64,000 nucleotides of DNA from Eudorina sp. 2006-703-Eu-15. Its lineage: Eukaryota; Chlorophyta; Chlorophyceae; Chlamydomonadales; Volvocaceae. Both the position numbers and the translations under genes were made by a program. The stretch spans positions 807,375 through 871,374 of the forward strand of contig BDSI01000010.1 of NCBI GenBank assembly GCA_003117195.1. Direction: 5' to 3'. Numbering within the stretch: position 1 is the stretch's first letter; every line of letters begins with the position of its first letter. Under the pieces are notes generated by a model that worked only from the letters and a program-made list of their open reading frames with translations, did not search any database and was not told where the DNA came from. Shown one piece after another: positions 1 to 64,000 of this stretch.

Positions 1-3000
1 CCGCCGCCGCTGCCGCCGCCACCGAGCCCCAGCAGCGGCAAGCCTGTCGACCGTCCGTGCATTGACCTGCCGTCGCCGTCGCCGCCAGCGCCGCCGCTGC
101 TGTTCCCGCCGTCGTCTAAATGGTCAAAGTCATCGTACAGCTGCTCCGGGATGGCCCTCTCCTGCAATACAAAACCCCATGAGCACGCCACACATGGTTG
201 AGACGGCCTGCACGCGCAACCTCAGCCTCCCCAATCCCAAACCCTAACCCTAAAACCCACATCAGCAGCACATTGACCCACCGCCACGCTTCTGTTACTT
301 CTGTTATTTCGGTTTCTTGGGGCGCGACTCTTGACTTCGGTCACACGTCGTCGGCTGCACTCCGTCACGCCGCTCGCGCCCTGCCCGCGGGACCGCCCCG
401 AGTCGGACCTCCCACACGGTGTGGCTCCCTGCACATGCGCCGGCAGTCGCCGCCTGGGGCGATGATGTACCGCAACTACACATCTGGTAGCTGGCGCGGT
501 CAAAGTCGTGCCGGGCTCCCAGTACTCTCGCCGCCCAGTACTCCCACAACACACACACTCCAGGGAGACTAAGCTACTATTTGCTGAGGCGGCCAGCGCG
601 CCAGCTTCGGCCTGCCCACCGCAATCCCTCCCTTCTCGCAGAAAAGGCATCATGCCCTGATGCCCAGCCTACCGCCAGGGACAGGAAGTGGTCAAGGGTG
701 ACAGCCGGCGGCTGCGGCGGGTGCGGCTGCGGCCCGGGCCCCCCGGGGGCGCCGGGGGCGCCGGGGCCGGGGCCACCGCCCTGCCGCAGCCTGTCGGCTG
801 CGCGGCGCCGCGCGGCGGCGAGCTCCGGCTCAGCTATCTGCTCGGGGGGACGGGGTGGGGGGTAGGAGGCGCGAGACGGCACATCTGCGCTGCATCGGCA
901 CCGGACGCGATGACGGTCCCAGAGTGGTCGACCCCCGTCCGCAGCCGGGGCCCGGCCCGCGGGTACGATAACGGGCGTGTACGGCCGTCGCGTCAATACC
1001 GCACGGGACGTATGCCGCGCGGCGAGAGCGGGGCGCGGGGCGCGGGGTAATCATCGCCACAGAGGGTACGACAGCTCACGCTCGGTGCATCGCGCAACGT
1101 CCATCGCCCGCCGCCGCGTTAAGGGGTACTGACGCCGGTGGTTGGATGCCAGCTTCCGGGCCGCGCGCTGTCCCCGTTGTACGGACCGACCTGAATCGCC
1201 ACCTCCAGCTGCGCCTCCAGCTGCGTGGCCAGACGTGCGGCGGCGTCGGTGGTGGCGTGCGGCAGGTGCTCCAGGGACGAGAGCGCGCCTCCGCCTCCGC
1301 CAGCGCCTCCGACCTTGCCACCCTGCAGCTCAGCGGCGCGCAGCGACACCGTACCAGCAGACAGATGCCGTACCCTGCCTTCCATGAAGCGTTGCCGTAC
1401 GTAGTGGGACCTAGCCCTGACCCCCAACCAGCATCAAGCATCCCCTTCCCCTCCCCTGGGCCGCACTCCCCAGTGGGCAGCACCCCTCAACGCAATTTCG
1501 CCGAGGTGCAGGCGGCAGGCGGCAGGTGGCAGCCACGCGCGACTAGGAAGGGCGATCGACGGCAGGGCCCTCCGCCGAGGGGTCAAACTGCGGGGGCCCC
1601 TCGAACCCCGTCCCCCTCGTTGGCGGCGCCGTGCGGGCCGCGCCTCCGCGCCGCCAGACGAGGGAAATCCGCACCCTCAACGCCCTCAGGCACCCCTTTT
1701 CCGTCAAGTCTATCTCACGTCCCCCATTCCCGAGCGCGGTGTCCCTTGGATCCTCCTCCTGTGGACGCACCTGCCCCGTCTGAGCTCGGTACGGCGCCCC
1801 CGGGGGCCCCCGCCGTCCGCCCGCGGCGCCCTGTGGGTGTGGGTGCTGCAGTTGCTGCAGGTATTGCTGCTCCTCAGCGATGGCGCTTCCCAGCCATTCG
1901 AAGAACAGCGCGCCGTGCGCCGCAAGCTCCTGCGGGGGCGGGGCCGCGGGGCCCGCGGCCGCGGAGGAAGGGCGGTGGTGGGGCCGCGGAGGAGGGGCAG
2001 GGGGCGCGCGGCTCAGCGCCGCCGCGGCGCAGCTCGCCGGACAGACAGCGCCGTCACTCGCGCGGTGCGAGCGGTTGCGTGAGACTGATGCGGCAAATGG
2101 AACGGAGATCGGAGCGGGGAGGGTCACGCGCCCGTGATTGTGTGTCGTACACCCCGTCGTACCTGTTGATCCAGCAGCGCCAGTGTCGCCGTCTCGAGCG
2201 CGGTCATGTGTCGCTGGGTGGGGCACGGTGGTGGAGGGCACCAAGTGGGGAGGATTGGCAGGGGGGCGGTGCGCGGCTGCCGTTTTGTAACGCCGACGTG
2301 GCGGTACGGCAGGTTGTCGAACGTTCGGGCGGGTCAAGCTGACATCCAACATGGCCGACAGGCTGGAAAGAGCCCTTAACACCAAAGGGATCTTCACAGG
2401 GTTCGCCATCGGTAGGACAGCACTGAAATATATGACCTGATAAAGGCTCCAGGGGGGACTGCCAACGACGATGTACTGCTGCACCCCGTCCGTCGTACTA
2501 CTGTTCGCGAAACTCACTTGCATCGCGGCCGGCTGCGCACACAGCTGTAGCTCGTACGGCGTCAGCGGCCGTACGGACGGCGCCGCGGCCGCCTGACTCG
2601 ACCACAGCGAGTGCGCCAGCCTGGCGCAAGTGCCGCAAAACATGGGGCCACCAGACATTCCGGGTGACGGCAAACGCCGGGGGATGCTGCAGTTCAAGGG
2701 GGGGATGCTGCGGCCAGGTCTGCGGCGACGACGACACCCTTTCATCATGCACGCCCGAATCTATTCTTCCTATGCCGATCACGGCGCGTCGATTCCACGG
2801 AGCGCACCGAAATTCCACGAAACTAACTGTAAGGCAATGACGCAGTTCGTGGGAAGCCCTCAGTCCCGTCGTAAGCCTGTGGACAGGGCAAAAGCGGCGG
2901 GCACGCTCCGACTGGGCTCCGACGACCGAGTCTTGGGGCGTGACAAGGCCCTGCCGCACACACTCCGGAACCCGTCTCGGAGCACGCCCGGGGGAGCGGC

Positions 3001-5937
3001 ATGCCAGGGATCCGACCGACCACCGATGCCATGCCGCATCTCGGGGGTCGGGACGGGGGAGACGGGGCGGAGCAAAGTTGTGCGGCGTCTCGCGCACACA
3101 GCCGACTGACTGACTGAGTGATTGACTGACCAGCTGACTGACTGAATGCGATAGTGCAAGCCTGGGGTGTCGCAGCTGACCCCAACGACGCTGCACCCTA
3201 CCTGTTGCGGCAGTCCATCGCTGACTGTCGTGGGGGGCATCCCCACGTGCCATGTTCCCATGGGCGGTCCGTGGGTCGGTGGGGAGCGGTCCGATGTCCG
3301 ATGTCCGATGTCCGATGTCCGCGAGGCGACGAGGAGCCGCCCGGCGTGAGGCGTCGTGGAGAGGGTGGGGCGACAGATCCGGACGACGACAGTGGTGAGG
3401 GGCGCGTCGAATGGGGCCGGCAGTTGCAGGGGCACGGAGGGGATGGGATGTCGATCGACGGTGCCCCGATTCAGGTCCCCGGTGGTGGTGGTGGTGGTGG
3501 TGGTGGTGGTGGTGGTGGTGGTGGTGGTGGGATTGATGGTGATAACTGCAGCTGCAGCTGCGGCGCCGCCGACAGGAGGGTCCGGCGGCACGAATCGGCG
3601 CCCCCCCGATCGCCAGAGCCGCCGCCGCCGCCACACAGTCATGGCGGACCGACGTTGCACCGCTCCGGACACCGGGGTTATAATGAAAAGAGAAAAGAAA
3701 CCCTAGAAACGAACACCGGTCACACCCAGAATTACTTAGAATACCGTACCCACGGACACCAGGGGGGTAACCCGCTCCCCTGCTCCCTCCCCGACGTCAA
3801 GAGCCGGGAGGGCGCGACATCCACCCAACGCCAAACACTCACCGATACCCCGAATCGCCGAGCCCCTGGTCCCCACCGGCCCAACCCAACTCAACAATCA
3901 AACCACCCACCCAGAGGCCCGCCGCCTCGCACCTGCAGCATCACCATGCGACTCCGCGCCCGGCCGCACAGCATCACCGCCCGCTGCGCCGCCACCTCCA
4001 CCTCCGCCCAGATCGCCTCGGCGGCGGCGCCGGGTCCGAACGGGTCCTGTCCTCCCCCCGCGCCGTCACGCCCCCGCGGGCCCGGCGCGCCCCTGCCGGC
4101 AGCCGCCGCCGGGACCCCATCACCGCCGCCGCCGCCGCCACCGCCGCCGGCCGCCGGCAACAGCTTCCGGACGTGCTCTCGGGCATCGCGTGCCGCGCTG
4201 TCGTACGCAGACTGTACGACAGGGCTCATGCAGGCGTCCTGTGTGTGTGGGGGGGGGACCCACATCGGGTAGGTGGCATGCTGTGGGTCGGTGTGTTTTG
4301 TCGCAAGTAGTCGATCCGCATCAACAAGTCGATCCGCATCGACCGAGCGCATTGATTGCGAGCGAGTTGGTGGCTCCTTGGAGTGCATTTCGCGCTGCAT
4401 CATCGCCTCAGCGGAGTGCGCGTCAGCCGATGCACCATCAACTGCGCTCCGCCTCAGCCCTCACGCGGACGCCCGCATCACGCCCTGTGTGCTTCCAGGA
4501 CGCCCGCATCAAACAATGTGCCCCAATGTACCCCAATGTGCTCCAATGTGCTCCCAAGGACGGTGAGTTGAGCCTCCCCCATGAAGCGGGACGCCCTGCT
4601 CCGAGCACTGCATCCGCCACGACGACGGCCACATCCTTTGGGGCCCGGGCTGGAGGGTGAGATTCACCGACTCGCTCCTCTCTGGAAATCCGCCCTAGTT
4701 CCCCCCGCAGCCGCTCGCAGATGCCCCACGCCTCCCGCCTCGCAAGGACAACAGAGGTGGTGTTGCGCACCCTCCCCCCCCCGCGCTGCGGCTGATCAGT
4801 ACATGTACGAATGACTGGTGCCGTACCTGCGGGTACGGCGGCAGCAGCGCCCGCAGCGCGGGGCCCGGCTCCAGCTCGCCGATCCGCCTCTCGAACAATC
4901 CCGCGGCGGCGGTCAGCCAGCCAAGCGCCAGCAGCAGCGGCCGTGACCGGCAGCGCGGCCAGGAGGAGGTCACGCCGCGCGGCTGGTCCGGCTTTGAAGC
5001 TGGATCTGGATTGCCGTCGTGCAGATCTGGATCCAGATCGGGTTTCGGGCTCAGCTCCTTCAGTAGGCCCGGCGGGGCACCCCAGACGGCCAGCTGACGG
5101 AGCACCAGGGCGGCACCTGGGGGTGAGGTGGGGCGGGTGTACGACGGTGATGTACAGTGTGACTGGTTTAGGTGTACGGTGTGACTCGGGTGGGTGAGCG
5201 TGGGGGAGGGCGGGCGTGACGGCGGGCGTGGTGCAGTGCGAGGCAAGCTGCGGCGTGCGGCGAGGGTGTAGTAGTAGTGTAACTAAACGGACACGGACGC
5301 AGCAGTGCGTGGGAGGTCGTCCATCGTATCATCTGTGATGCGGATGGGCGGCCTTGCGCCATTTCATTCAACCAATCAAACCGGTCAGAGCGTGCACACT
5401 AGAGGCCTGCACCGGGGCAAGGTACCGGGCACCGCCGCCCTGCCCCGCACCCGTACCTGTACCTGTTCCTGCATTTGCCGTACCTTCGTGGGGGAACTCC
5501 TCATCGCCCGACAGCTCCAGGGCGACCTGGGCCCACTGGCGGGACAGCGCCGCCTGACAGGTGGGGCCGCTGGGGCAGCCGGCCAGCACCACGAGCACCG
5601 TGTCGTGGAGGACTTGCCACAGAGGCACAGACTGCAGCAAAGTGTGTGAAAGGGAAGAAAATGTCGCGGGCTCAAGTGCCGAGTTGACAGACGGCCGCGG
5701 AAATGTTGCATGGCAGCATGAGGGAAGAGGCCGTACACGGCTGTAGGGCGACGCGGGTTGTCCCGTGAGTTACGGAGACGGACCTCGTTTCGAACATCTC
5801 ACCACAGGCCCATCGAATTTCGCTTGTCGTATCAGCTCCGGTTCCAAGGAAGTCACACCCAAGTGGCTCAGCACGGTGCAGAAAGCCGTGATGGCGAGCC
5901 GTGCGGTGTTTGGAGGCGGAAGCGCCGGTTGCGACAT
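1..5937 (-). CDS. TEDC1-like tubulin epsilon/delta complex protein (3' end cut by window edge)
   Basis: Exons read 5937-5803, 5631-5484, 5116-4827, 4211-3933, 2620-2518, 1929-1771, 1322-1191, 837-673 and 161 to beyond base 1. The start MSQPALPPPN begins at 5937. Recognisable TEDC1 (C14orf80) blocks occur in the family order: IRQAKFDGPV, then LWQVLHDTVLVV, VLRQLAVWGAPPGLL, LLLALGWLTAAAGLFE, ARDAREHVRKLL, PLTPYELQL, and ALFFEWLGSAIAEEQQYL. TEDC1 works with TEDC2 and delta/epsilon-tubulin in making triplet microtubules of centrioles and basal bodies, which fits a flagellate alga. About 520 residues are visible, longer than animal TEDC1 (about 430), because of Gly/Pro/Ala inserts and an extra C-terminal part rich in acidic and glycine residues. 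All joins keep phase except 3933 to 2620, where exon 5 needs two bases the simple model does not supply, so a small exon or another donor is missing there. Family call is from remembered motifs, not a search. Confidence 0.68.
3479..3531. repeat. (GGT)n microsatellite
   Basis: About 17 GGT units in a row, inside the fourth intron of the TEDC1-like gene. Nearby are a four-copy GATGTCC run (3293-3321) and imperfect GACT repeats (3103-3145). Confidence 0.95.
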
Positions 5938-8274
5938 AGGGAAAATAATTTTTTTTGTTTTGACTGCTACTTGGGGCCTCAACTTCCGTCAGCTCGCGTC
6001 GTTTGTTATACGGTTGAATTCAAACGTCGTCCGCAAAAGCACAACGAAAAGCTATGTCCGAGCCTGATCACTTGTTAATATAAATTGTATGTGTCAAATT
6101 AGGAAAATTCAAGGTACGCATTTGCTTGTTATACATGGTGTTCTGCTTGCCGAAGCGGTTTCGCAGGAATCTGCTATGTTGGTGCTTCTCAGTTGCGGCC
6201 CTATCAGAAAGGAAAACGCATAATTCAAACCCGGATAATGGATAGACGCCGCACGCAGTACGGTCAACCGCTAACGGATAGTTTCTGCTGTCGATGGACG
6301 TTGAGGCCGAACACAGCAGCACGGTCATTTCCGCGGTCGGTGCTACAAAACTACAGTCTGACTTACACACCCTGGTTGCAGCACAGCAGCCTTGGCCTCT
6401 GCACCTGTCGCGTAAGAGATCCCTGTCGTGCCCTGCATTTCTGTACCTATCATGTTCGGTCTCCTAACTGTACACAACGGCAACGCCATACGGCTTAGGC
6501 AGGTCAATCCCTACACATCAAGGGTAATTCGCGTCATCACAAAACCAACCAGAACCACTTCCAGCCCGTGAACCATACAACGGCCTGCTTGTGTCCTACA
6601 AGAAGACCCTGTCGTGCGCTGTCGTGCGCTCTGTCAGGACAGCGTTGGCGCTGCCCCGCACGCTATCCAAGCTCCTGTTAGCGCGATAACGGTTAGCTAA
6701 TAACGGTTAGCTCGGAGCCATTCCTCTATCCGTTGCGCTCGCCCTCTCCGCCTCTGATCTCCCGACCACATCCTCCCAACGCCGTCCTTCCATACCCGAC
6801 ACGACCGATCAAGGAATGTCTTTCGAGCCCTGGTTAGCGGCCCAAGATATGGCTCCCCCCCAACCTAGACGGCCCAGCAACTGGTCAACCATACTACACC
6901 CATAACCGCCACTAACCACCACTAACCATCACCACATCGTCATTGCCAGATCACTCCAACACGCACCCAACATATCACAGCATCGGGCAGCTCAGATATA
7001 AGCACGTCAACGTTTTTCGACGGACATGTAAGAACTACAGATAGAGACAGTTGTGGCCGTGAATGTGGATCGGCGACACGGCGCAAGCTCTTGAGCCGTC
7101 CCGCCGTACGTACCCCCGCCGTACACGCTGTACTCAACACAATAAAAACGACACAGGCACACCACGCTGTCACGCTCGCTCGCTCCGCGTGTGGGCGCGC
7201 TGCAAATGGAAAATGCACACACAGGCGTTTCGGGGGCAGGGCCCTCGCCTTTTGGTCGATACCCAGCACGACCCACAACCAGGCAAATAGAGAACCGACT
7301 TCACGTCGGCGGTGCTTGACGCATAAAGACCCACCCAGTGCTGTTTTCACGCCTTCCGCCCAGCGCCCATCTTGGCTTCCCTATCCTTTCCGTTCCTTGC
7401 TGGTCCCTCATACCCGTCGCTCGCTCCTTCGACGCCGGGCAGCTGCCCCAGGCGGACAGTCCAAAGGGCCCACCCCGGAATGCCCGGAGCGCGTCGAAGC
7501 GCGGGGCCACGCTGGGCGGCGGCCGTGGGCCCTATGGACGGGACGGAGCGGAGTGGTGGACGTCGAGTCCCCTCGCAGGGACTTACCACACCGATGAACC
7601 GAATCCTCTTCGTGCGACGACGCATTCTGACAAGGACGGCGGGCGGGTCCTGAAGACGATGAGGCAGTACGACTCCCAGTCGCTTCTTCGCGGTCTGTAC
7701 GGCCCTCCCTGGCGCCGTGAACAACCCACCCTCCCGGGAGTGGCCCCAGGGGGGGTCGGTGCAATAAATAAGAGGAAGGGGATGAAAGCGTAAGGAAGAG
7801 GCAGGAGCTGGCTGGGGGCTGCGAAGTGCCGAGTGTCCAGTGCTGCTAAGTGTCCAGTGCTGCCGAGTGTCCAGTGCTAGGCAGCAACCGCCGGAAACGC
7901 GCCGTTGGCAGCCCCCGCCTGCCCCCGGCATAGACGTCGTGCGCGCTGCGGAGCGCGGGGGCGGCAGCGAGGAAGACGACCACCAAGATGGCATGAGGTG
8001 GTTGGTAGTTGCGGTTGATTATAGTTTTTGGTTATCATTATATCGTTGTGCCGGAGCGAACGTCGTTATCTAGGTGAGGGTGGCGGTGATGGAGCAGATG
8101 AATATGTACAGGTGAGTCGCTGCCGCTGCCACCGCCGCTGCGCGGTCGTCCGGGCTCCACGGTAGTGGTCAGTGCCGCGGTGGCAGCGGCACCGGTGACG
8201 TCAGCGCGACTCGATGGCAATGGTCACTTCGCCGCGGTGGCAGCGGCGCCACTCGATGGTGGCGAGCCGCGGCG
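5938..8274. other. Intergenic region between TEDC1-like start and DUF3754 stop
   Basis: No convincing gene on either strand. It must hold the 3' UTR of the DUF3754 gene and the promoter of the TEDC1-like gene, both on the minus strand. Visible pieces are a direct repeat around ATAACGGTTAGC (6683-6711), a doubled GTCGTGCGCT (6611-6632) and three 18-19 bp copies of GTGTCCAGTGCTG (7832-7876). No clear TATA box was seen. Confidence 0.6.
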
Positions 8275-11200
8275 TCAGGCCGTCTTGGCGTGTTGCAGCG
8301 TGGGTTGCTTGTTGGGGTCCGCCATATTGACACCCTGCGGGCGCGTGAGGAGCAAAGCGGGAGCAAAGAGAAAGTAGGGCGGGAAAGACACAGCGAGCGA
8401 GCGGAAGGTTAAGAAGGAAGAAGGTTAAGGATAGAGAGAGAGAAACAGTCTTTCGGGCAGGATTGGCGCATCGACACAAAAATGAATTCGCGGTGGAGGA
8501 TAGCGAGGGGAGCGACAGCAGGGACCAGATCTGACGCACACACGACGAAGGAGGCAGTCCGGGGGACTCGTCCGTGTGTGTGTTTGTGCCGTACTCCGTA
8601 CTCTGTACTGCCCAGCCCCGTACACCCACGTGCGCATCCTCCAAGTCCAGTGCGGCGGACGCCCCAAGTTTGATGTACGGCTCGTCCGGCTCCTGGTACT
8701 GTGATTCGCCGGTTTGGGCGTTCCAGAAGTACCGAAATTTCTGACCTGCGTGTATTTTTGTTTGGGGGTTGGGGTGTTGTTGAAAATTAGCACAGAATGA
8801 GTACACAGGAAACGATGCCGGATAAGAGAAAAACGGGGGTATGAAGAGACAATGAAGACAGCCATGAAGACGGCCCAGCAGGCACGCCCTGCTGGGGAGT
8901 CCGTCCGGGCTCGGCAGGGGAAAACCGGTCCCCCGAAAATACCTAAACGCACCCGTGGGTCGGAACTTACCCGTGGGTCGGAAGATATCGACGCACTCGT
9001 GCCAGGCCAGACCGATGCTGCCCTGCCGCCGCGCCTCCGAGGGGGGCAGCTCCGGCTGGCCGGTCTCGCGAGCTTCGTCGAAGAACCGCACGTGGGCCTT
9101 CTCCAGCGCGAGGTCCAGGGGCAGCGCCTAGGGCGGGCGGACCCACGGGTCGGCAGTTGGCGATTTAGGCGGCGGGCGCAGGGCACGTCGGCGGGCGGCG
9201 AAAAGGACAAGCGGGGCCCCAGACACATCGCGGGGGGCGCGGCGGCGGGAGGGCACGTCGGGCCCCACCCCGGTGTGCATGGGCATGAGAGTTGAAGTTG
9301 GGTCCATGCGGAGGTTGTGTGTGATTCATGACTCAGACGAAGCGGGCCTGTACGCTGTACCCCTCGGAGTACGGTACCTGTACGACGTGTACGATGCGTC
9401 GTACCTGTAACCGCCGGTTGCCGTCCGGCCCCCGGGTGATTTGCACAAGGCCCAGGCGGTCCAGTTTGGTCATGCCGTCCACAACCTCGAAGTCCATGCG
9501 TATCGGGACGTTCACCTCGTCCAACTTCCGCTGCGGGCCGTCGTACGTACGTACGATGGAGCGAGAGGGTTTACGTCACGGTACGACGCGGGGTGGCAAT
9601 ACAGTGCACGGCCACCTGCAGTGCCATGACTCTGCCCAGGGGAGTGGACATCTCGGGATGGCTATTGTACGGCAGTCATAGCTGCAGTGGCTCCAGAACC
9701 AAGACAGCGCCATGTTGCAGTAACACAGCGTGTGGCCGCCTCCACCGGCGGCCCCGCAATCGTACGACACGCCGTACCGTCGTACCTGCAGGTAGGCCTC
9801 CACCGCCCTGTCCAGGTCCAGCTTGGGTAAGGGCTGGGGCGATGTCTGGCCCTGCCACAGGAAGAAGTAGGCCAGCATAGCCTCGTTGTCTTCCTGTAGG
9901 GGTAGGCGGCAGGGATGGCCGGGTAGGGGCGGGTGAGGGAGGCGGGTAGGGGCGGCGGTAAGGCGCGGGGAGGGGCGGGAAGGCGCGGAGAGGGACGACG
10001 GGGAGGGCCGGGGAGGCGGATTCACAAACCCAAGAAAGGCAAAGCCCCGACGATCCCAGACGGGCGGGCGGCGGAGTTGTGAGGAAGAAACATGCCTGGA
10101 ATGTCGGCTGGGGAACGATAAGTAACCGGTACAGGTCCGACATGTGTGTCATGGACTGCCAGAGTTCCTCCGAAACCATAACAGCTTGTCCGACACAGTA
10201 CACCCAACAAAACACCCAAACGCCAGCGACGGCACACATTTACTACGCGCTGAGTTCCAGCCTTGTGTCTGCCCGAACCAACCAACCAACTAAACCAACC
10301 GACAAACCCAGCAACCAACCAAGCGCCGGCTTCCCCCGCCTGCCAAGAGTCCACCCCTCCTTTCGGGTTCCTGCGATTCATTCCCCTGCCGGGGACCCGC
10401 ACCCCCGCCTGCCCCTCCCGCCCCTCCGGCCGCTCCGGCAGCAGCGCAGTTTGAAATGTCTACCAATCTCCTGTACCTCTCCCGCCCGCCCCACCTGCTC
10501 CAACCAATGTCCTGTACCCCTCCCGCCCGCCCCACCTGCTCCTGCGCCTCGTCCAGCAGCTGCGAGATGACCCCGGCGTTGTTGTTGAGGTTGTGCAGCA
10601 GGTAGAGCGCGTTGAGGTGCGACTGGTGCAACCGCTGCTTCTCCTTCACCTCGAAGTAGGCACGGACGCCCCTGAGGTGTTGTGGCGGGGCGGGTGGGGC
10701 CGGGCGGGCGACGGGGTGCCGGACGGGAGGGGAGGGGATATAGGGGAGGGGAGGGCTACCACTCCTTTCCTCCGGGTCACAGCTTCACCGTCTTCGTCCA
10801 TCCCGAGTTCACGACATCGGCGGTTATCGGTTGTCTGCTTTGCTCATTTTCGGTTGTCGGTTTCACTGCCTCGCATGACATAAGAGGGGGAAAGTGGTCG
10901 CGGGGAGGGCGCGCGTGCGAGAGCGCATGCACGACGTTTGTAACCACACCCTCCCTGAGTCCGGTCCCCACGGCACCATCGGCTGTGTGGATCCCAAGCG
11001 TTGCAAACCGTACACCGTCGTACACTGTCGTACCCGACACGTCCCGGCGACACTCACCACGTGATGGGCATGACGATGAGTACGACAGACAGCGCGGCGT
11101 TGACCAGGGTGGAGAAGTCGATGGTGCCGGTCACCGCCTTCCAGATGGCCATCCCGCAGCCGAACACGATGGGGACCCAAACGACCGCCTGCGGGGTGTG

Positions 11201-14200
11201 GAGGGTGGAGGGGTGTGTTAGCAAGGAGAAAAGCTGAGGGGTGGAGGTGTGGGTGTGTGTGTGTGTGTGTGTGTGTGTAGAAAAGAGACCCAGGTGGTGG
11301 TGTGTGTGTGTATCGTTACATATCTGCCGGGCCGACGCTGGCCGGGGGCGCTAACCCGCCCCATACGGGAGACCGCCGAAGCACTCGCCCCCGGAAACGG
11401 GGAAAGGGGCGTAAGGGGCCTCTGTCCCCTCGCTCTCAACCAAGGGCGCGCGCCCGATCCCTGAGGATCGGTGACAGCTGTGCCCCCACAAGGGATTGGG
11501 CGGAAGCCCATTCCGGGCGGTCGGAGCCTCGCAGTCCGCTGTTCAACCTCCTCAAGTCCTTGCAGCACCCAGGGCGCGTTCCTCAGCAATTCGGAGGCGC
11601 GCCCCTGCCCGGTGCGGTAAAACTAGCCTGGTCTCGTCCCAACGTAATCGTACTAGCTAGGGTTGCACCCTCCGGCAGGCCTGCCCGCCCAGCTGAGTCC
11701 CAGCGGGGCGTCTCGCACGCGTCAGGCCTTGCTGGGTCCGGGTATGCAGTCGGGCGCTCCATGATGGGGCTATGGTTTGCACAAGGCAGCACATCACCAC
11801 GTAAGCATCCCTGTCGTACACCCCTTCCCGTCGCAAGCGTCCCTCGCCTACCCGTCCAGCTGCCAACTCCCACTGGTCTGGCTCTACCCCCCTCGGGCAC
11901 CCACGGACCCCCTATGTGTCCGGAGGTGGGCTTCCCTAGTCCGAATCCCTACCCCCTGGAGCCTCGCGCTGCTATCTATCCATCAAGAGTTTACGTGTGT
12001 TTAGAATTGCAACCCGCCCGCCCGCCCGATCCGAGTTTACGTGTGTGTGTGTTTAGAAAAGGAACCTCGCACCCACCCACAGCGCCCCCCCTCCCCCCCA
12101 CGCACATAGTCGAACCAGGTGAACTTGATGATCGCCCCGGGCAGCAGCATGTCCACATCCGACTGCAGCACGTCCTTGAACAGCTTCATGTACACGAACT
12201 CATCGCGGAGCTCCTGGAGCGCCGGGGAGCCGGACACACGCCGGGCGCTGCGGACCCGGGGCCGGAGAGGGGGGAGAGGGAGATCGGGGGAGTCGGAGAC
12301 GGGGTCCAGAAAACTGGTAGGCATACGGTATAGTCAGGGGGAGTCAGGGGAAGCCGATAGGGGCAGTCAGGGGAGGTCAATGGGGAGGGGCCAGGGGAGG
12401 TCAAAGGGGAGGTCAGGGGAAGCTGTTACCCCGGGCTGAGACACGGGCGGTTGTGCGGCTTACGGGCATTGCCGGGCTCATCCCTAGGCCCCTGGCATGT
12501 CACGCAACCCTGCCTTGCCTGCCAAACAACGCATCCACGACGTGCTTTATTATCATCAAGGATGTTATAGGTGCTTTATGCCAAAAAAACTCCTCGCTAG
12601 TGTTTCTTGCAGCACTGCCCCTCCGCAGTTCACAACCATTGCCTACCCGTTCCTGTACTTATGTACTACCCCCTCCACCTCGCGCTCCTCCTCCGCGCCT
12701 CCATGGCTTCTCCCTTATCCCCTCCTTCTTCCTCCTCCTCCTCCTTTCCCGGCCCTTTTTCTTCCTCCTCGTCCTCTTCCCCCTCCCCACCACCACCCCA
12801 CTCACCAGCACAGCCGCTTGTACCAGGGCCGGGTGTCCACCCCCAGGCTGTTGCTGTCCTCAGCCACGTCGTCCTTATTGACCGGCTTCTTCAGCCTGAG
12901 CCAGGAGGGGAGCGCGGGGAGGAGTACAGGGGAGGGGGCGCGGGAGGGACACGGGACATCAGCTGAGGGGGGGGGAGGGGGATGGGTAACATAGGAAATT
13001 GGTAGACTTTTCATTCTGCGCTGCTGCCAGAGCGACAGTTCGACTGGAAACAAATGGGGAAGGGAGGGGCCCCGGGACGCCAAGCGCCGGCGGGAGGGGC
13101 CTTATGCCCAAGGATCCTCAAGGGTCCGGTGAAAGGGGGGAAGGAGTAAAAGAGAAAACATGGGGGGGCCTTCTGGGAGGGGAAGGGACAGCCGTAAGGA
13201 CGAGTTTCACCGTTTCGGGACGTATTTGCGGTTTTGATGCCTTGGTTGATGGAAAGGAAAGGGGGACGACAGAGGAAGGGCAACCGATGGGTTGCATAGG
13301 GTGGGTGGGCATATAGGAAATTGGTAGACGCTTACAACCTGTGCTGCCGCGCTGCATAGGGTGGGTGGAGGTTGGCGCAGTGGGTAGGTGGCGGGCTGCG
13401 GGGACTTGGAGGGTACCGGCGGGGCTTATGCCCGGGGGACGCGACAAGAATCCCGCTCAGCTGCATCCGTGGGGGTTCAATCCCCTCTCTGTAAGTCTAG
13501 GGAAGGGACATGGGGGCCCAGCGCCCAAGGCCGGGCGCCAGGGGGTCATATACCCACGTACCTACCCCTCCCCCCCTCCCCGCCAGCGCGGATGGACAGG
13601 ATCCGGATTCGGATTCGGGATCCCACCTGAACGAGATCGCCAGTCGCTCGTACACGTTCATCTCGATCTGCCGCTTGAACAGCCCCCAGCGCAGGAACTG
13701 GATCTGTGGATACGGCAGGGTACGGCATCATGGTACGGAGCAGCCGGGCATTACGGATGAGATCTTGAGAAAGAGTGTGTACGGCATCATGGCCCCCGAC
13801 GTCTGGGAACGAACGACCCCAACCCCCGGGGGGCTGTGGTGTCGTGGGGATCCGTCGACTGCCGGCCTCCGCCAGATATAGATATATCACCGCAAAAAAG
13901 CTATTGAACTGCAGTTGTGATGATTTCAACGGGTATGTAACAGTCACGCTGCGCACTGCGAAATGCAGGCTGTGATTGTAGTACGGTATGATGTTGCTTG
14001 CCAGGCTGGTTCAGCACGCCTCCGCAGGATTGAAAGTGTGCAACCCCGCCCTTTCTTTCGCCCCGCACCCTCCCACCCCCACCCTCGCACAGCTGCACAC
14101 ACACGTCTTGCCCCCCTACCGTACAATGGCTCCAGCCAAACCATACAGCCACGGCCCCTCATCACTGCACAGTCCGCTACACATTCCCTGACGCCTGCCC

Positions 14201-17200
14201 CTGCCCCATCGCCTGTCCCTGTCCCCGTCGCCTGCCGCTGCCTCCCTTTTGTCAATAAAGACAGTCCCCATCGCCTCCCGCCCCACCTTTTTGAGGCGGG
14301 TCCCCCGGTAGTGGATCCGGTACTCCAGCACCTCGTCGGAGGCGGGGATGACCTCCAGACCCATGAGGCTCTTGTGGTTCTTGGCCTGGGGGAGGAGGGG
14401 AGGGCGGGGGCCGGGGGGGAGTATAGGAAATTGGTAGACATATGTATACTGCGTTGCTGGAGGGGGGGGGGCGGGTGAAGAATGCGGCAGGCCAAGAGGG
14501 TTGGGGTGGGGGTCGGTTTTGGGTGGGGGGAGGGGGCGCATATGGGGTAGGGGTGGAACCTTACGGTTGACGGTGTGACGATTCACCGTAATTACGGTAC
14601 CGCAATTACGGTGGGACCCTTTTTGACACAGGAATTTGACGGTATGACGGCGTAAGTGTAATTACGGTGCCTAACTAAGCTGTTTTACGGTGTGATGAAA
14701 CTTCTTACGGGGGATTGAACCGAACCATACCGGAATTGGGGCGAAAGTCCACTCCCCATCGCCGAATCCAACTCCGAACATTGTGTGTCCATCTAAAAGG
14801 CACAGTCCAGGCGCCCGCAAACGTTTGGCTCTCCAGCTGTCGGCTCCTAAGTACCAATTCTACCTCCAAAATGTCATGTTGCCTCCAAATGTACACCATG
14901 CAAGGAATATAAGCATGCGAAAGCTTTGATTATATAACATGCGAATAAGCAAGCGAAGTTGAGTTGGCCCCGCCGCGCGCGCAACGAAACAATATTTGTA
15001 GAGGTACATCCCTTCGCGTCCAAACCCCCTCCGGCCCTGAGTGGCGTCCTGGCGGTTTTCACATCCTAAAACCTTTCACTAAACCCCACCTTTCCCCCAG
15101 TTTCAGATGGCGGCGCCGCCCCTCCCGCGGCACCCCATCGGCCTTCCCCCACGAGCCCTCCTGCCCGCCCTCCTCCCTGCCGGATATTCGCTCTGGCAGC
15201 AGCGCAGTATGAATATGTCTACCAATTTCCTATACCCGCCCTTCCCCCCTCCCTCCCTGCCCCCTCCCTCCCTCTCACGTTCTCCAGGTCCTCCGGGGGC
15301 ATCTCCGAAAACTCCGCCTTGTCCAAGATCCGATCCAGCTCGCCGTACAGATCCGAAACCATGGCCTTCAGGTCCTTCCTGCGGTCGTGGAGTACGATGA
15401 TACCATCACGTGGGGTTCGGAGCCCGCTGGCACGCTTACCCCCGCCCCTCACCCCCGATCGGCCCCGGTCGGAGGCCCCCTGGAACAGGGACAGGTACAC
15501 GCCTGGAGCAGGGCCAGGTAACCCCCCTTTGAGCAGGGCCAGGTAACCCCCCTTTGAGCAGGGCCAGGTAACCCCCCTTTGAGCAGGGCCAGGTAACCCC
15601 CCTGGAGCAGGGCCAGGTAAACCCCCTGGAGCCCCCACTCACTTTGGAACCACCGGGCTTCGGTCCGCCGCTGCGTTCCTCCCATCACCCCCGCCCGCCG
15701 TAGCCGCCGCCGCCGTCTTGAATGCCAGCGTGTCCTTATCCGGGTCCAGGGGGGAGTACTTCTCGTCCGCGTCACCGTAGTCGATCTCCAGCCTGCGAAC
15801 ACACACACACACGCACACACACAGAGGTTATCTGGTAGGTATATCTGCACCTGGGCTGGGTCGGGCGGGTTCTTTTCCTTAGACGCACACACACGTTTTT
15901 CGCGTGCACGCATCATTACCTTATATTGCATCGTCTTGCGTCGTCTTCTGCTGTGCTGACTACACGGTGTTTTGTTTGCAGGTGGGTACATTGCGATAAC
16001 AACGAGAGGATCGCACGCACGCACAGCATTGTGGTGTGAGTCTGTGTGGCCAAGGCAGCCGACCAGCACCAGCTGGTAGTCCTCCACGACACCGTGACAC
16101 CAACAGCGCGCCACATCGCCAGCGTTCTTCCCACACCGAAGTCTTTTCATCTCATGGGTCGGGCATTGGGTACATTATATTTTATGTATGCATACGGGCA
16201 AATGTTTGGGCGCCACTCGGCCCCTTGCATGTCACGCACTCCTGTTCTGCCCCCCTCCGAAACACACGCACAAGCACACGCGGATCGGACTTCCCTTTCC
16301 CCTCCCCCTGTCTCTCCCCTTCTCCTTCGCCCTCCCGCACTGTCCCGTCCCTCTCACACGCACCGCAGCGTGTTCCTCAGCGATATCCACTTGCACAGCT
16401 CTGTGAACTTGCGGCCCGTCTCCGGGTCGGAGAACACCGCCGGGTAGTCCGCCAAGAGCTTGCCTGCAGCGGGGGCCGGGGAGGGGAGGGCAGGGTACAG
16501 GAGGCGGTAGATATATTTAGGGGAGGGGAGGGCAGTTCGTAAGAAAAACAGCCCAGACACACGGGGGCCAGGGAGGGGAAGGAGATTGGTAGACATACTT
16601 ATACTGCGCTGCTGTGGGGAGGGGAAGGAGAGGAAGGGACAGGGCAAGGGAGGGCGCGACCAGGGCAAGGGCTTGGGGTGCTAAGAGGGGGTGACGACCG
16701 CGAACCTAAGGACCGCGGAGACCCTGCCCCGTCCCGTCGCTGGGGCCCTGGTCCCGCCCTACCTCGCAGCTCCAGAAAGCCGAACGGGATGTACTGCTCC
16801 ACTGTACGGCTGTCCGTAGTCACGGCCGCGTGATCCACTGCCGCCTGCGGCGGCGGCTCCTTGGGCGGCTCTCGCTTGCCGGCTGCCCGCGCTGCCGCGC
16901 CGCCCGCAGGCGGCGGCCCCGCTGCTGCCGCCACCGCCGGCTCCGCCGCCGCGGCGGAGGGTGCGCCCTTGGTCATTCCTGAAGGCGGCCCCCGCACCTG
17001 AACCTCCGCTGTGGGGGTGCCGGGAATCGCGCCAGGGAGGGTTGCCGCCGGCTCCGCCGCCGGCGAGCTCTCCAGCAGCGGCGGCGGCGCCAGCGGCGCC
17101 GGCGCAACCCGTCTTGACGCGGACACCTGACGGGAGGGCGGGCGTGATACCTGCTGCTGCGGCGGCGGTGGCGGCGGCGACGCGGGCGGAGCGCCGACTG

Positions 17201-17707
17201 GGGGGTTGGACTGGCTGGGGCGCCGTGACGGTGGCAGCTGCGGCGGAGGCTCTGCCGCCGCCCCCGGCTCCGCCGCCGCTGCCGCCGGGCTGCCCAGGCC
17301 GGCTATGCTGGCGGGCTCGCGGGTCACGTCCGCGGCGGAAGGAGCGCTGGGAGGGGGGGGCTCCCCCTCCGGGACCGGCGCCGGCGGCGGCTGAGGGGAC
17401 GACGGCAGCGGCGGGACCAGTGATGGGAGCGGGGGCTTGGCGAGGGCCGGTCGTCCTGGGCCAACGGCGAGGGGCTCCAGGGCGGGCCGCTGGGGCAGCG
17501 GCCCAAGGGGCGCCAGGGCTGCCCGCGGTGCCGAACGCGGCGGAGCGGAGGCGCCCTCCGCGGGCGCGGCTGATGGTTAGGCGGAGGCAGGAGGGAAGGA
17601 GAGAAGGAGGGGCAATGGGGCCGAGGGAACGCTCGGGCGCAGCATGGAGCAGGGGCGGGGCCAAAGGATAGGATTCACAACTCACCCTGTCCTGTTTCCT
17701 CGGGCAT
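8275..17707 (-). CDS. DUF3754 / TMEM143-like membrane protein with WW-like C-terminus
   Basis: Sixteen exons: 17707-17686, 17569-16763, 16463-16364, 15792-15643, 15378-15279, 14385-14287, 13703-13627, 12895-12806, 12247-12106, 11188-11058, 10671-10536, 9893-9786, 9530-9405, 9127-8971, 8745-8630, 8334-8275. They join in phase to 2,421 nt (806 aa). Residues 1-260 are Pro/Ala-rich low complexity, possibly a targeting or disordered region. From about 265 the DUF3754 signature runs in order: VEQYIPFGFLEL, KYSPLDPDKDTL, LDKAEFSEMPPEDLE, LEYRIHYRGTR, IEMNVYERLAIS, KLFKDVLQSDVDMLLPG, two hydrophobic segments (about 530-573), NALYLLHNLNNNAGVISQLL, and MDFEVVDGMTKLDRLGLV. Residues 735-770 look like a WW domain (AWHECVDIF, then FWNAQTGESQYQEP) with the second Trp replaced by Tyr. 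The biochemical role of the family is unknown; mitochondrial or plastid membrane location is inferred only. Several introns carry the inward-facing motif repeats listed separately. Confidence 0.85.
10432..10478 (-). repeat. Intron-end motif repeat, copy 1
   Basis: Reads on the minus strand as GGAGATTGGTAGACAT then CTGCGCTGCTGCC. It lies about 60 bases inside the donor of DUF3754 exon 11, in sense orientation. Confidence 0.8.
12991..13037 (+). repeat. Intron-end motif repeat, copy 2
   Basis: GGAAATTGGTAGAC followed by CTGCGCTGCTGCCAGAGC. Near the 3' end of DUF3754 intron 7, antisense to the gene. Confidence 0.85.
13313..13358 (+). repeat. Intron-end motif repeat, copy 3 (diverged)
   Basis: ATAGGAAATTGGTAGACG with a diverged CTGTGCTGCCGCGCTGC tail, in the middle of DUF3754 intron 7. 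It is bracketed by two copies of GCATAGGGTGGGTG. Confidence 0.75.
14421..14462 (+). repeat. Intron-end motif repeat, copy 4
   Basis: GTATAGGAAATTGGTAGAC followed by ATACTGCGTTGCTGG, 35 bases from the acceptor of DUF3754 intron 5 and antisense to the gene. It faces copy 5 at the other end of the same intron. Confidence 0.85.
14565..14700. repeat. Cluster of palindromic TTACGGT motifs
   Basis: CCGTAATTACGG (perfect 12-bp palindrome at 14587-14598) with several TTACGGT/ACCGTAA relatives over 130 bases, inside DUF3754 intron 5. Confidence 0.7.
15190..15235 (-). repeat. Intron-end motif repeat, copy 5
   Basis: Minus strand GGAAATTGGTAGACATATTC then ATACTGCGCTGCTGCCAGAG, about 45 bases inside the donor of DUF3754 exon 5. 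It is the best-preserved copy and the inverted partner of copy 4 in the same intron. Confidence 0.9.
15506..15630. repeat. 25-bp tandem repeat, five units
   Basis: Unit starts GAGCAGGGCCAGGTAACCCC; five near-perfect copies in DUF3754 intron 4, directly beside the donor of exon 4. Confidence 0.95.
16581..16616 (+). repeat. Intron-end motif repeat, copy 6
   Basis: GGAGATTGGTAGACATACTT then ATACTGCGCTGCTG in DUF3754 intron 2, antisense to the gene. A weaker relative (GTACAGGAGGCGGTAGATAT) lies at 16494-16520, nearer the acceptor. Confidence 0.8.
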
Positions 17708-18644
17708 TTCGGCGCTAAGATGTCACGGCGAGCATGGCAAGTAAAAGGTAAAGCACGTCGTCAGAGGGAAGAACCTGCCAGAAAGCTCTTCTGCTTGGAA
17801 ATAAGATTCATCTCGCCACCTCGCTGATGGACAAGCGACAGCGGGGAACCTTAGCAAATATGTTTCAAGTCAGTCACACGGTCAACCAACGTTTATGAGA
17901 AAACGCACACAACGCGGGTTGGCAGGCAAGTATATGCTGTGTACAAACGAGCATAGTCTTCATGATGACTGTAGATTGGGTTGGGCGAGGGGGACAAGAA
18001 GTGAGAATTTCGTTCCCCGAACGCCGTACGTCCGCGGCTCAATGAAGTCGTTGAAAAGGCCAGTCAATTCTCATGTACATACTGAATATCAGGTTAATAG
18101 ACAGAAGCAGACCATGGTGCATTGGCTGACGCATCAAAGATAATCCCAGCACATGATACTTTATCCGTTCTGCATCCATTCATCCGACTGTCTTGTTACA
18201 ATGAAACAGAAGATGTCAACTCAATATTGAACACGCGGTTTTGGTGCCCAGCGCCGGTTTACGAATGAAGTCACATTACAACCTGTTTCAGGAGCATCAA
18301 CCCAACCCCATTAGTCCTTCAAGTTTCTGAAATTCGCAACATGAATAAGGCTGCTGCATCTCGCAGACCCCATACATTCTGCCCTGGACATGTCGCATCC
18401 AACACGCAGCTGCACGATGCAGTCGCAGCAGCCTGGGGGTCCCGCAGCCGCGCGAAGCCGTGCACCGGGGCGACCATCGCAGTTCGTCGCTGCTGAAAGG
18501 AATGCAAACCCCCCACCCCCTGAACGGGCGCGACACCGCTCCCCTGCTCCCCGGCGGTCTGCACACACAATGCGCGCGCCAGTCCGCAATACTCGGGCAG
18601 CATGCATGTGCCCTGATGTACCGTGTCACCCGTTGCATGAAAGA

Positions 18645-18720
18645 AAGAATGAATGAATGAATGAACGTTACGGCGGACCCCAACAAGGGATCAACGGTGT
18701 ATACCAGGGCAAGCCCCAGA
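18645..18720 (-). mobile_element. Non-LTR retrotransposon 3' end with ATTC tail
   Basis: Minus strand: CTGGGGCTTGCCCTGGTATA, then ACACCGTTGATCC, GGGGTCCGCCGTAACG and a (TTCA/ATTC)n tail. It is the same 3' end as at 21661-21739 in the other orientation; a short terminal fragment rather than a complete element. Confidence 0.65.
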
Positions 18721-21660
18721 AGGCATGCACGTGACTTGCGCTCGCGCTCGTGCGTCCTGGCCACCTGCCTCGGGGCGAGCACCGCTTGATCCCCACACAG
18801 ATGTGGCATGCAGCTGAGTAGCCCTTACCAGTTTTGCACTATCGTTAATACGCTTGCCGCTCGTGCACCCGCCACACGGTCGCCGTAATTCAGCTTGCGT
18901 TTTCGAACGAACAGGATGTTCCCGCGGTTCCCAGCACACTGGGCCGCCCCGTAGAGCGCGTGCACGAGCCACCCCATGTGGCGCGAATGGTAGGGGAGTC
19001 CTAGGGTTTTCAACACACGTGCGACTCGCGTGCTCCCGCTTCCCGTGGTCCATGTGGGTGCAGTGCTCCCTCATCCGCGTGCAACAGCCTGTCCGAGCGT
19101 CGGAGACACCCGTGAAGTGAGACCGGCAACGCCTGGGATTGTCGGCAGCAGCCTCAACGCAACCGGGCTTGTTGGCTGTTGGCCTGAAGTAAACGAGGAC
19201 ACCCGGCAGCGTACTGTATACTGAAGTGTGCCCGAGGGCGCTGCCTGGCCCTGCCTCGCCCGCCGGGTTTATGTTCATTTGGATGGCGGGCAGCTGCTTG
19301 CTGCCATTCAAATTCAAAACAAGACTTCGCAAACAATCTGAAGACCTTGGGGTGGATATATTATACTGCGTGGCGCTTGCAATCAATATACCAATGCAGG
19401 CTGAGGGACGAGCTGCAAGGAGCTGCTGATGCATCAGGACGTGCTGAACCCATCTGAATAACCGTACAGCCAAGTACCCCAACGACAGGGCATACTTTCT
19501 GATGCAGCAATTGATGGCAGTCCAGGAACGGTGCAGCACATTCAAGCAGCTGATCAATACTGCAAGCGGCCGTTTCAGCGTCGGTCGTTAGGGTCGTCGT
19601 CGGTATACGTAACCCCCGTAAGTAATTATCCGTTGCAATGGTAAAAATATATTTATTAAGATCACATCTACTCATTTCGTTAAGATCACATCTACGCACA
19701 CCTGCCAACACTATCTGTTGCTGCATAAGATACTCACTGCACATTCAGCAATGCAAGCAGAACATACGCACAATTATCAGGTGGTAGGTTGTACGCTTAC
19801 GAATTTCAAAGTTTCAAACGCTTTTCGCAAATGATTCGCGTGCGCGCGAACGGCAGTTGCATCCAGTAAAAAGAGGCGGGCGTCTCAAAAAGTGTACAAT
19901 CGAAATGTATAGAACTGTGAATAATGCTACAGATTTTGGATATAATTAAAATTCTCTGAGGTAAGTTGCTGCTGAACCCATCCCTGCGCTGCTGTGCATA
20001 ACGACCGCAAGGATATCGTGTTGCTGCGTGGAGGCCCTCACGCACACGCTTTCCGGTTCAGGCGGGAGTTATATTTACCGCAGCATGTGCGACCCGCACC
20101 ACTTGTACTTCACAGCAATTTGGCGCGTTGCGAGAGGCTCCTGGCGGTTTCGGACGAGTGCCAACTAACCATACCCGCAACAGCCAGAGCCCGGCAGTAC
20201 TACGTCGTCGAACGGAGTCAGAAGCGGTCAGAGTGTGACGGAGGTCAACTATCCACGTGATTTGCATGCTACATTTCGAACACATACGGCAATTCGGTTC
20301 CGAAAGGTATTTCGTCACAGATGTACCCTTCCCTCCCCTTGCACGAACGCAACTCCCCCACGAACCCAACCGCGCAGCCGCACCGATGGTCCGTAGAGCA
20401 CACATTTGCGTCATGCGATAGGTGTCCACACAAAGTTAAGGCCCCTGATGGCCGGCGAGGCCGCGGTCTTCACTTTTTTGGCCATTTCAACGGCGCAGCC
20501 CCACACCCCAATCCCGATCTGATTGCCAACCCCACCTCCTGGGTTGCGCGCCATGCGAGGTACATCACGGCATCGATCTCAGCGACATCGTCCTACAGCT
20601 GCCGTCACCGACAAGCAGAAGTTGAGGCGTCCCCGGTGGCCAAAACTCTTCCCTGGAAGAGGGGGCTGCGCTCTGGGCTCTGCGCTGCGTCAAACATCCC
20701 TTCAGGGCCTGTTGTCAGCGATATGTGTCATTGTGACCATTAGCGTGTGATAGGCTTGCAGCATGTGCAACTCTTCTTAAGGCACGCGTTACTTACAAGC
20801 CCCGCCCATGGGCGGCGTACGACAACAGCACCGTTGGTGCCTGGGAGGCACACGGCGGAGGCGGAGGCGGGCCAGGAGCATGGGCCCAAGGACAACTTGC
20901 CAGACAGTTGGCGTGAAGCCAGGTGGCCACACGGGACACGGCCCCCGCATGCTTGCCCTGTGCGCTGCTCGTCTGCACTTCGACGTTGGTCACAGCGGAG
21001 CCGCGCACTGCACGCGCAGGCAGCCGACGGCGCGGACGTCGTTACCGATTGACCAGTTTCGTGCATGATCAAAGGTCTGCATATCAGATTACATTGTGCT
21101 AGGGCGGGGCGCACGGAGTGTACCGTGGCCAAGATTGAGCACCCAACAAGATTGAGCACCCAACAAGATTGAGCACCCAACCTGCCCCTGACGAGGGCTG
21201 AGGCACGGGGCCCCCGTCCTCTATCTGTTTGAATACGTGATCCCCCACCTGGGGCCGAAGTTTGGGGACCTGGCCTACCCTCTGCTGGGGTAGGAGGCCA
21301 GGTTTCCGTGGGTATTTTGTTGCTTGGCCACGGTGTCTCTTTTGATGCGGGCGACTCCACTAGCGGTCGCTGGGCAGTGTCATGAGCCAGGCGTGGGTCT
21401 TCCAAGACCTCGAGAGGGTGCAGCGCTGAGTGCTTCAGGGGTGGTGGTAGCTGGGTAATGGGGTGCCTGTGTGGGCGACCTTCCCTGTGCTTGGTTTTAT
21501 CCACTTCTGGGGATTCCGCCCGCTGCTGTGCGTATCCCTTTGTTAGTGTTGCCCCGCTGTGCGCCTCTGCTTGCTTCAGGGTCTGTCTGGGTGGGGTCAT
21601 GGCCCGATGTGTATTTTATTGCGGCGTTGAGGTGTGAAGGTGTTTTGCCGCCTTTGGCGG

Positions 21661-21739
21661 TGGGGCCTGCTGGGGCTTGCCCTGGTATACACCGTCGATC
21701 CTTTTGGGGTTCGCTGTAACGCTCATTCATTCATTCATG
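21661..21739 (+). mobile_element. Non-LTR retrotransposon 3' end with ATTC tail
   Basis: GGGGCTTGCCCTGGTATACA then GGGGTTCGCTGTAACG and CTCATTCATTCATTCATG. The sequence just left of it (about 21180-21660) may be the 3' UTR of the same element, but no reading frame is recognisable. Confidence 0.65.
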
Positions 21740-22787
21740 TTGGGTCACGACGCGGCGAGGGACGACACGAATCCCTCCAGCGCCCTAGGTCATACTTGTC
21801 CTTTGCGCACATCGGTCCTTCCGTATACAAGGCTACACCTGGCCACACGTCAGTAGGCCGTAACAGGAAGTGTAACGGGTCCTTCCAGTGGAGACGCTGA
21901 CCATAAAAGTTCACTTTCAATGTTTCTTAACTTGCAGCAGCAGTCAGTGGATTGTCCATTTCATCCGGGTACAACTAAGCCTTGCTCCGTGGTACCTCCT
22001 TCGCGACTTTTTTGAGGACGCATCTACCCGTAACAAGTATGTAAGAAACTTTTGAAGCAAAACTTACCTTCACGCAAATTACCTGGCCATCGGCGGGTGA
22101 GCGGTTGCAGCCGCGCTGATGGAAGCAATCGTCACATGACGTTTTCATTTCTGAATGAAGTTAGTGGAGCTTTGTGTGGAGTTTTTAAACAAAGTCTTTT
22201 CTATCTGTGACTAAGGTATCGTGCCATCAACACGGCATGCAGCATGCAGTTCTACCTCATCACAGTAAAATACTAGCTTAACAAATCATACTCACACTTT
22301 GAAAGAATAGAAAAATGTGCATACGGTAATTGTGATCGTGCAGCAATGCTCTCAAAGTTGCGTGTGAATGAGCTAGGGTGGGCGCATATGCGACATCCTG
22401 CATCGTCTTGAAGAGATGCAACGGAGTACGCTTCCCAGTTTATGTAGAGAGAGCTTGATCTGTATAATGGATACCAAAGAAATCATGCCTGTTGCGGTGT
22501 AATAATCCAGGCTGATCGTTTGTGTGCATGAACAACCCGCGTGGCAGACGATGTCTACAGAGATGAAGTTCCGCAGTGCAATAGATTATTGTTCACTTGG
22601 AATTACACATTACATCCGTGACAAACATGTTCGAGAGGAATTTGTGTTAATACAGCATGCTGGATTTCGAACCAAAATAACAATTTTTAAATACAAAATA
22701 TCTGTTTCATGCGTCTTTTTTATTGCTTTGTGATACGGCGGCGATGGGAGGCATACGACACAGGAGTCCGGCGGTGTGCGGGTGCAG

Positions 22788-22795
22788 TATAAAAT
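22788..22795 (+). promoter_or_regulatory. Candidate TATA box of the pherophorin gene
   Basis: TATAAAAT 183 bases upstream of the pherophorin ATG, in a locally AT-rich stretch. Position is plausible given a leader of 100-150 bases; no transcript start is known. Confidence 0.4.
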
Positions 22796-22970
22796 GAAAC
22801 TAACCAGTACAACGATAATTAACTTGTTGTAGTCGAACTACACAAGGTAATTCACTTTTGTGTCAGTAGGTTGCCAGTTGCCTACTGTTCACAGGGATTT
22901 TACATAGTAATAGCTGGCACAGTTGGTTGCTGAGAACACACCTGGCGACGCGTCTCGCAGCTGGGAAGCC

Positions 22971-25217
22971 ATGCCGACCAAGTCGGCTCTTCTTGGGCTG
23001 CTCTGCGTCCTAATGGGCGTGGCTCTGACCGGTGCGCGCGCGCGAGCCCTCCTTCGACATCGGACGTTGCTCCTTCCTGCGAACTGAACTTTTAGCACCC
23101 CTTAATTCCTTGTATCGCAGGTGCTCAAAATTTTGATGGCGGGTGAGATTTGTATTCGGTTAGCTGGCACGCCGTCGCTGGGCTGGGCAGGTGGTAGGCG
23201 CGGCATCTGATGGGACGTTGCCCGTCAGTCTGTCGTGATGGATATGCCGAGTCATCAATTTAATTAAATGGATGCTAAGCACTGGATCTTATTTCATTTT
23301 TGTACAATCCCCGCAGGGTGTCGTTGGACTCGTTCCCTTACTGCCGATGTGATAAAGCAACTACGAACAGCCCTTATCGCGTCAAGTATGACGGCTTCCT
23401 GGTTGGGTACATGAAGCAGGACTGGACGTGCTTTAAAGTGTACCTGGACAAAGCTGCAGCGTCGGACTGCTCGAATGGCTCACCGGCATCGCAGTCGCCC
23501 TGCTGCACTTCCACCCTCTACAAAGTCGAGTTCACCGTCGGTGAGTCGTCAGTTTGCAGTGGAGGAGTTGCGGAGTCAAGGAGTCCAGGGAATCTCCGTT
23601 TCAGTGTCCAGAGCGAACCGACTGTGTCGCCTTATGGGGAGGGGACATCCTTCCCCTCCGTCCCCACATGTGCCGGAAGTCGCGCTCAGATGTGCGTTGC
23701 TCACGGTTTGCTCTGCTCACAGGGGCCCCGCCCTGCGTGTCTGTGTTTGGACGCCGTACATCTGCCGTAATCTCCGGGGGGGGCCCCGCGCCGTGTCTGA
23801 TGGGGTCATGGGTGGATGGCGAGGGCGAGCCATTGCTCCCGGGGTACGTCTCATGGCCATGGCCCGGGGTACGGCCCCTGTCATCGCCCCGGTTACCCCT
23901 CCTCCCCTCCCTCCTCCCCTCCCCTTCCAACCCCCCCTCCTCCCCTCCCTTTCCCCGTTCCTCTCCTCCTCCTCCTCCCTCCGCTCCGCCTGCTCTTGTT
24001 CCCTCCTGCGCCTCAGCCTCGAGCTGCAAGGGCACCATCAACCGCGCTCTGCTGTTCAAGGGCTACAACCAGCAGGTCGAGGGGGTGGACATCGTGGAGA
24101 AGATGACGGTGATCGGCATCGAGAGCCCGGCTGCGAACGTGTCCGGGATCATCCGAGTGGTCAAGGGCCTGGCCATGTCGATGTCGACGCTGGCCCAGTT
24201 CCCAGGTGGGTGGCTAACGTGCTGGCTACTGGGGAGGGAACGGGAGGGGGCCGTGCGCTGTGGGGTTTGCTGGGGTCTTTTCCCCCTGGAGCGGACCCCT
24301 GCAGCGGACCCACACTTGGCGGTGCGGTGCGGTGCGGTGCGGTGGTGGCTCAGCTGCTGTTCCGAAGCCCAGACGCTGCAGCCGCGAGCGGGGGTGTCCC
24401 CGCCGGTACGACACCCTTGCACAAGCGGCCCGTACTCCGCCGCTGCCCACTCCTCGCCCTCGGGGGGAAGGCAGGGAGCGAGCCGCGAGGACCTCCACGC
24501 GGAGGCCTGGCTGCGGCGGGGTTGCGGCGGGGCTGCGGCGGGGTTGCGGCGGGGCTGCGGCGGGGTTGGGTCACGGGCGCGATACGCGTCACTCTGGACA
24601 CCGGAAAGGAACGAGCGTACCTGTGGGATCACCACTGTGGGATCGTATCCGCGGGCGCGGCCGCCAGGTTGGAGGTGGTTGGGCGGCAATTGAGGGCCTG
24701 AGGGGTGAGTGCGTTGGTGAGGGACAGGGGCGGGCCGCTGCGAGAGGCGAGGTGAGGCAAGGTGAGGGTGAGGGTAAGGTAGCGCGCAGATGGCCGAGGG
24801 ACGTCGGATGGCGCTGCGACGATGTTTCGGAGCCGGCTCTTGGAAATGTACGCACCCCGACGCTTGATTGGGTGGGGTGGCAGTGCACAGCGGCGGGTGA
24901 CGACCAGAGGAGGGACGAGGATGTGGTTTCGGGGCAGAAGTACAGACGCGGCCGGGCGCAGCGCGAGGTGAGCACGGTTCGCCGGGCGAAAGCAGAACCC
25001 CGGCAGGGAGGGAGGGAGAGAGAGAGGGAGGGCAGGAAGGGGCGCCGTGGTCCTGGGGAAAAGGAGGGGCTTGGGAGTTGGACCCATTCAGGTACAAACC
25101 GGGGGTGGGGGGATTGCGGCGCATCGCGTGTATGTGTGTGTATGTGTGTGTATGTGCGTGTGTGTGTCTCGTCTGTAAATGAGAACTGAGCCGCGAGAAG
25201 CAAAGTCCGACGTGTGT

Positions 25218-25253
<36 letters not shown>

Positions 25254-25281
25254 TCGTGTGTGTGTGTGTGTGTGTGTGTGT

Positions 25282-25318
<37 letters not shown>

Positions 25319-28300
25319 AGGCTGACCGGGCCTGGCACTGCCCAAGGTTTGCTAACCAACCAAGCCCTAACGGAAAGGCCGCCCAGGTGCTGTCGTCCGA
25401 TTGGGGGGGAGGAGGAAGGCAAGAGGGGCCGCCGGTCCAATGGTCTGTGGAGCTGCCACCCGGATGTGTTGACGCGAACTGGCTCGACGTTGGGTTTTGG
25501 GTGAAAATGGGAGGAGAGAGAGGTAATTGAGGCCGGGAGTGTCGGATGCAGATGGGCTCAGGAGGAGGTTTCGGAGAGGTCGCCGGGCAAGGGGTTTCGG
25601 AGGCTGTCTGGTGGGGTCTTGGTAGTCGCCCGGCCGTCGGCAAGTCCCTCCGAGGGCAGTTGCCTTGCGAATCCAGGCAACATTTCTCCGATCGTTGGAG
25701 GGGGGTGTTCTGTGGCGGCGCAGTCGGGTGGTTCTGTGGCGGCGCGGTTACGATGCGTTATTGAGAGTGTTGGAGAACTGAGCCGCGAGGAAGGCAGTCG
25801 CTACCAACGCTGGTTCGTGGGCAGGCGGGGCAGGAGCGCGTGACATGCAGGGGGCATATCCAGCGCTCAAGAGGTGGTGTACGGCAGCGCTTCCTCTCCA
25901 CTCCCGCGCTCGCCGCACGCGGGGCATTCGCAGCACGCGTCGCACGCGAGAGGGGGATTGGCCCCCCGCCCCCCCGCTGAGACCCTCGAGGCGCTGAGGG
26001 GCTGGGGAGCAGCTCCCGCCCACGTGCCACGGCCACGGCCGCCGAGAGTTGGAAGCAGTCATCTTGTTGCGTTGGGTTGAGAGGAGATCATGGAAGCCCA
26101 GGAAAGCCCAGGGAATGCGTTGCATGAGTTACAAAACCTTGAATTCCGCAACCCCCACAACATTCCCAAACCCCAACCCAACACCCCCTTGGTCCAAATC
26201 CCCAAAGCGCTGGCTCCTCACCACTGATTCCGCCCCCGCCCCCGCCCGCGCCTCCCCTTGCCCCGTCTCCCTTGCCCGCGCGCCCACGTCAACGTGCTCG
26301 TCCACGCCATCCCCCCCGCATGCAGACGGCCTGCCGTTCTGCCTGAACCAGATTCCCGATCGGTGCTCCGTCTCGGAGACGTTCCTGTGGGACCTGACCG
26401 GCGGCTTCAAGTACGCGGTGTTCGACTCCTCCCGGCGCTGCTGCCCCGTGGGCGTGACGACCACCTTGAGGCTGCCGCCAGGCGGCGGCATCGTCCCCGG
26501 CTTCGACCGCCCCAGCCCGCCGTCGCCATCGCCGCCGAACCCGACGTCGCCGCCGACGCCGCCGTCGCCGCGCTCGCCGCCGTCCCCCCGCCCGCCGCCT
26601 GCGCCCCGGAAGTCCCCGCCGCCCAAGCCGGCCCCGCCGTCGCCGCCGCCGTCCCTGCCGCCGTCCCCGCCGCCGTCCCCGCCGCCGTCCTCGCCGCCGC
26701 CGCCGCCGCCGCCCCCGCCGCCGCCGCCCAGCCCGCCGCCGCCGCCGCCGCCGCCCCCGCCGCCGCCCCCGCCGCCGCCGCCCCCGACGCCCAAGCCGCC
26801 ATCGCCGCCGCCCATTACGCCGGGCATCGGCTTCCCCTTCTGCGTGTAAGTGCTAGATCCTCCTGCCCATGCTTCCCCTGACTATGCGGTGCACCGGACC
26901 GCGCGGGTTTCCAGGAGAGGTGGAGGATGTGGCGGAGGAGGAGGAGGAGGAGGAGGGGGGCAGCCCGCTGGTCATGTTGCCCGTGCGATGGGCTTCTGCC
27001 GTATTCAGTGCGTAGTCGTTGTCGTCTGAAGTCTTCGACCCGCCGCCAACGAATCAACATGCAAACAGCGCGTCCGGCGCTCCCTGCCAGGGGACCCGCC
27101 TCCTGAACCTCTCCGTCCGAACCCCTCCACCGCCGCAGCAGACCCTGAACACATTCGACGGGAAGCCGCTCCTTTCCCCCCGCACTCACACTGCACCACC
27201 CACGCCGCGTGTCTATCATCTTCGGGTCACGCGGCCGTGCGCCCACGCCGCGACGCCTGCCTCGCGGCCCCCCACCACCTTACTTCTTCACAGCCCCCCA
27301 CCACACACCTCCCACACGCCGCCGCCTGCCCCCACAGGTGCGACTCGTACTCCCCGTCTGACTACCCTTGGCGCGTCACCTTCCAGAACGTCACCGACGC
27401 GCCCCGCGGCTCGCGCGTGTGCCTCAAGCTGTACGTCGACAAGGCGGTGGCGGCGCGGTGCAGCTACTCGTGCTGCAAGCAGCCCCTGCAGAAGATCGAG
27501 ATCCTGGCCAGTGAGTGCGACAGGATTCGAACCCGCGCGCTCCGTTTTGCCGAGTCCGCGCACTGCCTGGACCGCCGCAGTCTATTCGCGCCAAGCAAAT
27601 ACCACGAAACCTGTTAGATGCGACCACGACTTCGTTCCTTTCGGTGCGGTTGCTCGTTGAAACCCGTCCGACCCTACCGACCCTCCGCCTTGCACACACA
27701 CCCTCCAACCCGCCGGCCCCTTCCTCTACACGCGCTCTCCCCCTCCCCCTTTTTTTGTCAATATAGCCAGCGAAATCGGGAAACAATCACCGATTGTGTA
27801 GCAGTTGTCTGTAGTTGTCCGGTTGGCTGACGCCGCCGCCGCCCCCTCCCGCGCCCCCCCCCCCCCGCCGCTCCCACAGACCCCAACTGCAAGGGCTCCA
27901 TCTCCGCCTTCACCGTCACCAGCATCCCCGGCCTCAAGTCGTCCTTCCTGTGGAACACGGACTTCCCCGTCCTCAAGTTCACCAACCTCAACCTGCCGTA
28001 CCAGGTCGGCGTGGACGTCGCGTACCTGTGCTTCCAGCTCAAGGGACCCAACTGCACGAAGCTGGAGCACCTCTGCTCCGAGACCAACGGCGCGTGTCAA
28101 GCGGCCGTGTTCGCACCACCGGGTGAGCAGTACACACACACACACACACCTTGGGACTACTTATGGTCGACATACTTCGCCCTGGCATATTGGTAACTCT
28201 GGTCTCGGTCTCAGTCGTCGGTTGCATTGCTGGACACGGGTATGTTTTTTCGCGGCTCAGCTTTTCTCCTTGATAACACACACACTCACACACACACACA

Positions 28301-28879
28301 CAGACAGACGGGACAGACAGATGCGCATGTATGTATTGTATATGTCCGAGGCGAGGCCCGGATGTACGGCGGTACAGTGTTCGTACCGGGCCGTGTGCCG
28401 TACTGGGGTGATGGCGATGGGCGAGCGCGGGGCCTGCCACTGCTTCCGTCCGACACGTGTGGTCGGTCCGAGACCGACGCGGGTGTGTTCCTCGGGAACA
28501 AACCCGCCCCGCCCAAATTTGTTCCCAACATCCTTTCCATGAAATAAGACTGAAAACGCAAAGAGGATGCGTGCGTCTGCGTGTGCTTGCGATTACCGTT
28601 GCGAGTACCGTTGCGCCATGATCGGGTTCGGCAAGGGCCCGCAGCCGCGCACCAGTCGACTGCAGGGCGATTTCCGTCTGTTTCCGTGCCAACAGCCCCG
28701 CCCCTGCCCCCCGCGCCTCGCCGCACAAGGCACCCCCCTTAATATCATTCAAGGTCGGGAAACCGAAAACAAAAGAGTAATCCTCCCCCCTCCCCTTGGC
28801 TCCCCTTGGCCTGGCGCCCTCGGTACGTGCCTGAACAGGCAACTCATGTTGTCCGACGAACCTGATGCCCATGCCTTGA
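22971..28879 (+). CDS. Pherophorin, two-domain extracellular matrix glycoprotein
   Basis: Eight exons, 22971-23031, 23121-23142, 23317-23540, 24017-24205, 26326-26845, 27338-27510, 27880-28122 and 28839-28879, close in phase to 1,473 nt (490 aa). A signal peptide (MPTKSALLGLLCVLMGVALTG) leads to AQNF. The first pherophorin domain (DUF3707) runs from FPYCRCDK (residue 34) to RRCCPVG (about 208). A hinge of Pro/Ser-Pro follows (about 220-332), then the second domain from GFPFCVCDSY to SCCPTNLMPMP at the C-terminus. Each domain keeps its Cys pattern, including paired Cys near the end. Pherophorins are hydroxyproline-rich structural proteins of the volvocine matrix; the hinge would be glycosylated and rod-like. 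The last exon codes only 13 residues and was found by the expected Cys-Cys-Pro ending. Intron 4 is 2.1 kb and full of simple repeats. Confidence 0.92.
25203..25318. repeat. (GT)n blocks separated by TCTC
   Basis: Three GT runs interrupted by TCTC, in pherophorin intron 4. They follow directly after a GAGAACTGAGCCGCGA motif that recurs at 25773 and, inverted, at 28250. Confidence 0.95.
27514..27564 (-). other. tRNA-like fragment over the donor region of pherophorin intron 6
   Basis: On the minus strand AGTGCG at one end pairs with CGCACT at the other, enclosing a small hairpin and a T-arm with a perfect B box, GGTTCGAATCC. There is no anticodon arm. It starts three bases inside the intron. 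Best read as a degenerate tRNA or tRNA-derived piece, not a working tRNA. Confidence 0.4.
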
Positions 28880-31800
28880 GGGGTCCAAAGGCAGCTCCGT
28901 TCTGCCGGTCGTTCAGCTACCCCGGGAGGAGGCCGTGCGCGGTCTTGAAGACATGAGGAGGCCGTGCGTGAGCCGGCGTTTGCGCGGGAGCCGGCCGATG
29001 GTGCGGCCGCGGCCGCGGCCGTGGATGTGGATGTGGATGCATTGGAACGCGGACGCTGGGACTCGTCCGCGTCCGGCTCGGTGCGCGGCTCTTTGAGGTG
29101 GGAGGTCCGGACTGCAGTGCACGGGTCTGCTCGGAGGGAGCACCCCTTGCGGCGTGGCGGTCCATCGCCGGGTCCTCGGCCGGCGCGCTGCAGTTAGACC
29201 TACCCCCGGTCGGGATGCTGACGGCCGCGGCAGCAGCAGCCCCAGCTCCGCGCACGGCTCCGGAACCCGCATAAGACAACAAGGCATCTAAATGTGCTGG
29301 CTCCTGGATGGTGGTACGGCTCTGCATGCGCTTGTGTGAATGGAAGTGTGTTTGCGTGTATGTGTTGTGTGTGTGTGTGCATTTAAACAGGGTTTGTGCT
29401 GCGTGAGCCGAGGCTGGCTGCCTGGGCCGCTGAAGAAGGTGCATTTGTTTGCCGCACCGCGTAGGGAGGTTTGTCATGTGCCAGCATTATTGTGATGTGA
29501 TAATCTCACTGCTGTGTGCCATGGTGCGCTGCTGGGTGTGTTCGGTATGGGGCGAGAGGGGTTCAGGAGAGAGGCGGAGGGGCCGTGTGATGCGACCAGC
29601 CGCTCAATGGACGTAAGAGGACCATCCCACCCCACCGGGCTTGTTGGGCCCTGCAGCCCGGCGCGGCGGTCGCCGCTGTCTTGCGCCTGGAGGGAGTTTG
29701 GAGTTCAAAGCTCGAGGTCTTGGGCTTGCGTGTGTGTGTGTGGCCGTCTTGGTACGGGCAGGAGGTTGGGGGTCCGCCCTGCTTGTGGAGCAGTGTTGTA
29801 TGAAGTTTTGTGCGGCATAGCATCATGGTTGGACGCTTTTTTGAAGTCCTTGAAATGAGCATATGTTCGGGGCGCGCGCCTGCACATTGGCTTGATTGGC
29901 TGTTTGATTCCCGGCGGGTGACTCGTCTGCATTGCGGCGGTAGGTCGTGGGGAGCGACTCGAGGAAAGGTAGCACAGCGTATACACGCACACACTCTCTC
30001 CTGCTCCTGGCACGCAAAGAACGGTGGTTGCGGGACGCCTTCGCGGTATCAGACGACGGCGCGCAGGAGCCCTCAGCGCTGGTCTGGTCTGGTCTGGTCT
30101 GGTGTGGTGTGGTCTGTGCCCATGTGCGGCCAGATGGAGGCGCCTGGCCGTCGAACCTTCCGCCGTGTCGGTGCGCCGTGTCCACAGTCCTTGATGAAGA
30201 AGCCCTGCCGCCGCCGCAGTACGGCAGCGACCCCGCTTAGCTCGCCTAGCGGTTTCCTGATTCCCGTGCTCGGGCGACCTGCCCAAGCGCCGGTATGTAC
30301 GACGTGGAGGGGGGGATGCAGCGTGCAGGCAGTTCAGTTGCCGGGGTTTGGATCATGATGCGCTGACCTCCGGGCCAACCCGGCGAGGAGCTGAGATAAT
30401 GCGGCTCGCCGGAATCGCCCGGGGATGGTGGTGGTAGATTGGCCTCAAGGTTGTCCTGGGAGGTGCTCACTGGCTGGAGAAGGGAGGGGGCTTCCGAAGA
30501 GAAGGACTGCTGCCTAATGTCTCTGGCCTGGCTCATCTGTTGTGCCTGCCCTCATCTGAGGGTTTATGAAGTCTGTGGTGGACCTGCGGCCCAGCGGCCC
30601 AACGGCCCAGTGCGCGCGCGCGTTCGCAATGGATAGGGGGGGCTGCGTTGGTGAGGCTAGATCGTCGTGTTAAGGGAACCGGGTGGTGTGGTGGTGGGGT
30701 AGGGCTTACGGAGCGCACTGATCGGGACGCGTGCTGTACTTACTGATTTGGTCAGTCATCCTGTTGACTGGTGTTCGCAAGTGTGTAGCAGAGCGTGTTT
30801 TTCTGTGTGTGTGTATGTGTGTGTGTGTGTGTGTTGTCAATCTGTCTATGTGTGGGTGTGTGGGTGTCAGTACCATTGTGAACATGTATGACTCTTGTCA
30901 GTAGTAGGAAGCCGTCTGCCACCCTTTAAACATGATACCCATGGTACTCTCCCACGCTTGTTACTGGCGTGCTGCCTCTGTCGCGATAGTTTCGTATTGG
31001 CGGTATTTGCACGGTTGCACGGCTGCTTGCCGTTCTGCACACCGTACCGCGTGGGAGCAGCAGGCACGTCATCAGTCGCTGAAGCGGTCGCGAGCTGCCA
31101 TCCGTGAGCAGCCATCCGGGACCAGGCCCTGCTCTCCGCGCGGTCCGCGGTCGTCCGGGGCTGATCCGAAGGCCAGGCCGGACTGGATGGAACCGGCTAG
31201 TCCATATGGCGTTTGGCGTGACGTGGTCGGTCTTCTGTGACGTATTCTAGTCATCTGTGACGCGGTCGGTCATCTGTGACGTATCGTTTGGTAATCGGTT
31301 GATCCAACGATCCAAACTTGCAAGCAAGTTTGCGTCTATATCGGAGCTACCCGGTGTACCGCCCGATGAATGCACTGACGGCCCTAAGAGTGGCTGTTGG
31401 CTGCGAGTGCTGGCGATGAGCCCTCTCTGCCAATACAAGCTTTCGTACATTACAACTCGTATATTACAACAACACGTGAAACCGGCCTTGCTCACCGGCA
31501 AAAAACCTGCCAGACCGGCGAAAGCTGTCACATTTTGTCAACTGTTCTCGTCGCACCCTTCTCATCACCGACCTAGATGTTCCCCCTTGTTGTGTCTCAC
31601 GCTGCGATATACTACGGGCTAGCCGGCACCGCCCTGAGCCCTCCTGGACATTGGTCTCGGCACGTCGGCAGCAGTGTGAGTTGTGTGATATGGAACACCT
31701 GCATGGAACACCTCCTAGACATCAAGCAGTGCCGGGGTAACCTTTCAGGCAGGATTATGATCGTCCACCTCGCTGCAAGAAATGAATACTGCTTGCCTCA

Positions 31801-33660
31801 AGACCTTTTAGGATCCTTGAATCGGACCGTACGGCGTTTACGCGCGCCGCCCACCCCTGCCTACCTGCCGCCTGAGCTTCGCCAAAGCGGCTGCGCTCGA
31901 TCACCACCGCTCGCGCCCTCCGACACCCTCCAGGAGGGCGCAACGGATCCCCGCGTCGAAAAGCACGAACCGCCAACCTTACCAGCCGTACATAGTTAAC
32001 ATGGGAGCTGCGAAGTTTTGGCGTCGAGGGCATTCGAGTGTGTAAGACCCGCGCAACAGACGTGATGACGGGCGCGACTTCGGCAGTGGGCATCGAATCT
32101 TAAATATCTTCAGAAGTTAAAATTGCGCAGTGATAGTCATGTTTGCGGTTGCAATGAAAATCTGGCGCATCGTGCATGTTTGTCCGTCATGCGGTGAAGT
32201 ATGTTGGCAACGTATGAAAGACAAGAAATGATTGTATATCATCTTGAAAGGTATTATTCACTGAGCTTGCGTGAATTTACAGCATTTCGGCGCACCACGC
32301 AATTGAAACAGACTAGAGCCAAAAGTTGCGGGCGTTCAATGAACATATCAGCTAAAACTTAAATATAATATCATGTTGTAATAAATTAAGTTTGGTGGAA
32401 TGTTCTGTTTTTGAAAGCTATGGATGTTCGATGCCGCCCGCCATTTCTAACGATACCTATAAAGATGTCTTCAGGTGCATCAGTTGAACCTAGCAGAAAA
32501 ACACATCCTTTCATATGTAATAAGAATTTGAATCCACGAGCTGATTGATGACATCATTAGGACCCCTGTTACCATACGACAATTGCGTGCAGCGTATGAT
32601 GACTCATTACCAAGGGCATCGTTTCCAATGGCGTTTCAAACAGTGCTGACCGGATGCGTTCATGGACCATGCCATGGTCGGTTTGAAAACCAGAGACTGG
32701 CGCGCACGCACTCAGGGCGCGAAGACCGGTGCAGTCGTTAGCTTCACTGCGGCTGCGTGAGGAGCCCTTCTGAACGGTATGAGACCATCTGTGAATCAGA
32801 ACGCATGTCAAAGACAACGCATGTCAGTTGCTAAATCTTCTTCATGGCGGGGAAGATTTCCCGTCAGGTTGCGTGTGCTTGGCTCGGAATCGAGCTCACC
32901 GTAGCAGATCACACGCAGTCACACTTTCTGCTGTCCTTTTGCACAGCGGGGCGCAAGGGCGCGTTACACTGCATTGCATTGAATTGCTCTTCACTTGAAC
33001 GGCGGGCAGCACCCAACACAAGTCGTTTTTTAGAGGGGAGGCATGCATTCAAAGTCTGAGACAAACGAATGCTGACGTACGAGGACGCCGCCGACACAGC
33101 ATACACGCGCCTGCCTGCCCCGCAAGTGCTGCAGTGCACAATCGAACACTCACACGGGCGTCCGTTTACTCAGTTTGGGCAATGATGGTTATTCCAGGAG
33201 GGAGGGAGGTCCTTGGTAATCATTGGTGACCATCATGTCTTGGAATTGGGAATGATCATGGTCTGACCGCCATCCACACACATGCACCCCTGCGCACAAT
33301 CCAGCAGAGGCCTTGCCGTCGCTCGGGATGCATGCCCCAGCGAGCCATGCCTCCTTCGCTGCTGATAACAGTGCTGCGATGAGAAATGAACCCGGCACCG
33401 TCCGCGTGACACGAGTCGGCCTTTGGGGGTTCACGGGGAAAAGAATCGGGGAATCGGGGAAAAGAGTAACACTTCGCTGCTATTCCTCTCTTGGTCGTGC
33501 GCATGACGGTACGGCACGCGGCACGGCACATATTCTGCCCAGGGGGCCGAGACCTATAACGTGCTGCCGAGGTCGCGCGCCTTTGCTTCCAATCCCAGTT
33601 TGCGTAGCAACGGATGCGTTAATACGCAGACTGAAATTGCGTATTACCGCATCGGTTACG

Positions 33661-33741
33661 GTTACGGTTACGTACCAAGGTGGACCCCTCGTCCTGACCG
33701 GGCGTTCCAACGGGCCCAGATAGCTCGTAGGCGCCTCATCT
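33661..33741 (-). repeat. Dispersed repeat shared with 58777-58852
   Basis: On the minus strand GATGAGGCGCCTACGAGCT then CTGGGCCCGTTGGAAC and GGGTCCACC. The same order appears at 58777-58852 (+), and its first part at 59772-59790. Probably part of the same retrotransposon family. Confidence 0.7.
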
Positions 33742-33805
33742 GCGTTCGGTGGTACGGCGGGCAGCAGGCAGGAGCCGCACCTTGGATCCGTTTTTTTACT
33801 TTTTT

Positions 33806-33879
33806 CAATGAATGACTGAACGTTACAGCGGACCCCGAAGGGATCAACAGCGGACCCCGAAGGGATCAACGGTGTATCC
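33806..33879 (-). mobile_element. Retrotransposon 3' end, with a 22-bp internal duplication
   Basis: Minus strand: ACACCGTTGATCCCTTCGGG, then GGTCCGCTGTAACG and a short imperfect ATTC-like tail. The segment CAGCGGACCCCGAAGGGATC is present twice in tandem. Confidence 0.6.
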
Positions 33880-33920
33880 GTTTTTGCAATGTGTGGGGTT
33901 AGCGAGGAGGCTCGGCGCTG

Positions 33921-33961
33921 GGCCGGTCGCCGACGACCCGGGCGGGGTCCACTGTAACGTA
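33921..33961 (+). mobile_element. Retrotransposon 3' end fragment
   Basis: GGCCGGTCGCCGACGACCC followed by GGGGTCCACTGTAACG, matching the ends at 49391, 61120 and elsewhere. It lacks the ATTC tail. Confidence 0.5.
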
Positions 33962-35607
33962 GTCATTATAAACGGTTGGGTCAGGGTTTCGCACCTGCCG
34001 GTCGGCAATACTTGCTATCCCTGCCGCCCTGGGCCACGGTTGCGGTCCCTCCGGTCCCTCCACCCCGGCGGCCCCCGAATGAACGTGGCAGCTCTGTGAG
34101 TGCCCTGGTCCGACAGTGCCCACCATCAACATTTGTGCTGGACGCACATGTTTCTGGAAGTGGTCGAGGGCCGCCGTGATGCTCCAACTCGTTCGCACGC
34201 CGCCAATGACGAACTCTGACGACTGTGTGTTCTGGCGGTGTAGGCCCGGAGGCCAGGGGGGAGCTGGCCCACGAGTGCGCGCCCTCCTGCATCCATCCAC
34301 CCATCCATCAGCGCCCTCTCGGTCGCATAGCCACGCGCGCCCACATGGGTAGCGTGTCGAGGTTGGCGCGGGACGGAGGCCCCGAGGTCGGGAGAACTTG
34401 TCCGCCGCTACCCTCCGGTTCGTGTTAGCCACCTGGCAGGTGGGGCAGGGAGCTGTTGTTGCCCATCGGTCGGCTACATTGTATGGAATCGAAGACCTGC
34501 CTGTCGTACATTCGTACACTCGTCGCCATGGCTGGACCGTCTATCTAGCGTCGAAACGGACGCGCAGGCTCTAGGGAGCGGGGCGGGGACCGTGCGTTGA
34601 GTACGGCAGTGTGCTGGAAAGAAAAACTGTTGGAAATTGGAAATCGGAGACTGTGGAGCGGGAGCTACCGGGGGAGCCACCGCAGTCTGGTTGGTTGGGG
34701 GCGGCGGGGCCGCGACTTGCCCCCAGCGAAGCGCACGCCGCCTTTTGACACGCGGCAACACGCCAAGGCACGGAGCAGAGTCTGACACAAGCGACGGATG
34801 AACGGATCTATGGATGGAATGAAATGATGGACGGAAGGATGCGCGGACAGGTCAACAGGCCGAAATCGAACCTGACTCCGCAAACACAGGCTCGGTGTCA
34901 TGGTGTGTGTACACACATCGGATATATATACACATCGGATATATATCGCCGGCTGAACACTGCTGAGACGGGCTTGGGACCGTCGCGCTATGGACTGCAG
35001 CACTCATGGCAACGTGCCCGGACGGGGGAGGCGTGCACGCACGTGGGGTTCCACAACTCAGCGACAGTGTGCGGAATCAACCGAGTGTCGCAGACCAAAA
35101 TGCTGCTGACCATCATCGCCAAACCCGGCCCAGTTTTTAACAATTGGCGGTTGCCTGACATAAGTTTGGCAGGAGGGCGCGCGAGTCGATCGACGTTCCG
35201 ATCACATCCGTGTGCGTCAGCCTGTGCCGCGGGATGTGCCGCGGTACTCCTACCATACGCAGGAAATCAGCTGGCAAACGCCGGCATCGAGTACGGCTGC
35301 AAGTAAGGGGCCGCCCACAGGCACACCGTAAGACGATCTCAACACAACCGGGGGCTTGTTTCCGAAGCTCCAACCTTCTCGCATATGATTCCCTTCCGCT
35401 GTACACCGTATCGGTAATAAATCAAGTCAAATATATACGGTATATCGATTGCCAATTCACGGAAGGTCCTCGGACGTTTGATGTGACATGGCGTGACCAC
35501 GTCACGTCGCGGATCAATGCTGATATATACACTGCCATCCCGCGCCACAAACAAGCGGTTCTACCAGGTTCTATTAAAGATCAGGAGATCAACACGGCGA
35601 ACCGCAA

Positions 35608-37059
35608 ATGGTAGAGGCCAACGCGACAAACGTTATGGATGTGCTGCCGCAGCTCAGCGTCCACGGCCAGGACGCCCTCCTGTCCGCACTCCTGCCCGGC
35701 GGCGGCGCCAAAACTGCGCGACTCGTGTGCAGAGCCTTCAAGGACTTCGTCGACGCCAACCTGCGCGAGCTGAAGGTAGTCCTGACCGACGCGCACAAGG
35801 CGACCCTGGCCCTGGCAGCCGCACCGGGCGGGGCCGCCGCGCCGTGGCCGCGGCCGCTGCGCCTGCCGCGCTGCGAGGCCGTCCACCTCACGATGCGGGT
35901 TTCGGAGCCGAGAAATGTCCTTGAGAACGTGGCGGCGATGGCGATGGCAGTCGGACGCCTGCTGCCACCCGCGACCCGCGAGCGCATCTCGACGTTCACC
36001 TTCAAGCACTGCACCGCCGCCCAGCGGCCGGCGGACCGGCGCCTCGGCCTTTCCGGTGTCGAGGCCGCCATCTCCGGCGTCCTCCGCCTGCTGCCCGCGC
36101 TCCACACCGTCAACCTGTCGGGGGCCGGTCAGTTCTCGTCGGATCCGCTGCAGCACGCTGTACTGTACGACACGCTGGCGTCGCTGCCGCGCCTTGAGTC
36201 CTTGGCGGTGTCTAGCTTCCGCGGCCTCGAACGGATCGGCGTGCTGTACGGCAGTCTGACGAAGCTCACTGTCGGGCGGTACGACCCTGACGAGGTCCTG
36301 ACGGCGGCGGCGGCTCGCAGCCTGTCGTACTTCAGACGGCTGGCGGAGCTGAATTTCATCGCGAATTTCGACCTCTGGATGAGCGACGGCGATGCACGCA
36401 CGCTCGTGGATGCCATCCCGCCGTGTCTGCAGCGCCTGGGGATCGTGTACGACGTTTTTGTCGTACAGATCACCGTGTGGCTCTCCCGCCGAGTCGTAAC
36501 GTCCGTGGAAGTCGGTCCGCTCCGCGACAATTACGGCGCATTCTGGGCTTACAACGGTGTGCGCACGGTGGCGCAGCCGATCCTGAATTTGCGACCGATC
36601 TGGCCGCACCGTACGGCAGCGCACCGCGACGACGACGGCGCTCCGCAGGTGCCGTACCTTCCGCTCCTGCACATCTTGGACGTGGCGGCCAGCCACGACC
36701 TGCCTCAGCGGGCCTCGCAGCTGCTTCAGCTCTGCGACATGGTGCAGGTGGACCGCCTCCAGCTGGTTCCGGAGCAGGGGCGCCTGACGCCAGCTCAAGT
36801 GCGGGGCGCGTTGCGGGTCCTGAGGTGGTGGCCGCGGGAGATCCAGCTGCAGCTTTTCTCCAAGGAATGGGTCGACTCGAACGCGTACCTAGACCTCTAC
36901 ATGGACGTCTGCAGACTGGCGGTGCCGCTGGCGGGGAAGGTCGTCAACTTGGGAGCCGCCGCGGCGGCGGCGGCAGCGGGCGGCGGGAGCAAAGTCCGGC
37001 ACGAGCGGGTGCCAGCGGCGGCGACGGCGCCGAGGCAGGGGCCCCAAGGGCGAGGGTAG
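35608..37059 (+). CDS. F-box / leucine-rich-repeat-like protein, intronless
   Basis: A single 483-codon ORF from ATG to TAG. The N-terminus (VLPQLSVHGQDALLSALL, then ARLVCRAFKDFVDANLREL) resembles the F-box-like start common in algal LRR proteins. Leucine-rich stretches with LPALHTVNLSG, LPRLESLAVSSFRGLERIG and YFRRLAELNFIANFDLW follow. F-box proteins act as substrate adaptors of SCF ubiquitin ligases; that role is inferred. The C-terminus turns into Ala/Gly/Arg low complexity just before the stop. No introns are seen although every other gene here is heavily split, which may mean origin by retroposition. The same frame stays open after the TAG, so the true protein could be longer (next entry). 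Confidence 0.65.
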   Translation: MVEANATNVMDVLPQLSVHGQDALLSALLPGGGAKTARLVCRAFKDFVDANLRELKVVLTDAHKATLALAAAPGGAAAPWPRPLRLPRCEAVHLTMRVSEPRNVLENVAAMAMAVGRLLPPATRERISTFTFKHCTAAQRPADRRLGLSGVEAAISGVLRLLPALHTVNLSGAGQFSSDPLQHAVLYDTLASLPRLESLAVSSFRGLERIGVLYGSLTKLTVGRYDPDEVLTAAAARSLSYFRRLAELNFIANFDLWMSDGDARTLVDAIPPCLQRLGIVYDVFVVQITVWLSRRVVTSVEVGPLRDNYGAFWAYNGVRTVAQPILNLRPIWPHRTAAHRDDDGAPQVPYLPLLHILDVAASHDLPQRASQLLQLCDMVQVDRLQLVPEQGRLTPAQVRGALRVLRWWPREIQLQLFSKEWVDSNAYLDLYMDVCRLAVPLAGKVVNLGAAAAAAAAGGGSKVRHERVPAAATAPRQGPQGRG

Positions 37060-37454
37060 GGAGCGGGGCCAGCCGCGGGGAGCAAGGAGGAGCAACCCGC
37101 GGGGGCGGCAGCTGCAGCGCCCGAGGGGGCCGAGGAGGAGCAGGGGCAGCGGCGGAAGGAAGCCGCGCCAGGGGAGGGCGAAGGCGGAGCGGTGTTGAAG
37201 ACCCGGCTGGTGGAGCGTCTGCTGGAGGGTGCCGTCCGGCTGACCCGCGCAGCGGACACCCCAGCCGCCTCGGCGGCAGCAGCAACCAGGGGGACCGGTG
37301 TGGCGGGAGGGACAGCCTCAGAGGCACCAACCGCGGAGGGACTCGCTTCGGACGACGAGGAGAGCTCAGGATCCAGTCGACGAGCCGATCTGGCCTCGAG
37401 CCCGAGCGAGCCGGCTGCTGCTGCTGCCGCTGCTGCTGCTGCTGCTGCTGCTGC

Positions 37455-37488
<34 letters not shown>

Positions 37489-38181
37489 ACCCCAGCCTCG
37501 CTCCTCCTCCGGTGTCCCCTGATTTCGGAGCTTCTTGCGGGTCCCCTGGTTTCGGAGCGTCTTGCGGGTCCCCTGGTTTCGGAGCGTCTTGCGGGTCCGC
37601 GGCACACACCGGCGTCCCTAGGGGGCTGGATCACGCGGCACTGGCGGGCGGCTGTGGGTGCCGTACCGGGGCAAGGCCCTGACAGACCAAGCAACGGCAG
37701 ACGCATTTCCTGCACTGGCGGCAACGAGTGCGAGTGCCGGCACGACAGCTTCATCACATTCGCGCCGCTGCCCGCTGCTGACGCGGTGCTGGTGTGCTGT
37801 CGGTCGCGCCGGACGGCGGAGGCGCTGGCGGCGAGCGTGCTGGCGGCGGGGCGGGGCGGGCGCGAGGCGGCACTGGAGCCGGCGGGGCCGGCGGAAGCGG
37901 CAGTGCAGGAGGCCGCGACGGCGCAGGAGCCGGCGGCACAGGACCCGGCGGCGGCGGCGCAGGAGCGGGCGGAGCGGCGGTATCTGGCGACACCGGCGAC
38001 GTGTCAGTGGCTGCCGACGGCTATTGGTGTGGTCGGCTTCGCAGCCCTGGAGGTAGGGTGGTGGGACGGTCGAGGATTTGATCAAGAAATCGGCAGGGAC
38101 GATGCAGCCGCAGACTGGGGAAGCGATGCTCGCCCTGCTGCTTGGCCACCAGGTCCGTTAATGGCGTTAGTTACGAGGTAG
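37060..38181 (+). CDS. In-frame continuation after the TAG, possibly the split-off second half of the F-box-like gene
   Basis: Directly after the TAG at 37057-37059 the same frame runs open for 373 codons to a TAG at 38179. It reads as a plausible low-complexity protein: Glu/Ala/Gln-rich at first, then LKTRLVERLLEGAVRLTRA, a run of about 25 Ala from (GCT/GCC)n at 37416-37488, three in-frame 9-residue repeats of PLVSERLAG (37519-37598), and a more ordered part with VLVCCRSRRTAEALAASVL. The repeats keep frame, which supports coding. No ATG near the start is convincing. It may be the C-terminal half of one longer gene broken by a nonsense change, or non-coding GC-rich sequence. An intron removing the stop would have to be 27 nt, which is too short. 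Confidence 0.4.
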
Positions 38182-38526
38182 GGTCGCCGTTAGTAGGTTT
38201 ACAGAGGCCCCGACGTAGGGTTTGCATGGTGCTTGGTTGGTTCATGGGGAGACGGGTGCGATAGACGCGCCGGTTTTTCAGGTGAGGCATCCACCGCGCT
38301 CCCAACGAATAACTATATGTGTATCATACGTTATCATATTGCTGCGGCTGCTCGCGTTTGCATTCAAATTCGCTCGGACCAACCACCGAGTCAACGCCCG
38401 GACGTGCCGAGCCCGAATGAAACCGTGTACGACATCGTGTACGACATGGGGATATGTCCGCCCCCGGCTCGGACAAAGCTATAGCCCACCTCCTCGCGCG
38501 GTCGGTGACTTTGGTCTCGTAAGTCA
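38182..38526. other. Short gap before the 1-kb element
   Basis: No gene seen; likely 3' flank of the F-box-like locus. Confidence 0.5.
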
Positions 38527-39526
38527 TTGGGCGGGGCCCCAGCGCGAAGCGCGTTCGGGGGGCCCCGCCCCCTAGGATTGCCCATGTCCGTGTGTCCGTC
38601 CGTGTGTCCGTGTGTCCCTGTGTCCGTCCGGTAACGGCAAAACGTTCATTATCCGCTAAACTAATTCGCTGTGTTTGTCAAATTAATTGTCCTCTATTGC
38701 AAGGTAACTTTGGTTTGGCTGAAAAAAATTCTTTGCGCACAAACGGTCAAAGTAAAGCTCCGCGGTCTCCATGGACCCGAGTCAACATTCACCCAACGCC
38801 TCTCGCGCTCATGTTTGTTGCAACAGGTGCCGCGTGATGAATACTTGGATTAGGGGCAGGTGGCGCGTGCTAAATTGAACTTCCATAGTGTTCTGATGTT
38901 TGAACATCAAGATGCCACCAACACCAAGATTTGTCTTTCTGTTTTGCCAGATGAATACAATTCAACATTATGTATTGAATCAAAGTTTCAAGATGCAAAG
39001 GGATAGCATACCGAGTACCAAGGAGTTCTCCAGTTTCGATGGCCCGAAGTCCGGCTCTCACCGCGACTTTTTTGCACCCTGCTTTTGCTTTACATTGCTA
39101 TGTAACTATTGTAGCAAACTTTAGAGGTCCACGTCTGCTGCACGCGTGCAGCAGAAGGGTTGCAAGCTTGCCGACGGACCAAACAACGACAGTTTCACGG
39201 CCAGAATGCTTCAAGCTTGATTTGTGATCATCTGCTTGACAGACGGATGTGGTAGTGCAGAGGCGACTAGCGTTACGATAGTGATAATGCAGATGCCATG
39301 ACCGCCGTGTACTGCAGGTTGGTTTCGGGGCTACCTACCTGCTTGAGCTTGCTGAATCTATACACGCCGATCCACCTTCAACATCAACGACACCCTCAAT
39401 GGCACCCTTTCAATCTCTCACACTCTTGCGCGGTAATAGAGTTTTCGTTGTAAAGCAAGCCACCTGTACGGATTGTAGGGGGCCCCGCCCTTTTCCGGCT
39501 TCAAGGAAGCCGACCCCCTACTTGTT
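38527..39526. mobile_element. 1-kb hairpin-ended repeat element, copy 1
   Basis: Nearly identical to 61912-62942, differing by a few substitutions and by the length of a GTGTGTCC-type run near the left end. The left end is a long perfect hairpin (GGGCGGGGCCCC pairs with GGGGCCCCGCCC around GCGCGAAGCGCG). The right end is a second hairpin (GTAGGGGG pairs with CCCCCTAC, with GGCTTC/GAAGCC inside). GGGCGGGGCCCC is inverted between the two ends. It has no transposase ORF, so it looks non-autonomous, with recent mobility or duplication. Flanks differ between copies; no clear target duplication. Confidence 0.75.
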
Positions 39527-39639
39527 TTGTTTCTTGAAGACCCGTCGCTCGCCGGTTCGCTGGCGGCGCCGCTGGCTGGGATAATCCTATTCCTCGGCAG
39601 CTCACGACGATGAATCCCGTACTTGTCTGAAACCAACCC

Positions 39640-39879
39640 GTGTCTGCCATCGATCGCCGCGCGCAGGTCATCCGGGACCGATGGGGGTACGGCATCAACG
39701 ACAACGGAATCAGCGAGGATTATACCCGCAGGACCAGCTGCAGCAGCAGCGGCGGCGAGGGCGGCTCCGTGGTCGACGATGATTCGGAGGTGTGGGCGCG
39801 GCTGCGGGACATCCTGGGGCTGTTGAACGAGCTCGGCGAAACGATCGGCCAGCACCGGCGGCTGAGTCTAAAACCCTAG
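39640..39879 (+). other. Short open frame, uncertain gene fragment
   Basis: A 79-codon open stretch without its own ATG ends SEVWARLRDILGLLNELGETI before LSLKP and a stop. The last third looks like an amphipathic helix. No splice partner or family recognised. It could be the tail of a gene whose earlier exons were displaced by the neighbouring element, or chance. Confidence 0.2.
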
Positions 39880-42264
39880 CGCCGAGAGTTTTGAGATGAT
39901 GATACTTTGAGATGATGATACTTTGAGATGCTTTGCGATGCTTCTTTGAGATGAATCAACGAGCATGAAATGCATGGAAGGCAGTGGTGCCGGGCTGGTG
40001 CCGGGCAGCTGTGAAGGCGTGGCGCATCGCGCCCTCGAACATCAAGTAGGGGGAAACCTGGGGCGGAGGCAGGAGCGGCGGAATGAGAGAGCAACAGCGA
40101 TGCGATGCTGGCCGTATTGCTGTACATACGGTGGCGCTGTACGTCAACCAGCAGGACATTACGTAATCTTTGCAACTGGGTGATCTCGTTGCCATGAGTG
40201 CCGGCAGCAGGATTGCATGAAGCGCCCAGCGTGTGTTGTGTCTGTGTGTTTAGAATTGCAACCCGCCTGCCCGCCCGATCCCAGGTGGCAATATACTTAC
40301 CATAGAACCTGCGAGGAAAAACTTACCATATGCAGGCGCGCGGACAAGGCAGCCGCGCCACCACCGCAAGGCAAATCATACCGCAAATACTAAATACGGA
40401 GACGCACGACGCACGCAAACGGATTAGTTACCGACATGTAAAATGTATGACGAATGTATGGTGACGGCCCCCACGGAAGCAGCGTCGGTGGTCGTCCATC
40501 ATGCGGGAACGCGAAAGGAAGCAAGTTGTGAGGCAAAGTGGAAGGGAGCAAGACAAAATACAGTAACTAGACAAGGTGAAAGTAAACAGGATGAAAGCAA
40601 ACAGGTTACTATGGTGGTGGCGCGGCTACAGGTGAGAAACGCGGAAGGAGGGATTTGTAGGCAGGGACGCGTACGGACGCGGCATGGGTGCAGTACGGTA
40701 GTGTACGGAAGGGACGCCAGTGTACCAGCGGCCGGTGGGGGAATGACATATGTGCGGATAATGCGGGTGTGATCCGGGTAGCGGGCCAGAGGTGTGTGTG
40801 TGTGTGTCTCGAGGTTGGCGCGGGAGATGGGCCGTAGAGTGAGGAAACATCGTCTGCGAAGCGAGTACCTCCGAGTCGTTCGAGCCACCTGGCTGACTGG
40901 CCTTGTGGGCCGTTGTGGGCCGTTGTGGGCCGTTGTGGGGCCGTTGTGGGGCCGTTATGGGCGGAAGCCGCAGGCTGTTGTTTTGGGGGCCACATGTAAG
41001 GCATTCGTTCGGAGCCGCTATGAGGTCATCATACGTAGTTGTCCCGGTTTTCCGGTCATCAGTTTCTTCTGTACCGACATTGTACTCTCCCAGCGCCGCG
41101 GAGCATCCTCCACACGGGGTGCGGCGGGGGCCGTACATTGTGTACGGCGATTTGATCTTCGGACTGTCGAAGTCGGGGAGTGGGCCGCCCGCTATTCGGA
41201 TTTTGTCGAAGGGCCGTCAAGTTCAGGTGTCGGGGGCGGGCCTTGTGAGACTTGGAACTTGGGAAGTTGGGAACTGGGGAGACCCTGAGCAGCAGGATTT
41301 TGGCATCGATCTTTGCCCTCCAAGGTCATCATAGGTTGGTGGGGTCATGTGGCCATAGGACGTTGAAACACGTCCGTCCGTACACATGGATCACGAGCTG
41401 ACAATGATCGGTTCACGTACGGCAGCTAGCCTATGCAGTACGCACTGGCCCCGGCGGCCCCGGCGCGTCCCGCGGGTCACCACCACCACCACCACCGAAT
41501 CGCGGCGTCCTCGCGGTGAGCTCGTCGTCTTGCGTGGGGGGACTGGAGAACGAGCTCGCAGCAGGGCGGGGATCGGAGCTATTGGTCCGCCTTATGACGA
41601 TATTACGATTGCATTATTAGCAGGGAGCATCTACCGCACTGCCATATGATGCGACACCGCCACCGGAATTACAGGATTAGAAGCGATAAGAGTCTCAAGG
41701 CCAGTATCCGTGGAAGTGTAGGGTACCTTGAAGGATGGCACCGCTTCCGCAGAACCCTGTCGAACCCTGTCAAACATCAAGCATGTACAGTACCATTGCG
41801 AGGAAAACAATCAATGACACCGCAACGCCAACGGTTGCAAGAACAACTCCGGGTGTGGTTGGCCGCTATCTTCTGGACCACGGGAGGACGATCCGGGACG
41901 GTCCTGGATACGACCCTAGACGACCCAGGGGACGGAACGGGACCCTGTTTTTCTGAAACTGGACGACGCGGCTGAGCATACACGCAAACCTACTGTAATT
42001 GAAAAGATAGTTTCAATTAAAGGATTTATTTTCATCTTTGTGTGAAATCGCGAAATGCGGTGCTTGAGCGCGAGTCCCGAACCCACGAGGCAACAAAGTT
42101 CAGTACTGTACTAGACATTCATTCATGCCGCCTAATCGAATTGCTGGTACATCAATTTTGTTACTGAGGACTTAATCTTCACGGCGTATTGTCATGACGG
42201 GGTAGCATTCCCAGATTTCGGAAACAACCCTTTCGTGAAGAAGTGCTTGCCCAGAGATAACGGC
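39880..42264. other. Intergenic region upstream of the S28 peptidase
   Basis: No convincing gene. Visible are a doubled GAGATGATGATACTTT (39892-39921), a GTGTGTTTAGAATTGCAACC piece (40241-40262) that also occurs at 11994-12015 in a DUF3754 intron, and a tandem GGCCGTTGTGG run (40909-40962). The last few hundred bases should contain the peptidase promoter. Confidence 0.55.
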
Positions 42265-45200
42265 ATGATGGATGCCTCTTTCTTGATCCTAACTTTGTCA
42301 TTGAGCCTCGCTACTCTTTGCGATCGAACTTTCGCGCTTCCGCCACGACCGAGCTTCATCCTGCGCGGGAGCCAGCCCCAAGCCCTCAGTAATGGCTCTG
42401 AAAACACCAAATTATATCGCAGACTGCAACGTCCGTTTGGAAAGGTCGTGAAGGAATCGATTCGAGCGGACCTCATCGGACAGTGCACGGAACGATGGCG
42501 AAATGCGACGCTCGACCACTTCAGCCGGGTGCGTTTCCCGGTCACCGGCTGCTATCGATGTGTGTTGTTGGGAGTAAATCGCATGTCGACAGGACGAGCG
42601 GACAGGACGGGGCTCCAAGTGCGTGCCGCTCCTTCGTGACCGCGTCACGCCCCTCCTCCCGCCTGTCCGCGCGCCCCCACCAGTTTTTCGGGGGACCCAC
42701 GACCCCCTCCCAACCACCCCGACCTCGTCCGGGTGTTTCTTCCAGCTGCCCAACACGCCCACACCCACCCAAACCCTGCCGTGCCGCCGTCGTTCCGCAA
42801 CCAGGTCTCGCCGTCTGGTGGTGTGGACACCTTCCCGCAGCGCTACTTCATTTGTGCCAACTTCTGGCGGCCGCGCAGCCCCGATGGCACCAGCGGGTGG
42901 GTCGGTGGGTTGGTGGGTCGCTGATTGTTGGTGGGCTGCTAGGCCGCTCGCACTTCATCGTCGTTTCGTTTCGTTTCGTTTCGTTTCGTTTCGTTTCGTT
43001 TCGTTTCGTTTCGTTTCGTTTCGTTTCGTTTCGTTTCGTTTCGTTTCGTTTCGGGTCGGGTCGGGTCGGGTCGGGTCGGGTCGGGTCGGGTCGGATGCGT
43101 CGCGTCCACGGCCTCCTGTCCCCCTGTTTCCCTGTCCCCTCGTCTGTCGGACCAGCGCCACCCCGGCCGGCCCTGGCCCCCCCTCCTGTACCCTGCGCCC
43201 CTCGTCGTCGTTGGCAGTCAGTGCGGGTTTCACCGCTTAAGCCATACACACACACCGATATCATGCCTGCTTCTCGGTCGGAACAGGCCCCTTTGTGGCA
43301 GAATGAACTCTACACCGCAGTTACCCCGTCCTGCGTGCCTCCTCCCGTCTGCCCCTCCCCGTGGCCGTTTCGGAGCCGCGCAGGCCCATCTTCTTTTACT
43401 TGGGCAATGAGGCGGATGTCACACTGTGAGGCAGTGGGGAGGAAGGCTCAGGGCCGGGGCGGGGGCCGGGGCCGCGGTCGAGTCTCCTGGAGGGTTGGGT
43501 TCGGGAGTTTCGGAGGGATGACGGCTTGCGACATTATGGCACGTACGGCGATGGAAGGGCGGTGGACGGAGCACGGGGGCGGGGGGGGGGATAAGAGGGC
43601 ATCGGGTCAAAGTGCACCGGCGGGGTCAGTCATCTAGGGTTTGGGGTTCTGGGCTGTAGGGGTCTTGGGCCTACGTTGACGGAGCTGCCCCCCTCCTGCT
43701 TCACTGAGGGGGAGCTAAGGGGATGCCCTCCAAGCGGGGGGGGATGGGGAATGGAAGGGGCTGGGAGGGAAAGGGAGGGGGGGCGCAGCGCAAAGGGCCG
43801 TGTCAGCGCGCTGTGCCTTGCAAGCGCGCCCTCTGCTCCCGCGCGTTCCGCTGTACGCCGGAGGTTCCTCTCCCCGGCATGTCCGATGCGCTGTACGATG
43901 ATTCCTGGTGCCAATAGCCCGATACTAATCTCCGGACCTCTTTCTCTGCCGCCGGTGACCGACCACTGGGGTGCGCAGCTATCTGAACAACACGGGCCTT
44001 ATGTGGGAGAGCGCTCCGGAGTTTGAGGCGATGCTGGTGTTCGCGGAGCACAGGTGTGTGTGGGGGGCGTGGGTTCGTGGGGTTGGGTGTGTGGGGTTGG
44101 GTTGGGGTTCGTGGGGTTGGGTGTGTGTGGGGCGTGGGTTCGTGGGATTTGCGCTGGGGTGCGTGGGATGGGGGTTTGGGCAGCGAGGGCGAGACGAGCG
44201 GACTGGAAAGTGCTTCGTCTGGGGGCTGGTTGTGTGGGAGGGTGGTTGGATGGATGGATGAACGGAGGCGATGCCCCAACTCGGCCAAGCCGGTTCAGTT
44301 TAACCGTTTGCGGGCCCCATCCACCCTCTGCGGACGAGCAGGTACTACGGCGAGTCCGTACCGTACGGCAAGAACGTGCGGAGTCACATGGGTTACCTGA
44401 TGGCCGAGCAGGTGGGCGCGTTCAATTCTAAACCGGGAGGCACGGAAGGTCGTTAACAGGTTGCGAGCGGTTGGGTTCGAGCGTGTTGAACGAGGCAGGA
44501 GCGATGTCAACCGATGGTTAAGCGCTAACCGCCAACCGCCAACCGCAGGCCATGGCCGATTACGCGGAGCTGATCATGGAGATCAAGGACGAGTTCGACG
44601 CCTCCGATAGCCCCGTCATCGGTGAGATCTGTAACCCAACCCGGGTTGAAACCGAAACCGACGTTGCAGCAGCGTCGTCTTTTAGCCTCGTCGATCGCCC
44701 AGCTAGTGCCCTACCTTGGCCGACGACTCCTAACAGCCATATATATATGTATGTGTGTGTGTGTGTTTAACAAGGAGCCCACATATAAATGTGTGTGTAA
44801 AGGGCGTCGCTTCACAGCTCCTGGTGCCGTTAGGGTTTCCGTTGGCAATCCGGTTTGGTTGGTTGGTACGGTGTATATGTACTGCAGAGCATGTTAGCCC
44901 GGGGCGGGGAGCCCGGAGGAGAGTCCGTGGGAGGTGGTAGCCCTGCTGCCTGTTGGCTGGGGAGGAGGCGGGGGAGCGGGGAGGGGAGAGGAAATTGGTA
45001 GACATATTCAAGCTGCGCTGCTGCTGCCAGAGCAAACGTCCGGGGTCGGGGGGATTTGGACGTGGACGCGGACGGGGGCGGGGGCAGGGGATATGCGGTG
45101 CGGGGCTGTGCGGCGTCCATATGGGTCGGGGACGCTAGGGGGGACACAACACAACACAACACGCACACACACACGCACACACACACGCACACGTGCCAGT

Positions 45201-48200
45201 TTTTCACCCAGTGCGCACCGTAGGTGACAGTTCTCACTTCCTGCCGTACGTCTCATCGCTCGCCCACAACAGGTTTTGGAGGATCGTACGGCGGCATGCT
45301 GGCCAGCTGGATGCGGCTCAAGTACCCGCACGTTCTGGACGGCGCCATCGCCGGATCGGCCCCCATCTGGAACTTCCTGGGAGAGGTACGGGCGTACGGC
45401 AAGAGTGTGTTTAGAAATGTGTGTGTTTGTGTGTACGGAAAATGACATCTGCACGGCGGCGGTGTGTCTTGATTGGATGTGCGTGTGTTTGTACAGCATA
45501 CCGAGAGTGGATACAGCGATTTATCGATATCGTTCGATTCATCGATATCGATAAGTCGTTTTGCACAGTGGTTTATATATAATTCAGAGAGTTAATCGTG
45601 TAATTGTGCACATCTACATTAAGTATTTAAGCTACATTGCGATATCGAATATCGCTGTCCATCAGAGTCTTGTGGATGGTGACCCGGGAGAAATCGAACG
45701 CGAGAAGACTTTTGAGAATCCGTGCGCTGACGCTGACCCCTTGACATATCGACGGCGACAACCGACCCATGGGTCAGACGCCGCCCTTCGACTCGGGCGC
45801 GTTCGCTAAAGGCGTCACGTACGACGCGTCGGAGGTGGCGGGATCCGCGCCTGCCTGTGCCGAGAATGTACGGGCCACGTGGGAGCTGCTGAAGATCTAC
45901 GGTGGAGACGATGCAGGTACGGCAAACGGCGATTACTTTCATCTGTACTGCAATCGGGAGATGAGAAGAAGCCAACCCAAACTGCACGTCCACACACGCG
46001 GCTGTGGCTCAAAACCCTAAACCCTAAAGGACACAGCCATGGAATCCAATACTGTATTACAATTGTGCACGAGGATGCCGTGATTGGACGACGGTATCCT
46101 ACGTGGTGTGTACGACGTGGCCGTACATGGCACGTGGCATCAACGGTACACACACAAACACGATTACGTTGCAGGGTCGGGCATTAAGGTGCGGAATTTA
46201 TCGGCAACTGTTGGGCTCGGCTATGCGCATCGCATATCACGCACGCCTGTCGCGCCTGCCTGCAAACACACGCAAACAAACACATCAAGACGTCCTGACC
46301 CCACTAATTCCACCTTTCGCGGCACCCCCGCGGTTCGGGTCTGTACGGCAGGCCGTGTGTTCCTGGCCGGTGCACTGGGGCTGTGCCCCGATGCCGTACC
46401 GAAGACCGACGATGACGTGTACTTTCTGCGCGACTGGCTGGCGGCGGCTTGGGACTACATGGTGAGTCACGAGGGCGCGGAGCAGCTGGACACTGGGGTC
46501 GGTGGGGTGCCGTACGGGGAAGGGGGTCAACCGTCACTGTAACATGGAAACTGCCCGAGGGCAAGGGGGTGCGGTCGGGTCCGGTCGGGTCGCTTGCTCC
46601 CTTTCTCGTGAGCCTTCCTCGTGAGCCTTTCTCGTGAGCCTTCCTCGTGCGCCTTTCTTGACGGTAAGGGGCTGGCACCTGGCAGTGACCTCCGCGTCCT
46701 TGCGTCCGTGGTGGCGCACTGAAGCGGACTGGAAGACAGCTGCAAGGGATCGTCGGGAAGACAGCTGCGGCTTGGCTCAACTGCAGCGGACCCTGAAGGG
46801 ATTAGGTCCCGACGGAGTGCGGCCGGTGTTGATCATGTTTTTATATCAATTTATATCAATGATGTTACAGTGGGTCGTTGCCTCGGTGACAGTGTTGTTC
46901 AGTTGATGTCAATGTGTGGGGAGCGAGGCGCCCCGCCGCACGGCAGTCCCGACCCGTGGGTCAGTGCATGCAGTACATGCCGTACACATACACGCACCAA
47001 CACGGGTTCCCCCGGGGGCTGCGGCTGTCATCCTGCCTGCCCTTCGCCGCACACGTGGCGTCCTTGTTCGGCAGGCCATGGGCAACTTTCCGTACCCGTC
47101 GTCGTACATCACAAACGGCCACGGCGAGCTGCCCGCTTTCCCGGTCCGCGTGGCGTGCTCCTACCTGGACAGCGCGTCGTTGAGCGACGAGGATCTCTTG
47201 GAAGGTGGGTGACAGTTGGGCGTTGGCCGTTGGGTAGTTGCTGCGATCACGGCAGACGAGACCGTTGTCACCAGTCCGGTTCTACCGGAAGGGGAAACGA
47301 GCCGTGGGGTGCTTGCCGGGCACCTCGTCAGATATCGCCCCGACAGGGGGCTCCTCAGAACCAACAGCGGTGCGACGGGCGGTGTGTAATGGTTCTCTAC
47401 AGTCTACACTAAACCACTCCTCGTCCGCCACCACATCATCCCGTCCCGCGCCCGTTGTAAGCTTGTAACCCACCTTCCGTCTTCCTCTCACACGCAGCCC
47501 TGCGCAGCATGCGTCGGGATCCATACACCGTATCGGCCAACCTCCATTCGATTCCCGCCTCACACCCCGTTTGCGCCGGGGGTGTTTCTTGCTTTCTTCT
47601 GCCTCTCAAAACCCCATCCTCGGCGGTGTCGTGTCGAGTCGAGTGCTCGTGTCCCGCCGCGCCGCGCCGTGCGCCGCCCGCAGCCATGAGCCGAGCGGTG
47701 GGCGTGTTCTACAACCACACGGGCGATGTGGCGTGTTTCGACCCGCAGGGCGGCACCGATCCCGACAGCGACCACGACGCGAACTTCTGGGACTTCCAGT
47801 GGTGCGCGGAGATGTTGATGCCCTTCAGCAAGGACGGAGGTACGGTGCAGTACGGTACTGTACGGTGCGGTACATGGGCGCAGGTGGGGAGAAGGATGAA
47901 TGTATAGAGTGCGTCGTCTTGGCACACGCTTTGCCATACTTTGTAATGCTGGATCTTTCGGGATGAAAGATGTTTGGATCTCGTGTTTGGATCTTGGATC
48001 TCGTGTTTGGATCTTAGACAACTTGTATCTTGGATCAGGTGCATGGAAGTTGCTGCCCAGGGTGCAGTTTTGGGGCGGCTCGGGGAACGGCTCCCGGCCG
48101 AACCCAAAACCTCTTTCCCGTTCGTTGTACTTCGTGTACAGCACTGCTGATCCGCACCAATAGGACACGCACGTGCATCTTTTTTGTGCCGTACAGTGAA

Positions 48201-49858
48201 CGACATGTTTTGGGAGGAGCCGTTCGTACTGGATGCCGCCATCGAGGCGTGTCAGGAGCACTGGGGAATCACCCCGCGGCCGCTGTGGGCGCAAACGGAG
48301 GCAAGTGGGCTGCATGTCGGTACGGCAGTACGACATGGCGCGATGCAGATGCAAGGACGGCGCCGAATGACATCGGGTTACGCTGAACGGCACCGCGAGA
48401 AAGACCAGATCAGAGGCTATGGGCGGAAGGGGATGAAGGGTGATCAAGTATCAAACCACCCTTCATCCCCTTCCGCCCATAGCCTCTCAATATCAAACGG
48501 TGTATCAGCGGATTCCAACGGGTAGGAAGCAGAGGGGCTCCTTTTCTCTGTCTTTTGCATGGAAACCGTTGACGGTTTGACGCCGCGACCAGCAACCATC
48601 AAGCCAACCGCTTCTTCCAACTTCCCAACGAATTACCTTTCGTGACTGCAGTGGGGCGGCCGTCGCATCTCCGCGGGTTCCAACATCGTCTTCTCCAACG
48701 GTTTGCTGGACCCCTGGCACGGTGCGTGAGTGCACCGCTGATGTTGCTGATGTCGTACTTGCGTCGTACATGCGCCGTACCGGTGTCCTGCCTCGTGTCC
48801 GGATTGGGCGTGCGTGCTTGATCAACACTTTTTACCTTCGTTCCGCTGTCGAACGTTGTCGGCATGTGTGATGTGCGTATGTAATGGTTTCTAGTGCGCC
48901 ACTACCCCCATTCTCCGCCAATAGCACCCAACCCCCCCACCTCATCCCCAACCCCCACCTCACCGAAAACCCCCCCTCAACCCCAACCCCAAACCAGGCG
49001 GCGGCGTGCTGGAGGACATTTCGGACTCCATGCCGGCAGTGATCATTCCGGAGGTACGGCACGTCGTACAACCTGCTCACTCCCTGCTGACAAGCAACTG
49101 CCTGGCTGCTTGCTCTGACGATCTGAGGTGGGGGGGGTCCTGCCTCATACAGCTCCCTGCTGTGCACGGCCACGCACCAGGGCAGCTGCCTCGGTGCAGC
49201 CGCTTGACGGTATGGCAGCCGCTTTGGCCACGGTATCGCAACGGCGCATGTCCTCCCTCCATTCGCTCCAGGGGGTACCCCTCCCTCGCCGCACACCAGA
49301 GGGAGCCAGCCCCCGGTTGTTGCCTTCCTGGGCGGCAAGAGCGGGCCACCCATCAACCCACACTTCACAGTTCACACTCCTGTCACCCACCTGTCACCGA
49401 CGACCCACGCTCGGGGTCCGCTGTAACATCATTTGCACCAATACACACCCGTGCCTAAAATGTACAACGCTTCACAACATCGATCCACCACCCACCGACC
49501 CACCGACCCGCCGGCCCACGCCCAGGGCGCCCACCACCTGGATCTCATGTTTAGTCATCCGGACGACCCGCTGTCGGTCATCGAAGTACGGAACTTCCAG
49601 CGCGAGGCGATCCGCGACTGGATCCGGAGCCCGGTCCAGCGGAAGCAGATCCAGGACCGGGAGCGGATCCGGATCCAGAAGCGGAACGCCGTCGCGGAGG
49701 CTTCTCTGCTGCTGCAGGAGACGAGCCTGGCGAGGGAGGCGTCCGATGCCGGGGCGGGCGCGGGCGCGGGCGCGGATGCGGGTGCGGGTGGCGGCAGGGT
49801 CCGCAGCAGCGACGTGGGAAGGCGGTGGGGCGCGGGGCGCCTGGCTGACGCGGCTTGA
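42265..49858 (+). CDS. Serine carboxypeptidase S28 (lysosomal Pro-X carboxypeptidase family)
   Basis: Fifteen exons: 42265-42528, 42805-42896, 43384-43425, 43979-44053, 44342-44411, 44549-44621, 45273-45385, 45778-45916, 46352-46461, 47075-47204, 47684-47839, 48197-48300, 48652-48721, 48998-49053, 49526-49858; total 1,827 nt (608 aa), all in phase. A signal peptide ([19 protein letters not shown]) is followed by the S28 hallmarks [31 protein letters not shown], and FGGSYGGML with the nucleophile Ser210, then [11 protein letters not shown] with Asp476 and GAHHLDL with the His at 501 or 502. S28 enzymes cleave after or next to proline in acidic compartments or outside the cell. Intron 12 starts with GC (GAG, then GCAAGT). 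Past the catalytic His there is an extra C-terminal tail: a charged helix ([20 protein letters not shown]) and a Gly/Ala run. ATG 42265 was preferred over 42268; either gives the same signal peptide. Confidence 0.93.
42962..43094. repeat. (TTTCG)n passing into (GGGTC)n
   Basis: About 18 TTTCG units change abruptly into about 8 GGGTC units, in S28 intron 2. Confidence 0.97.
44989..45034 (+). repeat. Intron-end motif repeat, copy 7
   Basis: GGAAATTGGTAGACATATTC then AAGCTGCGCTGCTGCTGCC, in S28 intron 6, sense orientation but mid-intron. It is the only copy seen outside the DUF3754 gene. Confidence 0.85.
48413..48486. other. Perfect 30-bp inverted repeat (intronic hairpin)
   Basis: Left arm 48413-48442 (GAGGCTATGGGCGG...) is perfectly complementary to right arm 48457-48486 (...CCGCCCATAGCCTC), with a 14-nt loop. 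It lies inside S28 intron 12. It could be a small-RNA precursor or a tiny inverted-repeat transposon. Confidence 0.95.
49391..49430 (+). mobile_element. Retrotransposon 3' end fragment
   Basis: CTGTCACCGACGACCCACG then GGGGTCCGCTGTAACATC, the same terminus as 61120-61153, inside S28 intron 14. No tail. Confidence 0.5.
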
Positions 49859-51872
49859 AACGGGTGTGTTTCGGAAAGAAACCCGACCGACCGACCGACC
49901 GACCGACCGACCGACCGACCGGGGTGTGTGTGTCACAGCTGCTTGCAGGAGAGACCTCCCCATGCATTCCGACGGCGTCGAGGGCGGGTGGGTGAGTGGG
50001 CGGGTGGGTGGGCGCGCCGTGCGTGGTTCCTGCCTGTCGGGGAACATATATGGCAGATGTCCCGCGGCGGCATCGCCGAACGCCGTGTGTTGCGTCGTGT
50101 CATGTGATGCGACGTGATGTGATGCGTTGTGGTGTGGTGGGTGTGAAAGGAGGTCGCGCGGACATGTGATGCGTGTTGGCCATTGACGTATCTCTTTGAG
50201 TGTGGATGGTGACCTGTGATGGTGAAGGGTGAGGGTGGGTGTGTATGTGCATGCGATATAGGTGAACAGATTTGCTCCGTATGTACCAAGGCCGTGCTAC
50301 CGTGCAACAAGCCGTACTGTGTCGTACCGTGCTTGTTTCAGCACATGTACGGCGAGGTTATGGCACCATGTGGGAAACGCCGGACTGGTTCGGTGTAGGG
50401 TGGTCGGACCGTTGCCTTTCGGATACGGGAATGAGTACGGCGGTTGGCAGGGTTGTTGTCGCCGGCGTCATGTACGGCGGCACATGGAGGCAAGGCGAGC
50501 GGCTTTCTTCGGACTGGTCGCGCAAGCTGGAGGCGGTTGTCGTGCGGGGTGATTGTCGTTGGCGATTGTCGTGCTTGGGTCGTACAATAGTTGGAAACGG
50601 TTTTCCGTTGGTTGGTTCTTCGTTGAGGCGGCATGCGGGCGTGTGTCTGCCGCCGCAGGTGGTTGCGAAACGGTTGTCCATGCTTTGTCAGCCGCTCTCC
50701 CCGTCTTTACACAGCCATGGAGGACATTTGGCAAGGTCGTCCGGATATGTCCACGTCGTCTTGACAGGCCGCTGGGCTCGTTCACGGTGCGAAGACGCTG
50801 CCTCTGGCGTCGGATCCTGTGTGGTATGCGGCCGGCTTATATTCGGATTGAATAAATGAATTTACAAATAAAATAATCGGCCAATTTCACTTGCAGCTTC
50901 ACGGCAGCCCATGTGTAAGTCGGGCAACTAGTAGCAGTAGTAGTAGTACCGTTACAGTGTGGATAGGCTTCCGGGCCCTGTCTAAGGGTTTATGTCGCGG
51001 TTTTATATGATGCTATAGGACACCTTCAACCATCATCACACCGAACCTACGCCATACAAACCGAGGGTCCAAGGCGGTTGATCCTGCCAACTAAGGATCC
51101 CACCTCATCCATTCACCCGCACATCCGTAGAGACAGAGGGTTCAGCAATCGCCACCAATCCAGCGTGCGAATCTCAATCCATCAACTGTGATCTCAACTC
51201 CACATCTCAGCAGCTAGCCATAATCAAGGTCCCATTCCGGAGGGTGACGCCTTATCATTAGGCAGTCGGGCAACTGCGCCAGACGGCGCATTGCTGTCAT
51301 CACCTGTTTCGAGTGGCAACGGGCCACCGCCCAACAGTGGCCTGGTGGGGGCGGACATGTCCCCATGGCCGGACCATCCACCTCACAACCACGCACCTCA
51401 AGTGCCGCAACGACCATCTCAACTGCCGCTGCAACCTACCACCTCAACTGCCGCAACAACCACGCGGCTGGGTAGGTAGGTATGTGCGTCGCAATTTGCC
51501 TTGCTTGAATTGGCCACAAGCTAAGCCCGTGGCCTGCCTACCTGAATTGACCACAAGCAAGTTCAAGTCGCATGATAATCAGCTGCTGCGCATTTCGGTG
51601 CGTGGGCATGTGACCGGGCCGTTGAATTCGAACAGTCGTAGTTGACAAACGGCCTCGACAACCAAGGTGATTCCAAACTTACTTTGCACGGCTGCAATCA
51701 GCTTAGCCAAATAACACGCGACAATGCAAACCGTTGGCCATCGAACGCGCTGCTGTCCTGCAACGCTGTTCGCAAACGGAATTGTTCCGAAAAAGGCCGG
51801 GATATGTCTGCCCTGCTCCAGCAGCTCTTATTAAATGTCATCCAATTATAATATTCTTTGCATGAAGGAACG
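49859..51872. other. Intergenic region between S28 peptidase and PNGase F-like gene
   Basis: Starts with GTGTGTTTCGG and a (CCGA)n run (49887-49920) directly after the peptidase stop. The remainder has no convincing ORF. A TGTAA at 50914-50918 could be an algal polyadenylation signal but is 1 kb from the stop. The right half should hold the promoter of the next gene; no TATA box stands out. Confidence 0.55.
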
Positions 51873-53863
51873 ATGATTTGCAAGAAGTTCGCGAAAACGC
51901 ACCACCAGCCCGCGACACATGCTGCGGCATCGCTGTTTGTATTATCGCCGTTGGTACTCCTGCTGTCAACATCAGCGATCCTGTATCATGGGAACGCTGC
52001 GGCCCCGTACCAACGAGCTACGGGATTCCATTTCCGCAACGCCCCGGCGACACCGTTCGCGACAGCAGTGGTCTCCCGGGAGGCGCCATCACGGCCCCGA
52101 AGCGCCGACAGCGGCGGGGTCAATAGCGGCGACAGTACCCTGCCGACCGATGGCGCTGTAACGCAGCCGCAGGATGGACATCAACTGGTTCCGCATCCGC
52201 ATCAACAGAAGCAGCAACAGCAACAGCTGCAACAACACAAGGTGGCGCCGCAGCCGCGGCAGCAGCAGCAACGGCAGCAGCAGCAGCAGCAGCCGCGACA
52301 GGAACAGCATCCCCCGGAGTTGCTACAGCTGCTACAGCTGCGGGCGGAGCAGGAGCGGTGCCACGAGCCGCTGCGGGAGCTGGAGCACGATAATTTACAG
52401 ACGGCGACGGGGGGCGATAATAACGATGGCGACAGCATCCCGGTGCTGCCCGGGCAGCCTGTGGCCGCCTTCTCGGTGGACACCCCCACAGGGCCGTACA
52501 TGTACGACCCGGTCACCACGCGGGTACCCGTGCTGGTCACCCTCCTGAACCCCCAGGACCCCTTCCAGAGGGCGATGTGGAGTCCCAGATCATTGCAGGT
52601 ACGGCAGGTCGTACACGAGCGGGAGCTGGGGCACCTACCGTTGGCGTCGCGGTCGCGTCCCTGTGTTCTCCGTCTCCGTACTGTTTAACTTCTTACCCGC
52701 CGGGGAACGTGCCTCTTTACACTACATATTACTGCTAGCTGAGATGTATAAATTGATATCCCATCAATCAATCTTGAGCTACCCGGAGGTAGACGCCTTG
52801 CCGAGTCACCGTGCTAGGGATGCGATGCGATGTCGCCGGGCCTGCTGCATGGTGAATGGACTCGGGGCGGAATGCTGTTCTCGTACGGGTTGTGTCGTGC
52901 GATTACGGCGCGAATCAGCCGTACTGTCCCGTGCCGTACACTGCAGATGTTCCTGCGGCAGGCGCCCCTAGCCGCCGCCGAGTACCTCTTCGTTCCCAAT
53001 GTGTACAGCCCGGCGGCCGCCGCCGATGTGGCGTACTACGTGTACGCCAAGATGATGGACGCGGCGCGAGAGGTGTACGGCAGCAACGACACGACGGACG
53101 AGGACTTACGGCGCCGGTAGGTACGACAGGTCAAAAACACCCGCGCCTCCCGTCAAGACTTCATCCACCACGTGCTCCTGTTGCAGTGCAGATGCACCCT
53201 CTTCCCTGCTTATTGCTTGCACCCAGATGCACCCTCTTCCCTGCTTATTGCTTGCCGTGTGATCGGCGCTGCGCATCCACGCAACTGCGGTACGACACAG
53301 GGTCCTCGGCAACTTCCACTTCTCGACGACGCCGGCATTGGAGGTCAGCCCCCAGATCGTGCAGCTGCTGCGGCGGTGGAGTCAGGACATGAGGGCACTC
53401 CACGTCCGGCGGACAGACGGGCCGCCGCCGCCACCGTCGCCGCCGCCGCCGCCGCCGCCGTCGCCGGATGACGCTTTCCCAACCACCGAAACGACAGCAG
53501 GGTTTGCAGGCAGGCCGCAGGCAGCCAGAGCCGGACCTCTGAGTGCTGCTGCCGGAAACTCCCGGGAGTTACTGGATCTGGATCTGGATCCTGTCGAGAG
53601 GGAGGGAGGAACATCAGCGGCGGCGCGGCCGCCTCCGCCGCCGCCGCCGCCGGCGGAGGACGGTTTGACTGTCGCCCGATTGGATGCCTGGTATGGCTGG
53701 CTACCCAGCCCCGCGACCGCGTCGCCGAACCCCGCGCCCTTGGCCCCGTACGACAACGTCCCGGCGGCCGACGGCGGCGCCTGCGACGGTGCCGACATGT
53801 CACCCTGCGACGCTCCGCCGGCTCCTACCACGACCGCGGTGTGGGAGGACGGAGTGAGCAGCT

Positions 53864-53902
<39 letters not shown>

Positions 53903-55858
53903 GAGCCGGCCGGGTCCGCGGCGGCGACGCCAGCGGTCGGTTCGCGGGCGCCTGGGTGTTGGTGTCGAATCGCACCCGGGAGGGCCGTCCGGACTGCTCG
54001 TACCGGGACATCCTCCTGAACTTGCAGGTACGGCAGACGAGGGGTGGGCGGATGGGAGGTGGAGGGTCGAGTTGCCGCCGCCGCGTCCACTGCCGCTTTC
54101 GTCACCGCTAATGTTGTCGCCGCTTCCACACCAATTCCACTGTCGCCGCCGCCGCCGCCACTTCGCCGTTGCAGCCGCTGCATCATCCTGCCTGAAGCAG
54201 TGCATTAACTAATCGAAACTGTTGCCTCGTGAGTTCGTTGTGACAAGTAACTCATGAAACATGGTGTCGCCCTGCGTGCAGCGCCAGGGGGCGCTGGGTG
54301 TCATCTTCGTCGCCAGCCCAGGCAACGAGGTTGAGGTCGTGGCGCCGCCCGAAGAGTACGACATCCGGGGCAACTCAGGTCCTTGGTCGGACCGGTTGTA
54401 CGGCGCTGGCGGCCGGGGACTTGAGCCGCCGCTCCGCGGCGGCGGCGGCGGCGGTGGCCGCGGTGGCGCCGGCGGCCGCGGTGGCGCCGGCATGTACGGC
54501 ACGGACGATGACGAGCAGCCGTGCATCCCCGCCACCATGGTGTCGTACGATGATGGCCTGGACTTGCTGACGCTGCTGGGGAGGGCCTCCCGGGACAACG
54601 GCAGCGCCGAAGTCGAGTTCAGAACCAAGACGGTGCGATTGGTTCGGGTTTGGTGACGGTAAGAGTGGAGTTCCCGCCCGCACTACACATCGGTCGTCAC
54701 TCATCAGTCCATCGCGCCGGCTTTCCCTCCACGCCCTGTCACTCCAATCCGTTACCCCTCCACCTCACACTTCACACCTCACACTTCACATCTCACACTT
54801 CACATCTCACACTTCGGACCCGATCACGAACCCTACCTCAACACAGTCCCCTTGGCGTCCCGCGGATGACCCGTGGGTTCCCGCGCGCGCCGCGGCCCCC
54901 GTGCCCACGGCCCTGCAGATCCCAGTGGGCTGGTTCGTGATCGACCCTTGGGTCGGTTTGGCCGAGACGGGCTGGGCGCAGCTGCCCCTCATGATGCACA
55001 CCGGCTGGGCGGCCTGGTGGCACATCTACCTGGGCCGCCTGCGCGGGCGGCTGGAGGCGGTGGGGGAGCGGTCGGCGCACAGCCACCGCGTCACCATCTT
55101 CAGGGATCAGGTGCGTAGACGGTCCCTGCGCCGCTGACCTGCCTTTACGGTGCCTCAGCACTCAGGCAAGGGTCGAACCCGAATCCGAATCTCTTGAACT
55201 CCTTGCACATTTCTTACAGATGAAAATCTGCCCCGGGCTGCTGAAACGTCTTCGGGTTGCGGCAGCCAGCTTCACCGCCCCTCAGTCCCTGGAACCCGAC
55301 TTGAGGCGGCACCTCCCGACGAGCTTCACCGCCCCCTGGCAGCGCAGCTCGAGGGGCAAACCCCCCGCCCCTTGAAAGAAGTCCGCGACACCCATCCCGC
55401 TCCTGTTCCAGCCCCGTCCAGTCCCGTCCAGTCCCGTCCGGTCCCGTCCAGTCCCGTGCACCGACGCGGCCTCCTCCCCCTGGATCAGCACAACCAGTCG
55501 CCATGCCCTGCCTGCCCGCCTCCCAGCTCGCTCTTTCATCTCCTGATCCGTCCTGTGTAGTACCGTGGGTCCGTCCTGACTGTCGTACCCCGACGCGGTC
55601 GCCTCCTCCCCGACGTCCGCAGCCGTTCCCCGGGCGCCACGGCGCCACCGCCGCCGCCTCGCTGCCTCGCCGCCTGCCGCACCGCTTCCGCGGCCTCCTA
55701 CTGGACCTGTCCCTCGGCTGCCCCGGGCCCACCGACGCCAGCTGCCCCGCCTGGGACCACATGGTGCAGCTCTTCGCGTGCTGCGACCCGCAATCGACAC
55801 GCTGCAGGCCCTGCCCCACGACGCTGTGGGGGCCGCGGCCGGACCTGGCGGGGTCGGC

Positions 55859-55890
<32 letters not shown>

Positions 55891-57587
55891 CAGCGGCGAA
55901 AGAAGGAGAAGTGGAGGAAGGGCAGCAGGAGGGGCAGGCGGAGGAGGCGCAGGAGGAGGAGGAGAGGACTCCGGAGCTGGGGGCGGAGCAGCGCTGCGGG
56001 TTTGAGCTGGGGCGCTGGGCGACGCCCTTCCGTCGGCGGGTGGGCCGCTGGCTGACGGATGTGAGCCCGCTGATGGGGCTGCTGGGGGACGGCGGCGGCA
56101 GGTGCAGTCGGGGCGGCTGGCATCGCCGGGGGCCGGCCGGGGCGGCAAGTGCTTGTGTGCTTGTGTGCTTGTGGACATGCGGAGACCCGGGCTCAGGATC
56201 TGCACGCATCGATTCCAGCTATGCAAGATGTGAATCCTGTTGCTTGCGCTGGCACCTCCTGTGCAACACGCAACACGCGCATCTTTGATGTTTGTGTTTG
56301 TGTGCTGCGGATACCGTGTTTGTGCTTCTGTGTATGCATGCGCGTATGTGGGTGTAGCGGAAAACCCGGCCGATGAATGCCTTAGCCCCGCTTGCCTCGG
56401 CTCGTTTTCGTTCTTCGAATTCTGTAGGTGCAAAAACAATGTGTTTTCGGCTGTGGCGCGTGTGGCGCGTGTGGCCAGGGTGTGGGACTGCGGGTGACTG
56501 CGCGTGCGCCTGCTCTCGCCGCAGGTGCTCGTTCACGATCCAGACGGCGCCCTGGGCGGACGGGAATTGGACCGCGAGTCTGTCGCTGGTGCTCGTACGA
56601 CATCCCCCTGCACGGCAGACAGCGGACAGCCTGTACGGCAGCGGCGGCGGTGGCGGCAGCGCAAGTACGGGCGGGCTCGCCGTTGGAGCGCGGCCTTCCC
56701 TGGAGCTGGGCCGCGAGGGTGCAGCGGCGGGTGGCCTAGGGGACGCGCCGCCGCAGCAGCAAGTGCAGCAGCAGCAGCAGTTGCCTTCCAATGAACGGGC
56801 TGTGGCAACAACGGAAGGCGGAGGAAGCAGCGGTGCGGAAAGGTACAGGCGTAGCCTGGCCGCGGCTGCTGCCGCCATTGCTACGGGCCGTATCCGGGTG
56901 GACACTGCAGCTTCAGGTGACGCCGCCGCCGCTGCAGTGGCGGCGCAGGGTGCTACAGGTGCTGCAGCTGGTACAGGTACTACAGGTGCTACTGGTGCTA
57001 CAGCGGCCTCGGCCTCCGTAGTGGCGGGCAATATCGCGACGGGCGCAGATGCGCTGCGGAGCGTGGCCGTACAAAAGCGCCCCGTTGCCGTGGTACCGCT
57101 GTTCGACAGCGCCGTCTTCGACGCGTCGTACAACCGGGACCGGGCGGCCGTGACGCTCTCGACGCCGCCCGACATCCGCGCCGCGGCCGTTGTGTCGTAC
57201 ATCACCGGGCATGGCTCCGACACGAAAGGCTGTGGCGAATTCTGCCCCACCTCACACCATCTGTTCGTTAATGGCCGCGAGGTTGCCGTACTCAACTTTA
57301 CGACAGCGGGTACGGAATGGGGATGTGCCGATGCCGTGCTGTACGGCGGCGTGCCTAACCAGCATGGCACGTGGTTCTACGGGCGCGGCGGGTGGTGCGA
57401 CGGCGCGGCCGTCGACCCATGGGTCGTGGACGTGACTGATGTGCTGAGACCCCCGGGATCTGCCCTGAACAACACGATCTGGATCAAGGGACTGTACGGA
57501 GATCTTCACGAACCGGAAGATCCGCGGGAGGGGACGATGCCAGGGTACATCATGATGCAGAGCGTGCTCGTCCTGTACGGTGATTAG
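51873..57587 (+). CDS. PNGase F-like peptide-N-glycosidase with membrane anchor and PA-like region
   Basis: Seven exons: 51873-52598, 52947-53116, 53301-54027, 54282-54632, 54919-55110, 55623-56101, 56525-57587; 3,708 nt (1,235 aa), all in phase. Residues 1-40 carry a hydrophobic signal anchor (ASLFVLSPLVLLLSTSAIL). A Gln-rich region follows, then a conserved block (VPVLVTLLNPQDPF, AAAEYLFVPNVYSP). A PA-like segment is CSYRDILLNL joined across an intron to QRQGALGVIFVASPGNEV. The C-terminal third resembles the two PNGase F lobes: LLLDLSLGCPG, CPAWDHM (Asp767), FELGRWATPFRRRVGRWLTDV, then AAVVSYITGHG, CGEFCPTSHHLFVN (Glu1120) and GTWFYGRGGWCDGAAVDPW. PNGase F hydrolyses the Asn-GlcNAc bond of N-glycoproteins; two catalytic acids are kept, while the third (Glu118 of the bacterial enzyme) seems to be Ala. 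Poly-Gly and acidic inserts lengthen it. First TGTAA after the stop is at 58204. Confidence 0.85.
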
Positions 57588-57725
57588 TAATCGTCCTGCG
57601 TGCTGCGTCGTTTTTGTAGCTGCCGGGGTGGCGGACTGGCGGTGCTGCCGGGCGGCACGTTCGTCCCTGGTTGGGATGCACATGCAGCAACCATAGTGGC
57701 AGGCCCGAAGTACATTGCCCGTTGC

Positions 57726-57860
57726 CGCATTCGGTTGAGCAGATTCGGCCGTACGAATTCGGTTGTACGCTTTCGGTTGAGCAAAATCGGTTATGTGAAT
57801 TCGGTTGTATGAATTCGGTTGCGCAAAAATTGGTTGCACGAATCCGGCTGCACACGTTTG
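57726..57860. repeat. Degenerate minisatellite built on ATTCGGTTG
   Basis: About eight diverged 14-19 bp units such as GAATTCGGTTGTACG, GAATTCGGTTGTATG and AAAATCGGTTATGT, 140 bases after the stop of the PNGase F-like gene. Confidence 0.85.
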
Positions 57861-58041
57861 ATTGCATTGCATGTCTTCGGTTGTGAGGGGCTCTTGAGGT
57901 CCCATCGCAAAGTCGGAATCCATCCCTCGGTGGGTTCGCTAACTGCCATCGGTACCGTATGCAGGCGCAGGATCCAGGATCCAGGATGTCCAGCCCACCT
58001 GCCGTACCTGCCGGGACTGAGCTTGAGGCGGATGTTTGGGT

Positions 58042-58078
58042 AAATGAATGAATGTTACAGCGGACCCCAAGTCCCCAA
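58042..58078 (-). mobile_element. Retrotransposon 3' end with ATTC tail
   Basis: Minus strand: GGGGTCCGCTGTAACATTC then ATTCATTT. Same terminus as the other copies in the window. Confidence 0.6.
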
Positions 58079-58670
58079 CGTACACCAAGCGGGACTGCGG
58101 AAGCGTCTAGTTAGGTATGTGACAGTCGACCCGCGGGTCATCGACTGGTTGATGACGGCGGCTGTATCTGCGGGGTACTCGATCCATGCGCCCCTCGCCG
58201 CACTGTAAGCGGTTGACATGCGCTGAAGCCATTTATCAATAAACGAAGGATCCAGAATAACGTGCATGGACGCGCCTTTATGGGACAGATCCAAGCCGGC
58301 AGCGTGCGTCAGCAAGTGCAACCGCCAGGCCGCGACGGCACCCTGCCCTGCCCTGCCCTGCCAGCTAGTCTGGCCTTAATATCCAGACAGACATTTTTAA
58401 TTTCAGGGACCGGCGGCAAACCGGACAATCCGTGCGGTGCACAGCTGCGCAGGGGATGCGGTTTGTGGGATGCGCGCACCTCGCCGTGCTGTGCCATCGG
58501 TTCATCTTGGTGGTGCTGCCGCACCGCATGGCTGGAGACTTTGGAGCTGAACGGCCGGTGCACGACCCGATCCGCTGCGAAGGAAAGCAGCTCCGTGTTC
58601 CCGCGGTTCGAATCCCCGCTCCCTCCCCGCCAATTGATTCGGCGGGTCTGACGCGGTTTCCAGGAGAGGC

Positions 58671-58792
58671 AATCCTGGCGCGCTGCTAACCTGGTGTGTT
58701 GGCCGGTATGGCTGCATGACTTCCCCCGCGGGCGATGTAGGATGGGTGCGCAGTCCTTGGTAGGGGTTAGGATGAGATGAGGCGCCTACGAG
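58671..58792 (+). repeat. 122-bp direct repeat, copy A
   Basis: From AATCCTGGCGCGCTG to GAGGCGCCTACGAG, aligning without gaps in length to 59669-59790. Together the copies bracket 0.9 kb containing the permuted tRNA. The sequence to its right (to about 58852) also matches 33661-33741 on the other strand. Confidence 0.9.
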
Positions 58793-59374
58793 CTGTCTGG
58801 GCCCGTTGGAACACCCGGTCGGGATACGGGTCCACCTGGTAACGGTTACATTACAAATTCCCGTCCCCCCGACCCACCCGCGCCCCGGTATCGCCGCGGC
58901 CAGCCCCTGCATGCATCCCCCGCCCTGGGCTTGACGCCTCACTGACGACTGACCTGATCGTCGTTTGGCCCAAAAGGTGGGGAACCAACGAGGGTGCGAT
59001 TCAATCCCACATTGAAGGGAGCGATGCCCGCCGGCCAGGCTGACCGCCTCGAGGAGAGGAGGAGACTCAGGCGGTTGCCGGTACGTACGCACGTAGGTGT
59101 ACAACAAGCAGTCTTCGGACTGCCGGCGCTGTGGAACTACTTATTGTACTACTGGTTGATACCGATTGGTACTGATTGATACAGCACTGGATATGAACCA
59201 CCAATGTCGTACACGTCGTACACGCCGTCACATGGACCAGAGTGGTGTGACCGGCTGTCATATCCTGGCCGTTAAGACGTCTGCCATATGTCGCCCCGCC
59301 TTCGTTGGTTTTCCCCCCATCGTACCACGCGCCTTCAGGCCACCAGAGCCTGCCGTGTTGCTTAAAAGTTAGCG

Positions 59375-59382
59375 ATATATAT
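59375..59382 (+). promoter_or_regulatory. TATA-like box upstream of the permuted tRNA
   Basis: ATATATAT inside GATATATATC, about 50 bases before the 3' half of the permuted tRNA. Plant and algal tRNA genes often have such a box a few tens of bases upstream. Confidence 0.4.
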
Positions 59383-59432
59383 CTTTTAAGATTGGCACTT
59401 TTGACATCTTCGTCAATTAACCCCAAGGACGA

Positions 59433-59515
59433 AGGTGAAGATTGTGGGTTCGAGTCCCACCGTGATCGACCTGTTCGGGTCGCGTGGCCTAATGGATAAG
59501 GCGTCACCCTCCGGA
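59433..59515 (+). tRNA. Circularly permuted tRNA-Arg(CCG)
   Basis: The 3' half comes first: A38 at 59433, anticodon-stem GGTGA 59434-59438, variable AGATT, T-arm GTGGG-TTCGAGT-CCCAC (59444-59460), acceptor CGTGATC 59461-59467, discriminator G 59468. After a 9-nt spacer comes the 5' half: acceptor GGTCGCG 59478-59484, TG, D-arm GCC-TAATGGATAA-GGC (59487-59502), G26, stem TCACC 59504-59508, loop CTCCGGA 59509-59515 with anticodon CCG. The acceptor stem pairs 7/7 with two G-U pairs, the anticodon and T stems 5/5. Rejoined between positions 37 and 38 it gives a normal 73-nt tRNA close to the plant nuclear tRNA-Arg type. Outer flanks AACCCCA (59419-59425) and TGGGGT (59517-59522) pair, forming a bulge-helix-bulge-like junction. 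The B box precedes the A box. Known permuted tRNAs (red algae, prasinophytes, nucleomorphs) have this layout. Confidence 0.88.
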
Positions 59516-59541
59516 ATGGGGTCTTGTTGCACTGGTGCTTG

Positions 59542-59545
59542 TTTT
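59542..59545 (+). terminator. Pol III TTTT terminator of the permuted tRNA
   Basis: First run of four T after the 5' half, 20 bases beyond the pairing flank. Confidence 0.5.
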
Positions 59546-59668
59546 ACGGTAAACACTGATTTTGCAGGTATGCAATGCACACGGAAGCTGCGTGCAGAGG
59601 ACAGATCCGGCACGTCCATGCAAGGCTCTCCCAGCCATCAGCCCTCCACCTGCGCGAAGGAATTTGAC

Positions 59669-59790
59669 AATCCTGGCGCGCTGGTAACCTGGTGTGTTGG
59701 CTGATATAGCTGTATGATCGCCCCCGGGGGCGATGTAGGATGGGTGCGCAGTCCTTGGTAGGGGTTAGGATGAGATGAGGCGCCTACGAG
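59669..59790 (+). repeat. 122-bp direct repeat, copy B
   Basis: Second copy of 58671-58792, about 85-90% identical by eye. It lies between the permuted tRNA and the LINE remnant. Confidence 0.9.
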
Positions 59791-59955
59791 GTACGCGCTA
59801 CTTGGTCGGGACTCGGGTCCACCCTGTCATGATTACTACTAATCCCACCAGCCAAGGGTATATCACCCAGCACCAGGTCGTGTCTCCTCGTCTGTTCGCT
59901 GGGGCAACGGCCCGCGGCACACGAGGCGCACGTCCTGCGTCCACCTTGTCATGGG

Positions 59956-61153
59956 GTGGTGGCACTCCACGAGTACACCGTGCGGTATGGCACGACACTG
60001 CAGCTGCAAAGCCTGGGGGAGGCGAGGCGTGCGGCGCACACACGCTTTGTTTGCGAAGCGCTTGGGGTAGAGGATACTGCGCCAGAAGTGTCGAGGATGG
60101 TTTCCAAGGTAATAGAGAACATGCAGCGGATGTGGACGGAGACCAAGTGGGAAAACTCCAATAAGGAGGCGTATTGGCGACGGGCGGTTGATGGCATCCC
60201 AATGCTTGGTAACTCCCACATGAGGGGGGCGGCGGTGGCCCCTTGTGGATGCGGGACGTACCCCGGCGCCGGGGCGATACGGCCAACACCCAGGCAACAC
60301 CATTTTTGGGGCTGTGGGGTGGCACAAGCGGTTGTCGCACAGATCGAGGCAAGGCTAGGGGTGAGCCTTCAAAGGCAGCAGGTGTGGCTCGCAACGCCCC
60401 CGTGGGTGTGCAACAGTGTGTCTGGGACGTTGTCGTCTTGGCGGCAACCAGTGCCATGGAAACGGGCCGGCGAGCCCTGAGGGCCGACAGGTCCAGGAAC
60501 GCGGGCGGGATCCCGGGGTCCTTAGGGGACGCTGAAGGGCTAGCCGCCCGGCGGGCAGTGGCAGACTTTTGGAGCCGGCTCTACGACTTCGCTGAGCTGG
60601 GAGTCCCAGTGAAAGGGTGGTCAGCGGTGGGGGCTACACACCCGATCCTGAAAGTGCAGGACGGTCGTCTTGTGTGCCGAGGCCCGGTTCCGTCAGGCCA
60701 GGATTCTTAAGCCCTGTAGGTACTCTGTCGTAATAGACCGCGGGTGGTCAGGGCACTGACGCCCAGTGGAGCTATCGCTAGGTGTGGGCAGTTTTTTCGG
60801 CCCGGTGGGACCGTACGGGCAGGTCCCTGAATGGTGACTCGCGAGCCCCCGTGGCCTTCCAAGACTACGGGCCACCGCTGGAGAAGTGACCCCGCCTTGG
60901 TGGGGGTGGTGGTTCGCTAATAGGGGCGCCATGGTGGCTAACTCCCCCTGAGCGGGCTTTATCCCTTGCCATGGTTGGTTCTCAGGAACGGGGTGGTTCC
61001 CTGGTAGTGTGGGCCCGGGGAGTGTTTCGGTGCACTTGGGGAGCCTGTCCGGAGCGCCATGGTGGCGTTAGTTCATTTAGGCAGTGTATGGTGAGGAAGC
61101 CTCGGCTGTCGCCGGGGCTGTCACCGATGACCCGCGGGGTCCGCTGTAACATC
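59956..61153 (+). pseudogene. Degenerate non-LTR retrotransposon (LINE) 3' part
   Basis: An open stretch 59956-60480 has the look of the C-terminal end of a LINE reverse-transcriptase ORF as found in volvocine genomes: ALHEYTVRYGTTLQLQSL, then a zinc-finger-like CGCGTY...HHFWGCGVAQAVV and RQQVWLATPP. At a C-run near 60395 the frame breaks, and the continuation (CVWDVVVLAATSAMETGRRA, to VCRGPVPSGQDS and a stop at 60708) is in another frame. An apparent 3' UTR follows to GGGGTCCGCTGTAACATC at 61136-61153. Truncated at the 5' side and frameshifted, so inactive. Family assignment is from memory of similar proteins. Confidence 0.6.
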
Positions 61154-61911
61154 CTAATAATAATGGGGTGCAATGCTGAACATACTCCCGTCCCTGCCCG
61201 TCCCTGGGGATACATATCTATACATGCCCAATAGTTCCGCAAACCCCTACAGCCGCCACAAATCTATCTGCCACCTCCCGTCGGGATGTCGTGGTCCGCC
61301 ACAACAACGAAATAAAAGCGCTTGCAAGCTGATACCGCCGATCTCGGATCACTCCAGGACCACTACACGAGACGCCGCACGCCTTCCACGTCGCCCGCCC
61401 GCTTGCGCAGGGGCGGCGCCGTTGGGTGGCTGCCGCCTGCTGCCGCCCCCCGCAGCCCGTTGATGACCAGCTCACGTCTATCGCATATGGGTGGACGGCA
61501 GCTTCGTTCCTTAGGACCTCGGCCTCCCGTACGCAGTTCTGCACGCCCACAAGCGGCCGCGCGCGCTTACCAAATCTGTGCCTGTGCCTGGAGCATCACG
61601 CACTTCCCTGCTGCTTTCCGCGCTTCGTTCCCGGCACGTCCTCGCTCTGAGACGCCGCTGCGTGCTTGCGCCATGAGCCCCTGCATGCATGCTACCATGC
61701 CGCAGCCCCAGTCTGAAGTGGCGCTGCCGCGTGGCGTGGGCTCGCTCCCGCTTTCACATCGGCACTGCGACACTGCTGCTTCCCATGCCTGGGAGCGGGG
61801 GGCAAGCGGTGTCGCAGCAGTGCCGATGTGTGCCGGCAGCGGAAGGGCAATGAGAGTTTTGCTCGTGCGCCCTCGTCAACCGCCGGCATTCGTGCAATTG
61901 TCGTTCGATTT
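61154..61911. other. Gap between LINE end and 1-kb element
   Basis: No gene recognised. Contains an imperfect hairpin at 61755-61830. Confidence 0.5.
61755..61830. other. Imperfect 76-base inverted repeat
   Basis: CACATCGGCACTGC at the left is complementary to GCAGTGCCGATGTG at the right; inner parts (GACAC, GGGAGC) pair with small gaps. It lies 80 bases left of the second 1-kb element. Confidence 0.8.
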
Positions 61912-62942
61912 TTGGGCGGGGCCCCAGCGCGAAGCGCGTTCGGGGGGCCCCGCCCCCTAGGATTGCCCATGTCCGTGTGTCCGTGTGTCCGTGTGTCCGT
62001 GTGTCCGTGTGTCCGTGTGTCCGTGGTCCGTGTGTCCGTGTGTCCGGTAACGGCAAAACGTTCATTATCCGCTAAACTAATTCGCTATGTTTGTCATATT
62101 AATTGTCCTCTATTGCAAGGTAACTTTGGTTTGGCTGAAAAAAATTCTTTGCGCACAAACGGTCAAAGTAAAGCTCCGCGGTCTCCATGGACCCGAGTCA
62201 ACATTCACCCAACGCCTCTCGCGCTCATGTTTGTTGCAACAGGTGCCGCGTGATGAATACTTGGATTAGGGGCAGGTGGCGCGTGCTAAATTGAACTTCC
62301 ATAGTGTTCTGATGTTTGAACATCAAGATGCCACCAACACCAAGATTTGCCTTTCTGTTTTGCCAGATGAATACAATTCAACATTATGTATTGAATTAAA
62401 GTTTCAAGATGCAAAGGGATAGCATACCGAGTACCAAGGAGTTCTCCAGTTTCGATGGCCCGAAGTCCGGCTCTCACCGCGACTTTTTTGCACCCTGCTT
62501 TTGCTTTACATTGCTATGTAACTATTGTAGCAAACTTTAGAGGTTCACGTCTGCTGCACGCGTGCAGCAGAAGGGTTGCAAGCTTGCCGACGGACCAAAC
62601 AACGACAGTTTCACGGCCAGAATGCTTCAAGCTTGATTTGTGATCATCTGCTTGACAGACGTATGTGGTAGTGCAGAGGCGACTAGCGTTACGATAGTGA
62701 TAATGCAGATGCCATGACCGCCGTGTACTGCAGGTTGGTTTCGGGGCTACCTACCTGCTTGAGCTTGCTGAATCTATACACGCCGATCCACCTTCAACAT
62801 CAACGACACCCTCAATGGCACCCTTTCAATCTCTCACACTCTTGCGCGGTAATAGAGTTTTCGTTGTAAAGCAAGCGACCTGTACGGATTGTAGGGGGCC
62901 CCGCCCTTTTCCGGCTTCAAGGAAGCCGACCCCCTACTTGTT
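61912..62942. mobile_element. 1-kb hairpin-ended repeat element, copy 2
   Basis: Same orientation as copy 1 at 38527-39526 and nearly identical. The GTGTGTCC-type run near the left end is about 31 bases longer here. Same terminal hairpins, no transposase ORF. Confidence 0.75.
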
Positions 62943-64000
62943 GAAATACGCAGAAACGCGAAGCTGTGAGCTCTTCCCATGCGCGAACACGCGCCCCATG
63001 CGCCCAGGATTTCCTTCAGCAGCTGTTACGTACGTCCCCTTAACGCTGATAGCTGCCATGATGTTTGGCCCCCCCTGGTTTGAAGGAAACCGATGGGGGG
63101 TAAATGTCGTGACAGGTGTCAGGTAGAAACTCTTTTGAGGGGCAAATCATTTGGTAGGGAGTGCGGTATCATTTGGTAGGATGACGCATATCGGAAAGGC
63201 CGAGCTGACCTGACGGTTACAGACGGTTACGGACGGTTACACAGTGTTAGCCGTACTTATTTGTGTAGTTACTTCAAGCGTTTGGCTAACATTGATGCCA
63301 GCTCATTTGTAAATGACAAAGCACTCAATTAATGTCTGTAGAATTGCAGTCGTAGGCAACTGGTGGATGGTATTCTTCATTGTTTATACGGTAACTCCTC
63401 ACTCACTCAGTTGGGACGCCGCCTCTAGCGATGCGCCTCTGCGCCAAACGCTGGTAAAGGAAATTCCGCAATAATTGCCGCGGTTGGGCATCAGTGCCGC
63501 GTCCTCTGATGATCTGTTGACGTCAGGCCTGGCCCGAGATCCTCTTGAAACACCCGCTGAACACCACATCACGCGAACCGCTGGTCCGACCTCACGCACG
63601 CCCGAGCAGCAATCAATGCAAGTCGCCGCGGAGCGCTTTCGCGGCGGCCGCGGTCCGTTTCCACAGACCGACCGCGCGCACGCCTTCGTCCAGCGCTGGC
63701 GCAGCAGCCCAGCCGCGCACCGCCGCCTGACAGACGCCAGCAGCCCAGCAGCAGCAGCTCCAGGAGCTGACTGCGGCGGTCGGAGCCATGAAAATCCTGC
63801 TGGTGGCCTTCGCCGCTGCTTCTCAGATGACTCACGCCTTGCAGGCGTGATGGCTGGGAACCACTTCTCCATTCACGAGCAGCTGGCGACGCGAAGTGGG
63901 ACCGGCGCGACGCAGTGGAGGCCGTTGCCAGGGAAGGATATGTCACACGCTGCGCTTGATCCTCGGCCGCTGAACGCGGCCGAATGCGAATCGTTCCTCG
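62943..64000. other. Right-edge region, mostly unassigned
   Basis: Doubled ATCATTTGGTAGG (63147-63181) and three GACGGTTAC units (63212-63242). From about 63500 the sequence becomes GC-rich and could be the start of a gene running off the edge. Confidence 0.4.
63736..63850 (+). other. Possible exon, uncertain
   Basis: After an acceptor-like AGCAGCCCAG the frame reads QQQLQELTAAVGAMKILLVA then FAAASQMTHALQA and a stop. Alternatively ATG 63788 starts a short secretory-type leader. Neither reading is supported by a second exon in view. Confidence 0.2.

Follow-up and report, generated by a model that had tools for sequence, protein, structure and literature searches.

A probable type II circularly permuted tRNA-Arg(CCG) gene in the volvocine alga Eudorina sp. 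2006-703-Eu-15

The window, that is the whole stretch of 64,000 nucleotides of Eudorina DNA that was analysed, contains a tRNA-Arg(CCG) unit at 59433-59514 on the + strand, in which the 3' half of the tRNA precedes the 5' half. This swapped order is that of type II circularly permuted tRNA genes. The unit and the elements surrounding it are as follows.

59375-59382, + strand: TATA-like ATATATAT, 50 nt before the 3' half, a putative promoter element
59420-59425, + strand: first arm of an outer helix, ACCCCA, Watson-Crick complementary to 59517-59522
59427-59429, + strand: GGA, possible partner of U33-C34-C35 (59510-59512), with a putative role in splicing
59433-59468, + strand: 3' half of tRNA-Arg(CCG), 36 nt, positions 38-73 (A38 to the discriminator G73)
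59469-59477, + strand: linker from the tRNA 3' end to the 5' end, 9 nt, ACCTGTTCG
59478-59514, + strand: 5' half of tRNA-Arg(CCG), 37 nt, positions 1-37 (G1 to G37)
59511-59513, + strand: anticodon CCG, within the 5' half
59517-59522, + strand: second arm of the outer helix, TGGGGT, Watson-Crick complementary to 59420-59425
59542-59545, + strand: TTTT, a possible RNA polymerase III stop

Alignment to linear genes placed the junction of the halves at 37/38, with an ambiguity of one base: A38 can be either A59433 or A59515, and thus only one of the two belongs to the 73-nt tRNA. The first-pass annotation had given the same limits for the 3' half and the same start for the 5' half; its end of the 5' half, 59515, was moved to 59514. 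G73 is not directly followed by CCA. The linker, with its 9 nt, lies inside the range of 1-74 nt found in the accessible text of a review (PMC3978253).

When the two halves were rejoined, a 73-nt tRNA was obtained in which all 21 of 21 stem pairs are formed. The acceptor (7 bp), anticodon (5 bp) and T (5 bp) stems pair as announced by the first-pass annotation, and the D stem adds 4 bp. The claim that all helices pair only after rejoining is valid for the acceptor and anticodon stems; it was too strong for the T and D stems, since each of these lies inside one half. The canonical bases U8, G18G19, U33, U54U55C56 and A58 can be read from the sequence of the window copy. No tRNA was detected when the unrearranged 64-kb window was analyzed with ARAGORN, nor in an Rfam search of the window at the gathering score. 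Upon rejoining, ARAGORN called tRNA-Arg(ccg) for this copy and for a second permuted copy on another contig (C20, see below), in keeping with the expectation that linear tRNA finders would miss the gene. Furthermore, a covariance model for swapped-order tRNAs (R2), built from eight non-Arg tRNA genes of the Eudorina genome, gave 52.5 bits for the window copy (E 9e-17), 12.5 bits for the next-best match in the window and 44 bits for the C20 copy; the alignment behind R2 is shifted by one column for three of its eight rows (His, Glu and Asp) in the D and anticodon arms, an error expected to make these scores too low. On the basis of the 21 pairs, the R2 score and the ARAGORN call, it was concluded that the proposed permuted tRNA-Arg(CCG) gene is real.

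The TATA-like element upstream and the T-run downstream had both been reported at first pass; they are present, neither falls inside the linker, as expected for type II, and they may serve as promoter and terminator. The 70 nt upstream of the window copy have a GC content of 0.34, and equally GC-poor 70-nt stretches make up 1.1% of the window. Of the proposed flank pairing, AACCCCA with TGGGGT, 6 bp are formed, without the first A; a run of 6 bp arose in 1.4% of 20,000 trials with shuffled flanks. Type II junctions have the form of a bulge-helix-bulge, relaxed (hBH) in green algae. For the bulge-helix-bulge-like junction claimed here, the 6-bp outer helix was retained and a relaxed form is plausible; in the central helix, only 3 of 4 pairs are formed.

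When 59415-59530 was folded, the minimum free energy (MFE) structure consisted of the permuted cloverleaf together with the 6-bp outer helix that closes it. The fold containing the central helix, in which U33-C34-C35 pairs with GGA and a C-C mismatch is left at 32, lies 1.3 kcal/mol above it. In this modelled geometry, the central helix would comprise 32-35 and cleavage would take place in the bulges G36 G37/A and G A/A38 (slash, putative cut). The fold energy was no better than that of shuffled sequences, 121 of 200 folding at least as well in one test and 71 of 200 for 59415-59530. Among 104 combinations of transcript ends, 27 gave an MFE fold with all 21 pairs; 23 of these 27 include both arms of the outer helix, compared with 54 of the 104 combinations overall. 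With the tail included (59415 to 59545), a different fold wins.

The 116-nt unit was then compared with the whole assembly (181,203,499 bases, 3,033 contigs). In addition to itself and to many half matches to linear genes, two sequences were recovered.

C20:857466-857582: second permuted unit, 77% identical to the 116-nt window unit, on another long contig
51225-51263, - strand: truncated remnant, consisting of the 5' half from the D stem on and the start of the downstream flank

The remnant lies within the window, 8 kb from the gene, and matches 93% over 40 query bases; neither the 3' half nor the linker was seen there, and its flank weakly resembles that of the window copy (80 of 2000 shuffles as good). 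In the second permuted unit, as in the window copy, all 21 stem pairs are intact. The two copies match in 67 of 73 exon columns versus 24 of 44 other aligned columns (Fisher P 5e-6). The six exon differences include one two-sided pair change at 3-70, and random substitution with six differences kept all pairs in 7% of trials. Both copies share 26G, 29A, 41T and 43A, bases found in neither type of linear gene. Their flanks are only weakly similar (65 of 2000 shuffles as good upstream, 734 downstream, 683 for the linkers), so that a single origin of the two units rests mainly on the shared exon bases. The stretch of 70 nt upstream of the C20 copy has the same GC content, 0.34. This copy is weaker in several respects: A58 is changed to G, the outer run is 2 bp (84% of shuffles as good), no TTTT was found within 150 nt, and the MFE fold has a linker hairpin in place of the acceptor stem. 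This hairpin of 8 bp (L002:1550-1564 and neighbours) is made by the linker with adjoining tRNA bases and competes with the acceptor stem.

Other features were observed in the neighbourhood. Two pieces of a dispersed repeat, 93% identical to each other (58670-58792 and 59668-59790, + strand), flank the permuted gene, with a sharp start at 59668. At least 41 matches to this repeat occur in the genome (best 40 of 1225 candidates scored) and none in the 3-kb locus around the C20 copy; the idea that the pieces are terminal repeats of a tRNA-carrying element was therefore dropped. A T-arm-like GGTTCGAATCCCCGC is present at 58605-58619 (+ strand), about three such matches being expected by chance, and no tRNA was found there. 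At 56358-57587 (+ strand), a reading frame encodes a peptide-N-glycosidase F C-terminal domain (Pfam PF09113); among named proteins, it is closest to those of Volvox africanus (75% identity), Volvox reticuliferus (72%) and, over 63% of the query, Chlamydomonas incerta (70%), which indicates a volvocine host, and it has an 85% match to an unnamed protein.

Linear tRNA-Arg(CCG) genes exist in the same genome. A search with the rejoined tRNA recovered two intronless genes, on C24 and C5, which are identical over 73 nt, 88% identical to the query and called Arg ccg by ARAGORN. On C68 and C793, at least 30 further matches span both halves and at least three cover the 5' half alone; the counts are lower bounds, since the best candidates alone were scored. 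The halves of the permuted gene are 92-95% (5' half) and 86-89% (3' half) identical to the linear genes. Thus, the permuted gene is redundant with linear copies and is not the sole source of tRNA-Arg(CCG) in the genome. Such linear genes are the first of two findings that, taken together, the first-pass annotation had held against its own proposal, and the dispensability that follows from them was counted against the explanation preferred below.

The loci on C68 and C793 (L003-L008, L021-L023) are tandem arrays of Trp, Arg(CCG) and Thr tRNA genes, with introns in the Trp and Arg genes. The array Arg(CCG) copies examined carry an intron of 13-14 nt at 37/38, lie close to Trp and Thr tRNA genes and are mostly 2.5-3.5 kb apart. 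Like the window copy, they encode the same tRNA, with 5 exon differences, and are interrupted at 37/38; they differ from it by their linear order, by the lack of an A+T-rich upstream stretch and by an altered T loop in 4 of 7 distinct copies (of 30), C56 being changed to T in three and a T added to the T loop in one, while three are intact. The 70 nt upstream of the intronless genes have GC contents of 0.29 and 0.27, against 0.59-0.60 for five distinct array copies; in this respect, the permuted copies resemble the intronless genes and not the array copies. No similarity beyond shuffles was detected between the upstream flank of the permuted unit and the array intron (1780 and 1289 of 2000).

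Nine differences separate the window copy from the intronless gene. Six of them make up three two-sided pair changes (3-70, 13-22 and 29-41), the one at 43 turns a G-U into an A-U pair, and 26 and 44 are unpaired. Random substitution with nine differences from the intronless gene kept all pairs in 2.1% of 20,000 trials; with five differences from the array gene, the value was 12%. Together with the 7% obtained between the permuted copies, these odds are a modest sign of function.

Permuted tRNA genes are a known, rare kind. In the accessible text of the 2014 review (PMC3978253), 34 are listed, in a red alga, prasinophytes, a nucleomorph and an archaeon, the red algae, prasinophytes and nucleomorphs having been named at first pass; type II is the commonest class in green algae, and Arg(CCG) is absent from the list. 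As in Eudorina, the type II genes given there for Ostreococcus, Micromonas, the Bigelowiella nucleomorph and Cyanidioschyzon have the 3' half first and the junction at 37/38. The linkers in its table measure 5-64 nt for type II (9 nt in Eudorina), and for Cyanidioschyzon, whose circle pathway is known, it describes a TATA-like upstream element and a downstream T-run, as at the present locus. The Eudorina gene differs from these type II entries by its isoacceptor, Arg(CCG), and by its volvocine host. Linear genes with the same anticodon coexist with it, a feature read for the present genome alone. The same text lists Chlamydomonas reinhardtii without permuted tRNA genes despite its tandem intron-containing tRNA genes, and treats as an open question whether permuted genes arise recently from such genes.

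No report of a volvocine permuted tRNA gene was found in open-access text, as the first-pass annotation had suspected, and the volvocine Arg(CCG) gene is a member of the known kind for which we found no earlier report. Auxenochlorella belongs to the Trebouxiophyceae. According to the part of PMC12633428 that is accessible, it too has permuted tRNA genes and is thus, like Eudorina, a green alga outside the prasinophytes, in another green-algal lineage. For other isotypes, no swapped-order pair was present among the matches listed for initiator Met (39 of 39 candidates scored) or Cys (best 40 of 161 candidates scored), and the swapped-order Arg pattern had 0 matches in viral contigs. Initiator-Met-like tRNA matches on C363, C231, C1261, C2201 and C11 form regular arrays, about 2.26 kb apart.

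The explanation that we prefer, with a probability of about 0.68, is that the unit is a genuine type II circularly permuted tRNA-Arg(CCG) gene, nuclear and volvocine, that matures through a circle and duplicates the product of the linear genes. The swapped arrangement, the intact cloverleaf, the outer pairing, the second permuted locus and the structure-preserving differences between copies are observed; transcription, splicing, the circle and a function of the window locus are predicted from these sequences. Transcription by RNA polymerase III and maturation via a circular RNA are probable. The polymerase would start downstream of the A+T-rich element and stop at TTTT, and the transcript would adopt a cloverleaf form that the outer helix closes. 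Cleavage by the tRNA splicing endonuclease about the relaxed bulge-helix-bulge would follow, 37 would be ligated to 38, and from the resulting circle RNase P and tRNase Z would excise the linker and release an ordinary tRNA-Arg(CCG), the same product as that of the linear genes.

It is rather unlikely that the unit is instead a tRNA pseudogene in permuted form, which arose by rearrangement or retroposition, lacks expression or processing and persists by chance. Linear genes suffice for the tRNA, the truncated remnant is evidence that such pieces are duplicated and degenerate, and the weak points of the C20 copy and the unimpressive fold statistics against shuffles agree with this view, as does the 12% pair retention from array gene to window copy, the closest comparison. 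Against it, 21 of 21 pairs are intact in both permuted copies, the exons are conserved while the flanks and linker are not, and an A+T-rich stretch lies upstream at both loci.

Very improbable is the alternative, already raised at first pass, of two neighbouring linear tRNA genes broken by deletion or assembly so that the 3' half of one precedes the 5' half of the next. A swapped-order covariance model of ten rows (R1) did assign up to 40.5 bits to adjacent linear tRNA genes, the 3' half of one being matched with the 5' half of the next, as for Arg and Thr in L021. However, both halves in the window are parts of a single tRNA and form base pairs between them, and the window copy reached 77.5 bits with R1, of which it is itself one row. 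A second permuted unit exists on another long contig, and within 300 nt of both units neither an upstream 5' half nor a downstream 3' half was found beyond shuffles (318, 113, 453 and 454 of 500); for these reasons, the broken-assembly reading was judged unlikely. Chance resemblance, finally, is practically negligible and was ruled out by the R2 score (E 9e-17) and by the 92-95% (5') and 86-89% (3') identities of the halves to linear Arg(CCG) genes.

A genuine permuted tRNA-Arg(CCG) gene adds the volvocine lineage to the known hosts of permuted tRNA genes, points to genes missed by linear tRNA finders in the Eudorina genome, and shows one tRNA encoded in three forms within a single genome, by intronless, by intron-containing tandem and by permuted genes. 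The recent origin of permuted genes from intron-containing tandem genes thereby becomes directly testable in Eudorina. Descent of both copies from one permuted ancestor would mean that selection acted on the exons in their swapped order; without a common permuted ancestor, permutation would have occurred more than once. It is quite doubtful, but conceivable, that the copies form a small, old family kept under selection despite the intronless and intron-containing linear genes. In that case, permutation would have arisen independently in the Chlorophyceae, a class for which the accessible text of PMC3978253 lists Chlamydomonas without any permuted gene, and the permuted form or its circular RNA would do something beyond what the linear genes do.
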